From Candidatus Electrothrix rattekaaiensis (GTDB taxonomy: Bacteria > Desulfobacterota > Desulfobulbia > Desulfobulbales > Desulfobulbaceae), in assembly GCA_032595675.1 (NCBI GenBank), contig JAVQMD010000001.1:2450640-2514639 (forward strand): a stretch of DNA of 64,000 bases, given 5' to 3'. Each line of letters begins with the position of its first letter. Positions within the stretch are counted from its first letter, which is position 1. Of this stretch, positions 1 to 64,000 are shown in pieces. The notes beneath the pieces are model-generated. The model searched no databases and had not been told where the DNA came from. It saw nothing but the letters and a program-made list of their open reading frames with translations. Both the position numbers and the translations under genes were made by a program.

Positions 1-259
1 CTAAACGCAAGATATTCTCGCGAAAATGTCCTTTTACGTTACCGTTAAAAACGGCTTTATATAAATATCTTCCAAGATTCTTCAGTTTACTTCTGAAAGT
101 CAGGCCCGCCTCGTCAAGCTCTTCCAGATACGGAGCGGCTTCCTGCAATGCCTCCCTGTTTAGGTTGCCATAATCACGTTTATCACCGGCATATACCTGT
201 ATTGCGCCATCACTCTGAACAACAATACGATATTCAATGATTTGTGCAGATTTATCCAT
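1..259 (-). CDS. Partial probable CHAT-domain protein (N-terminal 86 codons)
   Basis: An open frame starts at ATG 259 and runs leftwards off the window without a stop; only the first 86 residues are visible. Residues 60-86 (KNLGRYLYKAVF, then GNVKGHFREN and ILRL) resemble the segment preceding many CHAT caspase-like domains, where a LG-x-x-Ly-x-alF block is followed by a vRd/LRLR-type strand. The catalytic His/Cys region would lie outside the window, so the assignment rests on this short similarity. An AGAAG stretch just upstream could serve as ribosome site. It lies 29 bases downstream of the 292-codon gene on the same strand, so the two probably form an operon. CHAT proteins are often proteases or NTPase-linked effectors in defence or signalling. 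Confidence 0.5.
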   Translation of the reverse strand, partial: MDKSAQIIEYRIVVQSDGAIQVYAGDKRDYGNLNREALQEAAPYLEELDEAGLTFRSKLKNLGRYLYKAVFNGNVKGHFRENILRL

Positions 260-288
260 ACGTCTTCTAACTTTTTGCTTTCAGAAGA

Positions 289-1167
289 TTATAGTGAAAG
301 AACATGCTGCCAACTGGTCTCTGCCCGGAGAGGAACTCCTGCCCGGAAGAAACTTTTCAGTTTTTCATCAAACTCATTGAAATATTCGCTGAAAATATCA
401 GCCGTGAAAAACTGAAAATCATGATAGGCGATTGCTTCAGCAGTCACATCAATCGGACGTTTCCGTTTCTTGGGCACCATCAGCAACACTCCGAGCAATA
501 CATTTTCCTCATCCACATACTCCTTGCCGTCCAGTTGCCAGAAGCAGACCGTATCCAGCTTACCACGGGCCTTAATCTTCGGACGGCGTAATCTGTAACG
601 AAATGATGTCGAAAGAAAGCTCTTTATTTTCGCCTGAAATTCTGCGCCAGCCTCTTCATGGGTTGCGGCAAATTGCATCTGCTCATCCAATGTTACGGTG
701 CAATCAATACCTGCTTGCAATACATCAACCCAATTGTCTTCGGGAAACATAGCATACACAACAGGTAATTGAGAACTGTCTGTTTCCCCATCACAAAAAC
801 GAAGTTTGCATTCCAATCGACTGAAAGCCCAGCCGACTTTTGATTTAAGAGTAAGCGGCACGACAACCTTATGGAAATCATATCCCTGTATTTTTGCCTG
901 TAGATCCCGAGAAATTTCCTTGCCGGATTCCTGCAACTCAGCAGGATCAATTATGCGGGTATCCAGTTTCGGCGAGAAGCGTATCTGTTCCTGCTGAAGC
1001 TCTTTGATCTTTTCAAGGAGCTGCTGCTTGGCTTCATCTGCCGCTTCGATACTTTTTACTTCTTCTCCTAAATGAACATCACCATAAGCAATAATTTCCA
1101 ATGCTTCATCAAGAAGTTCATTGCGATTAACCATTTCCTGGAGCATAAAGTGCGAGTCAGATTTCAT
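289..1167 (-). CDS. Uncharacterised 292-aa protein upstream of the CHAT-like gene
   Basis: I do not recognise a family. The protein is soluble, with no signal peptide or membrane segment. Residues 25-65 are rich in Glu, Lys and Gln with heptad-like spacing (a likely coiled coil). The middle contains a beta-rich stretch with VVVPLTLKSKVGWAF and LECKLRFCDG, and a basic segment around residue 190 (FRYRLRRPKIKARGKL). The start at 1167 is preceded by AGGAG (AAAAAGGAGTTCC). It is transcribed towards, and 29 bases from, the truncated CHAT-like gene, so it is probably its accessory, regulator or substrate partner; that role is inferred from gene order only. Confidence 0.7.
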   Translation of the reverse strand: MKSDSHFMLQEMVNRNELLDEALEIIAYGDVHLGEEVKSIEAADEAKQQLLEKIKELQQEQIRFSPKLDTRIIDPAELQESGKEISRDLQAKIQGYDFHKVVVPLTLKSKVGWAFSRLECKLRFCDGETDSSQLPVVYAMFPEDNWVDVLQAGIDCTVTLDEQMQFAATHEEAGAEFQAKIKSFLSTSFRYRLRRPKIKARGKLDTVCFWQLDGKEYVDEENVLLGVLLMVPKKRKRPIDVTAEAIAYHDFQFFTADIFSEYFNEFDEKLKSFFRAGVPLRAETSWQHVLSL

Positions 1168-1340
1168 AGGAACTCCTTTTTATATTTTTTTCAGCCGCAT
1201 CATCTGAACAAGAATATTCGTATTCCAGGGCAGTAAACAGGGATTATAAATTATCACAAGTAACTCGACATTGCCAGCAGCAAAGGACAGGATATGGACA
1301 ATGCGCCATACCTCTTTCGTAAAATCGGTTTCAGCCTGTA

Positions 1341-1421
1341 AAAACATTGACAGGTCAAAAGGAACTCATCATACTTCCGAGATAGAAAGATCTTGCGAAT
1401 AATTCGATAATCCCGCTCTGT
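1341..1421 (+). repeat. Direct repeat A, left copy
   Basis: About 81 bases matching 3841-3921 with only a few substitutions (for example AGGTCAAAAGG against AGGTCAAAAAG, and GAGATAGAAAG against GAGGAAGAAAG). The two copies are exactly 2,500 bases apart and enclose both Rpn-type genes. Confidence 0.85.
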
Positions 1422-1441
1422 CCCGCATTCTGGTAGAGTGG

Positions 1442-1524
1442 GCAACATTTCGACTCCTCCCAACCCGTTCTGATGTACAAGCTGTCACGTTGCCAACGTT
1501 ATTCACGTTATTGCCCGTTGCGCA
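1442..1524 (+). repeat. Direct repeat B, left copy
   Basis: About 83 bases matching 3559-3642 with scattered substitutions; both contain CCCGTTCTGATGTACAA and TTCACGTTATTGCCCGTTG. The left copy ends just before the first Rpn gene and the right copy begins just after the second. Confidence 0.8.
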
Positions 1525-1552
1525 ATCCCGCCGCAACGGTTATATTTTCCCT

Positions 1553-2545
1553 ATGAGTACAACGGACAACCCTCATGACAGCGTGGTCAGGCAGACTTTG
1601 GGACGACCAGAGGTGGCAATCGGATATTTCCGACACAACCTACCGAAAGATCTGCTGGATCAGCTTGATCTCGCGACCCTTGAGCGCGTGCAAGACAGCT
1701 TTGTCGATCCAGAGCTGCACCCGTCGGCATCGGATCTGCTCTTCACGGTGGATTACCTTGCCAAAGCTGATACAAAGGGCGAGCAGGAAAGACTTCTTCT
1801 TTATCTGCTGATAGAGCACAAGAGTTATCCCGACCGGCTGACCCTGTTTCAGTTGCTCCGCTACATGGTGCGGATTTGGGAACGGCATTGCATGGAGAAT
1901 CGAAAAAATACCATGTTGCCGACCGTGTACCCGATGATCCTGTATCACGGCGGACGGCCTTGGCCGTATCCCCTGAATTTTCAGTCGTTGTTCAGCGTAC
2001 AGGATCAGACGGTGTTGCGGCATTTACCGGAATTCTCGCCTGTGCTGCATGACGTGGCCCGGAGTGATGATCAGGAAATCACCGGGGAAACAGCGGCCCG
2101 CACCCTGCTGCTCGTGCTCAAATACATCTTTCGCCCGGATCTGGCGGAACGGTTGCCCGACCTGCTGGTTCAGGCGCAGACGCTGCTGACGGATGAGAAC
2201 GGTCGCGAAATTATGTTCACCCTGCTGTACTATCTCACCGAAGGTACTGGGAAGGTGGATGAAACAACACTTACAGCAGCCCTTGACCGGGCTGTTCCTG
2301 GAGGTGACACCATGAAATCATTTCTGAAAAAATATTTTGATCAAGGACGGCAAGAAGGACGGCAAGAAGGAGAAGTCCGGCTGCTGCTCCGGCTGCTGCG
2401 CAAACGTTTCGGCGACCTGCCCGGATGGGCCGAGGAGCGGCTGCGCCGCGCTTCTTCCGCGATGCTGGAAAACTGGTCGGAACGGATTCTGACGGCCTCC
2501 ACTCTGGACGAGGTGTTTTCCGAACAAGGCAAAACGGGGAGCTGA
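1553..2545 (+). CDS. Rpn family recombination-promoting nuclease / PD-(D/E)XK transposase-like protein, copy 1
   Basis: A 330-aa protein of the Rpn/YhgA-like PD-(D/E)XK family, whose members nick DNA and promote RecA-independent recombination. N-terminal DSVVRQTLGRPEVAIGYFR, then LLFTVDYLAK and the core LLYLLIEHKSYPD give the E-x-K of the nuclease site at about residues 90-92. The C-terminal part is the usual alpha-helical tail with a charged QGRQEGRQEGE linker. The open frame reaches back to 1490, but that extension lies in repeat B and lacks the conserved N-terminus, so ATG 1553 is preferred. It is followed 12 bases later by a near-identical second copy; see the findings for the pattern of differences. 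Confidence 0.85.
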   Translation: MSTTDNPHDSVVRQTLGRPEVAIGYFRHNLPKDLLDQLDLATLERVQDSFVDPELHPSASDLLFTVDYLAKADTKGEQERLLLYLLIEHKSYPDRLTLFQLLRYMVRIWERHCMENRKNTMLPTVYPMILYHGGRPWPYPLNFQSLFSVQDQTVLRHLPEFSPVLHDVARSDDQEITGETAARTLLLVLKYIFRPDLAERLPDLLVQAQTLLTDENGREIMFTLLYYLTEGTGKVDETTLTAALDRAVPGGDTMKSFLKKYFDQGRQEGRQEGEVRLLLRLLRKRFGDLPGWAEERLRRASSAMLENWSERILTASTLDEVFSEQGKTGS

Positions 2546-2557
2546 TCTCTTTTCCGC

Positions 2558-3535
2558 ATGAACACAGCAGACAACCCTCATGACAGCGTGGTCAGGCAGA
2601 CTTTGGGACGACCAGAGGTGGCAATCGGATATTTCCGGCACAACCTACCGAAAGATCTGCTGGATCAGCTTAATCTCGCGACCCTTGAGCGCGTGCAAGA
2701 CAGCTTTGTCGATCCTGAGCTGCACCCGTCGGCATCGGATCTGCTCTTCACGGTGGATTACCTTGCCAAAGCTGATACAAAGGGAGAGCAGCAAGGGCAC
2801 CTTCTGCTTTATCTCCTGATTGAACACAAAAGTTATCCCGACCGAATGACCCTGTTTCAGCTGCTCCGCTACATGGTGCGGATTTGGGAACGGCATTGCA
2901 TGGAGAATCGAAAAAATACCATGTTGCCGACCGTGTACCCGATGATCCTGTATCACGGCGGACGGCCTTGGCCCTATCCCCTGAATTTTCAGTCGTTGTT
3001 CAGCGTACAGGATCAGACGGTGTTGCGGCATCTGCCGGAATTCTCGCCTGTGCTGCACGACGTAGCCCGGAGTGATGATCAGGAAATCACCGGGGAAACA
3101 GCGGCCCGTACCCTGCTGCTCGTGCTCAAATACATCTTTCGCCCGGATCTGGCGGAACGGTTGCCCGACCTGCTGGTTCAGGCGCAAACACTGCTGACCG
3201 ATGAGAACGGTCGCGAAATTATGTTCACCCTGCTGTACTATCTCACCGAAGGTACTGGGAAGGTGGATGAAACAACACTTACAGCAGCCCTTGACCGGGC
3301 TGTTCCTGGAGGTGACACCATGAAATCATTTCTGAAAAAATATTTTGATCAAGGACGGCAAGAAGGACGGCAAGAAGGAGAAGTCCGGCTGCTGCTCCGG
3401 CTGCTGCGCAAACGTTTCGGCGACCTGCCCGGATGGGCCGAGGAGCGGCTGCGCCGCGCTTCTTCCGCGATGCTGGAAAACTGGTCGGAACGGATTCTGA
3501 CGGCCTCCACTCTGGACGAGGTGTTTTCTGAATAG
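2558..3535 (+). CDS. Rpn family nuclease, copy 2 (tandem duplicate)
   Basis: A 325-aa paralogue of the preceding gene, nearly identical along its length; the last roughly 330 bases show no difference until the stop region. The most divergent stretch surrounds the nuclease core, where KGEQERLLLYLL of copy 1 becomes KGEQQGHLLLYLL, shifting the length by one codon and changing many silent positions; the catalytic IEHKSYPD is kept. Copy 1 ends with EQGKTGS, whereas this copy stops right after VFSE. The 12-base spacing and the same strand suggest co-transcription. The identity suggests a recent duplication or continuing gene conversion. Confidence 0.85.
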   Translation: MNTADNPHDSVVRQTLGRPEVAIGYFRHNLPKDLLDQLNLATLERVQDSFVDPELHPSASDLLFTVDYLAKADTKGEQQGHLLLYLLIEHKSYPDRMTLFQLLRYMVRIWERHCMENRKNTMLPTVYPMILYHGGRPWPYPLNFQSLFSVQDQTVLRHLPEFSPVLHDVARSDDQEITGETAARTLLLVLKYIFRPDLAERLPDLLVQAQTLLTDENGREIMFTLLYYLTEGTGKVDETTLTAALDRAVPGGDTMKSFLKKYFDQGRQEGRQEGEVRLLLRLLRKRFGDLPGWAEERLRRASSAMLENWSERILTASTLDEVFSE

Positions 3536-3558
3536 AACGGGTAAGCCCGGTAGGGGGA

Positions 3559-3642
3559 GCAACATTTCAGTTCTTCCCGACCCGTTCTGATGTACAAACT
3601 GTCACATTGCCAGTGTTGTTCACGTTATTGCCCGTTGCCCAC
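3559..3642 (+). repeat. Direct repeat B, right copy
   Basis: Matches 1442-1524; it lies directly behind the second Rpn gene. Confidence 0.8.
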
Positions 3643-3673
3643 GCTACTCGTCTGTTGATCAGTCAGGAGGCGT

Positions 3674-3735
3674 ACAGGGGCGAACCTATGTGTTCGCCCT
3701 GTTATTACGGGCAGACACGCAGGTCTGCCCCCTAC
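3674..3735. repeat. Dispersed GTAGGGGC-type palindrome pair
   Basis: Two adjacent short palindromes: AGGGGCGAAC...GTTCGCCCT and GGGCAGAC...GTCTGCCCCCTAC. The same architecture recurs at 19268-19344, 25046-25075 and 60218-60270. Confidence 0.75.
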
Positions 3736-3840
3736 AGCGTTCTGCCGACCCTCTTTATTGCCCCTCTTTATTTTGCCCTGCAAGACAAAAACAGAGTTTC
3801 TCTTGTTCAAAGTATATCCTGAAATCAAAATCGACCGCTA

Positions 3841-3921
3841 AAAACATTGACAGGTCAAAAAGAACTCATCATACTTCCGAGGAAGAAAGATCTTGCGGAT
3901 AATTCGATAATCCCGCTCTGT
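3841..3921 (+). repeat. Direct repeat A, right copy
   Basis: Matches 1341-1421. It lies in the upstream region of the AI-2E-type permease gene, so it may be the ancestral copy of a promoter-proximal segment. Confidence 0.85.
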
Positions 3922-3980
3922 TCCCCCAGCCGGACTTCCGGTTCAATCCTTCAGGAGGATCAGAGAAGAGGTGCTCAAGA

Positions 3981-5105
3981 ATGATTAAACACGAAAATGT
4001 CAATAAGATAATACTGTTGATCATGGTAACGGGAATATCCGCCCTGTTCCTGACCATGATCCGGCAGTTTCTCATGGCTATCTTCATGGCCGGGCTGTTT
4101 TCCGCCATGAGTGCTCCTGTTCACAGATGGCTGACACCGCGCCTGAACAACCGGGAAAATCTGGCCTCCACGCTTATTATTATCGCTATTGTCTGCCTGA
4201 TCCTGATTCCTCTGGCCCTGCTCATCAGTGTGGTGATCGGCCAAGCCGTCCATGTGGGGCAATCGGTCAGTCCGTGGATAGAGTCCTTTGTGGAAGAACC
4301 GGGCATTCTTTCCGATCACATCAACAAGATACCGCATTACGAGATCCTCCTGCCCTACCGGGACATGATCCTGGAAAAAGCCGGAGAGATTGTCGGCATC
4401 ATCTCCAATCTGCTGATATCCTCTCTTACTTCTCTGAGCAAAATAACGATCAACGCCCTGTTTAATATTGTTATTATGCTCTATGTGATGTTTTATTTCC
4501 TGAGCATGGGAGAAGTGCTGCTGAAGAAGATTTTATATTACCTGCCCATGGTCCATGAGGATGAAGAACGCCTCCTTTTCCGTTTCACCTCTGTGGCCGG
4601 AGCAACCATGAAATCAACCTTTATCATCGGCATCCTCCAGGGCGGACTCTGCGGCTTTGCCTTTTTTTTGGCAGGAATACAAGGAGCTGTTTTCTGGGGA
4701 ACCGTCATGGCGGTGCTTTCCATCATTCCGGCAGTAGGGACAGCTGTGGTTTGGCTGCCAGCCCTGGCTATTCTTGCCATAGGAGGTGATTTTTCCGGGG
4801 TGATTATCCTTGCTATTATTTGCGGTGCAGTGGCGGGCAATATGGACAACCTGCTTCGTCCCAGATTAGTCGGTAAAGATACAGAGATGCATGATCTCTT
4901 TGTCCTTTTCGGCACCCTCGGTGGCATTGCCCTGTTTGGGGTGCTCGGTATCATTATAGGGCCGATTATTTCGGCTCTCTTTATAACGATCTGGGAAATC
5001 TACGGCGACGCTTTTCATGAATATCTTCCAGAAGTCGGCTCACTGCATACAGAACAGGCGGAGCCGGAAGAGCAAAAGAATGAAGAAGTTCTTCCTGAAG
5101 AATAA
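3981..5105 (+). CDS. AI-2E family transporter (PerM/YdiK type)
   Basis: A 374-aa polytopic inner-membrane protein of the AI-2 exporter superfamily (UPF0118). Hydrophobic segments occur at about residues 8-45, 60-85, 150-180, 205-260, 265-300 and 305-340. Family hallmarks include the long amphipathic middle region and the C-terminal block LLRPRLVGKDTEMHDLFVLF followed by GGIALFGVLGIIIGPI. The C-terminus is acidic (EPEEQKNEEVLPEE). Members export AI-2, organic solutes or Na+ in exchange for H+, so the substrate cannot be named. The gene stands alone, with repeat A in its upstream region. Confidence 0.9.
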   Translation: MIKHENVNKIILLIMVTGISALFLTMIRQFLMAIFMAGLFSAMSAPVHRWLTPRLNNRENLASTLIIIAIVCLILIPLALLISVVIGQAVHVGQSVSPWIESFVEEPGILSDHINKIPHYEILLPYRDMILEKAGEIVGIISNLLISSLTSLSKITINALFNIVIMLYVMFYFLSMGEVLLKKILYYLPMVHEDEERLLFRFTSVAGATMKSTFIIGILQGGLCGFAFFLAGIQGAVFWGTVMAVLSIIPAVGTAVVWLPALAILAIGGDFSGVIILAIICGAVAGNMDNLLRPRLVGKDTEMHDLFVLFGTLGGIALFGVLGIIIGPIISALFITIWEIYGDAFHEYLPEVGSLHTEQAEPEEQKNEEVLPEE

Positions 5106-5215
5106 AAAAACTTCTTTGAATTTCCTGGTCGATACATGTTAAGATACCCTGAGTTCGATATCAAAATTATATATCTACTTGTTTTATGGACAAATCAACA
5201 AACAGAAAGGGTATC

Positions 5216-5716
5216 ATGGATCAGAATAATCACCCGAACGAACGGGAAGAAATGGCAAACAAGGCGGTTCAGCTTTTTGCAGACGGTTTTCATTGCAGTC
5301 AGGCAGTCCTTTGCGCATGCGCGGAATTGTTCAGGAACGAACCGCCGTCGCCAGAAGTTGTCGCGGCAATGGCCCCCTTTGCAGGCGGTATGGGAAGCAG
5401 TGGCCAGGTATGCGGTGCCCTGTCAGGCGCATTGGCAACCATCGGTTTTACGTTGGGCAAAACAACACCTCAGCAGGAAAATCATAAACAGATGTGCAGC
5501 GTCAGCTATGCAATGATGCAAAAATTTGCTCAAATAACAGAACCGCACGGCAGCATCCAATGTGCCGATATAGCCCAAGTGGACTGGAAAGATAAAGACG
5601 CTGTACAAAACTTCCGGAAAAATCCAGACAGCACGCGAAAAAATTGTGTTAGGGTTGTTCGAGAAACCAGCAACACCCTGTATGATCTTATCACGGACAA
5701 ACTTCAGGCAGGCTGA
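5216..5716 (+). CDS. C_GCAxxG_C_C family protein
   Basis: A 166-aa small cysteine-rich protein of the C_GCAxxG_C_C (CGCAxxGCC) family, thought to be redox-related and common in anaerobes. The motif cysteines are visible: HCSQAVLCAC near residue 27, GGMGSSGQVCGALSGAL near residue 66, and later single cysteines in QCAD and KNCVRVV. The open frame extends to 5186, but ATG 5216 has AGAAAGG just ahead and begins the conserved region. No signal peptide is seen. It stands alone between the permease and a lipoprotein gene. Confidence 0.85.
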   Translation: MDQNNHPNEREEMANKAVQLFADGFHCSQAVLCACAELFRNEPPSPEVVAAMAPFAGGMGSSGQVCGALSGALATIGFTLGKTTPQQENHKQMCSVSYAMMQKFAQITEPHGSIQCADIAQVDWKDKDAVQNFRKNPDSTRKNCVRVVRETSNTLYDLITDKLQAG

Positions 5717-5829
5717 TACCTTGCTTCTCGTATATAAATTCCGCCGGATCTTCGAGTGCGGATTTGGTGCGCTCCCTCAACAGGACAGCGCAGGTCAAGA
5801 ATGTGGTTAGGAATGGTTAGGGAGGAGTT

Positions 5830-6285
5830 ATGGAAACAGGAAAAAGGACAAGACGATTGAACAGTCCGAGCAGGTATTCGTTATGGTATACAGGAGTTAT
5901 GATCCCGGGAATTTTGCTCCTGATGCTAGTCGCGCTCAGTGCCTGTGGCCCTTTGTATAAGACCGAATACACGCTGGAGCCCCCGGCAACACAGCAGGGA
6001 CAGATCTGTGTTATGCAATGCGAGCAGAACAGGATCCAGTGCAAAAACAATGTCGAGTCGGCCTTAAAAGACTGTAAACATAGTAACGAGATAGCGAGCA
6101 TCAAGCTGGAATCCTGCATTAAAGCTGGCGAGATGACCTGTTATGACACCCGTACCGCCTGCCCTTCTCCGAACTTCGAGCAATGCAATAAGGAGCACCG
6201 CTATTGCTACCAATCCTGTGGCGGCAAGGTGTTCCCGCAAATAACCTGCGTTGATTCCTGGGGCTGGGGCTTGGGCTGCAACTGA
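5830..6285 (+). CDS. Cysteine-rich putative lipoprotein
   Basis: A 151-aa protein with a long basic N-terminus, a hydrophobic segment at about residues 22-38 and the lipobox LSAC, so the mature protein would begin at Cys 39 as a lipoprotein. The mature part holds many paired cysteines (CVMQCEQNRIQC, SCIKAGEMTCYDTRTAC, CNKEHRYCYQSC), suggesting a disulfide-stabilised periplasmic domain. I do not recognise a family. GGAGGAG at 5820-5826 is a good ribosome site for the 5830 ATG. Confidence 0.75.
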   Translation: METGKRTRRLNSPSRYSLWYTGVMIPGILLLMLVALSACGPLYKTEYTLEPPATQQGQICVMQCEQNRIQCKNNVESALKDCKHSNEIASIKLESCIKAGEMTCYDTRTACPSPNFEQCNKEHRYCYQSCGGKVFPQITCVDSWGWGLGCN

Positions 6286-6365
6286 CCGCCTCATAAACAA
6301 TTCACAAATTTCACAAAAAAAATGGGCGGCAAGATGCCGTTCTCGTCCTTGAAAGGCCTCTGTAT

Positions 6366-6779
6366 ATGCTGAAAAAAATAGATCATATAGGCATAGCTGT
6401 CCACTCCATAGCCCAAGCCCGTGTTTTTTATGAACAGGCTTTAGGATTGCATTGCGAACAGATTGAAGAAGTCCCTTCTCAACAGGTGCGTACTGCCTTT
6501 TTCTCTCTCGGTGAAACCAAAATTGAACTGCTTGAACCCATGGGCGAGGACGGACCCATAGCAAAATTTTTGCAACGGCAGGGCGAAGGGGTGCATCATA
6601 TTGCTTATCGCAGCGATAATGCAGCTGCCCAGCTCGAAAAAGCAGAAAAGGCGGGTTGCCGATTAATTAACACGACACCAATTGCTGGGGCTGGCGGCAA
6701 ACAGATAGGCTTTCTCCACCCCAAATCTACCCACGGCGTGTTGACGGAACTCTGTTCAACACAACAGCTCCCGGAGTGA
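6366..6779 (+). CDS. mce: Methylmalonyl-CoA epimerase
   Basis: A 137-aa single-domain vicinal-oxygen-chelate enzyme that interconverts (R)- and (S)-methylmalonyl-CoA. Visible features are KKIDHIGIAVHS at the N-terminus (first metal-binding His), FYEQALGL, TKIELLEP, GEGVHHIAYRSD (second metal His) and HGVLTELCS near the C-terminus (metal Glu). Length and motif order match the family. It lies 75 bases upstream of a biotin-dependent carboxyltransferase subunit, the usual arrangement for methylmalonyl-CoA (propionate) metabolism, where mutase, epimerase and transcarboxylase or decarboxylase act in succession. Confidence 0.93.
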   Translation: MLKKIDHIGIAVHSIAQARVFYEQALGLHCEQIEEVPSQQVRTAFFSLGETKIELLEPMGEDGPIAKFLQRQGEGVHHIAYRSDNAAAQLEKAEKAGCRLINTTPIAGAGGKQIGFLHPKSTHGVLTELCSTQQLPE

Positions 6780-6854
6780 TCGGGCCGACAACTCATCTGG
6801 CTCCTTCACCGGGGAATAAACCGGGAAACATACTACTCTTTACTCTTCAAAATC

Positions 6855-8387
6855 ATGCAGGACATTATTGATCAACTTGATGCAAAACGCGAAGCAGCCC
6901 GTCTGGGCGGTGGTCAGCAACGGATTGACAAGCAACACGCCCAAGGAAAACTTACCGCACGGGAACGCATTGAACTCTTCCTTGATGCAGGCAGTTTTGA
7001 AGAATGGGACATGTTTGTCGAGCACCGATGTGCCGATTTCGGCATGGCGGATCAACGAGTCCCCGGCGACGGCGTCGTCACAGGGTATGGCACGGTATGT
7101 GGTCGTTTGGTCTTTGTCTACAGCCAGGACTTCACCGTGTTCGGCGGTTCGCTGTCCGCTGCTCATGCTGACAAAATATGCAAGATCATGGACCATGCCA
7201 TCAAAGTCGGAGCACCGGTGGTCGGACTGAACGACTCCGGCGGTGCCCGCATCCAGGAGGGCGTTGATGCGTTGGCAGGATATGCGGATGTGTTTCAGCG
7301 CAATGTGCTGGCCTCCGGGGTGATTCCCCAGCTCTCCATGATCATGGGCCCCTGTGCTGGCGGTGCGGTTTACTCTCCGGCAATGACCGATTTCATCTTC
7401 ATGATCAAAAATACCTCGTATATGTTTGTCACCGGGCCAGACGTGGTCAAGACCGTCACCCATGAAGTGGTGACAGCTGAGGAGTTAGGAGGGGCCGCCA
7501 CCCATACCGCCCGTTCCGGGGTAGCGGATCTGGCCTTTGAAAACGGTGTAGAGGCCCTGCTTATGCTCAGGAGATTCGTTAATTTCCTTCCCTCCAACAA
7601 CCGGGAAGCCCCACCGGTCTGGCCCTGCAATGATACACCGGAGCGAACCGAAATCTCCCTGGACAGCCTGATCCCGGATGACCCCAACAAACCCTATGAT
7701 ATGAAAGAGCTCATCACCAAGGTAGTTGATGAGCAGGACTTTTTTGAATTACAGCCTGATTTTGCCGCCAACATTATTATCGGCATGGCTAGGATGCAGG
7801 GTTCCACTGTGGGCATAGTGGCGAATCAGCCTATGGTACTGGCAGGTTGTCTGGATATCTCTTCATCACGTAAAGCGGCCCGCTTTGTCCGCTTCTGCGA
7901 TGCCTTTAATATTCCAATCATCACCTTTGTTGATGTCCCCGGTTTCCTGCCCGGAACATCTCAGGAATACGGAGGAATTATCAAGCACGGTGCCAAACTT
8001 CTCTATGCCTATGCCGAGGCGACTGTGCCCAAGGTCACGGTCATCACTCGCAAAGCCTATGGCGGAGCCTATGACGTGATGAGCTCCAAACATCTGCGGG
8101 GAGATGTAAACTTTGCCTGGCCCAGTGCTGAAATAGCGGTGATGGGTCCCAAGGGTGCTGTTGAAATTATCTTCCGGGCAGACAGCGGGGACAGCGAGCT
8201 GATTAAAAAACGAACCGCCGAATACACGGCCCGTTTTGCCAACCCCTTTGTTGCGGGCAGCCGTGGTTTTATTGATGATGTCATCATGCCACATCACACC
8301 CGCACCCGCATCTGCCGTTCTCTTTCCATGCTGCGCAATAAAAAGCTTGAGAATCCTTGGCGCAAGCACGGTAATATTCCTTTATAG
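6855..8387 (+). CDS. Acyl-CoA carboxylase / methylmalonyl-CoA carboxyltransferase 12S-type subunit
   Basis: A 510-aa carboxyltransferase of the PccB/MmdA family, which moves CO2 between biotin and an acyl-CoA. The N-terminal half has the CoA-binding region with [38 protein letters not shown] and [15 protein letters not shown]. The C-terminal half has [28 protein letters not shown] and [17 protein letters not shown]. Next to mce it most likely acts on methylmalonyl-CoA or propionyl-CoA, either as the 12S subunit of pyruvate transcarboxylase (known in propionate-pathway Desulfobulbus) or as a decarboxylase alpha subunit. The biotin carrier and 5S subunit are not in the window, so the exact reaction is open. 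Confidence 0.9.
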
Positions 8388-8428
8388 ACCCGGCGTATTG
8401 TAGTAGTGCAGTAGAGTTGCTCAGTAAC

Positions 8429-8470
8429 TCACCCGGCCCCGCAAGGGGCGGGGTGTCAGCCCCGGAGCTT
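8429..8470. repeat. GC-rich hairpin repeat, copy 1
   Basis: The segment CCCCGCAAGGGGCGGGGTGT forms a strong hairpin and is followed by GTCAG. A related copy is at 17670-17706. It may be a dispersed repeat or a terminator for the carboxyltransferase gene, but there is no T-tract. Confidence 0.55.
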
Positions 8471-8474
8471 TGTA

Positions 8475-9068
8475 ATGAACAAATCAAGCAATTTATTTCC
8501 CCTCTTTTCCCTCCTTGCCGGTGGAATCGTCCTCATCCTTCTTTCCGGTTGTGCCGAAACCCGCCAGGGACTTTGGAGCGATGTAACCGCCTTAAAGGAC
8601 GACCTCAAGAATGACCTGAAAGATGGTCTGAAGGTCTGGAGCAAAACAAACGGCTACAAGGGAATAAAATTTCCTTCCACTGACAAGGTGGTTCCCACCT
8701 TTCAGGACCGACAGGTTCCGGTAAGCTGCCGGGTCTTTGCCCATCTTCTTGTTCATATTCCTGAAGGCTCTACAGGAAAATCTCTTGCCCAGGCAATTGA
8801 AGCAGAAGCCATGACACGCGGGGCAGATATGCTGCTTCTCGGGGGAACCCGGCAGGCAAACGATAATCAAGGCCCTGCATTTTCCTATTACGGCCCGGCA
8901 CAACCCTATAAATGTCGGGACAACTGGAGCGGCTGGAAATTCGCTTATGAAGAGTGGGTCAGCCAAGGCGAGTGGGTTGCTATGGGTTATAACGAATGGG
9001 GCAATCCAGATGCTCATTTCAATTCTCCCCTGATCATACAGGCGGCCTTTCTGCGGTGTCCTAAGTAA
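8475..9068 (+). CDS. Putative lipoprotein, unknown function
   Basis: A 197-aa protein with signal peptide and lipobox LLSGC (Cys at about residue 26). The mature region starts with a short repeated DLKNDLKDGLK amphipathic helix, followed by a globular domain containing CRVFAHLLVHIPEG and a stretch with MTRGADMLLLGGTRQ, which resembles the small beta-alpha fold of lipoproteins that assemble at the outer membrane. The C-terminal part is rich in Trp and Tyr (WSGWKFAYEEWVSQGEWVAMG). No close family is recognised. It stands alone, downstream of the GC-rich repeat. Confidence 0.75.
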   Translation: MNKSSNLFPLFSLLAGGIVLILLSGCAETRQGLWSDVTALKDDLKNDLKDGLKVWSKTNGYKGIKFPSTDKVVPTFQDRQVPVSCRVFAHLLVHIPEGSTGKSLAQAIEAEAMTRGADMLLLGGTRQANDNQGPAFSYYGPAQPYKCRDNWSGWKFAYEEWVSQGEWVAMGYNEWGNPDAHFNSPLIIQAAFLRCPK

Positions 9069-9076
9069 AAAAAATA

Positions 9077-9235
9077 ATGCTAACAGATCAAATTGATACC
9101 CTTCATACCGGCTACCAAATTAAGGCGGGACATCCTGAAAAATCAAGCTATTGCGTAGACCTTCGCAAGCTGCTCATAGCGGGGCTTTTGCCGAATTTGG
9201 AGACCTCAGAATCCGAACTTTTTTCCCGGCTTTAA
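9077..9235 (+). CDS. Possible 52-aa small protein
   Basis: ATG at 9077 to TAA at 9235, starting MLTDQIDTLHTGYQIKAGHP and ending ESELFSRL. No clear ribosome site is visible (A-rich sequence precedes it) and no family is recognised. It would follow the lipoprotein gene by 8 bases. It may be a chance frame. Confidence 0.25.
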   Translation: MLTDQIDTLHTGYQIKAGHPEKSSYCVDLRKLLIAGLLPNLETSESELFSRL

Positions 9236-9281
9236 GCTGGTAGCCCTTTTTACTGATTGATCAGTGACACTGTCCGTGTCT

Positions 9282-11570
9282 TCATCCTGCGGGAACCATC
9301 CATTTAATCAAAGTAGAGAAAATCTCATCTTCATGAAGTGGTTTACCGATATGGTCATTCATACCGGCATCCATGCTTTTTTCAATATCATTTTTCATAA
9401 CATTGGCCGTCATGGCGATAACGGGCAGCTTCTTCAAATGCAACTGATGACGGATCTCCCGACAGGCGGTGTACCCGTCCATGACAGGCATCTGAATATC
9501 CATTAAGACACAATCAACAGATTTACTGTACAGAAAATCAAGAGCTTCTTTGCCGTTGCCTGCGTGAAAAACAACCATATTTTTACGACGGAGCAGGATA
9601 GTCGCCAGTTCAGAGTTAAAGGCATTATCCTCCACCAGTAGAATTTTTTTTCCGTCCAGTTTTTTCCCGTCCAGTCCGGGCACGTTGCCCGTAGAGATAG
9701 TTGCCCCAGAGAGTTCTCCAGGCACATCATGTTTTCCGGTCTCAAAATCCAACGTAAAATAAAAACAGGATCCTTTTCCAGGTTCACTCTCCACCATAAT
9801 ATCGCCACCCATCATATTGACCAGTTTTTTACTGATCGCTAAGCCTAGGCCGCTCCCCTCATATTGTCGGGTGACATCATTATCCAGCTGACTAAATGAT
9901 TGGAAGAGCCTAGTCTGTTCTTTCATGCTCATACCGATACCGGTATCTTGAATAGAAAAACAGAGTCTGGTTTTTCGCCCCTTTTGTCCGACAAACCGGA
10001 CGCTAATATCCACACGCCCCTCCTGTGTAAACTTAACAGCATTATTTCCAAGATTGACCAGCACCTGGCCGAGACGCAGGGGATCGCCGCGAAGGATTTG
10101 CGGAACCTCTTCGGACTGGACAATATGCAAAGCCAGCCCCTTGTCTTCCGCCTTGGTTCGGATGATGTCCGAGAGCTGGTTCAGCACGCCCTGTAAACGA
10201 AAATCAACTGTTTCCAGTTTCATCTTCCCCGCTTCTATCCTGGAAAAATCAAGAATATCATTGATGATACCAAGTAATAAATTGGAAGATGTATGCACTT
10301 TGGAAATCAGATTATCCTGTTCCGGGGTCAGGTCGGTCTCAAGGGCAAGTTGCGACATGCCGATAATGGTATTCATCGGGGTCCGAATCTCATGGCTCAT
10401 ATTCGCCAAAAAGACTGATTTGGCCTGTGTTGCCGACTCGGCAACCTCTTTGGCCTTGAGCAGCTCCAGAGCCTTGCGCTGTTCCCGCTCAACCGTTTTT
10501 CGGTCCGTGACATCAAGCCTGAGTTCGAGTTTTCCAGGTGTTCCGTCCTCTAATGTTATCGGGGTGGCGACAACGTCAAAAAACTGTTCCTTAAAAGTTA
10601 ATTCATAGCGCACCGTCTCTTTTTGATCCGCCACCTGCTCTAAATAACATACAGGACAGGGGGTGTCACGAGCATGAACGGATTGATAGCAGACAGCATC
10701 GGAGGCACAGGTGAACCAGTTGACCATCGTCTTATTCGCGTAACGAATCCGATATGTTTTATCAATAATATACAGGCCCACGCCGACCTTGTCCATGGTG
10801 TCCAGGATAGTGCTTTTCTGCTGTTCGCTTTGGACCAGCGAGCCGATGGTTTTTCTGACAATGCGGTACATGACAAGAATAATCGCAACCCCGGCAAGCC
10901 AGATGGCAAAAAAAGCACACCACAGTTTATTGAAATTATCGCGAAACAAGGCAAAATGCTCTGCCAGAGGGACAATGATGCTTATCCCCCCTCTGATGCC
11001 GCCGACCTTGCTGTTCTCCCCATTATGACATCGTAAACAGGTCTTTTTCAGCCGGACAGGCCGCATAAAGTGAAGAAAAAATGTATCGTTACTTTCGGAA
11101 AGCTCTATATACTCCTCACTGCCCGACTCAAAAGAACGAAGTGCCTTTGCCTCCCAGTCTGTCGGCTTATTATCCGGGTGCTTGGGTTTAAGACTTGTCA
11201 ATCGCCCCTGAATTGTTGTGCCGCCGCCCTGCCCGGTCTCATAAATCTGCCTGAATATATATGCGGGATTAATCAGGGTATACTCCTGGCCGCCGATGTT
11301 TACATCCCGCTGTTCAATGTTCGGAGAGGGATTCGGTTCTGTTTCCTCCGAGACCGGTACATAGGCTCCTCCGTGAAAGACTGTCCATGCTCGATACAGC
11401 ATGTCTTTTTCCCAGAACATCCTGGCATTATTTTCAGCCAATAAAAGAGTTGTCTTTTTCATATGCCATTTGTTCCAATACAGCAAAACAACAAGCAACA
11501 GGGTCCAGCCGATAAGCAACATCGTCAGCACTCTGACAAATGTTCTCTTTTCAATATCAAATATCTGCAT
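9282..11570 (-). CDS. Hybrid sensor histidine kinase with haem-binding (Tll0287/DUF3365-like) sensor domain, paralogue 1
   Basis: A 762-aa membrane kinase. TM1 is at about residues 12-31, followed by a periplasmic domain of the DUF3365/Tll0287 type ending in TCLRCH (C178, C181, H182), a c-type haem attachment motif, then [13 protein letters not shown] and TM2 at about 215-236. A PAS-like region (about 252-358) contains CPVC. The kinase core follows, with the H-box [10 protein letters not shown] (H393), N-, G1- and G2-type motifs ([27 protein letters not shown]), and a C-terminal receiver domain with the phospho-acceptor D691 in [11 protein letters not shown]. It probably senses redox state or a gas through haem. 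A close paralogue lies 510 bases upstream on the same strand. No output regulator is adjacent. Confidence 0.9.
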
Positions 11571-12080
11571 AATATTTTTTTGCTTAGATCCCCTGCTCGC
11601 CCTGCATACATTTTCTCATACAATTCGGATATAACTTCTTTGAGACTTCTTTGAAATATGCGTCCATATCGCCTTGAGAAAAGGATGAAGAAAAAAGATG
11701 TAACAAGACGGCTGAGGAAAGAATGTCGGAAATACGGCCAAAGCTATTTAATAACAATTACTATACAAGCAATTATTGTGCCCGATAAAAATATTCGCAA
11801 AATACCCCAAATATTACAACAGATCGTCCTTGTACCACATCAGGATGTCAGAAGGAATATTCTCTTTCCGTCCGCCTGACGAATTTCTCTTGGTAAAGAT
11901 CTAGAAAACATGCAACAGGATCACGGGTATTTTTTACACGAACAAACAGAGCAAAATAATTGTTTTTTTGTTTCATTCCAACGACAAACAAACAAAAGCT
12001 ATCTTCTCTGCATAAGGGGGCAGTATGCCACTAATTTACTCACCCGTACAACATCATCATGTACATAAGCTGGGTATCTC
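11571..12080. other. Intergenic stretch between the two kinase genes
   Basis: No convincing gene, RNA or strong repeat is seen in these 510 bases. The AT-rich part (about 11740-11990) would hold the promoter of the 9282-11570 kinase. Confidence 0.5.
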
Positions 12081-14372
12081 TTAGAGAAGCCACCGCATCA
12101 GAATCCTGAAAACTTCCTCCTCGTTCAGGGGCTTGCCGATATGATCATTCATCCCGGCCTCCAGACTTTTTGCCACGTCACTTTCCATAACATTCGCTGT
12201 CATAGCGATAACAGGAAGTTTCCTGAATTTCGGCTGATCGCGGATTTCACGACAGGCGGTATAGCCGTCCATTACCGGCATCTGAATATCCATCAACACG
12301 CAATCAACCTCTTCGGACCCGAGGAAATCCAAGGCTTCTTTACCGTTCTCCGCATGGGAGACCACCAGCTTCTTTCTCTTGAGCAGGATTGTTGCCAACT
12401 CCCGATTAAAGGCATTATCTTCCACCAGAAGAATCTTTTTCCCTTCCAGAAGAGCAATATTGTCCACGTCGCCTTTGGTGTCCTCCGGCTCCTCTTTTGC
12501 CTCTGTTTTTCCCTGATCACCCGACTCAAACTGCAACGTAAAATGAAAACAGGATCCTTTCCTAGGTTCACTTTCCACCAGAATCTCACCTCCCATTTTT
12601 TCCACCAATCTCTGGCTGATAATGAGTCCCAGTCCGCTGCCGCCATATTTCCGAGTAATACTGCTGTCCGCCTGGGTAAAGGACTGGAAAAGCCGACTCA
12701 TCTGCTCATCATTCATGCCGATTCCTGTATCAGTAACAGAAAAATGGAGGAGCAGTGAATTTTCCTTCTTCTCCTTGTCTTTCTTGTCTTCCTTGCCTTC
12801 CGGCAGCTCGACAGGCTCCACCCTGATATCAACCCTGCCCCGTGATGTGAATTTAACAGCATTATTCCCGAGGTTGATTAATACCTGACCCAGTCGCAAG
12901 GGGTCACCGCAAAGGACATCGGGTATTGTCTCGTCTCTCTCGATAGTCAGCAGAACCCCTTTTTCTTCGGCTTTAATTCGTATCAATGTCTCAAGATGTT
13001 CCAACACCTCCTGCAAACGAAAATCAACCATTTCCAGCTGTATATTATCTGCTTCTATCTTAGAAAAATCCAGAATATCATTGATAATACCAAGCAGAGA
13101 CAACGAGGAGACATATACCTTTGAGACGAGATTATACTGTTCCCTGTTCAGCCCGGTTTCCAAAGCGAGTTTTGACATGCCGATAATCGCATTCATGGGG
13201 GTGCGTATCTCGTGGCTCATATTGGCTAGAAACATGGATTTAGCAACGCTTGCCGATTCAGCGGATTCCTTTGCCCTGAGCAATTCAGCCGTCTTCCGCT
13301 GTTCGTCCTCAACCGTCTTTTGATCGGTCACATCAAGCCGGAGTTCCAATTTTGCCAGAATTCCGTCCTCCAGAGTCACAGGGGCGGAAACAACATCAAA
13401 GATCCGATCCTGAGAGGTGAACTCATAGCGAACAGTGCTGTTCTGTTCAAAAACCTGCTCCGGTGAACAATGAAAAAAGAGTGCATCTTGTTTGACGGTA
13501 TCTGTTGCGGAACCGAACCATTTTTCCATTGTTGTATTGGCATAACGGACCCGAAAATTTTTATCGACAATATGCAGCCCTATCCCGACACTGTCGATAT
13601 TGTTCAGAATGGTTGTTTTCTGCTGCTCACTCCGTTTGAGGTTATGTATATTTTTTTGAATCGTGCTGTTCATAATACAGATAATACCGATACCGGCAGA
13701 CCAGATTGCCAGAAATGCCATCCAAAGTTTATGGATATTCTCATAATGCTGTTCAAAATAATTATCCATCGGCACAACAATCCCTATTCCGCCGACAACG
13801 CTGCCCAGACTGGCTGTTCTCTCGTAATGGCAGACCAAACAGGCCTTTTCAGCCTTTAGCGGGCGCATAAAACGGACAGCGGTATGACCGTCACTCTGCA
13901 CAAGATCAAAGTATTCTTCCGCCCCGTGCTCAAACGACAACAGGGCCTTTTTCTCCCAAGGGCCGGGTTTATTTTCAGGCCCTTTGGGATGTAAGGCAGT
14001 AATGCGCCCTTGTATCGCGGTAATCTTCGCTCCCATCTCAGCCACCTGTCTGAACATATACGCGGGATTCATTAAGGTGTATTGCCGTCCCCCGATCATC
14101 ACGTCACGATTCGGGACATCAAGATAGGGATTAGGCCGGGTCTGTTCCGTAACCGGCACATAGACTCCGCCGTGGGCAACACTCCATGCTCGATACAGCA
14201 TGTCTTTCTGGAGAAAGATTCTCGCATTGCTTTCCGCCAAAGCCAGAGCTGCTTGTTTCATATGGCGCATATTCCACCAGAGCAGGACGGCCAGCAGCAA
14301 CGTCCATCCTATGATTAAAAAAAACAATGTCTTGTTAAGAACAGAACCTTTTGTTATAGATTTTATCCGCAT
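12081..14372 (-). CDS. Hybrid sensor histidine kinase with haem-binding sensor domain, paralogue 2
   Basis: A 763-aa paralogue of the downstream kinase with the same order: TM1 (about 14-34), DUF3365-like periplasmic domain ending in KACLVCH (C178, C181, H182, the same positions), TM2 (about 215-235), PAS region, H-box [10 protein letters not shown], ATPase domain ([27 protein letters not shown]) and receiver domain with D695 in [11 protein letters not shown]. It differs by a charged Lys/Glu insert in the ATPase domain ([12 protein letters not shown]) and a longer linker before the receiver ([14 protein letters not shown]). The PAS region lacks the CPVC pair of paralogue 1. The two kinases probably arose by local duplication and may read the same kind of redox signal with different tuning. 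Confidence 0.9.
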
Positions 14373-15056
14373 AGCTTATTGTTGCTGTTGAAAGATTTTT
14401 ATCGCATGATTCTCGAAAAATACGGAATCCGGCAGAAACAGGATTAGGTAATTGTCTATATTAATGGGCATTCCCACATAAAGACAGAAGAAAATGCCGA
14501 GAAACGCAGAGAGGGGAAGAGGAAATGAGAAGAGCTGTGCGGTATCGCAACGAAACCTGCGTTCGGGCTGATTTCCTGCGCACGATGGCGGGAGGGTATC
14601 ATAGAGGTATGTCCTCGGGACTTACCTAGGTATGTCTCCGGGACTTACCTATATGGTACTGAGAGACTTACCTAGGTATGAGGGAGGGAGATACCTAGTT
14701 AGGAAGGAGGCTCATAAGTAGTTATCTCTCTCCTTCATACCTAGGCAGTTTAGAATCTCACAAACGTTATTGACTTTATCTCATAAGCACTGTCGAGATT
14801 ATCTCATACGTGCGTGTGAGATGAAGTCACACGAGCGTGTGAGATTGGGTCGAACGTGTTGTTGAGGAAAAGTTGAGCGGGTGGTGGAGGTGTTTTCGGG
14901 GGAGGGGTAAGAAGATAACAAAAAGCTCGCCTGCCCGCCGTCGCACCACAAAAAAATACCCCCGCCGCAACACTGCGACAGGGGCACGACATATCTTCAG
15001 TTGCCTTTTCCCTGACCAAGAGAAGACACCGGGAGTTAAACAGTCTTTTTCTTCGT
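14373..15056. other. Long intergenic region with a tandem array
   Basis: No gene is supported in these 684 bases. The main content is the 23-bp-period array at 14606-14858, with several internal inverted repeats. Confidence 0.6.
14606..14858. repeat. Degenerate 23-bp tandem repeat array (about 11 units)
   Basis: Cutting the sequence every 23 bases from 14606 gives aligned units. The first two differ at only two positions (GGTATGTC..CGGGACTTACCTA); units 3, 4 and 6 keep the ACCTA end, and units 10 and 11 share CGTGTGAGAT. The units are themselves near-palindromic (GGTAT...ATACC). Bases 14671-14691 and 14725-14745 form a 21-base inverted repeat with two G-T mismatches, and 14827-14842 is a perfect 7-base inverted repeat (TCACACG/CGTGTGA). 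Units 5 and 7-9 are weakly conserved. Function unknown. Confidence 0.65.
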
Positions 15057-15221
15057 CTAACCTGATACTATCCGCTTCGGCGGAAACGATACTTTCGGAT
15101 GCTTGCTCCTGCCCTCAGCTTCCTTGAACGCCTTATAAATAGCATCCAGATTATAATTATATTTCGCTGCATGGGCTTCCCGACGCCTTCGAATCTCAGC
15201 TACTATTTCATCCTGTCGCAT
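15057..15221 (-). CDS. Small (54 aa) putative antitoxin partner of the PIN protein
   Basis: ATG at 15221, stop at 15057. The protein starts MRQDEIVAEIRRRREAHAAK and continues with YNYNLDAIYKAFKEAE, ending in SFPPKRIVSG. Short proteins with this pattern (an Arg-rich helix, Y/F-N-Y-D-L, then a VSFPPK-like tail) are recurrent neighbours of PIN-domain genes and are taken to be antitoxins. The preceding PIN gene stops two bases before this start (GGAGGATTAATATG), so the ribosome site lies inside the toxin's end and the genes are probably translationally coupled. The order is toxin first, antitoxin second. Confidence 0.7.
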   Translation of the reverse strand: MRQDEIVAEIRRRREAHAAKYNYNLDAIYKAFKEAEGRSKHPKVSFPPKRIVSG

Positions 15222-15222
15222 A

Positions 15223-15687
15223 TTAATCCTCCATCAATTCCTGTGGGGTACAGATAGTCGCCGGTTCAAAGCCGTTTTCACGACATATTCTTTCCACCTT
15301 CCAACGAACCGAGGCATTGGCGATGTGCTTAAAATTCCAAGTAAGCAGATAGTCTATACCGTTCAACGTCGCAATTGCGATATGCATGGCATCTTCAGCA
15401 GCCTTTTGCGGCAATGATCCCCCGGCGAGCAGCTGTTTTGAAAACATCAACGCTTCCTGAGAAAGTGTAAGCGATGGAATGCCTCTGAGTGCCTTCAGCC
15501 GCTTTTTCGCTGCATCGGGGTCACCTCCGCCAGCCTCTTCCTCAACAAGCGAAGAAATAAACACGTCAAAGGAGCCTTTTCGTTCCTTCCACCACTCATT
15601 TGTGCTTTGCTGATTCGCAGCAACAATCAGGTCACGGCTCGGTCGTGCCGTAAGATAGCTGACAACAACAGTTATAAAAGCGAATTG
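15223..15687 (-). pseudogene. PIN-domain toxin lacking its 5' end
   Basis: The readable frame runs from just after an in-frame TGA (15688-15690) to the stop at 15223 and encodes a PIN-type VapC-like RNase: TVVVSYLTARPSRDLIVAAN, then FDVFISSLVEEEA, and AAEDAMHIAIATLNGIDYLLTWNFKH with later acidic residues. The start of the fold, normally an L-D-T-S strand with the first catalytic Asp just before VVVSYL, is absent; the frame instead reads QFAFIT and has no ATG. A GTG at 15564 would remove 41 more residues. The gene has probably lost its first few codons and its activity, while the partner gene downstream stays intact. Confidence 0.7.
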
Positions 15688-15738
15688 TCAACAGAAGGTT
15701 GTATGAAATCAGAAGAGACGACACGATAAAAAAACCGG

Positions 15739-17628
15739 TTACAGCACCCCCATCTTCTTCAGATGCACCTGAAGCACGGAAACCGCTGCCGGCGTAACCC
15801 CGGAGATACGGGAAGCCTGCCCCAAGGAAAGCGGCCTGACTCGGTTGAGTTTTTCCACCACCTCATTGGAAAGGCCGGGCAGCCCCTTATACTGCATATC
15901 CTCGGGCAGTTGAGTTCGTTCCAGTTTTTTGAAACGATCAACCTGCTCCTGTTGCCGTTTAATATACCCGGCATACTTGACCTGCAATTCGATCTCCTCC
16001 TGACATTGCAGTTCCTCTGCGGAAAAGGAAAACTCCGGGGCCTGCTCTTCCACCAGAGGGGTCAGCTCTTTCAGGCGCAGTTCCGGTCGGCGCAGCAGCT
16101 CGGTCAGGGTCATGGCCTGGGTCAGAGGCGTACTGCTCAAGGCGGATAATCCCTCATTCACGGCAGGTACCGGTTTCAAGCGAATCGTATCCAACCGAGC
16201 ACACCCCTGCTCAATGGCCTCCTTTTTCACAAGAAATTCCTGATAGGTCTTTTCATCCACCAAGCCCAGCTGAAAGCCAATCTCCCGTAAACGCAGATCC
16301 GCATTATCCTCACGCAGCAGCAGCCGGTATTCCGCCCTAGAGGTAAAGAGACGATAGGGTTCCTTGGTGCCCAAGGTCACCAGATCATCAATCAGCACGC
16401 CTATATACGCCTGCGAGCGATCCAGAATCAGGGGAGTCTGCTCACGCACCAACCGAACCGCATTGATGGCTGCCATCAGGCCCTGAGCCGCTGCTTCCTC
16501 GTACCCTGATGTTCCGTTGATCTGCCCGGCATGAAAAAGGCCGCTGATCCGTTTGGTTTCCAAGGAGGGTTTGAGTTCCAGGGGATCAATATAATCATAT
16601 TCTATGGCATAACCGGGCCGGATAATCCGGGCATTTTCCAGCCCGACAATGGAGCGCACCATCTCCATCTGGGTGTGCAAAGGCAGGCTAGTGGGAATAC
16701 CGTTGGGATAGACCTCTACCGTGTCCAGGCCTTCCGGTTCCAGGAAAATCTGATGCCGTCCCTTTTCCGGGAAGCGCATCACCTTATCCTCAATAGACGG
16801 GCAGTAGCGGGCACCGATGCCTTCAATAATGCCCGAGTACATGGGCGACTGCCCGATTCCGTCCCGGATCACAGCATGGGTCTGCTCATTGGTATAGGTG
16901 ATATAACAGGGCAGCTGGGGCAGGTCCGGCTTTTTCTTCTGCGCATTGGCAAAGGAGAACAGGGCTGGCGGGTCATCACTGTACTGGGGTTCCAAGGAGG
17001 AATAATCAATGGTCTTGCCGTCCAGACGAGGGACCGTGCCGGTCTTCATCCTGCCGACCTCGAAACCGATTCCTCGGTACCATTCTGCAAGGCTGGTAGA
17101 CGCAGCATCCCCCATCCGGCCCGCAGGAAAATTTTTCAGCCCAATATGGATAAGACCGTTAAGAAAGGTGCCGGTCGCTACTACCACGGCCCGAACCGAG
17201 ATAATCTCGCCCAAGGAGGTACTAATACCGACCACCCGATCATCTTCTGTCAGGATTTCATCCACCACGGTCTGGCGAATTTCCAGATTCTCTTGCTGCT
17301 CCAGAACCGTTTTCATCCGCTGCTGATAGAGGCGGCGATCCGCCTGAGCACGGGAAGACCGGACAGCCGGTCCCTTACTGGTGTTCAAGCGGCGAAACTG
17401 AATACCGGTGGCATCAATATTTTTCGCCATTTCCCCGCCCAGGGCATCAATCTCCTTGACCAGATGGCCCTTGGCCAGTCCGCCCACAGCCGGATTACAG
17501 GACATGGCCCCGATGGTGTCCGCATTAATAATACAGACCAGGGTCTTACAGCCCATTCTGGCGGCAGCAAGGGCGGCTTCGCAGCCCGCATGTCCGGCTC
17601 CTATCACGGCGATATCAAAATCAGTCAT
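15739..17628 (-). CDS. mnmG: tRNA uridine-5-carboxymethylaminomethyl(34) synthesis enzyme MnmG (GidA)
   Basis: A 629-aa FAD-dependent enzyme that with MnmE modifies U34 of several tRNAs. The FAD-binding signature [19 protein letters not shown] is at the N-terminus, followed by [44 protein letters not shown] and [21 protein letters not shown]. The C-terminal helical domain ends [18 protein letters not shown]. The frame is open back to 17724, but ATG 17628 gives the normal start ([12 protein letters not shown]), and the upstream part overlaps the GC-rich repeat at 17670. It is divergent from trkH. mnmE is not in the window. Confidence 0.97.
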
Positions 17629-17669
17629 GGTTTTTTTTACAGGTATTATGTATAAAAAAGAGGAAATAA

Positions 17670-17706
17670 CCCCGCCCCGGAGGGGCTGGGTGTCAGGTGC
17701 CAAGCT
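17670..17706. repeat. GC-rich hairpin repeat, copy 2
   Basis: CCCCGCCCCGGAGGGGCTGG then GTGTCAGG; similar in composition and order to 8429-8470. It lies between the divergent mnmG and trkH. Confidence 0.5.
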
Positions 17707-17787
17707 CTCAGGGAACAGCAACATAACAGGTTCTCTCTAAAACTGAAAACCGAAATCCAATCTCCCCGCAGTTTGCGGTGAAAACTT

Positions 17788-19245
17788 ATGCATTTTCTCT
17801 CCATCATCCATATCATCGGCCTGCTGCTGACAGCAACCGGCAGCTCAATGCTTCTTCCCCTCTTTTGCGCGATGTATTACGGGGAATCGGATGTTACGGC
17901 CTTCCTTCTTGCAATCCTGATTAACGTCGGGATCGGACTTCCCGCTTGGTTTTTCACCAAAAAGCACACAGAGCTGAATATCCGTGACGGCATTATTATC
18001 GCGGTTGCGGGCTGGATTATCGTGTCTTCCGCATCCGGCCTGCCCTTTATGATCCACGGCTCCATCCCCTCTTTTACGGATGCCTTTTTTGAGATGATGT
18101 CCGGCTACACAACCACCGGAGCAACCATCCTCACTGACATCGAAGCATTACCCCACGGCCTGCTCTTCTGGCGGAGCGAAACCCATCTCCTGGGCGGCAT
18201 GGGCTTTCTCACCCTGATTATTCTGTTTATGCCCAAGGGGATGGGCGGCTTACGCCTGTTTCGGGCTGAATCCAGTCCGGGCCAATCCTTTACCGGCGAA
18301 AAATTCGCCGCACGGACCAAGGACACGATGGTTCGCCTCTGGACCGTCTACCTGGGACTCAATCTCCTCCAGGTCATCCTGCTGGCCGGTGGGGGCATGG
18401 AGCTGTTCGATGCGCTCTGCACGGCCTTCGGCACCCTGTCAACCTCCGGATATTCCCCCAAGAATACCAGCATCGGTTTTTATAATAACGCCTATTTTGA
18501 CTGGGTGATTATTTTCTTCATGTTTCTTGGCGGCACAAGCTTTGTCCTGCTCTATCACATGATGTACGGCGGCATCAAGGAAATTATCCGCAACACCGAG
18601 TTTAAATGGTATGCCATCCTGGTCGCCTTTTTCTGTCTTGCGGTTTCCCTTATCCTCTGGCTGCACGGCACCTATTCCGGCATCGTGGACTCTGTTCGCT
18701 ATGGCACTTTTCAGGTTATGTCCCTGCTTACCACCACCGGCTTCGGCACTGCCGATTATGAGAAATGGCCACAGGCAGCCCAGATGTTTCTCTATGTTTC
18801 CTGCCTGATCGGCGGCTGTGCAGGTTCTACAGCCAGCGGGATCAAGATCGTTCACTACGTCATTGTCTGTAAATTTATCTGGGGCACGGTCCGTAAATCC
18901 TTTTTCCACCCCATGTCCATTGTTTCCGTGCAATTAAACGGCAAACAGATCGATATTTCCATGATCAATATGGCGATCTGTTATTTTATCGTGAATATCT
19001 TTATCATCTTTATCGGCGGCTGTTTTATGACCTTGGTGGATGATATGGATTATGTCACGGCCATGAGCTCTGTGATCTCCGCCCTCATGACCATCGGTCC
19101 CGGCTTCGGAGAAATCGGGCCGTCCGAGAACTTTCACTTTATTTCCAATGTGGGCAAATGGTTCCTGTCCTGGAACATGATGGTAGGACGCCTGGAGCTT
19201 TTTTCCGCTTTGGTGATCTTTTATCCTTCGTTCTGGAAGAGGTAG
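17788..19245 (+). CDS. trkH: TrkH-type potassium uptake membrane protein
   Basis: A 485-aa polytopic membrane subunit of a Trk/Ktr K+ transporter with the fourfold M1-P-M2 repeat. The pore loops are visible: SGYTTTGATILTD, GTLSTSGYSP, SLLTTTGFGT and ALMTIGPGFGEIGP. The tail MMVGRLELFSALVIFYPSFWKR is the conserved C-terminal end. A TrkA/KtrA NAD-binding partner is not adjacent and must lie elsewhere. It is divergent from mnmG, with the GC-rich repeat between them. Confidence 0.95.
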   Translation: MHFLSIIHIIGLLLTATGSSMLLPLFCAMYYGESDVTAFLLAILINVGIGLPAWFFTKKHTELNIRDGIIIAVAGWIIVSSASGLPFMIHGSIPSFTDAFFEMMSGYTTTGATILTDIEALPHGLLFWRSETHLLGGMGFLTLIILFMPKGMGGLRLFRAESSPGQSFTGEKFAARTKDTMVRLWTVYLGLNLLQVILLAGGGMELFDALCTAFGTLSTSGYSPKNTSIGFYNNAYFDWVIIFFMFLGGTSFVLLYHMMYGGIKEIIRNTEFKWYAILVAFFCLAVSLILWLHGTYSGIVDSVRYGTFQVMSLLTTTGFGTADYEKWPQAAQMFLYVSCLIGGCAGSTASGIKIVHYVIVCKFIWGTVRKSFFHPMSIVSVQLNGKQIDISMINMAICYFIVNIFIIFIGGCFMTLVDDMDYVTAMSSVISALMTIGPGFGEIGPSENFHFISNVGKWFLSWNMMVGRLELFSALVIFYPSFWKR

Positions 19246-19267
19246 AAAAACAATCGTATCGGAATCT

Positions 19268-19344
19268 GTAGGGGTAGGCCCCTGTGCCTACCCGTTTATA
19301 TGCCGCACGGAACGTTCAGGGCGAACACAGGGATTCGCCCCTAC
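19268..19344. repeat. Dispersed GTAGGGGC-type palindrome pair
   Basis: GTAGGGGTAGGC...GCCTACCCG and CAGGGCGAACA...TTCGCCCCTAC, spaced by about 20 bases. They lie between trkH and the pqiA-like gene, and overlap the open frame upstream of the true pqiA start. Confidence 0.75.
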
Positions 19345-19364
19345 GACAACCCTGCACTGAGGCT

Positions 19365-20711
19365 ATGATTATCAACCCCAAAAAAACTCCTGCGGCTCGC
19401 TTAACAGAGCAATTCACCATCTGCCCGAGCTGTGATCTCCTGCTGGAAGAAATTCAGCCCTCGTCCACCCATACGCCAGTCTGTCCCCGCTGCCTACGTC
19501 GCCTCCACAGAAGACGCCCGGATTCCATCCGCAGAACCTTGGTTCTGTCGCTCACCGGACTCCTGCTCTACCTACCGGCAAACTTCGCGCCCCTGCTCAC
19601 CTTTAATATACTGGGAGCAGCAACAAGCAGCTCGTTGTTTCAGAGCACCTTGAGTATGTTTGATCAGGGAGAATATCTTGTCGGAATCCTTGTGGTACTG
19701 ACCGGCCTTATCTGCCCCTTCATGACCCTGTCTCTCCTGTTCGGAGTATCAGCTGGCCTCTTCCTTGGCTGGCAGCAACGATGGATGAAGGTCTTCCTGC
19801 ACTGGTATCATCATCTGACCGAATGGGCCATGACAGATATCTACCTCATCGCGGTGTTCATCACCATCATCAAAATGAACCATGCAGCGGCAATAGAATA
19901 TAACCTGGGATTTTTCTGCTTTATCGGCCTCGTGGCGGCAACGGTGGCCGCTCAGGCCTCCATTGACCAAAGCCTGTTCTGGGATAGATTGGAGCGGAGC
20001 GAGGACAAGGACAACCAACGCCCGAGGATATCTGTGAAGACAGTAGCGCAAAGCGGCAGAGAGGCGGGCTTACTCCTCTGTCAGAGCTGCCATAAGATCA
20101 CTCTTCTTCCGCCTAGGGATCAGCAGGAAAATCAGTGGGAAAACCAAAAAATGAGCTGCCCCCGTTGCGGCGAGCTGCTCCATATCCGTAAAGAGAATAG
20201 CATCGACCGTTCCTGGGCCCTGATCGTTGCTGCCCTGCTGCTCACTCTGCCAGCTAACCTGCTGCCCATCATGTCGGTATCCAAGCTGGGCAGTGTAACA
20301 CAAAGCACCATCATCGACGGGATCATCCTTTTCTTTCAGGAAGGATCCTACGGCATTGGACTGGTCATCTTAACCGCCTCGGTCCTGGTTCCCCTGTTCA
20401 AGATCACTGGCATGAGCCTGATCCTGATCTCCATCCATAATCAATGGACAACCTGGCTTCGCCACAAGGCCTTAATGTTTCGCTTTATCCAGTTTGTCGG
20501 ACGCTGGTCCATGCTGGATATCTTTGTCATAGCCCTGCTCTGCTCATTGGTGCGCTTTGGTAGCCTCTCCTCGGTGGACACGGCACCGGGAGCCTTGTAT
20601 TTCAGCGCGGTTGTCCTCTGTACCATGTTTGCCGCCATCAGTTTTGATCCCCGGCTGCTCTGGGACAGTGCGGAACAAGGAGCAACTGCCGAGGCTACAA
20701 CAACCGATTAA
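19365..20711 (+). CDS. pqiA: Paraquat-inducible protein A family membrane protein
   Basis: A 448-aa protein made of two PqiA repeats. Each begins with a zinc ribbon (CPSC 20-23 with CPRC 40-43; CQSC with CPRC in the second half) followed by four transmembrane segments containing the family pattern LTLPANLLPIMS / LYLPANFAPLLTF. PqiA works with PqiB/PqiC in lipid transport between the membranes. No MCE-domain gene follows here; a convergent small gene does. The open frame begins at 19284 inside a palindromic repeat, so ATG 19365 is chosen. Confidence 0.88.
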   Translation: MIINPKKTPAARLTEQFTICPSCDLLLEEIQPSSTHTPVCPRCLRRLHRRRPDSIRRTLVLSLTGLLLYLPANFAPLLTFNILGAATSSSLFQSTLSMFDQGEYLVGILVVLTGLICPFMTLSLLFGVSAGLFLGWQQRWMKVFLHWYHHLTEWAMTDIYLIAVFITIIKMNHAAAIEYNLGFFCFIGLVAATVAAQASIDQSLFWDRLERSEDKDNQRPRISVKTVAQSGREAGLLLCQSCHKITLLPPRDQQENQWENQKMSCPRCGELLHIRKENSIDRSWALIVAALLLTLPANLLPIMSVSKLGSVTQSTIIDGIILFFQEGSYGIGLVILTASVLVPLFKITGMSLILISIHNQWTTWLRHKALMFRFIQFVGRWSMLDIFVIALLCSLVRFGSLSSVDTAPGALYFSAVVLCTMFAAISFDPRLLWDSAEQGATAEATTTD

Positions 20712-21046
20712 TTGGGTCGTTCTTCCGCAGTGCCCAGCACCTTGCCCCAAATCTCTTTTTTCATCTCTTCGGCTGGTTCCGGCTCGTTCCATTTGATAAA
20801 TTGCTCCACCACCCGCATAAAATCGCCGTTATCTTTTTTGCATTGATCACAGATAGATTCTGCCTGATCGCGGTACATAATGATCTTACTGGCAGGTTCG
20901 CCAGCAAGGTTGACTGCTGCCATCTTGCGGCAACCGCAATCCAGCCGTATAACGGCTACACCCACTGCATCGGGGCTGCCTTCAAAGATGCCTTCGATCA
21001 TTGCCCGTTCGCCCTTTTCCGGGTTTCTCTTCTCTTCTACTGTCAT
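20708..21046 (-). CDS. Small Cys-motif protein of unknown function
   Basis: A 112-aa protein with RLDCGCRKMA in the first half and SICDQCKKDNGDF in the middle. The two CxC/CxxC pairs could bind a metal. The remainder is acidic and soluble, ending KVLGTAEERPN. No family is recognised. Its stop codon overlaps the pqiA-like stop by four bases in convergent orientation. Confidence 0.65.
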   Translation of the reverse strand: MTVEEKRNPEKGERAMIEGIFEGSPDAVGVAVIRLDCGCRKMAAVNLAGEPASKIIMYRDQAESICDQCKKDNGDFMRVVEQFIKWNEPEPAEEMKKEIWGKVLGTAEERPN

Positions 21047-21189
21047 TGTTTTCTCGTTGTTTTTTTGTATGTGTTAATATTGTAGCTATCACGTCATCTG
21101 CCCTGAATTCCCACAACTTTATTCGCTTCCGTTGCATCGGTCAAGAGGGGATTCCCAACCTTTCTTGCTTTGCTTCTCCTTATGCACAT

Positions 21190-21218
21190 TTGACAAAATG
21201 TACATACTCTCATATTGT
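21190..21218 (+). promoter_or_regulatory. Sigma-70-like promoter with overlapping inverted repeat
   Basis: TTGACA at 21190-21195, a 17-base spacer and TATTGT at 21213-21218. The inverted repeat GTACA (21200-21204) / TGTAC (21216-21220) overlaps the -10 box and could be an autoregulatory operator for the antitoxin gene that starts at 21300. Confidence 0.5.
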
Positions 21219-21299
21219 ACGAGGAGTGTGTAGTCTGCGAAGCTATTTTATTTTGCCGCACATCCTGCGACGTTAATGAGAAATACAGAGGTGCTTAAA

Positions 21300-21554
21300 A
21301 TGCCCGGAACCAAAAGGCTTGTTATTGAATTACCGGAATCTCAACACCGTGCTATCAAGGCTGAAGCATTGATCAGAGGAATATCAATGAAAGAATATGT
21401 GTTGGAAAAATTAGGAAAATGGACTGGAGAGAGTTCAAGTAAGTCTACAGACTCTTTATTTGAGGCATTGAAAGAGGTCAGGGCGTATAAAAATGGTGAA
21501 AAAGAACTTCGTTCCGCTCGTGATTTTTTTTCTGACTCCGATAGAGAAGAGTAG
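21300..21554 (+). CDS. Ribbon-helix-helix-like antitoxin, orphaned
   Basis: An 84-aa protein with an N-terminal RHH-like unit (KRLVIELPESQHRAIKAEAL then GISMKEYVLEKLGKW) and an acidic, Ser-rich C-terminus (SARDFFSDSDREE), the pattern of a DNA-binding antitoxin. ATG 21300 is preferred over 21276 because AGAGGTG lies eight bases ahead and the conserved strand starts there. The next ATG follows its stop directly and begins what looks like a RelE-type toxin that is cut after ten codons. Confidence 0.75.
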   Translation: MPGTKRLVIELPESQHRAIKAEALIRGISMKEYVLEKLGKWTGESSSKSTDSLFEALKEVRAYKNGEKELRSARDFFSDSDREE

Positions 21555-21590
21555 ATGTACAGCGTTAAAATGACAGACACCTTTGGGTAG
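21555..21590 (+). pseudogene. Remnant of a RelE/ParE-type toxin start
   Basis: ATG at 21555 abuts the antitoxin TAG and reads MYSVKMTDTFG before TAG at 21588-21590. M-Y-x-V-x-x-T-x-x-F is a typical start of small RelE-like toxins. The frame breaks exactly where the inverted-repeat element at 21582 begins, and no continuation of the fold is seen beyond 21731. Confidence 0.45.
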
Positions 21591-21731
21591 TCCCTGCAAA
21601 ACAGTACAGGTGAATAATTTCAACGAGTTACACGACTTGCCTTTTGGTGGCGTAATCGTAATTTCAGCTGGTTACATAGCGTAACAGAGGCGTATTTGTA
21701 AACCTGCATTGCTTTGTAGGGACTACCAAAA
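21582..21731. mobile_element. MITE-like element (150 bp) with 30-bp terminal inverted repeats
   Basis: The left end 21582-21611 and right end 21702-21731 are inverted copies matching at 25 of 30 positions (core GGTAGTCCCT / AGGGACTACC); the five differences are transitions. There is no coding frame inside. A target duplication is not clear. The insertion coincides with loss of the toxin gene. Confidence 0.6.
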
Positions 21732-21929
21732 ATTGATTAATAATTGATTTTTTAATGAGGCTCTGCGCAGGAAGCCAGCGTTAATTGATCTGTTTTTAAT
21801 GTCGCATAAGGGATGTAACTCATAGCACCCAGCCAAAATATACTTTCCTTTCATTTCAGAAAAAATTTGTGATATACTCCGTTTAAACTATTGATTCTTT
21901 CACGGAGCATTCTTCACGGAGAAATCCCT
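21732..21929. other. Leader region ahead of the pilT-like pair
   Basis: No gene is seen. The AT-rich part before 21930 likely holds the promoter, and GGAG at about 21917 is the ribosome site for the ATPase gene. Confidence 0.4.
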
Positions 21930-22981
21930 ATGGCGATACTGGATAAGGTCTTCAAGGCCGCAATGGATCTCAAGGCATCAGATATCCATGTGCTGCCCGG
22001 TGAACCGTTTATGATCCGCCGTCTCGGCACGATGATCAGGCTGAAAAGCCAACCCCTAACAGCGGATAATTGCAGAAAGGTTATTTTAGAAATTCTCACC
22101 CCGGAGCAGCGAAAAATCCTGAGCAAAGAAATGCAGCTGGACTTTGCCTACCAGGTCAAGGGATTAGGCAGGTTTAGAGGTAGTGCCATGTTTCATAATA
22201 ACGGTATGAGCTGCATCTTTCGGGCGATCCCCGGAGAAATCCCCTCCTTTGAACAACTGGGCATCCCAGATGTGATGTATAAAATCCTAGAAAATCACCA
22301 GGGCATTGTGCTGGTGACCGGGGCCACCGGCCACGGCAAGACCACCACCCTGGCCGCTATGATAGATTATATCAACACCAATCACGCCCATCATGTCCTC
22401 ACTGTTGAAGATCCCATTGAATTCGTCCATCCCCTGAAAAAAGGGGCTATTAATCAGCGCCAGCTGGGCAAAGACACCCTTTCTTATAGTAATGCCCTCA
22501 AAGGAGCCTTGCGCCAAGATCCAGATATTATCATGATCGGTGAGCTGCGTGATCTTGATACTATTTCCTTGGCCATCTCCGCCTCAGAAACCGGCCATTT
22601 GGTCATCGGCACCCTGTCCACCTCTGGTGCCGCGAAAACCGTGGATCGTATTATTGATTCCTACCCTCCGGGCGAGCAGAATCAAATTCGGGCCATGCTC
22701 AGTGAATCCCTGAAAGCCGTGTTCACTCAGCGGCTCCTGCCTGCCAAGGACGGATCGCAAATGTACTTGGCTGCCGAGGTCATGATCGGCAATCTCTCCA
22801 TCGCCAACCTGATCAAAGACAGCAAGACCTTTCAGATTCGCTCCACCATGCAGATGGGAACCAAGCTGGGCATGAAGCTGATGGACGACTCAGTGCTTGA
22901 GTTGCTCAAAGAAGACAAAATCAGCTTGGAAACAGCGCAGGCCAATATCGATAAAAAGGAACTGCTCAAGCCCTTCATGGC
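21930..22981 (+). CDS. PilT/PilU family type IV pilus retraction ATPase (atypical Walker A)
   Basis: The frame encodes a PilT-family hexameric ATPase of about 350 residues that disassembles type IV pili at the inner membrane. The N-terminal PAS-like part (KASDIHVLPGEPFMIRRLG) is followed by Walker A GATGHGKTTT (131-140), the Asp/His-box region VEDPIEFVH, Walker B region DPDIIMIGELRD and the arginine-containing ETGHLVIGTLST. Walker A has His where Ser is usual (GPTGSGKST). The frame is open from 21891, but ATG 21930 starts the conserved region. It is followed after a gap of about 40 bases by a second PilT; pairs of this sort are usually PilT plus PilU. The C-terminus ends LLKPFMAK with the stop near 22988. 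Confidence 0.85.
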
Positions 22982-23024
22982 TAAATAAAACCCGGAAACA
23001 AGAGGGAAAGGACAGGAAAAGGAT

Positions 23025-24089
23025 ATGACAATAATTGATGGGTACTTCACCCAGATGAAGGAACGCGGGGCCAGTGACCTGCACATGGTCATCGGTTTTC
23101 CACCGATGTTGCGCCTGCGGGGCGAACTGGTGCCTCTTGACGAGCCGGTTTTAACCCCGGAAAGCAACCGAAAAATACTCTTCGAGATCCTGGATGAGGA
23201 TCAGCAGGCCGCGATTGACAGAAACAGAGATTTTGACAAGGCCTATGCCCTGGAGGGAGTAGGCCGCTTCCGTTGCAATCTCTTTTATCAGCAGCGGGGG
23301 ATCGGTGCGGTTTTTCGGATTATTCCGGCCAAGATTCTCACTGTGGATCAGCTGGGCCTGCCTGATGTGGTTAGAAAATTTGCTGATTACGTGCGCGGGA
23401 TGGTCCTGGTTACCGGACCAACCGGTAGCGGTAAATCAACCACCATGGCCGCGATTATCGACCTGATCAACGATAAACACGCCAAGCATATTATCACCAT
23501 TGAAGATCCGCTGGAATTTGTCCATCCCAATAAAAAATGCGTCTTTTCCCAACGGGAGATCGGCAGCCATGCAACCAGCTTTGGCAAGGCCCTGTCTGTG
23601 GCTAACCGGGAAGATCCCGACATCATTCTGGTCGGTGAGATGCGTGATCTGGAAACCATCTCTCTGGCCCTGACCTGTGCCGAGCTGGGCATCCTGGTCT
23701 TCGGCACTCTGCACACCAACAGCGCAGCCAAGACCATTGACCGGATCATTAACGCCTTTCCGGCTGATGAACAGGCCCAGACCCGAACCATGTTGGCTGA
23801 CTCGCTTAAGGGCGTGGTGGCCCAGCAGCTTCTTAAAACTAAGGACGGCAAAGGACGCTGTGCAGCCCTAGAGATCCTGATCGGCTCCAATGCCTTGGCC
23901 AGTATCATCCGGGAGGGCAAGATCAACCAGATTGAGTCCATGATCCAGACCGGTACTTCCCAAGGAATGCAGACGATGGATCAGCATCTTCAGCAACTGA
24001 TTGACGCAGATAAGATCACGGTTGAGGCGGCTCGGGAAAAGGCGATCAATAAAACCCTGTTCCCGCTGCCGGATACAGAAGAGGAATAG
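23025..24089 (+). CDS. pilT: PilT family type IV pilus retraction ATPase
   Basis: A 354-aa ATPase with the full set of PilT signatures: ASDLHMVIGFPPMLRLRGEL at the N-terminus, Walker A GPTGSGKST (131-139), IEDPLEFVH, Walker B DPDIILVGEMRD, AELGILVFGTLHTNSA (His box) and IIREGKINQIESMIQTG near the C-terminus, corresponding to the AIRNLIRE-like motif required for retraction. It is probably co-transcribed with the upstream paralogue. Which of the two is PilT and which PilU-like is judged only from the Walker A and C-terminal motifs. Confidence 0.9.
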   Translation: MTIIDGYFTQMKERGASDLHMVIGFPPMLRLRGELVPLDEPVLTPESNRKILFEILDEDQQAAIDRNRDFDKAYALEGVGRFRCNLFYQQRGIGAVFRIIPAKILTVDQLGLPDVVRKFADYVRGMVLVTGPTGSGKSTTMAAIIDLINDKHAKHIITIEDPLEFVHPNKKCVFSQREIGSHATSFGKALSVANREDPDIILVGEMRDLETISLALTCAELGILVFGTLHTNSAAKTIDRIINAFPADEQAQTRTMLADSLKGVVAQQLLKTKDGKGRCAALEILIGSNALASIIREGKINQIESMIQTGTSQGMQTMDQHLQQLIDADKITVEAAREKAINKTLFPLPDTEEE

Positions 24090-24127
24090 AACCCGAAAGA
24101 ACCCGAAAGAACTCGGTGATGAGCGAC

Positions 24128-24147
24128 GCCCGGAGGCCCCTCCGGGC
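24128..24147. terminator. Hairpin between convergent genes
   Basis: GCCCGGAG-GCCC-CTCCGGGC, a perfect 8-bp stem with a four-base loop, between the ends of pilT and the SDR gene. Only a short TTATT follows, so termination is plausible but not certain. Confidence 0.5.
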
Positions 24148-24162
24148 TTATTCCTCCGAGGT

Positions 24163-24870
24163 TTATCTCGGAAAAGCCCCGTTATTGATATCAACACAGG
24201 TTCCGTTGATGTACTCTGGGCAATCCGTTGCCAGCCAAAACATCGCCTCAGCCACCTCTTCTGGATAGGCAAACCTGCCGGTATAGACAGCTTCTTTTAT
24301 CGCCTTTTTTCTCGGCTCCGGGATAATAGCCAGCATATCCGTTTCCACAGGACCGGCAGCAACCGCATTCACCACAATACCCTGCGGCCCAAGGAGCTTA
24401 GCAAAGCTCTTGGTCATATTAATGAGCCCGGCCTTGGTTATACCGTACCAGATATCAGGATGGCCGATCTCTCCGGCGATTGAGGCGTTATTGACGATCC
24501 GGCCATATCCTTTTGCAATCATGGTCCTGGACAGCTCGGTTATCAGGGCGGCAGGAGCCTGAAGATTAATCTTGAGGATCTGGTCGATCTTTTCCTGGGG
24601 ATATTCCTGATAGGGTAGCGCAAACATCACTCCGGCATTATTTAATAAGATGTCTATTGCCGGAAGTTGGGCCACCAGATCGGGAATACCGGCGATATTG
24701 CTGAGGTCATACTCGATCATCTCGACCTGCGGATGATCCTTGAGCGGAAAGTCGACAAAATCCCTGGCAAGGACGTAGACCGTATGACCAGCCTGGATAA
24801 ACTTCTCTGTTGCCGCTAAACCAATTCCCTTATTGCCGCCTGTTATCAAAATGTTCCTGCTTGTACTCAT
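24163..24870 (-). CDS. Short-chain dehydrogenase/reductase (SDR) family oxidoreductase
   Basis: A 235-aa classical SDR: NAD(P)-binding TGGNKGIG near the N-terminus, LLNNAGVMF, the catalytic Ser in NNASIAGE, and Tyr/Lys in WYGITKAGL. The C-terminal part reads GPVETDML and ends with NGTCVDINNGAFPR. The presence of LARDF at the end of the second beta strand gives no clear NAD or NADP preference. The substrate is unknown. It is convergent with pilT. Confidence 0.9.
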   Translation of the reverse strand: MSTSRNILITGGNKGIGLAATEKFIQAGHTVYVLARDFVDFPLKDHPQVEMIEYDLSNIAGIPDLVAQLPAIDILLNNAGVMFALPYQEYPQEKIDQILKINLQAPAALITELSRTMIAKGYGRIVNNASIAGEIGHPDIWYGITKAGLINMTKSFAKLLGPQGIVVNAVAAGPVETDMLAIIPEPRKKAIKEAVYTGRFAYPEEVAEAMFWLATDCPEYINGTCVDINNGAFPR

Positions 24871-25045
24871 CTTCTCCTCTTGCTTTTGTTTTTACTTCCT
24901 GCCGGAGTGGCTCTTTTAGCTTCCCGTGAAAAGCGAAAAAGCCCCGGCCCGTGCATAATCGTAATTGCGCAGGCAGATGGAACGGCGGTGGTGGATGTCG
25001 GGATTGTATGGCATGGCGAATTATTGGATATGCCGTGGTTGTCCC

Positions 25046-25075
25046 GTAGGGGCGGTTCGCGAACCGCCCTTACGA
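25046..25075. repeat. Dispersed GTAGGGGC-type palindrome
   Basis: GTAGGGGCGGTTC/GAACCGCCCTTAC, nearly perfect dyad. Confidence 0.75.
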
Positions 25076-25201
25076 ATCTGCCGGAATCGCGATAGCTATC
25101 TCTTGCCCAGTAATTTTCGGCGAGGTGTACGAAAAAAGTGCTACGTCCCCTATTTCCCCAAAACGAGACAAAGTGTGGGGAATACTGTGGGGAATAAAAA
25201 A

Positions 25202-25230
25202 GGGAGTCAACGGAAAATCCGTTAACTCCC
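25202..25230 (-). terminator. Original tRNA-Arg terminator, now stranded at the left end of the element
   Basis: GGGAGT-C-AACGGA-AAA-TCCGTT-A-ACTCCC; on the minus strand the hairpin is followed by TTTTTTATT. It sits just beyond the 3' end of the partial tRNA copy and has the same architecture, including one C/A mismatch, as the hairpin at 36553-36580. Confidence 0.75.
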
Positions 25231-25231
25231 C

Positions 25232-25290
25232 GATATATTTGGTACGCCAAGCAGGATTCGAACCTGCGACCTACGGCTTAGAAGGCCGTT
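25232..25290 (-). repeat. Left attachment site (partial tRNA-Arg, not functional)
   Basis: 59 bases identical to 36582-36640, including CCA end, T-arm and anticodon arm of tRNA-Arg. After 25290 the D-arm and 5' acceptor strand are missing (TCACTC instead of GCTCTA), so no tRNA can form. Confidence 0.92.
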
Positions 25291-25401
25291 TCACTCTCTT
25301 TCCCCCCTTTTACCACTTTCTACATAACCATACGTAACAACGAAAATTTCCGCAACACTCCTTTCCCTTGACTTACTCGCAAATACTGTTAAATTGATTC
25401 T

Positions 25402-25425
25402 ATCTGCTGGGGATAGTGCTGGGGA
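25402..25425. repeat. Terminal 24-bp repeat, left (likely recombinase arm site)
   Basis: ATCTGCTGGGGATAGTGCTG followed by GGGA, identical to 36519-36542. Each copy contains TGCTGGGGA twice. A diverged version (GTGTGGGGAATACTGTGGGG) occurs at 25173-25192 outside the element. Confidence 0.75.
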
Positions 25426-25460
25426 TACGCTGGGACAATATTTCAAGAGAGGGAGAGGAA

Positions 25461-26606
25461 ATGCCACGTCAGAAACGGGTGAAAACAAAATATCCCGGAG
25501 TTTATTACATTCAAGGTGAGGCGGTCGGGCGCACCGGCAAAGAAAGAATCTATTATATTTTCTACCGGAAGAACGGAAAGCAGGTTGAGGAAAAAGCAGG
25601 CCGTCAATATCAGGATGATATGACCCCCGCCAGAGCTGCCGGTATCCGTGCGGAGCGGATCGAAGGAAAGCATAAGAGCAACCGGGACGAACGCAAAGCG
25701 GCAGAGGCCGTTAAACACCGCTGGACAACCGACAGACTATGGGAAGCATACCGGGCGCAGTTACCAAAGAACAGAGCCACCCGTACCGATTCCGGCAGAT
25801 ATGAAGCGCACCTGAAAAAACCCTTTGGCAACAAGGAACCAAAAGATATTGTTAAACTGGATACCGACCGGGTACGGATCAACCTGTTAAAGACGCATTC
25901 GCCGCAGACCGTCAAGCATGTGCTGGTACTGCTCAAGCGGATAATCAATTTCGGGTACGGGCAAGGCTGGATTGCTCCCCTTGCGTTTAAGATAACCATC
26001 CCCCGTGTTGACAACATCAAGACTGAAGACCTGACCCCGGAGCAGTTGCAAAGCCTCTTTGATGTTCTCGAAACCACCCACCGCACCACAGCGGCCCATA
26101 TGATGAAGCTGGTTCTTTTTACCGGGCTGCGGCGTGGGGAAATGTTCAAGCTGCAATGGGATGATATTGACTTTGAGCGGGGTTTTATCCATATCCGGGA
26201 ACCCAAGGGCGGCAAGAGTCAGAAAATCCCGTTAAACAGCAGCGCAAGAGAGTTGCTGCAATCCGTGCCCAAGCAGGACAGCGAATATATTTTTCCGGCC
26301 AGGGGGGGCGGGCCGCGTAAGGATATTTCCAAGGACGTGAGAGCCATTAAAGAGGCTGCTGGCCTTCCTGCCGACTTCAGGCCATTGCACGGGCTGCGGC
26401 ATGTGTACGCCACCATGCTTGCCAACAGCGGCAAGGTGGATATGTTCACGCTGCAAAAGCTCATGACGCATAAAAGCCCGCAGATGACACAACGGTACGC
26501 CCATCACCGGGATGAGGCCATGCAACGGGCCTCGAATGAGGTCAGCGGGATTCTTGAGGATGCGCTTTCGATGCAGGGTGAGGAGCCGAAAGAGGCGGTC
26601 GGGTGA
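25461..26606 (+). CDS. Tyrosine recombinase (phage-type integrase)
   Basis: A 381-aa site-specific recombinase. The N-terminal arm-binding/DUF4102-like segment (PGVYYIQGEAVGRTGKERIY) is followed by a SAM-like core-binding domain (about 90-180) and a catalytic domain with R224 (TGLRRGE), K252, H310-x-x-R313 (HGLRH), H337 and nucleophile Y346 (RYAHH). ATG 25461 follows GAGAGGAA; the open frame begins at 25416 within the repeat region. Its place next to the left att repeat fits the enzyme that inserted the element in tRNA-Arg. Confidence 0.95.
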   Translation: MPRQKRVKTKYPGVYYIQGEAVGRTGKERIYYIFYRKNGKQVEEKAGRQYQDDMTPARAAGIRAERIEGKHKSNRDERKAAEAVKHRWTTDRLWEAYRAQLPKNRATRTDSGRYEAHLKKPFGNKEPKDIVKLDTDRVRINLLKTHSPQTVKHVLVLLKRIINFGYGQGWIAPLAFKITIPRVDNIKTEDLTPEQLQSLFDVLETTHRTTAAHMMKLVLFTGLRRGEMFKLQWDDIDFERGFIHIREPKGGKSQKIPLNSSARELLQSVPKQDSEYIFPARGGGPRKDISKDVRAIKEAAGLPADFRPLHGLRHVYATMLANSGKVDMFTLQKLMTHKSPQMTQRYAHHRDEAMQRASNEVSGILEDALSMQGEEPKEAVG

Positions 26607-26646
26607 CAAGTTTACCCGAAGAACAAAGGAAAGGATCATAGATTAT

Positions 26647-27507
26647 ATGGACAAAAAAGAAGCCGCGTTCGAGGTTGCAAAAAAGCACTCTGATTCTTTA
26701 GGTAAGGCGACTCTTGAATACATGAATCTGACAGGCCAGATAAAGGATGGTTTGCAACAGCGGATTGATAAAGAATGTAAAGAATGCTTGTTACCTTTTA
26801 ATGATGAATTGGGGTGTGACGATATTAAGAAGGAAGGCGGTTGCTTTCTTTCAGATGCAGATGCGATAAAATATTGCAGCAGTTTTCGTATCGCACAAAA
26901 AGAAATGCTTGATCTTCTACCGAACTACAGGCATCCAACAAAAGGCATTCTGGCTGACCTTGAGATATTTTTCGGTGACACAGGATGTGAATTTTTTGAC
27001 ACAGAATGGCCTGCCTGGATGAAAAATGATAATTTTCGGGAAGTTCCGCCAGAGTTATATAAAGAAATCCGAGAGTATGTTAGAGATGCCGAATATATTA
27101 AAAAGCATCTTATCCCAGAATACAAAAAGTTGGAATCGTTGGTTGCCGCTGCCCGTGAAGCCTATAAAGAAAGAGATAAAGACGACTCGCACAAAAGGAA
27201 TGCGCGGGTGGTGCAGGCATTGGGCCTAAGTAGCGGAAAGAAGGGAAACAGGCTATCCAGAGATCATCGTGGGGCGTATGAAAAATATGTCCGGCTGGTG
27301 CGTAATGAAGGCAAGAGCCGGAAAGAATCTCTTGAACTTGTGCAGCAAGAGTTTGACTACAACAGCGTTGATTCAGCAAGAAAGTCTCTTTATGCAGAAT
27401 TACGAAAAGTCAAAAATTGGTGGTCCAGCCGAGACGACCTTGATTCGGAACGCTCCTGCTTCTCAGAAAATTACTGGAAAGCTTTGATACCTTCCAAGAA
27501 ACCATAG
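26647..27507 (+). CDS. Uncharacterised element protein
   Basis: A 286-aa soluble protein that I cannot assign. It contains Cys pairs (ECKECLLPFNDELGC, DIKKEGGCFL), an acidic middle part (PELYKEIREYVRDAEYIKKH) and a basic C-terminal region (SSGKKGNRLSRDHRGAYEKY) with helical content that might bind DNA (SRKESLELVQQEFDYNSVDS resembles a helix-turn-helix). The frame is open from 26512 within the integrase gene; the first ATG beyond the integrase end is 26647. It is close behind the integrase and may be co-transcribed. Confidence 0.7.
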   Translation: MDKKEAAFEVAKKHSDSLGKATLEYMNLTGQIKDGLQQRIDKECKECLLPFNDELGCDDIKKEGGCFLSDADAIKYCSSFRIAQKEMLDLLPNYRHPTKGILADLEIFFGDTGCEFFDTEWPAWMKNDNFREVPPELYKEIREYVRDAEYIKKHLIPEYKKLESLVAAAREAYKERDKDDSHKRNARVVQALGLSSGKKGNRLSRDHRGAYEKYVRLVRNEGKSRKESLELVQQEFDYNSVDSARKSLYAELRKVKNWWSSRDDLDSERSCFSENYWKALIPSKKP

Positions 27508-27624
27508 CCTTTTGAAACTTCTGTAGCGTTCTTTACTTCCTCCTTCTATCTTCCTCTCTTTTTTCTGCCTGTACTTTAGGTAATTCACTTTCTCAATACC
27601 CCTACCATACTTTTTCAAAGGCAT

Positions 27625-27650
27625 AATAAAATCAATATACTGATTTTATT
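27625..27650. promoter_or_regulatory. 10-bp perfect inverted repeat upstream of the AlpA-like gene
   Basis: AATAAAATCA-ATATAC-TGATTTTATT, in an AT-rich stretch 139 bases ahead of the regulator. It could be an operator or a hairpin. The rest of 27508-27788 shows nothing else. Confidence 0.4.
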
Positions 27651-27788
27651 TATGTAATTTATTACGTCCTTATTAATGGAACGGTATTCTCATCTATGCA
27701 TGAGTATAAGTAGATTGAAATGAGGGACAGACAGGTTCCTGAAAAGCATTCATAGTAAATTTCTCACTACTTAATAGAAGGTGAAACA

Positions 27789-27992
27789 ATGACAGCACCA
27801 AGATGGATTACAGAAAAAGACGTGGCAGAAATGACCGGGCGGGCAGTACAAACCTTGCGGAATGACCGCTGCAAATGCAAGGGCATTCCCTATTCCAAAA
27901 TAGGCGCATCCATCCGCTACAAGGTTGAGGATGTAGTTTCCTTTATGGAAGGTCACCGGATCATTCCCAAGAAAGAGGGGCTGACACAGTAA
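27789..27992 (+). CDS. AlpA/excisionase-like helix-turn-helix protein
   Basis: A 67-aa winged-helix DNA-binding protein of the HTH_17/AlpA-Xis type: WITEKDVAEMTGRAVQTLRN is the helix-turn-helix, followed by the wing with IPYSKIGASIRYKVEDVVSF. Such proteins act as directionality factors or integrase regulators. GAAGGTGAAACA precedes the ATG. It is followed 21 bases later by the 148-aa gene. Confidence 0.85.
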   Translation: MTAPRWITEKDVAEMTGRAVQTLRNDRCKCKGIPYSKIGASIRYKVEDVVSFMEGHRIIPKKEGLTQ

Positions 27993-28013
27993 CCCGGTAA
28001 TAGAGGTTCAATA

Positions 28014-28460
28014 ATGGCCGGTTACAAGAAAAAGAAATGGAAAGGCAAGGAAGCAGCAGGAACGTATATTCACCGTGAGGTGTACGAATCAAAAGCATTT
28101 CTTGCCCTGAAAGGAGCTGCACCGCAAGTATTGATAATTATTTTCGGCAAACGCTACTTCGATACTGTTGACGGCAAAAAGATCTGTACGAACTGCAACA
28201 GCCTTTCTTTCACCTACATTGAAGCCAAAGAAAAATACGGTATAACACAGCCCCGATTGACCAGGGCCATTGATGAGCTGTTGGCAAAGGGATTTATTAC
28301 GGTGAAGCATCCGGGCGGAGCATATCAACAGGACAAGACAATCTATGGGCTATCCGATCAATGGAAAATATGGATACCCGGAAAAGTCGTTGAGGAACGA
28401 ATCAAGGACACCCGCCAGCGAGGTTTCATAAAGGCGAAAAAAGAGCCGGTGACAGGATGA
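28014..28460 (+). CDS. Winged-helix-like element protein
   Basis: A 148-aa basic protein. MAGYKKKKWKGKEAAGTYIH begins it; the middle has GAAPQVLIIIFGKRYFD, and then SFTYIEAKEKYGITQPRLTR-AIDELLAKGFITVKHPGG reads as a winged helix-turn-helix such as is found in plasmid or phage replication initiators and regulators. CTNC could bind a metal. No family is named with confidence. It is probably co-transcribed with the AlpA-like gene. Confidence 0.7.
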   Translation: MAGYKKKKWKGKEAAGTYIHREVYESKAFLALKGAAPQVLIIIFGKRYFDTVDGKKICTNCNSLSFTYIEAKEKYGITQPRLTRAIDELLAKGFITVKHPGGAYQQDKTIYGLSDQWKIWIPGKVVEERIKDTRQRGFIKAKKEPVTG

Positions 28461-28890
28461 AAATAATTCTCGCATACGGAAGCATTGCCCATACACTCAT
28501 ACGAAACCGTAACCATAAAGGCTGTTTTTGGGCAACGTTTCCGTAACCATTTCTGATAAGGCGAATTATGAATATATCATATAATGTCAATGCGTTTTGC
28601 TGTGTTCGGGAGAAAAGGACAGAAAGCCGATTTAGGGCAACGAAAACGTATGCGTTTACATGTATAGCCATGTACAGGCGGTTTCTTGCGCCTGTTGCAG
28701 TGCATGTTCTTCCTGATAAAGAGACATGTGAGAGAGAAAAAGAGGTGAAATACTATTTTGGTTCATTTTTGCCTTTTTTTGGGTTTGATAAACTCAGGAT
28801 CAGACAGGGCAGAGCAAGTAAAGGGGAAAGCTTCTTCTCTATGATCATAATTCCTTGTCTAATGTTACCACGCATGTTAACATAATAATC
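28461..28890. other. Intergenic region ahead of the HigBA-like pair
   Basis: Contains weak short frames only (29 codons from 28457; 105 codons from 28568, with no family and no ribosome site). The last 30 bases hold the dyad at 28862-28883. Confidence 0.4.
28862..28883. promoter_or_regulatory. Probable operator of the HigBA-like pair
   Basis: The sequence ATGTTACCACGCATGTTAAC plus AT is an imperfect dyad, with 18 of 22 positions symmetric. It lies immediately before the toxin start, where XRE antitoxins normally autoregulate. Confidence 0.5.
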
Positions 28891-29244
28891 ATGAAACGAG
28901 AAATCATATTGTACGAAACCGCATCGGGAAAATGCCCTGTTGAAGAGTTTCTGGATTCACTGACAGGACAGCAGGCCCGCAAGGTGGCTTGGGTGCTGGA
29001 GCTGATTGGAGAGCAGCCCGCTGTTCCGACCAACTATCTGAAAAAACTTGTCAACACAGACGATATATGGGAAGTGCGGGTTGGCGCGGGCAATAATATT
29101 TTCCGCCTACTCGGTTTCTTTGACGGCCAGAAGCTCATTGTTCTGGATCATGCGTTTCAGAAGAAAACGCAGAAGACACCGAAGCGGGATATAAAAACAG
29201 CCGAGGCCAGAAAGAAGGATTATTTCAGGAGGAAAACGGAATGA
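28891..29244 (+). CDS. RelE/HigB-type toxin (phage Gp49-like)
   Basis: A 117-aa protein of the Gp49-like/DUF891 branch of RelE toxins, mRNA interferases. It starts MKREIILYETASGKCPVEEF, contains LDSLTGQQARKVAWVLELI, and the core IWEVRVGAGNNIFRLLGFFDGQKLIVLDHAFQKK with the typical E-x-R and H-x-F-x-K-K pattern. The frame is open from 28855, but ATG 28891 gives the family start. The antitoxin gene overlaps its stop by four bases. Confidence 0.88.
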   Translation: MKREIILYETASGKCPVEEFLDSLTGQQARKVAWVLELIGEQPAVPTNYLKKLVNTDDIWEVRVGAGNNIFRLLGFFDGQKLIVLDHAFQKKTQKTPKRDIKTAEARKKDYFRRKTE

Positions 29245-29516
29245 AAAAATTACAGACCTACATCAAGGAACGCAAGGCCCGTGACCCTGAATTTGCAGAT
29301 GGCTATGAAGCAGGGTATCAGGATTTTAAAATAGGGGCCATGCTCAAGGCGGCAAGAAAAGAAGCCGGGATGACACAGGAGCAGGTAGCGGAAAAGATGC
29401 ATACCAAGAAAACCGCTGTCTCCCGGATTGAAAACCATGCACAGGATGTGAAGCTGTCCACGCTGGCGAAGTTTGCGCAGGCGTTCGGGAAAACGCTTCG
29501 TATTGAGGTTGTGTGA
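29241..29516 (+). CDS. XRE family antitoxin (HigA-like)
   Basis: A 91-aa protein with an N-terminal extension (YIKERKARDPEFADGYEAG) followed by an HTH_3 domain: GAMLKAARKEAGMTQEQVAE-KMHTKKTAVSRIENHAQDVKLSTLAKFA. It overlaps the toxin gene by ATGA, so translation is coupled. The toxin-before-antitoxin order is the HigBA arrangement. It neutralises the toxin and probably represses the dyad at 28862-28883. Confidence 0.9.
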   Translation: MKKLQTYIKERKARDPEFADGYEAGYQDFKIGAMLKAARKEAGMTQEQVAEKMHTKKTAVSRIENHAQDVKLSTLAKFAQAFGKTLRIEVV

Positions 29517-29638
29517 AAGAAATACGGGAGATTGTTTCCGGTGACCGGGGCAAGTTGAACCCGCCCGGTCAGCAGCTCGGAGAGCTGGCGGCGGCGGGTG
29601 GAGATAAAGGCGGTGAGAACGTAAACAGCTCCGTTATG

Positions 29639-29980
29639 TTATGGCAGCTCTTCTCGTTCCAGTAGCAGCCTGACCGCTTCTTTTAATGCAGGCAAATCCT
29701 GTTCCACGGTCATCCATACTTCAGCCATGTCCACGCCGTCATACTGATGAATGAGCACATCCCGGAAGCCTGCAATCTCTCTCCAGGGGATGTGCGGTAC
29801 AAGCTGGCGGACTTCTTCGGAAATGCGCTTGGCAGCCTCGCCGATAATCTCAAAATTGCGGATAACCGCATCCTGAGTTTTGCTGTCTGCTGAAAAGGCG
29901 GATTCCCCGTCCCCGGTGTATTCCTCTATCTTCTCGATGCACTCCCGGATATGGATGAGATACAGCCGTTGATCCTTCAT
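29639..29980 (-). CDS. HepT-like HEPN toxin (DUF86)
   Basis: A 113-aa HEPN-domain RNase of the HepT family. [20 protein letters not shown] at the N-terminus and the active-site motif RDVLIHQY (R73, H78, Y80; RX4HXY) are visible. Tyr 80 corresponds to the residue AMPylated by MntA in the known system. The frame is open to 30022, but ATG 29980 overlaps the stop of the upstream nucleotidyltransferase by four bases and starts the family match. Confidence 0.92.
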
Positions 29981-30255
29981 AAGGGCACCGCCTCTTTGAT
30001 GATCCTGTCCCGGACATACCAATGAACGCTTCGTTCCGTCACAACATCGACCTTACGGCCCAACAGCTTTTCCAGCTCCTGCATAAAGGCGATACGCTTT
30101 AATAAGCTGCCTTCCATGTTCACAAGAAAATCAGCATCGCTTGCCGCTGTGTTCTCGCCCCGTGCGAACGAGCCAAAGATTCGGATATTCCTTGCCCCGT
30201 ATTTGCGGGCAAGCCGGATTATTTCATCTTTTCTGCTGTGCAGTTCATCCGCCAT
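29977..30255 (-). CDS. MntA-like minimal nucleotidyltransferase (antitoxin)
   Basis: A 92-aa nucleotidyltransferase with the signature GSFARGE (28-34) and Asp 40/Asp 42 (SDADF); it would AMPylate and silence the HepT partner. The C-terminal segment [21 protein letters not shown] is typical for the family. The open frame extends to 30468, but the family start is ATG 30255. Overlapping ATGA with hepT shows an operon. Confidence 0.92.
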
Positions 30256-30623
30256 AAAAGCCCCCGGTTTTATTCCGCCTCTGCGTTTTTGCCTTGATTC
30301 TACAGGACAGTATACCGTAACCGACAGTGCAGCGGCAATATGATTTCCTGTTTGTGCTACGGGCCGCCCGTGTTCGTCCACCCGGTGCGGTGGGTTAATT
30401 TCTGGGATTGGAAAGAATGGGGTTGAAAGTTGGGGTATGTGGTGGTAAATGAAGGGGAGTTTCGCCACCAGCCCTGATTCAAGCGTCCTTTAACTCGACT
30501 ATCAATCTTTTTCTTATCGACTGGAATTACTGGACTTTTCAAAAGATGTCTTTTGTGCTCTACTTCATTAAATTCAAAAACTTAGCCATTATTGTGAGTT
30601 CAAAACTAGAATAAAAGAATTAT
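30256..30623. other. Intergenic stretch; GC content drops
   Basis: No gene is supported. The sequence changes near 30490 from about 50% GC to strongly AT-rich, which continues to about 33170. Confidence 0.5.
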
Positions 30624-31355
30624 ATGAATAACTTCAACGACGGTATTGATAAATTACAAAATAACTACAAAAGTAGAGTTAAGTCATTTTCCTCGGAAGG
30701 GAGACAGTGCAACTCTTCTTACTTAAGAGGAAAAATTGTCAAAAACTTAGCTGTATCAAACTTAATATATAAAAACATCTTTGACTTATTTTCGTCTTAT
30801 GAAAAAATAAGTAATAAAATTATCGAAACTGAAGAAAAAAATAGCATTGTAATAAATAGATCTCAATTGCAGAATGTTATCAAAAAACATAAACTTATCA
30901 GTCCAGAGGATATTGAATACCATTTGAGTACCTTAAAGAAGTCAAGATGCATAACTGACTCTAACATAGAGTTATTTCATTGTATTACTATATGTTTTCA
31001 AGAATCCATCAATTCAGGAGCAAGTATTTTTATTGACAAATCAAATGAATCGAAAAAAAGTTTAGCAGTTTTTTTCAAATATCTTGCAAGTTTAAATCCA
31101 TTTATAGCTGGTATTGATGCCATCTATAACGTAATCAGAAGAAATCATATCCAATATCAAAATGCAGACAAACTTCTAAATGATCTAGATATATACTGGA
31201 ATAATTGTTTTTCTCATGCTGTATCTTCAAAATATATAGAAAAAATTCTGCTAAATTTTGTTAAACATCATGAATTTATAAAAGCCGATATAACGAAATG
31301 TGTTGATGAAACTTCCTGCAAGTTAGAACAAATTTATGAATCGTATAAAATTTAG
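30624..31355 (+). CDS. Unknown AT-rich-encoded protein (243 aa)
   Basis: I do not recognise this protein. It is mainly helical, with a moderately hydrophobic segment at about residues 145-170 (SLAVFFKYLASLNPFIAGID) that is not clearly membrane-spanning, scattered cysteines and a Lys/Asn-rich composition. The coding sequence is far richer in A and T than the flanking element genes, indicating a separate origin. It is followed 77 bases later by the Trp-rich repeat protein on the same strand; the two may form a unit. Confidence 0.65.
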   Translation: MNNFNDGIDKLQNNYKSRVKSFSSEGRQCNSSYLRGKIVKNLAVSNLIYKNIFDLFSSYEKISNKIIETEEKNSIVINRSQLQNVIKKHKLISPEDIEYHLSTLKKSRCITDSNIELFHCITICFQESINSGASIFIDKSNESKKSLAVFFKYLASLNPFIAGIDAIYNVIRRNHIQYQNADKLLNDLDIYWNNCFSHAVSSKYIEKILLNFVKHHEFIKADITKCVDETSCKLEQIYESYKI

Positions 31356-31432
31356 AGTCATATTTCGGAAAAATATATAGATGACTCTGTTCTTTCCTCA
31401 TCCCTTTCTAATTGGAAAAAGGCTTTAAAAAT

Positions 31433-32299
31433 ATGTCACTATTTGATTTAGACATTCTTTTTTTAAGGTCGTTGTTTAGTCATTGGTATCCGTTTTCTAT
31501 CGACCAAATTAAGAAATATAGGAATACTATTGATTGGGACAAACTTAGGTGTAACCCTAATTTTGATCCAGTCTTAAAAAAAGACCGATATATTGATGGA
31601 TTATCCGATCTTAATATGATGTTACCTTTTGATGATATCAAGTGGTATGCAAGTAAAAACGATCCTGAAAGAAGCTGGATAACTATCAGTGCAAACAGCG
31701 ATATTGAATGGTCTACAGCATTTATTAGAGAATATGCAGATAAGCTGAAATGGGAAGATACTATTATTATAGAAGTCGATCATATTTCATACGATATACA
31801 TAGATATGGAGGAATATGTTCTAACCCATCCGTAAAAATAGACCAAAATTTTATCCATGAATTTTCCCATAAGATAAGCTGGCAAAGTTTAAGTTGGAAT
31901 CAAGGAGCTGATTGGTCAATTGAATTGATAAAAGAATTTGAAGACGAATGGATGTGGAGCTGGAATGATGCCGATTTTTACGGAGAAGACGTTTTTCAAT
32001 TTTTAATTCCTGAGTACGCATCAGAAGACGATTATTCATACAATCTAACGGAAACAAATTTCAGTGCAAATTACGCATTGCCGTGGAGTGAAGAATTTTT
32101 AGAGGAGTTTAAGCAATTTTTAGACTGGTCGATAATTAGCAGGGCATATTATATACCGTGGTCAATTCCGCTTCTAACAAAATTCTTTCCTCTTTGGGAT
32201 AAGGAAGGTTTGATTAGTAACTTTGCTCTCTGGGAAAAAGTATTTCGATTGCCAGTTTCAGAAAATGAGAAAATAATAGAGACTGTCTTTACACCATGA
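31433..32299 (+). CDS. Trp-rich repeat protein of unknown function
   Basis: A 288-aa protein with 17 tryptophans, most in recurring units of the form W-S-x-x-L/F-I-x-E-F/Y-x-x-x-h-x-W: WSTAFIREYADKLKW, NFIHEFSHKISW, WSIELIKEFEDEWMW, WSEEFLEEFKQFLDW and WSIPLLTKFFPLW. The repeats suggest a solenoid-like binding protein; I recall similar repeats in uncharacterised bacterial proteins but cannot name a function. The frame begins with TTG at 31412; ATG 31433 with AAAAAGG ahead is more likely. Its stop overlaps the ATG of the broken Mth938-like gene by four bases. The coding sequence is AT-rich. Confidence 0.75.
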   Translation: MSLFDLDILFLRSLFSHWYPFSIDQIKKYRNTIDWDKLRCNPNFDPVLKKDRYIDGLSDLNMMLPFDDIKWYASKNDPERSWITISANSDIEWSTAFIREYADKLKWEDTIIIEVDHISYDIHRYGGICSNPSVKIDQNFIHEFSHKISWQSLSWNQGADWSIELIKEFEDEWMWSWNDADFYGEDVFQFLIPEYASEDDYSYNLTETNFSANYALPWSEEFLEEFKQFLDWSIISRAYYIPWSIPLLTKFFPLWDKEGLISNFALWEKVFRLPVSENEKIIETVFTP

Positions 32300-32687
32300 T
32301 TACTTCCTACTCCTTCGGCTGCATGGAAATCAACAACAAGCCCTACCGCAAAGACCTGATGATCCTTCCAGACGAAACAATCCTTCACCCTTGGTGGCGC
32401 AAAGCAGGCCACACCCTTTCCCTGACCGATATTCAGGAAATCATTACCGCCGCTCCTGATATTCTTGTCATCGGAACCGGCAGCCCCGGAATGATGTAGC
32501 CGGAACAAACCCTATCCGGCGAACTCGAAAGCAGAGGCATTGCAACCAAGGCCATGCCCACCAAAGAGGCTGCGCAGAGGAATACAACTCTCTGCATGAG
32601 CAGGGCAGGAAGGTTGCGGCGTGTTTTCATCTGACCTGTTTAATTGGAATAGACGCACAGCACTTAATCGGGCCTGTCCCTGATTGA
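32296..32687 (+). pseudogene. Mth938-like domain protein, broken by a stop and a frameshift
   Basis: The first 67 codons (YSFGCMEINNKPYRKDLMIL, then HTLSLTDIQEII and LVIGTGSPGMM) match the Mth938/NDUFAF3-like family, normally about 120 aa. An in-frame TAG (32497-32499) interrupts it. The family sequence resumes in the same frame (PEQTLSGELESRGIATKAMP), then shifts frame near 32575 to give EEYNSLHEQGRKVAACFHLT up to TGA at 32687. Both halves are recognisable, so the gene was recently intact. Its GC content is higher than that of its AT-rich neighbours. Confidence 0.8.
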
Positions 32688-32722
32688 TTCTTTTTACCGA
32701 ACAACAAAAAATAGGAGAAAAA

Positions 32723-33154
32723 ATGTCCTCAACTTACACAGAACTAAATAACCTACTTGCCCAAAAAATTACAGAAAATAAAAATATCAACCTCCGCATG
32801 AATAATGCCATTAACGATTTAGAAGCTACACTTACCCAAAAAATAGGCACAAACGTTACACTTGAAGGCGAATGCAGCATAGAAAAAACATCCAAAACAA
32901 CTAAAGACCTCGGTGAAACAATAAAGATCCCAGCAGCTAAAAAAGATTTCAATATCTCTATAAAACTTCAAGCAAAAGACATTCAATTAAACGAAAAAAT
33001 CTCTATAATCTCTACAGAAAATGAGACCGAAATACATTTCAAGCAAAAAAGGTTCTCACTCTACCCCTTAGATCAAAACAATCAATACTTTATTCAATTT
33101 TGCGATGAACTTATAACTTCATGCAAAAATGAGATTAACAATATTGCACCTTAA
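32723..33154 (+). CDS. Unknown AT-rich-encoded protein (143 aa)
   Basis: A 143-aa protein, Lys/Asn/Ile-rich and soluble, starting MSSTYTELNNLLAQKITENK and ending CDELITSCKNEINNIAP. It is predicted mixed helix then beta (ISIKLQAKDIQLNEKISIIS). No family is recognised. The start at 32723 has an excellent ribosome site (TAGGAGAAAAAATG), preferred over 32684. It is part of the AT-rich cargo block. Confidence 0.7.
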   Translation: MSSTYTELNNLLAQKITENKNINLRMNNAINDLEATLTQKIGTNVTLEGECSIEKTSKTTKDLGETIKIPAAKKDFNISIKLQAKDIQLNEKISIISTENETEIHFKQKRFSLYPLDQNNQYFIQFCDELITSCKNEINNIAP

Positions 33155-33283
33155 TTAAATATTTCGCATAATGGATTTCATGTAAAAAAAGAGGGGGCTG
33201 CTTTAAGCCCCATGTTACTCCAGAAGAATTTTTATAGGTTCTTCAGGGATCACATAGGGCACTTTTTTTACCTTACCGACATA

Positions 33284-33508
33284 TTAGTGCAACTCCCCCT
33301 GAATCCGGGTCAGTCCATCGGATATAAGGCCGGTGTAATGATCGACAATTTTTCCGATCAGAATGGAATCGTATGCCCGATCTGCATCAATCAGCAGTCT
33401 GCCGATAAATCCCAGAGAAGCGGAAAAAACGAAAAGTTCAAGCAGGATGTCTTCAATATGTTCCTGTTCTGCTTTTTTTGGGGCCGTGCAGTCTTCTTCT
33501 TTCTTCAT
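33284..33508 (-). CDS. Small element protein (74 aa)
   Basis: Starts MKKEEDCTAPKKAEQEHIED, with a helical core ILLELFVFSASLGFIGRLLI. It overlaps the stop of the 38-aa gene upstream by ATGA, so translation is coupled, and GGAGG lies about ten bases before its start. No family is recognised. Tiny genes in this kind of context are common in phages and phage-like islands. Confidence 0.6.
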   Translation of the reverse strand: MKKEEDCTAPKKAEQEHIEDILLELFVFSASLGFIGRLLIDADRAYDSILIGKIVDHYTGLISDGLTRIQGELH

Positions 33509-33621
33509 GCTGCGGCCTCCTGTATGTCCAGAGGGGGCAAGGTGGCCTTGTTCGTTTTTTTGATAATGTGGGTAAGGTCGATGGGATGAAAGATGAATGG
33601 AACGATAGAGGTATCTTGCAT
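33505..33621 (-). CDS. Very small element protein (38 aa)
   Basis: ATG at 33621 preceded by AAGGAG; MQDTSIVPFIFHPIDLTHII then KKTNKATLPPLDIQEAAA, stop at 33505. It lies directly downstream of the conserved-looking leader at 33650-33800 and overlaps the next gene by four bases. Function unknown. Confidence 0.6.
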   Translation of the reverse strand: MQDTSIVPFIFHPIDLTHIIKKTNKATLPPLDIQEAAA

Positions 33622-33649
33622 GGTTTTACTCCTTGGTTGGATATAATAT

Positions 33650-33800
33650 TTTCCACCCATGCGCTGTCAAACACAAAAAAGGCGGAACGTACAGGTTGAC
33701 AGACCGGAACCAAGGAACCGGCGAGCGCAAGGCTCCCCATACGGCCCGCCTAGCAGAGGAGCAAAGCCGAATATTGGACACAAAAAAACCGCCAAAAAAA
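33650..33800 (-). ncRNA. Phage-type structured leader (icd-II-like), putative
   Basis: Read on the minus strand the segment contains GGGCCGTATGGGGAGCC, TTGCGCTCGCCGGTTCC, CCGGTCTGTCAACCTG and TTCCGCC, in the same order as the conserved leader found before small genes (icd/ash-like) in P4-type prophages, described as the icd-II RNA motif. This is from memory of such sequences; no covariance search could be run. It lies upstream of the 38-aa and 74-aa genes. Confidence 0.4.
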
Positions 33801-33959
33801 GAAAAATGACGGTGCGTCCGCCTTGGTTGATCGGGCTGTCAATCCCGGCCCACGGATTTTGCCGCAGGCAATGAACAAATTACAGGGGGAACGGGCTGTG
33901 GTCAATAAAAAATATGATATGTCTCTGCCCCTGTTATCAAGAGCAGGGAGACACTAAAG

Positions 33960-33995
33960 GAGACACCGGAGGAGACAGCGAAAAAGGGGTGTCTC
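33960..33995 (+). terminator. Hairpin GAGACACC/GGTGTCTC
   Basis: 8-bp perfect stem followed by TTTAT on the plus strand. The loop contains another GGAGACA. Termination function is uncertain. Confidence 0.35.
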
Positions 33996-34386
33996 TTTAT
34001 AGCAATTTCCCTCTTCTCCAAAACCCCCACCCAAAAACCCCATACCTGGGGCTTATAAAAATGCACTCCGGGCCTGTCTCAAAATGCAGATGAAAGCCCA
34101 AGAATGCCCCCTTAAAGTTTCGTTTTCTTCCTGCCCGAAACCTTCCCCCCGCTTGAGCATTCAGGAGCATACAAAAGCATTCTCGACCTTTCCCGGCGAT
34201 TTCAGCAGATTTGTTTTTTAAAGTTTCGGTTCAGGTTTCGGGGGTAGAACCTATCTGAAAGGCAAGAACAACGGAAACGCTTTGCTGAAAGTTAGCGGCT
34301 TGGTGAGCGGTTGTGGAGTACTTCGGGCAAGAGGTTGTTCAATAAATCCTGACTGTACATTTTCGGCAGTTCCACTTTATGCCGTC

Positions 34387-34456
34387 ATGTATAGAAAAAG
34401 CGATTTTCTATACATCAGCAGGTTGTCGTGTATAGGAAAACAGCTTTTTGTATACA
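34387..34456. promoter_or_regulatory. Two tandem dyads ahead of the ImmA/IrrE gene
   Basis: The first, ATGTATAGAAAA/TTTTCTATACAT, is a perfect 12-base inverted repeat around a short centre; the second, TGTATAGGAAAA/TTTTTGTATACA, matches at 10 of 12. They are about 40 bases apart (roughly four helical turns) and could be operators of the XRE-ImmA protein encoded at 34642. Confidence 0.5.
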
Positions 34457-34641
34457 TGAGGACAGGCACAGGTGGAGCTGAAGCGTTTCTTCAGCGGCCT
34501 GGTGCCCGGATGATCCGCAGTAACACAGCGCAAAAGAATACCTTCCTCACAGTGAACCCCGTTTCCATCTCCTGTAAAATCGGGTAGTATATTTGTGTGA
34601 CACGACAAAACCCGCAAAAAATACGAACAGGTTGATACACC

Positions 34642-35817
34642 ATGCCTGAAGCCTTTATTACTCCGCATGTGCTCAGTTGGGCAAGAAAACGGGCGCAGTT
34701 CAGCACGGATGCTGCTGCGCATAAGGTAAAGGTGCGTCCTGAGCAGTTTCTTGCCTGGGAGGAGGGCAAAAAGCGGCCAACCTTCCGGCAGGCGCAAACC
34801 CTTGCCAAGGTGTTTCATGTGCCGTTCGGATACTTCTTTCTGCCTGCCCCGCCGAAACAGGAACCGGATATACCCGACCTGCGGACTCTGGGCAGCAGAA
34901 CCATGCCCGGTTTCAGCCTTGAATTTCTTGATCTGTACAACGATATTCTGCGGAAACAGGACTGGTTCCGAGAATACCGTATGCAGGAGGGGGCACAGCC
35001 GCTGCCCTTTATCGGCAAATACTCCGTAACAGATGATTACCGGGTGGTGGCGGAGGATATACGGCAGGTGCTGTCTGTGGATGAGGTCCGCAGTTCCGCC
35101 CGAAATTGGGAACAGTTCATCACCTGCCTGATTGAACAGGCCGAGGATGCCGGTATCCTTGTCATGCGCAATTCCATTGTCGGCAACAACACCCACCGCC
35201 CGCTCTCCGTTGATGAGTTCCGGGGCTTTGCCCTCAGTGACCCGGTGGCACCGCTCATCTTTATCAATTCCCGTGATGCCAAATCCGCGCAAATCTTCAC
35301 CCTTGCCCATGAGCTGGTTCATCTCTGGATCGGACAGAGCGGAGTTTCCAGCCCTCAGCTGAATAAAGAGAAAAAAGGCAAACGTGGAAAGAAGGTGGAA
35401 ACCTTCTGCAACAGGACGGCTGCGGAGATACTGGTTCCTGAAGCGCAGTTTCTGACTGATTGGAACAGCGAAATTCCGGCGCAGAACAATATTGCCCTGC
35501 TTGCTCAACAGTACCGGGTCAGTCAGCTGGTTATTGCCCGGCGCGGATACGATCTGAACGTGTTGCCCTATGATGTGTTGCAGGATTTTTACCGGCAGGC
35601 TGTTCAATATGACCGAAAGAAAAAAGAGAAATTAGCTGAAAGTGCAGGCGGCCCCAAGTCCGACACCATGCGCAAGTTCAGAAACGGCAAATTGTTTTCC
35701 CAAGCTGTGGCGGCTGCGGCCCTTGAGGGCAGATTACTGCTGAGGGATGCCGGTTCTCTGCTGGGGATTAAACCGGCTGGCCTGAAACAATATGCGGACT
35801 TTCTGACAGGGAAATAA
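34642..35817 (+). CDS. XRE-ImmA/IrrE metallopeptidase regulator
   Basis: A 391-aa protein with an N-terminal HTH (about 8-62, AAHKVKVRPEQFLAWEEGKK), a linker, and a zinc peptidase domain with HELVH (223-227) in FTLAHELVHLWIG, followed by CNRTAAEILVPE. Such proteins cleave or relieve repressors and often control mobile elements or toxin-like partners. The next gene (DUF4411) begins one base after its stop, a pairing seen repeatedly in genomes and treated as a toxin-antitoxin-like module. The C-terminal tail (KLAESAGGPKSDTMRKFRNG) extends beyond the peptidase. Confidence 0.9.
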   Translation: MPEAFITPHVLSWARKRAQFSTDAAAHKVKVRPEQFLAWEEGKKRPTFRQAQTLAKVFHVPFGYFFLPAPPKQEPDIPDLRTLGSRTMPGFSLEFLDLYNDILRKQDWFREYRMQEGAQPLPFIGKYSVTDDYRVVAEDIRQVLSVDEVRSSARNWEQFITCLIEQAEDAGILVMRNSIVGNNTHRPLSVDEFRGFALSDPVAPLIFINSRDAKSAQIFTLAHELVHLWIGQSGVSSPQLNKEKKGKRGKKVETFCNRTAAEILVPEAQFLTDWNSEIPAQNNIALLAQQYRVSQLVIARRGYDLNVLPYDVLQDFYRQAVQYDRKKKEKLAESAGGPKSDTMRKFRNGKLFSQAVAAAALEGRLLLRDAGSLLGIKPAGLKQYADFLTGK

Positions 35818-35818
35818 T

Positions 35819-36322
35819 ATGGACTACTGCCTGGACAGCAACGTATTTATTCAGGCCAAAAACGCTCACTACCATTTTTCTATCTGCCCCGGTTTCTGGG
35901 ACTGGCTTGTTCTGCGGGCCGGGACAGTGGGTTCTATTTCTCCTGTTCTGGAAGAGCTTCAGAACGGCAACGATGAATTGAAAGATTGGGCTGAAGAGAT
36001 AAAAGGCTCTCATTTCTTTGCCGAGGTGACGGAACCCACTGTTCAGGAAGTCTTCAGATCAATTGCCAGCTATGCGGTGGAGAATCACAGTCAGCGCGTA
36101 GCTGAACATTTCCTTTCAGGGGCCGACCCGTGGCTGATAGCCTTTGCCAAAGTCCACGGATGTATTGTTGTAACCCATGAGGCATACAACCCGCAGGCAA
36201 AGAGAAAAATCCTCATCCCCAATGTCTGCCATGAATTTGAGGTCGATTATACCGACTGTTTCACCATGCTGAAAAACCTGGACGTTCGCTTTGTTCTGGA
36301 AGAAACCCGGAACGGAGAATGA
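35819..36322 (+). CDS. DUF4411 family PIN-like protein
   Basis: A 167-aa PIN-fold protein: CLDSNVFIQAKN at the start carries the first acidic residue, then ISPVLEELQNG, SGADPWLIAFAKVHGCIVVTHE with further acidic residues, and IPNVCHEF near the end. The PIN-like acidic set suggests ribonuclease activity, so it is the likely toxin of the ImmA/IrrE-DUF4411 pair. It starts almost at the stop of the regulator. Last protein gene before the right att site. Confidence 0.88.
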   Translation: MDYCLDSNVFIQAKNAHYHFSICPGFWDWLVLRAGTVGSISPVLEELQNGNDELKDWAEEIKGSHFFAEVTEPTVQEVFRSIASYAVENHSQRVAEHFLSGADPWLIAFAKVHGCIVVTHEAYNPQAKRKILIPNVCHEFEVDYTDCFTMLKNLDVRFVLEETRNGE

Positions 36323-36518
36323 CGCAATCCGCACGCTATCAGCTCGCTTTCTGTGTTTCCCCTCTCCCTGCCTGAAAGTCAGCCCCTCACATAACGACGG
36401 GTAGCCTTTTTCACGGCTGCTGTTCTTCCGAAAAAAGAAAATTGAGAAGTACCCCGGAAAAAAATTTGGGGTGGTTTGCGCTTGGCTCTGCTGGGACAGA
36501 TAAACCGAAAATCCGTTC

Positions 36519-36542
36519 ATCTGCTGGGGATAGTGCTGGGGA
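36519..36542. repeat. Terminal 24-bp repeat, right
   Basis: Identical to 25402-25425. It lies 40 bases inside the right att repeat, whereas the left copy lies 111 bases inside the left one. Confidence 0.75.
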
Positions 36543-36552
36543 AACAAAAACA

Positions 36553-36580
36553 GGGAGTCAAGCTGTACAGCTTAACTCCC
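36553..36580 (-). terminator. Terminator of tRNA-Arg supplied by the element
   Basis: GGGAGT-C-AAGCTG-TA-CAGCTT-A-ACTCCC; on the minus strand followed by GTTTTTGTTT. It has the same outer stem and the same C/A mismatch as the chromosomal hairpin at 25202-25230 but a different inner stem. Confidence 0.75.
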
Positions 36581-36581
36581 T

Positions 36582-36640
36582 GATATATTTGGTACGCCAA
36601 GCAGGATTCGAACCTGCGACCTACGGCTTAGAAGGCCGTT
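36582..36640 (-). repeat. Right attachment site (3' half of the intact tRNA-Arg)
   Basis: 59 bases identical to 25232-25290. Confidence 0.92.
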
Positions 36641-36666
36641 GCTCTATCCAGCTGAGCTATTGGCGC
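36590..36666 (-). tRNA. tRNA-Arg (UCU)
   Basis: A 77-nt cloverleaf on the minus strand: acceptor GCGCCAA pairs with TTGGCGT (G1-T72 wobble), D-arm AGCTCAGCTGGATAGAGCA, anticodon stem ACGGC/GCCGT with loop CTTCTAA (anticodon TCT), T-arm with GGTTCGAATCC, and an encoded CCA. Its 3' half is shared with the left att site, so the functional tRNA depends on the element's DNA. It is followed by the hairpin at 36553-36580. Confidence 0.97.
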
Positions 36667-36729
36667 ATATGTGATCATATTGACCTACTTTTCGCAAGAG
36701 AGACAATATACAAGAGAACGATAAATAAA

Positions 36730-39084
36730 TCAACGATCATTTCCAGTAGCATTCTCACAAACTTTACATGCCTCGTCCTGCTCCCAAACTGGACCGTTTG
36801 CCGTATCATGGACAATGATGCCTTTTTGCAGGAGTTCTGTTCGGGCCTTATCCGCTGTTTCCCAGTCCCGCCGGAGTCGAGCCTCTTCCCGCTGCTCAAT
36901 CAGGCGATTGATTTCCGGTGCCAAGACACATTGCTCCAAACGGAGAAAACCAAAAACCCGGTTCATCTTCCGCAAAAGGGAAAAAATTTCATTTTTCTGG
37001 TTCAGATCCACACTGCCTGCATAGAGGATAGGATTCACCTTTTTGATAAATTCAAACAGGGCACCAATAGCACCAGAGATGTTCAGATCATCATCCAATG
37101 CTGTCATAAATTGATCCTCTAATGCACCGAGCAAAGAGCCGATGACCGGATGAGGAAGCCCTGGATGCATACAGCCCAGCTTTCGGGTGAACTCGTCAAT
37201 CCTTTTTAAGGCCTTGCGGATGGCATCAAGTTTTTTATAGGTGAAATGCATGGATTTCCGGTAATGCACCCCAAGCAGCATAAAACGGATTTCTCGACTG
37301 CCATACCCTTTATCTATCGCCTCCTCAAGCGTGACCACATTCCCTGCCTCGCCGGACATTTTTTTGCCGTCTTTCAGCAGCATCCCGGAATGGAGCCAGT
37401 AATTGGCTAAAGGCTTGCCGGTCAGGGCCTCAGCGATAGCGATTTCATTTTCATGATGGGGAAAAAGCAGTTCCTGACCGCCGGTATGGATATCAATGGT
37501 CTCGCCCAGATGGCGGGTGGACATGGCCGTACATTCGATATGCCAGCCCGGTCGAATGTTGCCCCAGTCTGTCTCGTAAAAAATCCCCTTTTTCAGCTCG
37601 CCCAGAGTGGAGCGTTTCAACAGGGTGAAATCCCTTGGATTGCCTTTTTCATAATTATCCAGATCAACTGTACGGCCCACCTGGATCATACTCAGGTCAA
37701 CCCCGGAAAGCTGCCCGTATTTGCCAAATTTTGCAATATCAAAATAGATAGATCCGTGCTTTTCATAGGCATAGCCCTTATGAATCAGCTCATGGGCGAT
37801 TTCAATCATATCGCCGACATACTCCGAGGCCCTAGGGTAACCGGAGAAATCATTTATGCCGAGGAAATTGATCGCTTCACGAAATAGGGATATGTACTTA
37901 TCGGTAAATCCAGCCAGCGGCTCACCGGCCTTGTCAGCTCCAATAATGGTATTATCGTCAAGATCAGTGAAATTCATCAGGGATTCAACCTCAAATCCCT
38001 TGAACTGAAAATAGCGGATCATCAAATCGGCAACCACCAATCGACGACAATGGGACAAGTTAGGCGGCTCAAAGGCAGTTGGCCCACAGGCGTAAAAGGT
38101 TACTTTTCCAGGATGCAGCGGCTTAAAAGCCTCTTTTTTCCGCGTAATGGTATTATACAGAAAAAGCTGTCGCTCTTTGGTCTCCAGCTTCTCCTTCCGA
38201 ATAAAAAGCGGCGTACTCAGGTAGCGTTCCCCCCCGTCCGGAAAAATGACCACCACATAACTCTCCTTTTGTTTCCTTGCCTGCTCCATCGCTGCAACCA
38301 TAGCAGCCCCGGAACTCATTCCGACAAAGACTCCCTCTTCCCGAGCCAGCAAGCGGGCCGTGCGAAAGGCATCCTCATCCTTGACATTAACAATATCATG
38401 AGGCAGGGCCTTGTCGAATATCTCAGGCTTATAGGACTCCTTCATATTCTTCAGCCCTTGAATCTTATGCCCGTAATACGGCTCCACCGCAATGACTCGT
38501 ACCGCAGGGTGGTGTTCCCTGAACCAGACCGAGAGCCCCATGGCCGTGCCCGAGGTTCCCAAGGTGGTGATGATATCCGTGACCCGACCTGCTGTCTGCT
38601 CCCAAATCTCCGGACCAGTGCTTTGATAATGGGCCTGCCAGTTGGCTGGATTATTAAACTGATCCGTGAGGAAATAACGATCTGGATCTTCACGGGCAAC
38701 GGCATAGGCTTTCTCAATGGCACCGTCTGTGGAACGGGCAGCCGGGGTGAGGATAATCTCCGCCCCATAGGCCCGCATAATCTGCCGTCGTTCTATACTG
38801 GCGGATTCCGGCATAATGAGTTGACAACGGTATCCTTTGGCAGCGCAAACCATAGCCAAGCCGATGCCGGTATTACCGCTGGTGGCCTCAAGAACAATCT
38901 TATCCGGCGTCAATTCTCCGCTTTTCTCGCCAGCCTCAATCATGTTCAAGGCAGGTCTGTCTTTGACTGAACCGCCAGGATTCATGCATTCCAGTTTAGC
39001 ATGGATTTCTCCAGCCCCCGAAGGACACATTCTCTGCAAAGAGACAAGAGGAGTATTGCCGATAAGATTAAGAAGATTCATCAA
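36730..39084 (-). CDS. Cysteine synthase fused to a cysteinyl-tRNA-synthetase-like domain
   Basis: A 784-aa two-domain protein. Residues 1-300 are a PLP cysteine synthase: PGGSVKDR with Lys 41, SGNTGIG (69-75), TTLGTSGTAMG and SSGAA. Residues about 305-784 follow the cysteinyl-tRNA synthetase plan: the zinc ligands C333 (YACGPT), C518 (GWHIECTAM), H543 and E547 (FPHHENE) are kept, and the C-terminal helical part is present. The HIGH signature at the expected spacing is NLSH (342-345), losing the first His, and KMSKS reads KMSGE (575-579), losing the second Lys. It could be a true synthetase with divergent signatures or a cysteine ligase of another kind (compare MshC, a synthetase paralogue). 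There is no frameshift between the domains. Confidence 0.9.
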   Translation of the reverse strand: MMNLLNLIGNTPLVSLQRMCPSGAGEIHAKLECMNPGGSVKDRPALNMIEAGEKSGELTPDKIVLEATSGNTGIGLAMVCAAKGYRCQLIMPESASIERRQIMRAYGAEIILTPAARSTDGAIEKAYAVAREDPDRYFLTDQFNNPANWQAHYQSTGPEIWEQTAGRVTDIITTLGTSGTAMGLSVWFREHHPAVRVIAVEPYYGHKIQGLKNMKESYKPEIFDKALPHDIVNVKDEDAFRTARLLAREEGVFVGMSSGAAMVAAMEQARKQKESYVVVIFPDGGERYLSTPLFIRKEKLETKERQLFLYNTITRKKEAFKPLHPGKVTFYACGPTAFEPPNLSHCRRLVVADLMIRYFQFKGFEVESLMNFTDLDDNTIIGADKAGEPLAGFTDKYISLFREAINFLGINDFSGYPRASEYVGDMIEIAHELIHKGYAYEKHGSIYFDIAKFGKYGQLSGVDLSMIQVGRTVDLDNYEKGNPRDFTLLKRSTLGELKKGIFYETDWGNIRPGWHIECTAMSTRHLGETIDIHTGGQELLFPHHENEIAIAEALTGKPLANYWLHSGMLLKDGKKMSGEAGNVVTLEEAIDKGYGSREIRFMLLGVHYRKSMHFTYKKLDAIRKALKRIDEFTRKLGCMHPGLPHPVIGSLLGALEDQFMTALDDDLNISGAIGALFEFIKKVNPILYAGSVDLNQKNEIFSLLRKMNRVFGFLRLEQCVLAPEINRLIEQREEARLRRDWETADKARTELLQKGIIVHDTANGPVWEQDEACKVCENATGNDR

Positions 39085-39178
39085 GCAGGTTCTCAGGTAA
39101 AAGATAGTACAGATTGAAAAAAAGCATTATTGCCCCTTCTGACTGAAAGATTGAAAAATAAAAAAGAGAATGGGCATC

Positions 39179-40585
39179 TTACTCCCCTGTTCGGGATTCA
39201 TCAGCACAGGGAAAAGACTCCAAATTGCGACCTACAGCAGCCAGCAGTTGGTGCCGAGCCTGATGATAAGAAACCAAGGCCTGCACCAACCCGCCATAGG
39301 TGGCTGTCAGATCCCGCTGGGCCTCATTCAGGCGGACCAACGAGGCTGAACCAGCCTCATATTCACTTTTTGCCAGCTTACGGTTCTCTTCCACCAGCTC
39401 AACCGTCTCCCGCTGCAAACGGACCTGTTCTCGGGCGGCAGCCAACCGGGCAATATCCTGCTGAACCTCGGCAGCAATACTCTTGCGCAATTCTGCGTAG
39501 GCATATTTTGCCTCTCTTTTTGCCTGCCGGGCCTTAAGAACAGCCGCATCCACAGCCCCACCGGAATAGAGATTCCAGCTAGCACTCACCCCGAGTGAGG
39601 TACCAAAATCCTCGCCTGTAGGCACCAAGCTATCCTGGGTGTTACCGTTAACCTGCCCAGCAAGTTGCACTGTCGGCCAATTGCCAGCCTTTGCTTGCTC
39701 AATACTGGATTCCGCTCCCTTGATCTGCATATCCAAGGCTGTAAGATCAGGACGTGCCTGCAATGCCTCTGCAATCAACTTGTCCCCATCAGTCCGGGCA
39801 GTCCATGTATTATCGGCAAAAATATCACAATCCTTGTCCAGCTCAGCCAACTTCACTGTTTCCGGCAGGACAGCATCAACAAGCCCCAAGAGGGCTGCCA
39901 AGGCATAACGGGCAACCTCGTAATCGCGTGTACTGGTCAATAAACTATTCTTGGCCGAATTGAGCTGAACCTTCATGTTCAGCACATCGCTTAACGAGCC
40001 ACTGCCCACCTCAAGACGACTCTCCGCATCCTGCAATTGCTGTTCATAAAACTCTTTATTGGCCGTTGCTATCTCAATGGCAGCTAGGGCCAACTGGGCA
40101 TTAAAAAAAGCATCAGCAACTGCGGAGGCCAAGATGCGCTGCGTATTTTCCCGGCTTGCAGCAGAGGATCGGACCCCGTATCGTGCCTGTTCCTGCTGAA
40201 ATTTCCGTGCATAGCCGTCAAAGAGGAGCCATGATGCCTGCAAGGTTAAGGAACCGACCTCATAATTTTGGTCAGCGGACGGATCTGACAACCTGACCGA
40301 ATCATACGTATTATCAGAGTATCGGGCAAGCCCGGTTGATGCACTAACATCCACACGGGGTTTATCTGCTGCTCCAGCCTCTTGCAAGGCAGCCTTTGCC
40401 TGCTCCAGACGAGCCTGGGCAGCTCCAATATTGGGATTATCCTGCAAGGCTATCTGTTGCGCGGTTTCTAGATCCAGCAGCTCAATCTGCGTCAGATCAT
40501 AGTGCTCTGTTTTCAGTCTTTCTTTCCCCTGCCCTGTTGTAGCTAGGAGAAAAAATACGATAAAGACAATTATACTCTGTTTCAC
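39179..40585 (-). CDS. TolC family outer-membrane efflux protein
   Basis: A 468-aa TolC-like protein with a signal peptide (cleavage near GQGKE). The two repeated OEP domains appear as long coiled-coil helices rich in Ala, Gln and Glu: LDLETAQQIALQDNPNIGAA at the start of the first and ALQARPDLTALDMQIKGAES at the start of the second, with beta-barrel strands such as GVSASWNLYSGG. It forms the outer-membrane channel of a tripartite exporter or type I secretion system. The inner-membrane partner is not adjacent; the TamA-like gene is divergent. Confidence 0.9.
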   Translation of the reverse strand: MKQSIIVFIVFFLLATTGQGKERLKTEHYDLTQIELLDLETAQQIALQDNPNIGAAQARLEQAKAALQEAGAADKPRVDVSASTGLARYSDNTYDSVRLSDPSADQNYEVGSLTLQASWLLFDGYARKFQQEQARYGVRSSAASRENTQRILASAVADAFFNAQLALAAIEIATANKEFYEQQLQDAESRLEVGSGSLSDVLNMKVQLNSAKNSLLTSTRDYEVARYALAALLGLVDAVLPETVKLAELDKDCDIFADNTWTARTDGDKLIAEALQARPDLTALDMQIKGAESSIEQAKAGNWPTVQLAGQVNGNTQDSLVPTGEDFGTSLGVSASWNLYSGGAVDAAVLKARQAKREAKYAYAELRKSIAAEVQQDIARLAAAREQVRLQRETVELVEENRKLAKSEYEAGSASLVRLNEAQRDLTATYGGLVQALVSYHQARHQLLAAVGRNLESFPCADESRTGE

Positions 40586-41017
40586 AAGGTATCCTATATT
40601 CCTGGCACTGAGTTATTAAAAAAATAAGAAAAATGGAGCAGCAAAAAACCACCTCCAAAGGAGACACAACGTGGTTCCTCCTCTTATCATTTTTCTCCTA
40701 TTGAAACACTGTCATAAATATTTTGCAAAATGTTTATTCTGCCCTCCTCATACAAGGTGGGCAGTGAGCCCATAGCAGAGGCCCTGCCGGAGACACATTT
40801 TCTCCTAGAGTTTTTTTCTCGTTCACACAAAAAATCATCGTGTTACATCTCATCATGAAGAGGGCAATCCCAACAAATAAATACCTCCTAAAAAAACAAA
40901 AAGTTTTATTCCTTGCCAAAAAAAAACGGCGATGCTATATTTACATTGTTATTTCAAAGAGATATTAAACACTATCTCAAACCTTTATTTTTTACGCCCC
41001 CACCCTTCATAACCTTT
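40586..41017. other. Divergent promoter region between tolC-like and tamA-like genes
   Basis: Contains nested inverted repeats at about 40629-40700 (GAAAAATGGAG ... ACCACCTCC-AAA-GGAG ... GTGGT ... CATTTTTC), which may form a structured RNA or act as regulatory sites, and an AT-rich stretch. No gene is supported. The frame upstream of 41018 starts only with TTG. Confidence 0.45.
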
Positions 41018-42826
41018 ATGTTTTTCAGAGTATTTTGTTCGATTCTGGATAAAAAATATTTTCCCGTCAGGTATCGCTACGGAATTCCCATCCGAGTTTT
41101 CCTTGTCCTCATGTTTCTCGCGCTGCCCGCTCTCGTGCAGGCAATCCCACTGACCGTGGTTGTTCGCGGTGTTGAAGGGGAGGAGGAGCATAAAAATATC
41201 ATGACCAGCATAAAGATAGCTCTTCAGCAGGAAAATCCAAACTTGACCTTACGACATATTCGCAGATTGCACAAGGCCACGCCTGAACAGATCGTCAAGG
41301 CCTTGGCACCATTTGGATATTACTCTGTCGAGGTAAAAGACGGAGGATCCTTAACAAAGGACGACAGCGGCTGGCATGCTGTTTATGAGGTTATTCCTGG
41401 GAAACCTGCCCTTGTTGAACAGGTAAATATAGAGGTAACAGGGCCAGGGGCGGATGAAGATATTTTTCAAAACCTGAAAAAAAAATTCCCGCTCAAAAAA
41501 GGTGAGCAACTCAAGGATACGCTGTACGAAAAAGGAAAAAAAAACATTCTGTCTGCTGCCCTGCGCAACGGTTATATCAAGGCAGGTTTCACCACAAGCA
41601 AGGTCCTGGTCCGTCACAAGGAGTACCGGGCCGAGATACAGCTCAACCTTGACACCGGCCCCCTCTTTTTTTTCGGAGAGACCACTAGTGATCAGGACAT
41701 CATCATGCCTGAGATGCTTGATCGCTACCTCCCTTACAGTTCTGGTGATGTCTATTCCCTCAGCGCTCTGAATCAGCTCCAAACGGATCTTTATGCCACC
41801 GGATACTTCAGCCAAGTCTTTGTAGATCCCCAATATCCAGGGACTGAAAATGAGGAACAGGTGATTCCGGTTGAGGTCGAGCTAAAGCCGGCCAAAAAAA
41901 ATCGCTATAGCCTCGGGGTTGGGTACGGCACTGATACCGGTGCCCGTGGGAACATTGGTTGGAAGAATCGCATTATCAATCGACACGGCCATAAACCTGA
42001 ATTTAATATTCAATTGGCGGAAAACGGCAACCAGTCCAATGCGGGATATGAAATTCCGGTTTTTGACCTCCGCTACGACTCTATAAATTTTGACACGATT
42101 TTTTTTGATAAAACCTGGGAAGATACCTGGATCAAACAGCTTTCAATCAGCGGCTCAGTCAATCATAATGCCCCGAAACACCAGTACGGGGTCGGCCTAG
42201 AGTACCTGCATGAAAATTACACAGTCGGTGCTACCAGCGGTTCGGCAAACCTTCTTATCCCAAGAGGTTACGCAACCCTCATCCTGGCTAAGGATCGCGT
42301 CAAAACAGAACGCGGCATACGTCTGAGTGCCAGCCTTAAAGGGGGCAATACGGCGTTTCTCTCCAGCACAAGCTTCCTACAAGCACAAGCCAACGGCAAG
42401 GCCATCCTTACGCCTTGGAAAAAATGGCGCCTTCTCGGCCGATTATCAATCGGCGCAATCATGATGGACTCCATTGACGAACTGCCGCCCTCACTTCGTT
42501 TCTATGCAGGTGGTGACCATTCGGTACGCGGCTATGGGTATAAAGAATTGGGGCCGGAGGATTCTTCAGGAAAAATAGTTGGCGGTCAATATCTGACCGA
42601 AGCCAGCATTGAAATTGAGCGAGAAATTACCAAAACTTGGCGTGCAGCTGCCTTCTATGATTTAGGCAATGCCTATGACGATATTGATGCCGACCTTCAG
42701 GTAGGTGCAGGCCTCGGGGTCCGAATGAATCTGCCCTTTGGACAGGTGCGCCTGGATGTGGCCTGTGCTCTCTCGGATGCTGATTACCCCCTGCGCATCC
42801 ATCTGACCATAGGCGCAGATCTGTAA
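41018..42826 (+). CDS. Omp85-family outer-membrane assembly protein (TamA-like)
   Basis: A 602-aa protein with a signal segment (IPIRVFLVLMFLALPALVQA), about three POTRA domains (residues about 45-265) and a C-terminal 16-strand barrel. The POTRA region includes APFGYYSVEVKD, KKGKKNILSAALRNGYI and LYATGYFSQVFVDP; the barrel includes GVGYGTDTGARG and the signature RFYAGGDHSVRGYGYKELGP, typical of the Omp85 VRGY/F motif. This architecture is that of TamA. The protein inserts outer-membrane proteins, usually with TamB, which is not next to it. The open frame extends upstream to a TTG at 40913; ATG 41018 is the first ATG, though it leaves a long signal. Confidence 0.88.
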   Translation: MFFRVFCSILDKKYFPVRYRYGIPIRVFLVLMFLALPALVQAIPLTVVVRGVEGEEEHKNIMTSIKIALQQENPNLTLRHIRRLHKATPEQIVKALAPFGYYSVEVKDGGSLTKDDSGWHAVYEVIPGKPALVEQVNIEVTGPGADEDIFQNLKKKFPLKKGEQLKDTLYEKGKKNILSAALRNGYIKAGFTTSKVLVRHKEYRAEIQLNLDTGPLFFFGETTSDQDIIMPEMLDRYLPYSSGDVYSLSALNQLQTDLYATGYFSQVFVDPQYPGTENEEQVIPVEVELKPAKKNRYSLGVGYGTDTGARGNIGWKNRIINRHGHKPEFNIQLAENGNQSNAGYEIPVFDLRYDSINFDTIFFDKTWEDTWIKQLSISGSVNHNAPKHQYGVGLEYLHENYTVGATSGSANLLIPRGYATLILAKDRVKTERGIRLSASLKGGNTAFLSSTSFLQAQANGKAILTPWKKWRLLGRLSIGAIMMDSIDELPPSLRFYAGGDHSVRGYGYKELGPEDSSGKIVGGQYLTEASIEIEREITKTWRAAAFYDLGNAYDDIDADLQVGAGLGVRMNLPFGQVRLDVACALSDADYPLRIHLTIGADL

Positions 42827-42843
42827 ACAACATCACCTCTTTT

Positions 42844-43461
42844 CTACAGAAAAGGTGTAATATCACCTTTGCCTTCACGAAGAATTTCCGGCTGTTCGGA
42901 AATCAGCGAAATAACGGTTGACGGATTAGGATACACCTCTCCGCCATCAATAATCAAATCAACATCGTGACCGAAGAGCTTTTCAACATCAAAAGCGTCA
43001 ATGACCGGCTCATCATGATCATCACGCAGAGCACTGGTATTGAGGAGCGGATTGCCGAATTCCTCAATCACGGCAAGACAGATGGGCGAGTCCGGCACTC
43101 GGATACCGACCGTTTTCTGCTTGGTCAGCATAATTTTCGGTACCAACTTAGAGCCGGGCAGGACTAACGTATAAGGGCCGGGTAAATGCTTACGCATGAG
43201 CCGATAGGCAGTGCTCCCCACATGAGCATATTCGCTGATATTCTTCAATGATGAACACATAAAGGAGAAGGGTTTCAGTTTGGGACGTTTTTTGACCTGA
43301 TGAATCCGCTTAACCGCTTTCTGATTAAAGATATCACAGCCGATACCGTACATAGTATCAGTAGGATAGCAGACAACCCCCCCCCTTCGTAACGTATCAA
43401 CCACGACACCGACAAGACGGGGTTGAGGATTATAAGGATTGATTTCAATATGTTTCGCCAT
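42844..43461 (-). CDS. Sua5/YciO/YrdC family protein (threonylcarbamoyl-AMP synthase-like)
   Basis: A 205-aa YrdC-domain protein with the conserved GGVVCYPTDTMYGIGCDIFN, KKRPKLKPFSFMC, LPGPYTLVLPGS, VGIRVPDSPIC and LLNTSALR segments. The family makes threonylcarbamoyl-AMP for the t6A modification of tRNA. The R-P-K-x-K-P-F-S pattern and length are of the YciO-like branch, whose exact role is less clear, so I do not give tsaC. It is convergent with the TamA-like gene, separated by 17 bases. Confidence 0.88.
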   Translation of the reverse strand: MAKHIEINPYNPQPRLVGVVVDTLRRGGVVCYPTDTMYGIGCDIFNQKAVKRIHQVKKRPKLKPFSFMCSSLKNISEYAHVGSTAYRLMRKHLPGPYTLVLPGSKLVPKIMLTKQKTVGIRVPDSPICLAVIEEFGNPLLNTSALRDDHDEPVIDAFDVEKLFGHDVDLIIDGGEVYPNPSTVISLISEQPEILREGKGDITPFL

Positions 43462-44003
43462 TTTTTTTCAAAAACTCCCACCGAATAAAGTAATCTTGCG
43501 TTCTTCAGGGTCATCAAACAAGCCAAGCGTAATAATCATGCTCTCAAAAACGAGCCGATTGTACCCGGAATAATGCCATCAGACAAGCATCTTGCTCTGT
43601 TTCCTCCTTTTTCTGCTCTATCCCCTGCCCCTCCTGACGTTTTACGACACCCAGTGACCTTATTTTGCACTATTTTACAACTACCACCGACATCTTTCAT
43701 CCGAGCATCTCTCAATAATAACGAAGACAATACGGTATTCCCCAACACTCTTTCAATATTTAAGAGGAAAAATTGGACTTGTTACAACAAATAAAATACA
43801 GTATTATTTTTTATACTTTGCGCACCAGAGAAAAAAAGACTTATCGGCATCAATTTTGCATTTATATTGTAGTTTTCATCTCGATATCTCAATTAATTCA
43901 TCTCGGGAGGAGCACAGTGAAAAATCATTCCGGCCTCTCTGCCGCTTAGATAATTTGTATTTATGCAATAAATCCGATCTCAACCTCTCACTCCTCTGTA
44001 CAC
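43462..44003. other. Intergenic region, 542 bases
   Basis: No gene, RNA or strong repeat is recognised on either strand. The AT-rich part (43770-43900) probably holds the promoter of the E2-like gene. Confidence 0.5.
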
Positions 44004-46391
44004 ATGGCCTCAGAAAAAGATCAACTTGCGCGTGATTTCGAGGAAGTCAATAAACTCCTGACCCAATACCCGCAAATACAGGTGACGCTAACCGAAGGAG
44101 ACCCGCCTGCCACCTACGAGGTGAAATACCAACTTACCGGCCTGACACGCCAAACAGATGGCAATATCGGCCAAACTTCCCACCACCTGTTGCGTATCAG
44201 CCTCCCGTTTGGCTATCCCCATTTCCCTCCTACGGTCAAACCACTGACCCCTCTTTTTCACCCGGACATTGATCCAGATGCGGTTCGTATTGCTTCGTAC
44301 TGGCAACAGAACCCGTCACTGGCTGAACTTGTACTCCATATGGGAGAGATGATCTGTGCAAAGAACTATAATCTGGAAGATCCCTTTAATCAGGAGGCCG
44401 CAGACTGGTATAGCGAACATTCGAGTGAATTCCCGCTGGATGAAATTCAACAAGGTGAGGCGGATTTTGAGATCGGCGATCTCTCTCTGGAAGAAGGCAG
44501 CGATCTTGGTCTGAGCTTAGAAATAGACGAGCCGCAAGAGGATATCAACGAAAAATTAAAAGAGATTCAACACCATCTTGACAGAAATGAAGTTGTCACA
44601 GCCGGAAAGCTCCTCACAGCTCTCTCCTCAACTTCCCCAGAAGCACAACATTTAGAGAAGATCGTTTCTTCAGCCCTCTCCAAGAGAGATAAGCTCATCC
44701 AAGAGTTGGAAGAGCTTGAAAACGAAGACAGGTTCTCTGAAGCCTATAAACTTTTTGAAAAAGTACGAGCAATTGCCATAGACACTCCAGCCTTATCCGA
44801 TATAGGGCAACGCCTGCAGCAATCCCAGGCTATGCTGGACACATTTTCCCTACCGGACTCAACAGAGAACGAGCAGGATCCCTTGGCAACAATGGGTAAA
44901 AAGGCCGCAAAAAAGAAAAAAACAGCAGAAAAATCTCCTGAAAAAATAAAACATAAAGCCCCGATAGAACGAAGGTATGACAGAGCTCCGATTAAGATTC
45001 CCGTCAAAACGATCCTGTCAGGGCTCGTCCTGCTGGCAACCGTAGGCGGTTGTACTCTTTTGTACACCAATGATATGGATAAAGTAATAGAGGCGGAGCG
45101 CAATTGGATTGAGATAAAATACCGGCCCTGCACGGCTCCAGACCAGTTCAAAAAAAAACGAATACAAGCTGAAAAACTTCTGGTCAGCCTCAAGTCTGTT
45201 TACGTCCCCGGTCTCGGCCAAAAGAAACTCAAGACGGAAATTCACAATTTCCTCAACTCGCCTGATTTCAAGAAAGGAGAAGTCGGTGATCTGGAATATA
45301 AGGGAAACGCTCTCCCGGCACCGGTCATCAAAAAACTGGAACCTATTGATAAAAAAATTGATGCAGCTGCCAGTGCTGCCCGGAAGGAAGAGTTTGCCGA
45401 GGCTCTGACCTTGTATCAGGAGGTACTTACAGAAGCTGAAACTGCAAAACCTGGAGCGTTGGAACCGCATGCCGCAACAGCGAATGCGGAACTGGATAAA
45501 CGGATCAAGGTAATTAACGAAAAACTTACAGAGATCCAGACACAAGCAGGACAGGAAGAAAAGTTCAAGGAACGCAACGAGGCTGAAAAAAAATATCAAG
45601 AGGTTATTGCTTTCTTTCAACAATTGAAAAGAAAGGAAAGCGATTCCTCAAACCCGCAAGACATGGATGTTACCGGCGACCAGTGGGGGAAATGTGTTGA
45701 AAAACTGCATAATACCGAAAGTTTGCTCAATAAATATCCAGAAATCAGCTCGCCGGAACGGCAGAAGGAGTTGCGAACCCTCCTGGCCTATTCACGTCTC
45801 TACCAACAGCTTGAGATGGCCCGACAAGCCTATGAAAAAGGTGACTTTCCGGCAGCAATCAGCGAGTATCAGAGCACCCTGCGCCTGCTAAAAGAGGAGC
45901 GCACGGCTCTCAACGCAATATATAATAATGCTGTTCTTAAGGTGGGAAAAACCGTTGTTATGCTGAACGTCAGCCTTGAACTGAGAAAAGCGGTTGAGGC
46001 GGAAAACCATAACGATTTGAGAAACTCCTTAGGCCACTACAAGGAGACCTTACGCATCATCCGCACCTCTCGATCGGACAGGGATGATAATCTTAAAAAA
46101 TTGGAACAGTACATCCGCTCCAAAATTCAAGAGCAAAGCCTTGAGGCGGCAAAAAGTAGCAATCAGGAATGGTGGAAAAAAAACTATGAGAAAATATTCA
46201 AAAAGAAATTCCCCTCTTCTCGCAATGCCCCTTTAAGCAATCCGAGAATCTATTTTATAAAGGTTCAGAATGGCAGGTTACTGTACACCATACAATGCAC
46301 GGAGCAGAAGGGCATCAGGCTCACCTTGGAACTGACCTACCAATACGATCTGGCAACGGGAGAATGGAGCCCTTACTACGGAAAATTATGA
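44004..46391 (+). CDS. Membrane-anchored protein with an N-terminal E2 (UBC)-like domain lacking the catalytic Cys
   Basis: A 795-aa protein. Residues 1-140 follow the E2 ubiquitin-conjugating fold: helix LARDFEEVNKLL, strands with YEVKYQLTGL and HHLLRISLPFGYPHFPP (the YP-x-x-PP motif), LFHPDI (HPN-like), then VRIASYW where E2 enzymes carry ICL with the active Cys, then SLAELVLHMGEMI and DPFNQEAADWY. Ala replaces Cys, so it resembles an inactive E2 variant. Residues about 175-290 are acidic coiled coil, 297-325 basic (KKAAKKKKTAEK), a single TM segment lies at about 335-352 (TILSGLVLLATVGGCTLLYT), and a long coiled-coil/TPR-like region follows. It faces out with the C-terminal part and in with the E2-like domain. 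It overlaps the convergent His-rich gene by six bases. Confidence 0.78.
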   Translation: MASEKDQLARDFEEVNKLLTQYPQIQVTLTEGDPPATYEVKYQLTGLTRQTDGNIGQTSHHLLRISLPFGYPHFPPTVKPLTPLFHPDIDPDAVRIASYWQQNPSLAELVLHMGEMICAKNYNLEDPFNQEAADWYSEHSSEFPLDEIQQGEADFEIGDLSLEEGSDLGLSLEIDEPQEDINEKLKEIQHHLDRNEVVTAGKLLTALSSTSPEAQHLEKIVSSALSKRDKLIQELEELENEDRFSEAYKLFEKVRAIAIDTPALSDIGQRLQQSQAMLDTFSLPDSTENEQDPLATMGKKAAKKKKTAEKSPEKIKHKAPIERRYDRAPIKIPVKTILSGLVLLATVGGCTLLYTNDMDKVIEAERNWIEIKYRPCTAPDQFKKKRIQAEKLLVSLKSVYVPGLGQKKLKTEIHNFLNSPDFKKGEVGDLEYKGNALPAPVIKKLEPIDKKIDAAASAARKEEFAEALTLYQEVLTEAETAKPGALEPHAATANAELDKRIKVINEKLTEIQTQAGQEEKFKERNEAEKKYQEVIAFFQQLKRKESDSSNPQDMDVTGDQWGKCVEKLHNTESLLNKYPEISSPERQKELRTLLAYSRLYQQLEMARQAYEKGDFPAAISEYQSTLRLLKEERTALNAIYNNAVLKVGKTVVMLNVSLELRKAVEAENHNDLRNSLGHYKETLRIIRTSRSDRDDNLKKLEQYIRSKIQEQSLEAAKSSNQEWWKKNYEKIFKKKFPSSRNAPLSNPRIYFIKVQNGRLLYTIQCTEQKGIRLTLELTYQYDLATGEWSPYYGKL

Positions 46392-46694
46392 ATGATGGTG
46401 GTGATGACCATCATCAGAGTTATGAGCATGTCCATGACTATGTCCGTGCTCATGTTTATACTGATGCTTGCTCTGACCGCCCGGTGCCTCAAGAGGTCCG
46501 CCTGCCTTTTCCAGGGCCTCTTCAAGGCGGCTTTGCGCCTCTTGCAAGGACTGGACAGCATCACGAAGCAACTGCGCCACCTCAGGAGAATCACCTGTCA
46601 ATTTCTCCGCCCATTGTGCGAATTCCCCTTCATGCCCCTGATTGTGATTAATCCAGTGCGGTAGCATTACTCGTAATTTATCAATATCGTTCAT
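46386..46694 (-). CDS. His-rich small protein next to CooT
   Basis: A 102-aa protein. The N-terminal part (DKLRVMLPHWINHNQGHEGE, then EFAQWAEKL and LRDAVQSLQEAQSRLEEAL) is helical with conserved-looking His residues; the C-terminal 25 residues hold about 13 histidines (HEHGHSHGHAHN and HHHHH), a likely nickel or other metal store. It lies 44 bases downstream of the CooT-like gene on the same strand, which supports a role in nickel handling, for example for CO dehydrogenase or hydrogenase. Confidence 0.8.
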   Translation of the reverse strand: MNDIDKLRVMLPHWINHNQGHEGEFAQWAEKLTGDSPEVAQLLRDAVQSLQEAQSRLEEALEKAGGPLEAPGGQSKHQYKHEHGHSHGHAHNSDDGHHHHHS

Positions 46695-46738
46695 TACAAA
46701 CTCCTCGGATTCTTTTCAGGTTATTCTCTTCTGCTTTC

Positions 46739-46945
46739 TCAGCTTTTACCGGAGACATCTGAGGCCAGTACCACGGAACCGCCGATAAAATCAATGCTCT
46801 TAATAGAGGCATTTCCAATTGTCATGGGCTCTTCAAAATAGGTACGAAGGACAATCCCCTGCTCAGTAACCTCCAGACCCGTGACAGCTTCCATCAGAGT
46901 TTCCTGTTTCCCCTCTTGCTCCATCACCACATTCAACTGACACAT
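46739..46945 (-). CDS. cooT: CooT family nickel-binding protein
   Basis: A 68-aa protein with the CooT pattern: MCQLNVVMEQEGKQETLMEA (Cys 2 as the putative Ni ligand), GLEVTEQGIVLRTYFEEP and SIKSIDFIGGSVVL. CooT proteins deliver nickel to CO dehydrogenase. No CODH gene is in the window. It heads a two-gene unit with the His-rich protein. Confidence 0.85.
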   Translation of the reverse strand: MCQLNVVMEQEGKQETLMEAVTGLEVTEQGIVLRTYFEEPMTIGNASIKSIDFIGGSVVLASDVSGKS

Positions 46946-47000
46946 TTTTTTGCTCGTTTCTTGTTTTTTATTGGTTATAGGAAAAAGACCGATACGCTGA

Positions 47001-47999
47001 TCAAATCAGAAAACGGAACTCACCTTTGCCCAACAGGTCGTGAAGATGGAGAATTCCCACCACCTCATTGTTCTTGCCAACCACTGCGAGGACTGTAATT
47101 TCCTTACCCTGCATGAGGCTAAGGGCGTCAGCGGCCATGACCTCACCGGAAATGGTAATGGGATGCGGGGTCATTATCTCGGCTAGTTGTTTCCTGCTCT
47201 CGCCAGCTCCACAAGATTCTCCGCCTAGGCGTTTCCCCTCAAGCAGATGACGTCTGAGATCACCGTCGGTAATAATTCCGCAGAGTTTACTGGAGCCCTC
47301 AACCACCAGCACCGCCCCTATATTCTTTTTGTTCAGCTCGGCCACAGCCAGTTCCAACGTCTCTTCTTGCCTGATCAAAGGAACCTTATCACCGGTCAGC
47401 ATGACCTCCCGTACAGCGACTTTTAATCGCTCTCCCAAGCTCCCACCGGGATGATTTCTGCGGAAATCTTCTTCCCGAAACCGCTTACGCCTAAGAAGAG
47501 CAACAGCCAAGGCATCCCCTAAGGCCAAGGTAGCGGTTGTTGAGGTGGTCGGGGCTAGGCCAAGCGGACAGGCCTCCCGGGGCACCGAAACGTTTAAGGT
47601 GATCGCAGCAGCATGGGCAAGAGTGGAATTGCTGTTCCCGGTCATGGCGATGATTTGCACCGCACGATTTTTCAGGCTTTCCAGCAACAAATTCAGCTCA
47701 AATGTTTCACCGGAGTACGAGATTGCCAAAACAATATCAGTAGAACTGACCATGCCCAAATCCCCATGCATGGCCTCCACCGGATGGAGAAAAAATGACG
47801 GGGTGCCGGTTGAATTGAGGGTGGCGGAAATCTTCTGCCCCACCAGCCCGGACTTACCGATCCCACTGATCACCAGCCGACTCGGGCAAGCCATAATCAA
47901 ATCCACAGCCTGAACAAACTCCTCGCCCAGTGCATCACGGACAGCGGTAATTCCCTCAGCCTCCGCTGTCAGTACTTCCTGCGCCTGCTCCAACGTCAT
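47001..47999 (-). CDS. kdsD: Arabinose-5-phosphate isomerase (KdsD/KpsF/GutQ family)
   Basis: A 332-aa sugar isomerase that turns ribulose-5-P into arabinose-5-P for Kdo and LPS synthesis. The N-terminal SIS domain has VISGIGKSGLVGQKISATLNSTG, FFLHPVEAMHGDLGMV and SYSGETFEL; the C-terminal pair of CBS domains starts near residue 205 (MLTGDKVPLIRQEETL; IITDGDLRRHL; LHLHDLLGKG). It overlaps acuI by four bases and belongs to the birA-acuI-kdsD operon. Confidence 0.93.
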   Translation of the reverse strand: MTLEQAQEVLTAEAEGITAVRDALGEEFVQAVDLIMACPSRLVISGIGKSGLVGQKISATLNSTGTPSFFLHPVEAMHGDLGMVSSTDIVLAISYSGETFELNLLLESLKNRAVQIIAMTGNSNSTLAHAAAITLNVSVPREACPLGLAPTTSTTATLALGDALAVALLRRKRFREEDFRRNHPGGSLGERLKVAVREVMLTGDKVPLIRQEETLELAVAELNKKNIGAVLVVEGSSKLCGIITDGDLRRHLLEGKRLGGESCGAGESRKQLAEIMTPHPITISGEVMAADALSLMQGKEITVLAVVGKNNEVVGILHLHDLLGKGEFRFLI

Positions 48000-49006
48000 T
48001 CTGCTGTCCCTCCGAGATCAAGCACGATCCGGCCTGTTGTCTTGCCAGCAAGCATGGCCTCAATATATTGATCAAGCTGCTCAAGAGAAATACGGGTGGT
48101 CAGTCGGTCCAGCATGCGCAGACGCCAACCGTCAGCAAGGTCCTGCCAAATCTCTTCCCGGCGCACCATAGGGCAACCAGCAGAATCAATGCCGATCAGG
48201 CAGACTCCCCGCAGGATAAAAGGATACACCGTCAGGGGCAGGTCGCCGGAGGCTGCATTGCCGCAACAAGCCACAACGCCTCCATATCGGGTTGCTTTAA
48301 TAGTACCAGCCAGGATCTCACCACCGACCGTATCAACCGCACCAGCCCACCGTTCTCGCAACATAGCCGCACCGGAACGGCCAGCAGCCTGCTTTCTCGA
48401 AAGGATTTCCACCGCACCCAATTCCTTTAAAAAGGCATGTTCGCTCTCCTTGCCAGTTACTGCTGTGACCTGAAAACCAAGCTTGCTCAGCAGGGCAACA
48501 GCTGTGGAACCGACACCACCGGTGGCACCGGTCACCAAGACAGGCCCCTGATCTGGACGCACACCTAATGAAATTAAACGCTCTACACATTGGGCCGCAG
48601 TAAAACCGGCTGTGCCGATCTGCATTGCCTCATACAAAGACAGACCAGCGGGTTTGGACAACACCCAGTCACTGGGTACAGAAATATATTCTGCAAATCC
48701 ACCCGAGGTATTCATACCGAGATCATAACCCATACAAATGACCTCATCACCAACCTTGAACTGGCCCGTTACCGAGGCAGCCACCACCCCTGCGGCATCA
48801 ATACCCGGCGTATGCGGGTAGGCCTTTGTTACCCCTCGATTACCGTTTGCTGACAGGGCATCCTTGTAATTCAGGGATGAAAAACAAACTCGAATCAGGA
48901 TGTCACCGGGCGGAAGCTCAGCAACCGTGCGCTCCTCCACCATCCGATGGATGTGTTGTTTTTCATCTTCACGAGCCACGAAAGCCTTAAATTTTTTCTG
49001 TTCCAT
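47996..49006 (-). CDS. acuI: YhdH/AcuI family quinone oxidoreductase (acrylyl-CoA reductase-like)
   Basis: A 336-aa MDR-family NADPH-dependent reductase. The N-terminal FKAFVAREDE, LIRVCFSSLNYKDALSANGN, YPHTPGIDAAGVV, and the Rossmann motif VTGATGGVGSTAVALL are visible, as is VAACCGNAASGDLPLTVYPF-like sequence in the C-terminal half. YhdH/AcuI enzymes reduce acrylyl-CoA to propionyl-CoA. ATG 49006 with AGAAGG ahead is chosen over a TTG extension to 49042. It overlaps kdsD by ATGA and follows birA by 32 bases. Confidence 0.9.
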   Translation of the reverse strand: MEQKKFKAFVAREDEKQHIHRMVEERTVAELPPGDILIRVCFSSLNYKDALSANGNRGVTKAYPHTPGIDAAGVVAASVTGQFKVGDEVICMGYDLGMNTSGGFAEYISVPSDWVLSKPAGLSLYEAMQIGTAGFTAAQCVERLISLGVRPDQGPVLVTGATGGVGSTAVALLSKLGFQVTAVTGKESEHAFLKELGAVEILSRKQAAGRSGAAMLRERWAGAVDTVGGEILAGTIKATRYGGVVACCGNAASGDLPLTVYPFILRGVCLIGIDSAGCPMVRREEIWQDLADGWRLRMLDRLTTRISLEQLDQYIEAMLAGKTTGRIVLDLGGTAE

Positions 49007-49038
49007 AGATATATTCCTTCTCTCATCTCTCAATACTC

Positions 49039-49797
49039 TCAATATACCGGTCTGACGGAATTCAAGTCACCGGCTGTCACCCGATGCTCAATCCCTTGGC
49101 AATCGAGTATAATATATTGTCCGTCCTCGGCAAGGCCTATCCCGGTTGCCGGAATTTCTTTGTCATGCCGGACATAGTGCAACTGCCTGCCTCGGAGATA
49201 ATCAAATGCACGCCACTCGGCGAGCAACTGCTCCTTATCTTCACCCAGCCGTTGGCTGGCCCTGTGCAACGCCTTTACAAGCAAAGGAAGCAAAATGTCC
49301 ACCTGTGGACAAGAAGCAGGCCCGGCAGAACAAGCAACCAGGGAAATACTTTTCCGACGCAGCTCCAGAGAAAACTGTTCCGGCGTTGTGCTCACATTAA
49401 GCCCGACCCCGATAACAACAAAGTCTGCCCGCCCTCTGCGAATGGATCCTGATTCTGTGAGAATCCCGGCAAGCTTTCGCTCGTGCAGATAGAGATCATT
49501 AGGCCATTTCATCATGACAGGCAGGGCTGCGATTTCCCGAATACTTGCACAAAGGCTTGTTCCAGCAGCCAGAGTAATAAGCGGCAGATCCGCGAGATCA
49601 AGCTCCGGGCGAAGAATCAGAGAAAAATAAAGACCTCCAGCAGGAGACTCGAATTCTCGTCCGCCTCGTCCTTTCCCACCGGTCTGCCTATCCGCATGAA
49701 CGACAGTGCCATGCTCCGCACCCTGTTCCGCCATGTTAACGGCAAGGGTATTGGTGGAATCAATGGTCGGAAAATAATGATAAAGATGTTCCAGCAT
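49039..49797 (-). CDS. birA: Biotin-[acetyl-CoA-carboxylase] ligase, monofunctional
   Basis: A 252-aa biotin protein ligase: YFPTIDSTN, the ATP/biotin loop KGRGGREFESPAGGLYFSL, KWPNDLYLHERKLAGILTE, and VIGVGLNVS. It lacks the N-terminal HTH of E. coli BirA, so it is not a repressor. It would biotinylate the carrier subunit used by the carboxyltransferase at 6855. First gene of the unit with acuI and kdsD. Confidence 0.92.
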   Translation of the reverse strand: MLEHLYHYFPTIDSTNTLAVNMAEQGAEHGTVVHADRQTGGKGRGGREFESPAGGLYFSLILRPELDLADLPLITLAAGTSLCASIREIAALPVMMKWPNDLYLHERKLAGILTESGSIRRGRADFVVIGVGLNVSTTPEQFSLELRRKSISLVACSAGPASCPQVDILLPLLVKALHRASQRLGEDKEQLLAEWRAFDYLRGRQLHYVRHDKEIPATGIGLAEDGQYIILDCQGIEHRVTAGDLNSVRPVY

Positions 49798-50203
49798 AAC
49801 TTGCTTTTTCGTTTCCCTCCTGCATCATTCTCAACCTTTACTGGTAAAATTCATCCCGTCATAGTACTTGATTTCAATGGATTGCGTAACCCCAAAAAAC
49901 AGCTGGAGCACACCGGCAATTCTTCTTTTTCAACTCGGAACCTCTGCCGCCTTTTCCTCTTGACTTTTTAGGGAAGAAAGATAAAAAGAAGGTTACTCTG
50001 CCATGAGCTGAATTCAACCCGCCGGTTGTTTGAATATGCTCCTCAAAAAAAACAGAGCCGCAAACCGAATACCGCCGTGCTGACGTACAGCCTGCTTCCC
50101 TTTTCCTGTACGCTACGATTCGTATTCTCATTAAAATAAAACGGTCGCAGATCGACCTCAGGTTGATTTTGTATTCAATTAATTCACAGAGAACAGGTAA
50201 GAC
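49798..50203. other. Intergenic region between birA and ssb
   Basis: Divergent promoters presumably lie here. No gene, RNA or repeat is recognised. Confidence 0.5.
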
Positions 50204-50710
50204 ATGATCAACAAAGTAATTTTAATCGGTAATCTCGGTGCTGATCCCGAACTGCGCTACACTCAAAGCGGGGTAGCAGTGGCAAGCTTTAATGTCGCCA
50301 CGAGCAGACGCTGGAAAGACAAAGAAGGCCAACAACAGGAAGAGACCGAATGGCATAGAATCGTTGCTTGGCAACGTCTCGGAGAAGTCTGTAACGAATA
50401 CCTCCATAAAGGCTCAAAAGTTTATGTAGAAGGCAGGCTTCAGACCAGAAAATGGCAGGATCAAAACGGCAATGACCGCTACACAACAGAAATTATCGCC
50501 TCAGATATTCAGTTTCTCACCCCGCGCGGTGAAGGCGGGGGAGGCTATAGCGGTGGCGGCAGTGGCAGTGGTGGCGGAGGAGGATACGACCCAGGCCCTG
50601 CTGGCGGTGGCAACAACAACTCTTCGGCAGGCGGCGGCTATGACGACTTTGCCGGTGGACAATCCGGCGGGCAGACAGGCGGGGGTACCGGGAGCGACGT
50701 TCCGTTCTAA
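50204..50710 (+). CDS. ssb: Single-stranded DNA-binding protein
   Basis: A 168-aa SSB with an N-terminal OB fold ([68 protein letters not shown]) to about residue 105, a long Gly-rich linker with repeated GGG-x-GGG, and the acidic tip DVPF that recruits repair and replication proteins. A terminator hairpin follows. Confidence 0.97.
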
Positions 50711-50742
50711 ACGGATACTTCGCTGCCTCCTCTGCCTCAAGG

Positions 50743-50785
50743 GCGAAGGGTCTTCTGCGGCTCTTCGCCATTTTTATTTTCTCCG
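50743..50785 (+). terminator. Terminator of ssb
   Basis: GGCGAAG ... CTTCGCC, a 7-bp stem with 14-base loop, followed by ATTTTTATTTTCT. Confidence 0.6.
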
Positions 50786-51010
50786 CTTTACGGATGGCGC
50801 GACAGACGCTTGTATATTTCTCTCTCATAGTGCGCAGTCCGCAGGACATCTGCGCCAACAAGAAATTTTATTGGACAAATTCCATTTTGTTCTTATTTTT
50901 TATTGTGAAATGGAAAACACATCCCGACACGGGAAACCTCAATTTATAAAACAGCTTCTCTTTGCACTCATGAAGCATGATGCAATAAAGCCTGAAAAGT
51001 AACAAAGCAT

Positions 51011-51955
51011 ATGGAATACTATAAAATTCTCGGTGTTGAAAAAACAGCATCCGCAGCGGAAATAAAAAAAGCCTACCGTAAACTGGCCTTGAAATATCAT
51101 CCGGATAAAAACCCGGATAATAAGGAAGCTGAGGACAAATTCAAGCAGATCAGCGAGGCCTATGCTGTCCTTTCCGATGAAAAGAAACGACAGGAATACG
51201 ACACCTACGGATCAGCCGGATTTCAGCAGCGTTATTCCCAGGAAGACATCTTCCGGGGTTTTGACCTCAACGATATTCTCAACCAGTTCGGCTTTAGCGG
51301 GGGCGGCGGACGCACCACCTTCCGTTTCGGCGGTCAGGGAAGCGGCGGCAGCCCTTTTGATTTTTTCAACCAAGGTGCCGGAGGAGCTCAGGGAGGGGGA
51401 TGCGGTGGCGGTGGCTGTCGTCCTCAGCCTGTCAAAGGACAGGACCAGACCTATGAATTGGCCGTCTCCCTTGAGGATGTGCTGCACGGTGCGGAAAAAA
51501 ATATCAGTCTGCGCCGAGATGGAGGCAATCAGAATATCGCGGTTAAGGTACCCAAAGGGATTGAATCAGGGAAACGCCTGCGCCTGTCTGGAAAAGGAGC
51601 ACCCTCTCCTTCCAGCGGTCCTCCAGGGGATCTTTACCTCAAAGTGACAGTTCAACCTCATGGGGATTTCACCCGTGACGGCGACAATCTGATCACGGAA
51701 AAGAAAGTACCCTTCAGCCAAGCTTGTTTGGGAACGGCTGTAGAAATCACCTCGCTGGACGGACGAACATTCAAGCTCAAGGTGCCTGCCGGGGTGCAGC
51801 AGGAAGCCAAGCTGCGTATCAAGGGGCATGGTTTACCGTTCGGCCCTATTGGAGATAGGGGAGACCTGTATGTCAAGTTTCTTGTCGAGATCCCCAAGCA
51901 ACTGACCCCTGACCAGGAAGCAGCTATCCAGAAGCTGGCTGAATTGGGATTATAA
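51011..51955 (+). CDS. DnaJ-family co-chaperone (CbpA/DjlA-like without zinc finger)
   Basis: A 314-aa J-protein: J-domain with HPDKN (residues about 30-34) in [20 protein letters not shown] and [18 protein letters not shown]; then a G/F-rich region (residues about 95-145, [17 protein letters not shown] and GGGCGGGGC), and two C-terminal substrate-binding domains ([33 protein letters not shown]). The four CxxCxGxG zinc motifs of DnaJ are absent, so it is of the CbpA/DnaJ2 type. It stimulates DnaK. The 300 bases after ssb hold no gene. Confidence 0.9.
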
Positions 51956-51986
51956 CCTCCAATCGCAGTCATCAGACGGATACGCA

Positions 51987-53135
51987 ATGAAGGTTCTTAC
52001 CATCTTCGGAACCAGACCGGAGGCCATTAAAATGGCCCCGGTCATCCATGCCCTTGCAGCAGTGCCTGAATTCACGGTCAAGGTATGTGTCACGGCCCAA
52101 CATCGCCAGATGCTGGATCAGGTACTGGAGCTTTTTTCCATCAAGACGGACTATGACTTAGACGTCATGCAGGACGATCAGGATCTCTTCGATCTGAGCT
52201 CGCGGATTCTTATCAGCCTGCGCGAAGTCCTGCAACGAGAAAAACCGGATTTTGTTCTTGTCCAGGGAGACACCACCACCTGCTTTATCGGCAGTCTGGC
52301 AGCTTTTTATCTCCGCATTCCTGTCGGTCATATAGAGGCTGGGCTACGCACGGCTGATATTTATGCGCCGTTCCCAGAGGAGGCGAACCGGGCCATGACT
52401 TCGCGACTGGCTGCGATCCATTTTGCTCCTACAGAACAGGCTTGCCGCAATCTGTATAATGAGGGCATTGCGCAAGACACTGTGCATCTGACCGGTAATA
52501 CGGTAATTGACGCTCTACTTTGGGTAAGGCAACAAGCAGGTGCAGAAATCAACCCTGAACCCTTTGGTTCGGCAGCCCCTCTTGTCCAGGAGGGCCGACC
52601 TTATGTTCTGATCACCGGTCATCGCCGGGAAAACTTTGGCCACGGTTTCCAAAATATCTGCGAAGCCATTGCTGTACTGGCGGACAGGCATCCAGAAATT
52701 GGTTTTATTTACCCTGTCCACCTGAACCCCAATGTGCAGCAACCGGTGAATGCCCTGCTCGGCAAGAAAAAGAATATCCACCTTATACCACCGCTGGACT
52801 ATGCTCCCTTTGTCCAGGCAATGGGGCAGGCCCGGCTGATCCTGACCGATTCCGGCGGGGTACAGGAAGAGGCTCCCTCACTGGGCAAGCCTGTGCTGGT
52901 CATGCGTGAAAGCACGGAACGGCCCGAGGCGGTAGAGGCGGGCACGGTTCGTCTGGTCGGGACAGACAAGGAGCTGATTATTCGGGAAACAGAACGTCTT
53001 TTGACCGACGAAAATGCCTACCAGAGCATGGCGGGCAAGAGTAATCCCTACGGTGATGGTCAGGCTGCAGCACGTATTGTAAGGGGTCTTTCAACATTCT
53101 GGGCCAATCAAAAAGATCGGACCGTCTGCCCCTGA
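51987..53135 (+). CDS. wecB: UDP-N-acetylglucosamine 2-epimerase (non-hydrolysing)
   Basis: A 382-aa enzyme converting UDP-GlcNAc to UDP-ManNAc for surface polysaccharide. KVLTIFGTRPEAIKMAPVI at the N-terminus, TAQHRQMLDQVL, VQGDTTTC, GHIEAGLRT, FPEEANR, LITGHRRENFG and LTDSGGVQEEAPSLGKPVLV are all present. It lies 31 bases after the dnaJ-family gene on the same strand, though a common function is not obvious. Confidence 0.95.
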   Translation: MKVLTIFGTRPEAIKMAPVIHALAAVPEFTVKVCVTAQHRQMLDQVLELFSIKTDYDLDVMQDDQDLFDLSSRILISLREVLQREKPDFVLVQGDTTTCFIGSLAAFYLRIPVGHIEAGLRTADIYAPFPEEANRAMTSRLAAIHFAPTEQACRNLYNEGIAQDTVHLTGNTVIDALLWVRQQAGAEINPEPFGSAAPLVQEGRPYVLITGHRRENFGHGFQNICEAIAVLADRHPEIGFIYPVHLNPNVQQPVNALLGKKKNIHLIPPLDYAPFVQAMGQARLILTDSGGVQEEAPSLGKPVLVMRESTERPEAVEAGTVRLVGTDKELIIRETERLLTDENAYQSMAGKSNPYGDGQAAARIVRGLSTFWANQKDRTVCP

Positions 53136-53353
53136 TGCTGATCACACCCGGATGAGTTACCTGATAATTGCTGTCCCTGCCAAAATATGAGTAAATATTT
53201 CATACCTCCCTTTAATTTATCTTTCTTTTTTGAAAGCACAATGTTATTTTCTTTCAGCTCCCTAAAATTACTCGCTTTGGCTGTATAATCAAACAGAGCA
53301 GGTGCTGTCCCAGTATGGGCATTCAACTATCTATCCAAAAAAAGGAGGAAAAA

Positions 53354-53701
53354 ATGAAGAAAATCTCGATTTTATTCACCACAGCAGTAATGACCGTGCT
53401 AGTTATGACAAATCTATCACAAGCTGCTCAAACGTGGGAAACGTGTACAATAAGCAGTGTCGCTGCATTCACAGATCGTATCCATGTCAGATGTGTTGAA
53501 TCCTATAGTGGTGTTTATTATTTTGCTTATCCTGTTTCAAAGGATGCTGCTGGAGCAGCTCGCTTCCTCAGCATATTGACAGCCGCCCGTATTTCAGGTA
53601 ACCAACTTAGTATTTTATATGATCCTGCCGATGACACTAGCGGAGTTTCGTACGGTTGTCAGGCTGCTGACTGCCGTCCTTTTTATTCGTTAATATTCTG
53701 A
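53354..53701 (+). CDS. Small secreted protein of unknown function
   Basis: A 115-aa protein with signal peptide (KKISILFTTAVMTVLVMTNL, cleavage after SQA) and a mature domain with four or five cysteines (ETCTISS, HVRCVES, YGCQAADCRPF). ATG 53354 has the perfect site AAAGGAGGAAAAA, better than 53315. I do not recognise the family. The protease gene begins 12 bases later, so they are probably co-expressed; the small protein might be a co-secreted partner or inhibitor. Confidence 0.78.
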   Translation: MKKISILFTTAVMTVLVMTNLSQAAQTWETCTISSVAAFTDRIHVRCVESYSGVYYFAYPVSKDAAGAARFLSILTAARISGNQLSILYDPADDTSGVSYGCQAADCRPFYSLIF

Positions 53702-53713
53702 GGCAGGTGGATT

Positions 53714-54943
53714 ATGAATGCCACCACACGCAGAAATATAGCTACCAATGCATTATTCACCTTAATATTAATATCAACTCTATCGGTTACACAAACGATC
53801 TTTTTCCCGCCCTCTGCCCATGCAGCACTCTATTGGTACGCAGATGTACGGGATAAAGAAATATCACTTTGCTTCGCCGGTGACACAGTAACCTCCCGTC
53901 CTGACCGAGCACGGCAAATTGTCGATTACCTTCAACACTTTGAATGGGCTGCCAATATTAATTTTTTGACACTTGACGGCACAACCATCCGAGAGGCGGC
54001 TAGCCAAACTGGTGATATTCAAAAATTGGCCTGTCCGGGGGGCGACAATGAAAGTTACTATGACGGTGATATCCGAGTCGCCTTAATGGGTGGTACAAAT
54101 GTCAAAGTATCACCTGCCGATGATTTTGTTCCAGGTCTCGGCTGTACCGGGAAAATAGGGACAGCAAGTTGGTCAAATTCTCCCTCCGATCTCGAAACAC
54201 ATCGCTCCTGCCAATATAACCTGAAGCTCGGGGATGATGACCTTGATATGACGGTAGGAAGGCCAGGAGTTCCTAGCGGGACACCATGGTTGAACCATAC
54301 CCTGCACGAATTCGGGCACGCCCTTGGTCTCAGCCATGAGCATATCCGCATTGACGAAGATGCTCAATGTGTCCCTACTACTGCTGGTGGGTATCATGCA
54401 ACTAGCAGCGGTTACATTACGCCATATGATAAGAATTCAATTATGCATTATCGCTATTGGCCAGAAGACATTCCCGAATGCACTAATTTTATCGGTACCA
54501 ATTACAGCAATAACGGTCTTACATCATATGATAAATTGGCCTTACGGATTATGTACCCTGAGGATATTCGTGTAGCCAAATTCATTGGTAAAACTATCGT
54601 AAAATCAGATGAGCCCGTTGTTTTACGCTCAGCTCTAACCCAACAGGGCGCAACAAGCTTTGCGATCAACAACTTCCTATGGCAGGTGGATGGTAACACG
54701 GAGAGTACTACTGATACCTTGAATATCACATTCTCTACACCAGGTACTCACACGTTTCAATTCTCATACCAAGATTTCCTAGATCGTACTTATAATTACA
54801 ACGGAACAATCAAGGTATTAGATCCCACCGATTTTAACAACCAAATTTCAGCCATACAGTCGGCATTGCTGACAATGATGACATCTTCTCTTCCTGAGAA
54901 AAAAACTAGTTTAGCTGGCATACTCCTCTTGTTGCTGCATTGA
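53714..54943 (+). CDS. Secreted zinc metalloprotease (matrixin/astacin-like)
   Basis: A 409-aa protein with signal peptide (cleavage near SAHA, residue 37). The metzincin zinc motif HEFGHALGLSH (198-208) is followed by HEH and the Met-turn SIMHY (242-246), with His 201-type ligands as in M10/M12 peptidases. Paired cysteines flank the catalytic domain (LCFAG, LACPG, GLGCTG, SCQY, QCVP, PECTN). The rest (about 300-390) looks like a beta-sandwich, and the end TSLAGILLLLLH is hydrophobic. It probably degrades extracellular protein. It is in an operon with the small secreted protein. Confidence 0.88.
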   Translation: MNATTRRNIATNALFTLILISTLSVTQTIFFPPSAHAALYWYADVRDKEISLCFAGDTVTSRPDRARQIVDYLQHFEWAANINFLTLDGTTIREAASQTGDIQKLACPGGDNESYYDGDIRVALMGGTNVKVSPADDFVPGLGCTGKIGTASWSNSPSDLETHRSCQYNLKLGDDDLDMTVGRPGVPSGTPWLNHTLHEFGHALGLSHEHIRIDEDAQCVPTTAGGYHATSSGYITPYDKNSIMHYRYWPEDIPECTNFIGTNYSNNGLTSYDKLALRIMYPEDIRVAKFIGKTIVKSDEPVVLRSALTQQGATSFAINNFLWQVDGNTESTTDTLNITFSTPGTHTFQFSYQDFLDRTYNYNGTIKVLDPTDFNNQISAIQSALLTMMTSSLPEKKTSLAGILLLLLH

Positions 54944-55249
54944 TCCCTGATCAACAATTTCGATCAACCATTAACAGCATAAAATTTAATTTGGCAGAGT
55001 CTTCCACTCAAAAAAAGACTCTGCCAAGTTAACATATTGTTAAGATATAAAAAGTCATCACTCCATTCCAATCAGTTATTAAACCTGCCCAAGATTCACT
55101 AAATATTTCCCCCTCCCTCGTGAACAATATTCCAATCATACGCTTTTTTTGGTATCCTGCCCCCTTGACCACAGAAATTGACATTTACTCACAAGCCCGT
55201 AGCTTGGGCCTGAGGTGAAAAAACAACTTTTATCCCACGGAGAACAGGA
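54944..55249. other. Intergenic region with a perfect hairpin
   Basis: No gene is seen. Contains the hairpin at 54991-55027 and the leader of leuC. Confidence 0.55.
54991..55027. terminator. Perfect 13-bp hairpin after the protease gene
   Basis: TTGGCAGAGTCTT/AAGACTCTGCCAA with an 11-base loop. No T-tract follows on either strand, so it might be an RNA-stabilising hairpin rather than a classic terminator. Confidence 0.5.
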
Positions 55250-56536
55250 ATGGGACAAACCATAGCTGAAAAAATTTTCGCAGCCCATCTGCGCGATTCC
55301 CCCACACCGGAAAACATGGTCCTTGATATCGATGTGATCATGTGCCATGAAATCACCACCCCCATCGCCATCATGGATCTGGTGGACAAGGGTATGGACC
55401 GCGTGATTGACCAGAGCCGAATCAAAGCGGTTATTGATCATGTAACCCCGGCCAAGGATTCCAAGACCGCCACCCAGGCCAAGATCATGCGGGACTGGGC
55501 TAGGCGTCATGAGATTAAGGATTTCTTTGACGTGGGCCGCAACGGAGTTTGCCATGCCCTGTTCCCGGAAAAAGGCTTTATCCGCCCAGGCAACACTGTC
55601 ATCATGGGCGACTCCCACACCTGCACCCACGGGGCCTTTGGTGCCTTTGCTGCCGGTGTGGGCACCACAGACCTGGAGGTGGGTATCCTCAAAGGCGTCT
55701 GTGCCTTCCGTAAACCCAAAAGCATGAAGATCGAAGTTACCGGCACCCTGCCAACTGGTGTGTACGCCAAGGACGTGATCCTCAAGATCATCAAGCAACT
55801 CACTGTGAACGGGGCTACTGATATGGTCATGGAGTTCTGCGGCCCGGTGGTGGCGGAGATGAATATGTCCTCCCGGATGACCCTCTGTAATATGTCGGTG
55901 GAAGCCGGGGCGACCTCCGGGCTCTGCCTGCCGGACAAGGTAACGGCTGAATACCTCTGGCCTTTTATCTTGGAGGATTACGCCTCAATAGAGGCGGCTG
56001 TGGAGGCTTTCAGCACATGGCATTCTGATCCTGATGCTAAATATGCTAAGACCATGACGCTTGATGTGTCTGACCTCCGTCCTCAGGTGACCTATGATTA
56101 TAAGCCGGATAAGGTCAAGGATATTGATGAGCTGGTCGGTACCAAGATTGATCAGGTCTATATCGGCTCCTGTACCAACGGACGCATCGAAGATATCCGG
56201 GCGGCGGCCTCTATCCTGCGAGGACGCACCATTGCCGACTCGGTACGCGGTATCCTGACCCCGGCCACCCCGGCGATCTACTCCCAGGCCCTGGAAGAAG
56301 GATTGATCAAGATCTTCATGGATGCCGGATTCTGTGTGCTCAACCCTACATGCGGGGCCTGCCTCGGGATGAGCAGCGGCGTGCTGGCTGAGGGCGAATC
56401 CTGCGCCTCGACCACCAACCGGAACTTCAACGGACGTATGGGGAAAGGCGGCATGGTGCATCTGATGAGTCCGTTATCCGCCGCTGCTGCGGCGGTCACC
56501 GGAGAAATCACTGACCCGGCCCAGTTTATCAACTAA
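55250..56536 (+). CDS. leuC: 3-Isopropylmalate dehydratase large subunit (LeuC/HacA family)
   Basis: A 428-aa aconitase-family large subunit for isomerisation of 2- to 3-isopropylmalate. GQTIAEKIFAAHL at the N-terminus, VIMGDSHTCTHGAFGAFAAG, YIGSCTNGRIEDIR and LNPTCGACLGMSSG (Fe-S ligands C in SCTNG, TCGAC) are visible. At 428 aa it is the shorter HacA/archaeal-type form rather than the 470-aa enterobacterial form, so other hydroxyacid isomerisations (citramalate) cannot be excluded. ATG follows CGGAGAACAGGA. leuD follows 30 bases later. Confidence 0.93.
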   Translation: MGQTIAEKIFAAHLRDSPTPENMVLDIDVIMCHEITTPIAIMDLVDKGMDRVIDQSRIKAVIDHVTPAKDSKTATQAKIMRDWARRHEIKDFFDVGRNGVCHALFPEKGFIRPGNTVIMGDSHTCTHGAFGAFAAGVGTTDLEVGILKGVCAFRKPKSMKIEVTGTLPTGVYAKDVILKIIKQLTVNGATDMVMEFCGPVVAEMNMSSRMTLCNMSVEAGATSGLCLPDKVTAEYLWPFILEDYASIEAAVEAFSTWHSDPDAKYAKTMTLDVSDLRPQVTYDYKPDKVKDIDELVGTKIDQVYIGSCTNGRIEDIRAAASILRGRTIADSVRGILTPATPAIYSQALEEGLIKIFMDAGFCVLNPTCGACLGMSSGVLAEGESCASTTNRNFNGRMGKGGMVHLMSPLSAAAAAVTGEITDPAQFIN

Positions 56537-56566
56537 GCAGCCCAGCTAAAAGGAGCAACAAAGGAC

Positions 56567-57106
56567 ATGAAAGAATTCGGCGGTTCAGCCTTTTTTATAG
56601 ATAGAGACGATATCAATACGGACGAGATTATTCCGGCCAAATACCTCACCGAGATCACCAAGCGGGCCTTACAGCCTCACCTCTTGGAAGATTTGTTCCT
56701 GGACGGAAAGGAGTTCGACACCCAAGCGGAGAATTTCCAGCAGGCCTCTGTGCTGGTGACCCGCTCCAACTTTGGTTGCGGTTCCTCCCGTGAGCATGCG
56801 GTCTGGGCCTTGGAGGTCAATGACATCAACGTGGTCCTTGGTGAGAGCTTTGCCCGTATCTTTCGCCAGAATATGTTCAACTGCGGTATCCTGGCAGTGG
56901 AGCTGAGTAAGGCGGATATTGACCAGCTCTTTGCCCTGGCCCTGGGTGATGGTGCAATCAAGATCGGTATTGAACTGGACAAAGATACCGTGGTTGCTGA
57001 GAACGGTAAGGGAGAGAAGGTGGAGTGTAGCTTCTCCATGAATCCCTTTGATAAAGAGCTGGTGGCTGCTGGCGGTTGGTTGGCCTATGCGGATCAAAAG
57101 TATTGA
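56567..57106 (+). CDS. leuD: 3-Isopropylmalate dehydratase small subunit (LeuD/HacB family)
   Basis: A 179-aa swivel-domain subunit: GSAFFIDRDDINTDEIIPAK, TRSNFGCGSSREHAVWAL and GESFARIFRQNMFNCGIL. Length and start match the short HacB/archaeal form paired with the upstream large subunit. Together they form the enzyme of leucine biosynthesis. A strong terminator follows. Confidence 0.93.
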   Translation: MKEFGGSAFFIDRDDINTDEIIPAKYLTEITKRALQPHLLEDLFLDGKEFDTQAENFQQASVLVTRSNFGCGSSREHAVWALEVNDINVVLGESFARIFRQNMFNCGILAVELSKADIDQLFALALGDGAIKIGIELDKDTVVAENGKGEKVECSFSMNPFDKELVAAGGWLAYADQKY

Positions 57107-57170
57107 TTTTACGGACGGAGTCGACCTGCTGAGCAAATCGGAATCGGTACTGCCGATTCATTGAACAATA

Positions 57171-57212
57171 AGCGGAGGGAGAGCATTATGCTTTCTTTCC
57201 GCTTTTTTTATT
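57171..57212 (+). terminator. Rho-independent terminator of leuCD
   Basis: AGCGGAGGGAGAGCA/TGCTTTCTTTCCGCT (15-bp stem with three G-T pairs, loop TTA), then TTTTTTTATTTTT. Confidence 0.85.
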
Positions 57213-57363
57213 TTTGCCGCAAGTGTTCAACTTTCTCTTCAGTCAGCCCTTTCTTGTGAGTTGTCACGGTCACGGTTGAACGGTTGAACACATGAATCCT
57301 TCCATGCTGATCCGAAAAGAGGCGAAATAAGTTTCTCGGCACCGGTGAACAGGAAAAATCGTT

Positions 57364-57738
57364 TTATAAGCTCCCCAAAACGCCTCTATTCTTTTTCGCC
57401 TGCATTTTTTTAATTTTGACAAATCTTTTCCAAGAAACAGGTGCTCTGTAAATATAAAATCCGACATCCCAATACAATGCGTTTTTCTTTCTCCAACACG
57501 GCATGATCGTCAATTTATAGCATTCCGAAAGACGATTTCCCGAGACTATAATTACTGTTGGACTCTCTCTGTACGCAAATTTGCTCGGAACTCTTATTAA
57601 ACGCAACCCCTCCATGGAAACATCCCTAACAATTACAGGGGAATTAAGGGGAATATCAATAGTTTTTACAAGATATCCAGTTAATTCTACCCTTTCATTG
57701 TCTCGTTTTTCCGTTATTTTATTATCACGATATTTCAT
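57364..57738 (-). CDS. PilZ domain protein
   Basis: A 124-aa single-domain c-di-GMP receptor-like protein. The PilZ signature is visible as EKRDNERVELTG (R-x-x-x-R) near residue 11 and RDVSMEGLRLI (D-x-S-x-x-G). After the domain there is a basic tail (KKMQAKKNRGVLG). Target unknown; it may serve motility or polysaccharide control, together with the pili at 21.9 kb. Confidence 0.85.
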   Translation of the reverse strand: MKYRDNKITEKRDNERVELTGYLVKTIDIPLNSPVIVRDVSMEGLRLIRVPSKFAYRESPTVIIVSGNRLSECYKLTIMPCWRKKNALYWDVGFYIYRAPVSWKRFVKIKKMQAKKNRGVLGSL

Positions 57739-58157
57739 TTTAACCTAAATGCTTATAAGTTATGAAAATAGTACGTTACAGCCGACATTCGTCACGTCGT
57801 ATATGCAACATGTCGGTTACCATATTTATATAAATAATAATTTTAAATCCTCCAGTAAGTCAAATACAAATATAAGGATATGAATATTTATTGTTATCGG
57901 GAAAATGTATAAAAGAAGGCCCATCGGGGGGAGTAAGAAGGGGCATTTTGTATAACTGGTGCGAATCAGACCGTATCATTCCGTCGAGTGGACTCAGTCG
58001 GTCATTTTCTACAGCTTCTCACACCGTAAATCGTGACAAGAAGTGTACACCTGCTGAAAATTATAGGGTGGGGTTAAAGGTTCGGATCGGATCCCAGAGG
58101 CAGGGCAAAAAAAACCGGATCACGCGCTACGCACGGACCCGGCAAATTCAATTATCG
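57739..58157. other. Intergenic region between PilZ and two-CW genes
   Basis: An open frame from a TTG at 57891 (94 codons, Arg/Ser-rich) has no ribosome site or family and is not supported. Nothing else is recognised. Confidence 0.45.
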
Positions 58158-58436
58158 CTAAGGAAGAAGAAGTAACTCGCTGGACGCTTCGACCATCCTA
58201 TAAAAATCACACTCCACACATTTATTATACCCAGAGGCACAACATCCAGGAGCATCCTTCACATAATAGGCAGAAATCACGACCCAACAACAACGACCGC
58301 CATTTTTACCGTTATGGATACCGTTGGCTCTATCATCTGTTGCAGCAGGGCAAACTCCAAACAGGTCAACATTTTTCCCTCTCAACTCTCTGCCGCATTC
58401 CATAACTTCCCAACAGTTCAAATTTCCATTTTTCAT
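58158..58436 (-). CDS. Two-CW domain protein
   Basis: A 92-aa cysteine-rich protein of the two-CW type: NCWEVMECGRELRGK-NVDLFGVCPAAT, then NGGKNGGRCCWVV-like sequence and KCVECDFYRMV. Paired Cys-Trp units and the C-x-x-C-D-F-Y ending are typical. They occur in anaerobes as stand-alone proteins or fused to signalling domains; function is unclear, perhaps metal or redox sensing. ATG 58436 is preferred over 58448 because the conserved NCWEV motif starts near residue 6. Confidence 0.85.
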   Translation of the reverse strand: MKNGNLNCWEVMECGRELRGKNVDLFGVCPAATDDRANGIHNGKNGGRCCWVVISAYYVKDAPGCCASGYNKCVECDFYRMVEASSELLLLP

Positions 58437-58487
58437 GATACAAATCATTCAGAAAATGAATAATTATGCCTTCCATAAATACTGTTT

Positions 58488-58525
58488 AAATATTTATATA
58501 GCCATCAATATCAGTATAAATATTT
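58488..58525. promoter_or_regulatory. AT-rich inverted repeat upstream of the two-CW gene
   Basis: AAATATTTATA/TATAAATATTT, perfect 11-base dyad with a 16-base centre; could be an operator or a chance AT-rich repeat. Confidence 0.3.
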
Positions 58526-58660
58526 ATACCACTTCTGTAGCAAAAAAGCTCTTACTTTTTTGCTCAACATCATACCTACTCCGACACGTGATTCCCTCTT
58601 GACAATCCCCTGCCCCTCCCTTACGCTGAATATTTCTTGTTTTCCCGCATCACGCTAGGG

Positions 58661-59012
58661 TGGTGCGAAATCCTTTCGCAAGGCACAGGCCTTGGCTGAA
58701 GCGCATCAGGACAGGGAAACGGAGGCTGTTGCTTGGAATAATCTGGGATTTAAGTATCTAATACGCTGTGAAACGGAGCAGGCAGAAGAGATGTTCAGGA
58801 AAGCCCTAGCAGGCCATGAGGCATTGGGTAACAAAGAAGGTATGGCAATAAGTTATCACGGGCTGGCCAATATGTATGAATTCTGCGACGACGTAGAGCA
58901 GGCGATAGCCTTATGGAAGAAGAGGAAGAAGAGCCTCAGCCTCTATAAAGAGGTAGGGCATCTTCATGCCGAGAGAGTGCAACAATTTCTGGATGAATAC
59001 TCGGAGCTCTGA
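58661..59012 (+). pseudogene. 5'-truncated TPR protein remnant
   Basis: In frame from just after a TAG (58658-58660), the sequence reads KSFRKAQALAEAHQDRETEA, then AVAWNNLGFKYLIRCETEQAEEMFRKALAGHEAL and YHGLANMYEFCDDVEQAIAL: the last two to three tetratricopeptide repeats of a longer protein. No ATG start or ribosome site is present, and no upstream TPR repeats are seen, so it is likely a fragment. Confidence 0.6.
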
Positions 59013-59147
59013 TAGTTGCGATAAAAGGGGTCGAGTGAAATCACCCTTTCCTTTGTCTTTTCCCCTTTCGAAAAACGGGACAGATTTATTTTCGACAAAA
59101 CCTACATCAGATGACCAAAAACAAACCTATCCCCTTTTCCCGGACCA

Positions 59148-60167
59148 TCAGCCCTTCTTAAAATACTCCTCCGCCAGAGTAACTTCATCGCGAGACCCGA
59201 TAACCAAGGCCACCCGCTGGTGCAGATCCGTCGGCTCAATATCCAGGATACGACGTCCGTCATCGGTGATGGCCATGCCCCCGGCCTCTTCCGCAACCAG
59301 AGCAAGCGGAGCAGCCTCGTAGAGCAGACGCAGCTTTCCGTCCGGTTTATCCGTACTCTTTTTATCCCGAGGATACAGAAAGACACCGCCCTGAATCAGG
59401 TTGCGATGAAAATCAGCCACCAGCGAACCGATATAGCGCAGGCTGTAGGAGCGTTCTCCCTGCTCATCCATCTCTTTCAATTTGTCGATATAGGCAGTGG
59501 TGTCGTCATGCCAATACCGTGAGTAGGCCTCATTGACGCTATAATACTTTGCCTTCTCAGGGATAGTGATATCTGGATGGGAGAGAAAAAACTCGCCCAC
59601 GCTGGGATCAAGGGTAAAGCCATGCACGCCGTCACCGGACCCGGTGGTATAGACCAGAACCGTGCTGGAGCCGTAGATAACATAACCGGCTGCAACCTGT
59701 TCGCTTCCCTTTTGCAGCAGATCCGACATGTCGCCCTGCTTGCCCTCGCTTTTCCGGCGATGCACAGAAAAGATCGTGCCGATACTGACATTGACATCAA
59801 TATTGGAGGAACCGTCTAGGGGATCAAAGGCCAGGGTGTACTTGCCCTCGTAGCCATCCAGGACCGGAATCACCCCGTCATCCTCTTCTGATCCCATAAT
59901 ACAGATATAACCGCATTGCTCCATTCGTCGCTTGAGCGTTCGGTTGGCAAAGTCATCAAGCTTCTGCACCTCCTCACCCTGCACATTGGTCTTGCCCGAC
60001 TGCCCCAAAATACCGGCAAGACCGGCCATATTGACCTCGGCACTGATGATCTTTGCCGCCACAATAAGTTCATTGAGTAGGCCAGTGAGTTCCCCTGTTG
60101 CCTCTGGGTGCATCTGCTGGCTGTCCATGAGCTGCCTACTGACTGTAATACCTTTTCTTTTTGGCAT
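59148..60167 (-). CDS. fbp: Fructose-1,6-bisphosphatase class I
   Basis: A 339-aa FBPase. SGKTNVQGEEVQKLDDFANRT, SEEDDGV, FDPLDGSSNIDVNVSIGTIF (the metal and substrate site), YSLRYIGSLVADFHRNLIQGG and LYEAAPLALVAEEAGG are present. It removes the C1 phosphate of fructose-1,6-bisphosphate in gluconeogenesis. It lies 110 bases downstream of pepA on the same strand, with a palindromic repeat between them. Confidence 0.96.
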   Translation of the reverse strand: MPKRKGITVSRQLMDSQQMHPEATGELTGLLNELIVAAKIISAEVNMAGLAGILGQSGKTNVQGEEVQKLDDFANRTLKRRMEQCGYICIMGSEEDDGVIPVLDGYEGKYTLAFDPLDGSSNIDVNVSIGTIFSVHRRKSEGKQGDMSDLLQKGSEQVAAGYVIYGSSTVLVYTTGSGDGVHGFTLDPSVGEFFLSHPDITIPEKAKYYSVNEAYSRYWHDDTTAYIDKLKEMDEQGERSYSLRYIGSLVADFHRNLIQGGVFLYPRDKKSTDKPDGKLRLLYEAAPLALVAEEAGGMAITDDGRRILDIEPTDLHQRVALVIGSRDEVTLAEEYFKKG

Positions 60168-60217
60168 TTATATCTCCGTTACTGAGTCTCAGTATGTGTA
60201 TAATTTTTCATTTTTTC

Positions 60218-60270
60218 GCCCCTACCGGTTGATGAACGTATTTTCGGGCACGACACGCCGTGCCCCTACA
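60218..60270. repeat. Dispersed GTAGGGGC-type palindrome
   Basis: CGCCCCTACC then GGGCACGACACGCCGTGCCCCTAC; same family as the repeats at 3674, 19268 and 25046. It lies between pepA and fbp. Confidence 0.7.
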
Positions 60271-60276
60271 GCCCGA

Positions 60277-61827
60277 TCACCCTTCCTTCTTCTTCCCCTG
60301 CCAATGCCGGACAAGATCCACCAGAGTACGAACCGCGATCCCGGACGGCCCCTTGGGAATATAACTTTTCTCGGTAAAATTCCAGGCTGTCCCTGCAATG
60401 TCAAGATGGGCCCAGGGTGTCTCCCCGACAAACTCCTGAAGATAGGCCGCAGCGGTAATGCTGCCCCCGCCCTTGCCGCCGGTATTTTTGATATCAGCTA
60501 CCTGCGACTTAATCTGCTCGGAATATTCCGGCCCCAGCGGCAAACGCCAAAGAGGTTCCCCGGCGCGGTCTCCGGCAGACAGCAGCTGGCCTGCTAAACT
60601 GTCGTCCGTAGCCATCAGCCCGGTGCGGTGATGGCCCAACCCGACAATGACCGCTCCTGTCAGGGTTGCCAGATCAATCACCGCATCTGGTGCATATTTC
60701 TCAATACCGTAAGCCAAGGCATCAGCCAAAATGAGGCGACCTTCGGCATCGGTATTGATAATTTCCGAGGTCTTGCCGTTATAATGGGTGATGATATCAC
60801 CGGGCTTGAGCGCGGTGGAAGCAGGCAGATTTTCCGTGGACGGCACCAAAGCCACCACATTAATCCCCTTGGGCTGCTCCTGGGCAATGGCCTGCATGGC
60901 ACAGATAACTGCGGCCCCGCCGCACATATCATACTTCATGTCCTCCATCCCCAAACCAGGCTTGAGGCTGATACCACCAGAATCAAAGGTCAGTCCCTTA
61001 CCCACCAGCATCAGGGTTGGATCTGTTTTTTTACTGCCACCCTCATATTTCAAGATAACCAGCTTAGGTGGCAGAGCAGAGCCCTGATTCACTCCCAGGA
61101 TACCACCCATGCCCAGTTTTTTCATGGCATCTTTTTCAATAATCTCGCAGGAGAGCTTATGTTTCCGCGCTAATTTCTGGCCAAATTCAGCAAATTTTGC
61201 TGGCGGCCAGCCATTCCCCGGTTCATTGGCCATATCTCTGGCCCGACAGGCAGCAATGGCGGCCCTCTTGCCCAAGCTCATCCCCTCTTGCGCCGCCTTA
61301 GGATTGAGCGTACCAATCTGGAGGGAAAAGGCCTGTATCTCAGTCTTTTCGTCCTGATTTCCCTCCTGATCTTCGTTCTTGCTCTTGTACTTATCAAAAC
61401 GATAACTGCCCAAGATCAAGCCCTCGGTCAGGCATTCCGCGACCTCACTATCCTCCAATCCAGTCTTTTCGGGCAGGACAGCCATCAAGCTCTTGACCTT
61501 CAGGCCTGCTGCTTGCTGGACAGCTGTTCCGGCAGCCAATCTGATCTGCTCACGCAGGGCGTTGTTATTCGCCGCATCAGCCGCCTTCCCCAAACCAACC
61601 GCCAGTACCCGGTAGGCCGCAGTATTTTTTGCTATTGTTTCAGGATAAAACAAAAAGGTCTGCCCCTTCCTGCCTGTAAAATCGCCGCTCTTCCAGGCTT
61701 GTTTCAACTCTCTGCGTACCATCTTGGACGGGCACGGCACGGTCTTACCCTCGGTTTCTCGAATAAAATAGACCAGCAGATCTCCGCTGAACATCTCTGC
61801 TTCTTTCTGATTCAGCTCAAATATCAT
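60277..61827 (-). CDS. pepA: Leucyl aminopeptidase (M17)
   Basis: A 516-aa cytosolic metallopeptidase. GKGLTFDSGGISLKPG and NTDAEGRLILADAL carry the two-zinc ligands, with EQPKGINVVALVPSTENLPA and GGKGGGSITAAAYLQEF between and after. The N-terminal macrodomain-like part covers about residues 1-170 and includes an unusual Lys/Glu/Asp run (YKSKNEDQEGNQDEKTE) in a loop. It cleaves N-terminal residues from peptides. It is upstream of fbp on the same strand. Confidence 0.95.
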   Translation of the reverse strand: MIFELNQKEAEMFSGDLLVYFIRETEGKTVPCPSKMVRRELKQAWKSGDFTGRKGQTFLFYPETIAKNTAAYRVLAVGLGKAADAANNNALREQIRLAAGTAVQQAAGLKVKSLMAVLPEKTGLEDSEVAECLTEGLILGSYRFDKYKSKNEDQEGNQDEKTEIQAFSLQIGTLNPKAAQEGMSLGKRAAIAACRARDMANEPGNGWPPAKFAEFGQKLARKHKLSCEIIEKDAMKKLGMGGILGVNQGSALPPKLVILKYEGGSKKTDPTLMLVGKGLTFDSGGISLKPGLGMEDMKYDMCGGAAVICAMQAIAQEQPKGINVVALVPSTENLPASTALKPGDIITHYNGKTSEIINTDAEGRLILADALAYGIEKYAPDAVIDLATLTGAVIVGLGHHRTGLMATDDSLAGQLLSAGDRAGEPLWRLPLGPEYSEQIKSQVADIKNTGGKGGGSITAAAYLQEFVGETPWAHLDIAGTAWNFTEKSYIPKGPSGIAVRTLVDLVRHWQGKKKEG

Positions 61828-62068
61828 ATATGTTCCCCTTTATTTTATATCAATAAGTGACAGTGACAGGAACTCTCTTTCTAGCACAGCACCGCCCCTG
61901 TTTTCCAGTGTTTTTTCCGCTAATGGAGAACTCGCAGGCCTGCTCTTGCTCTGGGAGCAGGAAATCGGTTGACGGTATCCTTATCCGCACGTAACATACG
62001 GAACTTATCATAAACGAACCTATTCCATATGCAACCTCTAACAACAAGTTCCCCCTGCTCCCTCTGAC
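61828..62068. other. Divergent intergenic region between pepA and tolC-like 2
   Basis: Nothing specific is recognised in 241 bases. Confidence 0.4.
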
Positions 62069-63556
62069 ATGCAAGGTCTCTTTTTCACCCGTCGCGCACC
62101 CTGTCGCGCCGGGAACATTTTTATGCTGATGGTGTTTTCAGCGATGTTTCTCTTGCCCGCAGTGCGGAATCCTGCTCTTGCAACAGAACCACAGCCGAAA
62201 AAGTTTACCCTGGAAGAGGCCATCAGTCGGGCATTACGCCATAATCGTCAGCTCAGAAGCAGTGCCCTTGATCTGAGCAGCAGACAGATCTCTCTGGATG
62301 AAGCCCGAGACAGGTTCTCCGTGCAAATCTCTCCGCTTTCCAGTATCAACTACTCCTCCAGTGCCAGCAAAGATGGTGATGAAGATCATGAAGATCGAAT
62401 TATCTGGAGAGTGGGCGGAGAGGCCTCGAAAAAATTCCGCAACGGTATCCGGCTCGGCGTTGCGCCCAGTGTTGCAATCAATGATGATACCTACGGGGCT
62501 GGCATCGGCTGCTCATTGGAAGTCCCTCTGCTGCGAGGCTTTGGCACAGAGGTTAACCTGAATACGGTGTTAGCTCGGGAATACAGCTTGGCGTCCTCCT
62601 CTCGCAGACTACACCGCTACAAGATCAACACCGTGCTGGAGACCGTGCAGGCAGTCTATACCCTTATACGTGCGCAATATCTTGTCAAGCTCTACGCAGA
62701 CCAGTTGGCCCCGCTGAAAGGGCACCTGCATATGGCCCGCATACGAGAAAAAGCAGGCATCGGGCGTTCTATGGATGGTTATCGGGCTGAGCTGCGAACG
62801 AAAAAAGTTGAGGAGCAGCTGAACTCTGCAAAAAAGCACGCTGCCGAAACCGCTGATCGCCTTAAAGATCTCCTTGCCCTGCCCTTGGACAGCCCTATCA
62901 AAGTACAGGCCCCTTTGGACTATACCCTGATCAAGATCAAGCTGAACGAAGCGATGCAGATCGCCTTACAGCACCGAATTGAGATCACCCAGGGCCGGGC
63001 TGATATTACCGAGGTCCTGCGCAAAGAAAAGGTGGCACAACAAAATACCCTGCCGAAACTCAAGCTCAAACTGGGCTACACCCGCCAAGGCGAGACAGAG
63101 GAGTTTGAAAATTTCCTCCTTCCGGACCAAGATATCTGGTCAGTGGCCCTGACAAGCAGCACAGACTGGACACGCTCGACGGAAAAGGCTGCCTTGGCCA
63201 ATAGCCGCCTGAATGTTGAACGCAATCGTCTGAATATGGAATCATCCCGAGAAAAAATCATTCGGGAGGTGCGTACCGTGCTCAATGCCCTCAATGCCTC
63301 CAAGGAACGCATCGCCCTGCGTCGGGAACAAATCCATCAGGCCACGGGAAAACAACGTTTGGCAACAATTAAATTTCAGTATAATGAGGCAGATAATTTT
63401 GATCTCCTTGAGGCGGGGGCCCAGCTTGAACAGGCCAGGATTGATCTTGTGACCGATGAAATCCGCTATATCACAGACGGGTATCGATTTCGCGCGGCTA
63501 TGGGAACCCTGATTGCTTTTCCCTCCTCCGGCAAAGATTCCTCCAACACCCCATGA
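62069..63556 (+). CDS. TolC family outer-membrane protein 2
   Basis: A 495-aa outer-membrane factor with a signal peptide (IFMLMVFSAMFLLPAVRNPA, cleavage near LATEP). KKFTLEEAISRALRHNRQLR begins the first OEP domain; PLLRGFGTEVNLN is the conserved 'LLRGFG' block of this subgroup; LNEAMQIALQHRIEI starts the second repeat; the C-terminal coil carries the usual R/Q-rich helices. Its stop overlaps the ATG of the adaptor gene by ATGA, so the pair forms an efflux or secretion operon. Confidence 0.9.
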   Translation: MQGLFFTRRAPCRAGNIFMLMVFSAMFLLPAVRNPALATEPQPKKFTLEEAISRALRHNRQLRSSALDLSSRQISLDEARDRFSVQISPLSSINYSSSASKDGDEDHEDRIIWRVGGEASKKFRNGIRLGVAPSVAINDDTYGAGIGCSLEVPLLRGFGTEVNLNTVLAREYSLASSSRRLHRYKINTVLETVQAVYTLIRAQYLVKLYADQLAPLKGHLHMARIREKAGIGRSMDGYRAELRTKKVEEQLNSAKKHAAETADRLKDLLALPLDSPIKVQAPLDYTLIKIKLNEAMQIALQHRIEITQGRADITEVLRKEKVAQQNTLPKLKLKLGYTRQGETEEFENFLLPDQDIWSVALTSSTDWTRSTEKAALANSRLNVERNRLNMESSREKIIREVRTVLNALNASKERIALRREQIHQATGKQRLATIKFQYNEADNFDLLEAGAQLEQARIDLVTDEIRYITDGYRFRAAMGTLIAFPSSGKDSSNTP

Positions 63557-64000
63557 AATATCTCTTTCTGTTGCTGCTTTGCGCTATCCTCCTCTTCCTG
63601 TCCGTGCCGCTGTTCCAGCAATATGCTCCGCCTCCTGCTGCGCAGCTCCCTCTGACCACGGCTGCTCTTCGAGATTTCCAGGTGACGGTACGCACAGTCG
63701 GCACCCTCCATGCGGTCAACTCTCATTCGGTGGCTTCCCGCATTAAGGGACCGGGCGCAAAAATTATTTTTCTTGCTCAGGACGGGTACCCGGTCAACAA
63801 AGGAGATATCCTGGTACGCTTTGATCCTGCTCGTTTTGAAGAAGCTGTTACAGACTGTACCGCCCGGATCGACGATCTAACAGCCGGTGTTGAAGCTGCT
63901 GAGCAGCTGCTGAGCTGGGAAAAAATAGAGGTAGGACATAAAAACGAGACTGCCCGCTACAGCATCAGGGTCGCAAAGCTTGACCTGCAACGGCTTGTCA
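63553..64000 (+). CDS. HlyD/MacA-type periplasmic adaptor, partial (N-terminal 149 codons)
   Basis: ATG at 63553 overlapping the TolC-like stop. The N-terminal membrane anchor (KYLFLLLLCAILLFLSVPLF) is followed by VRTVGTLHAVNSHSVASRIK and IIFLAQDGYPVNKGDILVRF, the lipoyl/barrel-sandwich half-motif of membrane fusion proteins, then the start of the alpha hairpin (RIDDLTAGVEAAEQLL). The frame runs off the right edge. An inner-membrane ABC or RND component is expected next. Confidence 0.88.
   Translation, partial: MKYLFLLLLCAILLFLSVPLFQQYAPPPAAQLPLTTAALRDFQVTVRTVGTLHAVNSHSVASRIKGPGAKIIFLAQDGYPVNKGDILVRFDPARFEEAVTDCTARIDDLTAGVEAAEQLLSWEKIEVGHKNETARYSIRVAKLDLQRLV

Follow-up and report, generated by a model that had tools for sequence, protein, structure and literature searches.

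The systems closest to the gene described here are the ordinary cysteinyl-tRNA synthetase (CysRS, product of cysS), the Desulfobacterales protein CysRS*, the ligase MshC, the synthetase relative HisZ, the kinase GCN2 and the O-phosphoserine sulfhydrylase CysM, which for this comparison we take to be of the Mycobacterium tuberculosis type. GCN2, a eukaryotic kinase, carries a degenerate domain resembling class II histidyl-tRNA synthetase (HisRS), which is thought to read tRNA and to control the enzyme to which it is fused. The usual feedback point of cysteine synthesis is the serine acetyltransferase CysE, and other links between translation demand and amino acid supply in bacteria are provided by T-boxes, attenuation and RelA. 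According to an excerpt of PMC9437257, HisZ, a synthetase paralog, lacks adenylation and mediates feedback inhibition, and its action on HisG is a precedent for a retired synthetase controlling the synthesis of its own amino acid. CysRS* is described in excerpts of PMC7609411 and PMC9437257 as lacking an anticodon domain and charging selC* tRNA, and MshC in an excerpt of PMC9736012 as retaining KMSKS and as proof that the CysRS fold can join cysteine to a small-molecule acceptor. For M. tuberculosis CysM the use of O-phosphoserine is described (excerpt of PMC11361707), and the SepCysS route is known in archaea (excerpt of PMC5120207). A full-text literature search, judged by titles and abstract openings, gave no published description of the present fusion among the matches listed, and the excerpt of PMC9437257, a review of synthetase duplications, names no such fusion and contains the word "fusion" zero times.

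The window, a 64,000-nucleotide stretch of the genome of Candidatus Electrothrix rattekaaiensis, carries at positions 36730-39084 (minus strand) a single unbroken frame in which a complete PLP cysteine synthase is followed by a CysRS-like domain of full length. The whole gene (36730..39081, stop codon included; all protein features below lie on the minus strand) was delimited from the single ORF and its full-length relatives, and residues are numbered from the ATG at 39081 (783 residues), which directly follows the TTG start of a 784-residue count. In the 784-residue numbering, Pfam placed PALP at 6-283, tRNA-synt_1e at 320-621, DALR_2 at 658-714 and CysS_C at 721-762. The first-pass annotation had read the frame as a complete PLP cysteine synthase (its Lys 41 is K40 here) followed by a CysRS-like domain with NLSH for HIGH, KMSGE for KMSKS and all four zinc ligands, and this description was confirmed by sequence and alignment. 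Residues 287-302 (38176..38223) form a linker with pLDDT below 50 in the predicted model, which as a whole has pLDDT 88 and pTM 0.63, the relative placement of the two halves being uncertain. A tRNA-Arg gene lies downstream of the fusion gene (36590-36666) and was the sole Rfam match over positions 34000-43000 of the window; a search of the same genome for a tRNA-Cys gene with one zero-mismatch pattern, probably too strict, gave no match.

An artefact joining two genes was excluded, since a match spanning both parts was present in at least 155 of the 395 sampled genomes of the phylum (at least 150 in the first whole-protein search and 5 more in the second) and the fusion was also carried by seven named contigs. 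A query with the entire protein matched 393 of the 395 genomes at E<=1e-60, many over one half only; the match in genome G066 (locus L268), which covers residues 3-348 only, was left uncounted. A scan of named genomes, which alone covered occurrence outside the phylum, yielded among its best 80 matches listed seven fusions, titled Desulfobulbus, Desulfocapsa, Desulfobacterales, Desulfobacteraceae or Deltaproteobacteria (all deltaproteobacterial names, which suggest the same group for the phylum of the window), and 73 matches to the CysRS part only; the nearest among the matches listed was the fusion of Candidatus Desulfobulbus rimicarensis (76% identity). Motifs were counted in 146 aligned fusions, taken from 140 of the 155 fusion genomes (15 left out) and the seven named contigs, less L028, which was dropped for a frame break near residue 592; L257 is a repeat of L164. 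The first alignment comprised 137 fusions and 74 standalone CysRS, and the final 146 were reached by removal of one broken fusion and addition of ten. The zinc site was counted as C, C, H and E or D, HxG as letters 1 and 3 of HIGH, and KMS[KR]S as K or R, any residue, S, A or T, K or R, and S or T.

The CysM-type PLP cysteine synthase domain (residues 1-294, 38200..39081) was assigned by Pfam PALP, by the NCBIfam cysKM model (TIGR01136, 372.3 bits, above the cut-off of 344.15) and by Foldseek (2bhs_A, TM 0.91 by target), and the scores with the O-acetylserine sulfhydrylase models TIGR01138 and TIGR01139 fell below their cut-offs (364.2 bits against 394.2, and 332.4 against 350.95). The PLP lysine K40 (38962..38964) is kept in 146 of 146 fusions, as are K211 and N212 of the substrate loop HKIQGLKNMKESYKPEIF (residues 205-222, 38416..38469), and the conserved core includes the SGNTG loop. 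The substrate loop differs from the CysK-type loop SGGxxGPH[KR][IL]QGIGAGF found in 14 of 15 standalone paralogs and resembles that of the O-phosphoserine sulfhydrylase CysM: a 51-residue loop segment matched three CysM sequences only in the PDB (E 0.0004-0.0009), one of them labelled O-phosphoserine sulfhydrylase, and K211 replaces the aligned R of the CysM loop, presumably the phosphate-binding R220. In the predicted model, the loop at about residues 204-210 is of low confidence. The fusion shares with CysM the PLP fold, the nearest substrate loop in the PDB and occurrence without CysE (28 of 55 genomes), and differs from it in the K for the loop R and in its C-terminal CysRS-like domain. 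From these features the synthase probably uses O-phosphoserine, forming cysteine from phosphoserine and sulfide.

Among 55 fusion genomes, a second cysKM match was present in 28, and the fusion was the sole cysKM match in 27. CysE was matched at E<=1e-30 in 27 of the 55, each also with a standalone cysKM match. All 27 CysE matches scored below the curated cut-off (143-172 versus 210.65 bits), so that the recognition of CysE rests on the E<=1e-30 threshold and on adjacency to cysK, a standalone cysK lying within 0.5 kb in 19 of the 27. The other 28 genomes gave no CysE match at E<=1e-14 (matches of 1e-11 to 1e-13 in seven), with family thresholds that may miss diverged CysE or CysK; 27 of them have no cysKM match besides the fusion, and the remaining one, G128, has a second match that scores below cut-off. 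SerA was above its cut-off in 27 of these 28 (the exception being G014), and phosphoserine should therefore be available. For comparison, CysE was found at E<=1e-40 in 38 of 52 fusion-free genomes of the phylum and not at that threshold in the other 14, one of which has a 4e-24 match. The Electrothrix genome has CysE and standalone CysK besides the fusion, which is therefore one of two routes there. No clear link was seen between CysE and decay of the three motif sets of the synthetase half described below (all intact in 4 of 27 genomes with CysE and 5 of 28 without; all impaired in 2 and 7, respectively).

The existence of fusion genomes without a CysE match, and the presence in one chain of a putative tRNA-Cys-binding module and a putative phosphoserine-type PLP enzyme, would also suit tRNA-dependent synthesis, in which seryl or phosphoseryl on tRNA-Cys is converted to cysteinyl in the manner of methanogen SepRS and SepCysS, the archaeal route mentioned above. 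This is very unlikely, as the conserved core of the synthase, with its SGNTG loop, is of the kind seen in enzymes whose substrates are free amino acids, and a separate standalone CysRS accompanies the fusion in most genomes searched (see below).

The full-length CysRS-like domain (residues 307-769, 36775..38163) was recognised by Pfam, by NCBIfam TIGR00435 (cysS; 386.9 bits, above the cut-off of 340) and by Foldseek, the best PDB match of the predicted model being 1u0b_B, a CysRS:tRNA-Cys complex (E 7.5e-42, TM 0.84 by target). In the Electrothrix fusion HIGH is replaced by NLSH (residues 341-344, 38050..38061) and KMSKS by KMSGE (residues 574-578, 37348..37362), and the zinc ligands C332, C517, H542 and E546 are all present. 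These altered motifs reflect a family-wide decay that is not confined to the Electrothrix gene: HxG and KMS[KR]S are both kept in 30 of 146 fusions versus 73 of 74 standalone CysRS, all four zinc ligands are kept in 75 fusions with at least one gone in 71, and, of the three motif sets (zinc site, HxG, KMS[KR]S), 19 fusions keep every one intact, whereas in 46 every one is impaired. The domain thus resembles ordinary CysS in its full-length fold with anticodon-binding domain, its anticodon-reading residues and its TIGR00435 score, and differs in the altered HIGH and KMSKS, the attached cysteine synthase, the separate standalone cysS alongside and the loss of at least one zinc ligand in those 71 relatives. 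Because the fusion passes the cysS equivalog cut-off, genomes that carry it may seem to have two CysRS and are at risk of mis-annotation.

The C-terminal part consists of a DALR helical bundle region (residues 656-718, 36928..37116; Pfam DALR_2) and the anticodon-binding domain (residues 719-769, 36775..36927; Pfam CysS_C). Within the span R731-D759 (36805..36891), R731, R735, W740 and D744 align with R423, R427, W432 and D436 of Escherichia coli CysRS, and D759 aligns with D451, which we take to have an anticodon-reading role as well. All 146 fusions keep R, R or K, an aromatic residue, D and D at these positions, R731, D744 and D759 being invariant, 735 being R in 139 and K in 7, and 740 being W in 98, F in 37 and Y in 11. 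In E. coli CysRS, R423, R427, W432 and D436 read G34 (excerpt of PMC12684709, which cites Hauenstein 2004). In the first alignment, 38 fusions fail all three motif sets. Among these, of the columns conserved in standalone CysRS, the anticodon domain retains 7 of 7 at >=90%, the DALR part 5 of 6 and the catalytic part 29 of 74 (anticodon versus catalytic, Fisher p 0.0024, in a test that takes columns as independent, which they are not). Taken together with the Foldseek match, this pattern makes it likely that the CysRS-like domain binds tRNA-Cys.

The catalytic part has acquired invariants of its own. R346 and R347 (38041..38046) are present in 146 of 146 fusions, and position 347, fusion-specific, is P, T, S or A in 71 of 74 standalone CysRS and R in none. 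A further fusion-specific segment, R490-G499 (37585..37614), has R490 and G499 in 146 of 146 and, at 497, K in 144 and R in 2; 62 of 74 standalone CysRS have no residue aligned with R490. From the alignment, R347, R490, G499 and K497 suggest a constrained new role for the catalytic part. The retained whole C-terminal anticodon-binding domain, the probable use of O-phosphoserine and the putative reading of tRNA as the kept function were absent from the first-pass annotation.

A second, standalone cysS, for which that annotation had proposed to look, was found in the Electrothrix genome (G000 C1:558201-559670) with 554 bits against TIGR00435, compared with about 388 for the fusion. The Electrothrix fusion is therefore not the housekeeping CysRS of its cell and need not charge tRNA. 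TIGR00435 was searched in 149 fusion genomes, and 142 of them (69 of 72 and 73 of 77 in two batches, the second of which took 77 of the 84 remaining genomes), the Electrothrix genome and G066 included, have a separate standalone cysS; in G066 and G113 this gene is cut by a contig end. A full standalone CysRS was not found in G005, G078 and G217 (79, 62 and 82% complete) or in G354 (94%), G023 (90%) has only a fragment, G135 (95%) has a CysRS-like protein without the anticodon domain, and G094 (80%) has a CysRS with a C-terminal extension.

These counts bear on the proposal that the synthase hands new cysteine to an active synthetase domain, which then charges tRNA-Cys, as the first-pass annotation had envisaged. 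The TIGR00435 score above cut-off, the kept anticodon-reading positions, the 19 fusions with all three motif sets and the lack of a standalone CysRS beyond a fragment in G005, G078, G217, G023 and, as the fifth of the 149, G354 would agree with such channelling, and it is possible for those 19, which may still charge tRNA to judge from their motifs. It is doubtful for the 46 fusions impaired in all three sets. With NLSH and KMSGE in the Electrothrix fusion, a standalone CysRS in 142 genomes, and not one full motif set among the fusions of the seven genomes that lack an ordinary standalone CysRS, an active channelling CysRS is improbable as an account of the family, and the Electrothrix fusion in particular likely does not charge tRNA.

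In a tree, all 137 fusion synthetase domains of the first alignment formed one clade (support 0.41), which adjoins four CysRS*-like paralogs from the same phylum with joint support of 1.0. The fusion domains thus have these paralogs as their sister group and differ from CysRS* in having the anticodon-binding domain that CysRS* lacks. Mean identity is 0.46 in the synthetase half versus 0.65 in the synthase. From close pairs (47 of 60 usable), median dN/dS was low in every module, including fusions without catalytic motifs (medians 0.05-0.15, 12 pairs). The anticodon domain has a median of 0.12-0.13 versus 0.05-0.08 for the synthase, with single pairs up to 0.94; as a whole it evolves no slower than the rest, and its invariance is limited to key positions.

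The reading to which we lean, by a modest step and from sequence comparison, is that the fusion is a cysteine synthase of the O-phosphoserine type whose attached pseudo-synthetase binds tRNA-Cys and senses how much cysteine is available; sensing is the simplest account of the pattern. The synthase domain would be active; the CysRS-derived domain would bind tRNA-Cys through its anticodon, with no charging in most members, probably including the Electrothrix fusion; and the charging state of tRNA-Cys would serve as a readout of cysteine supply by which the synthase is turned up or down. As the O-phosphoserine route bypasses CysE, control would have moved onto the synthase. Points that count against this reading are the 19 fusions with all three motif sets, the lower conservation of the synthetase half, the K for R in the substrate loop, the CysE scores below cut-off, the 14 fusion-free genomes that likewise lack CysE at E<=1e-40, and the presence of CysE and CysK in the Electrothrix genome. 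The arguments for and against regulation of the synthase by tRNA are evenly balanced, and the fuller proposal, in which a retired CysRS recognises the anticodon of tRNA-Cys and this tRNA thereby sets synthase activity in place of feedback on CysE, is offered tentatively, a little short of that balance. HisZ is a synthetase relative without adenylation attached to the synthesis of the same amino acid, in which it resembles the fusion domain, probably inactive in charging, and differs in being a separate subunit that mediates inhibition by histidine, whereas the tRNA-reading part is conserved in the fusion. GCN2 likewise has a degenerate synthetase-like domain on the enzyme it controls, as the fusion would if its putative tRNA reading and control hold; the fusion, however, belongs to bacterial metabolism, and its synthetase-like domain is of class I and resembles CysRS.

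Where the zinc site is retained, as in the Electrothrix fusion, the domain could additionally read free cysteine or, on charged tRNA, the cysteinyl end. A cysteine sensor without tRNA, in which binding of free cysteine at the zinc site would exert feedback on the synthase, in the way that HisZ conveys histidine feedback to HisG, has its precedent in that feedback-mediating paralog; since the four zinc ligands are kept it fits the Electrothrix fusion as well, and the ligands are intact in 75 of 146 fusions. For the family it is unlikely, because at least one ligand is gone in 71 of 146 and the anticodon positions, needless for a pure cysteine sensor, are nevertheless kept in all 146. If control by tRNA-Cys is the true account, such a device would be found in roughly two of every five genomes sampled from the phylum (at least 155 of 395), would place a bacterial metabolic enzyme under direct tRNA control that links translation demand to amino acid supply, as an alternative to T-boxes, attenuation and RelA, and would suggest how bacteria without CysE restrain cysteine synthesis.

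The first-pass annotation had also raised ligation of cysteine to a non-tRNA acceptor, and this was not supported. The fusion shares with MshC a CysRS-derived catalytic fold, which MshC proves capable of joining cysteine to a small molecule, and the zinc site is intact in the Electrothrix fusion. An MshC-like ligase is nonetheless extremely improbable: the MshC model TIGR03447 gave 192.2 of 485.1 bits, far below its cut-off, the adenylation motifs are decayed in most members whereas MshC retains KMSKS (excerpt of PMC9736012), and the anticodon positions are kept in 146 of 146. Gene neighbourhoods were compared at 28 loci, the window and the seven named contigs, with a fusion match in 35 of the 36; no neighbour family was shared by more than 7 of the 35 loci, the commonest (7 loci) lying at varied distances, so that no acceptor pathway is suggested, and no pathway context around the fusion was found in these 35 loci. 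Smaller neighbour families (4-6 of the 35 loci) recur inside groups. At locus L225 three neighbours resemble, by eye, a thymidylate kinase, an OB/HD nuclease and SurE.

The sister group to the fusion clade (137 synthetase domains of the cysteine synthase-CysRS-like fusions) in the tree consisted of the CysRS*-like paralogs of loci L248, L249, L250, and L252, which are devoid of the anticodon domain, and because of this placement the compared sequences suggest a common origin of the fusion clade and these paralogs. A CysRS-like protein of 419 aa, in which the C-terminal domain is missing, was observed at locus L251 of genome G135 and fell apart from the four CysRS*-like paralogs in the tree; the CysRS family model TIGR00435 matched the fusion and the L251 protein in this genome, and no other. 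An additional CysRS paralog of 729-742 aa was found at loci L245, L246, and L247 (genomes G020, G058, and G094). KMAKS is present in these proteins, and their C-terminal extension looks glycosyltransferase-like by eye.

The fusion frame of locus L028 was broken near residue 592, which may be due to a sequencing error or a real truncation. The corresponding genome, G014, consists of one contig, and family-model searches of it gave no match for standalone cysteine synthase (cysKM) or serine acetyltransferase (CysE). The open frame that contained the fusion at locus L033 (genome G129) was 1403 aa long and included about 500 additional residues upstream of the fusion.

Among 52 genomes of the phylum that were searched for CysE and are free of the fusion, 14 also had no CysE at E<=1e-40; alternative cysteine routes or auxotrophy are therefore likely in the phylum. 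On Nitrospirota contig JAADHP010000119.1 (locus L065), a 711-aa open frame starting at about position 689 was observed, in which a serine acetyltransferase-like part, judged by eye, leads into CysRS. This frame could represent a second joining of CysRS with a cysteine-pathway enzyme, or could be split into two genes by an internal ATG.
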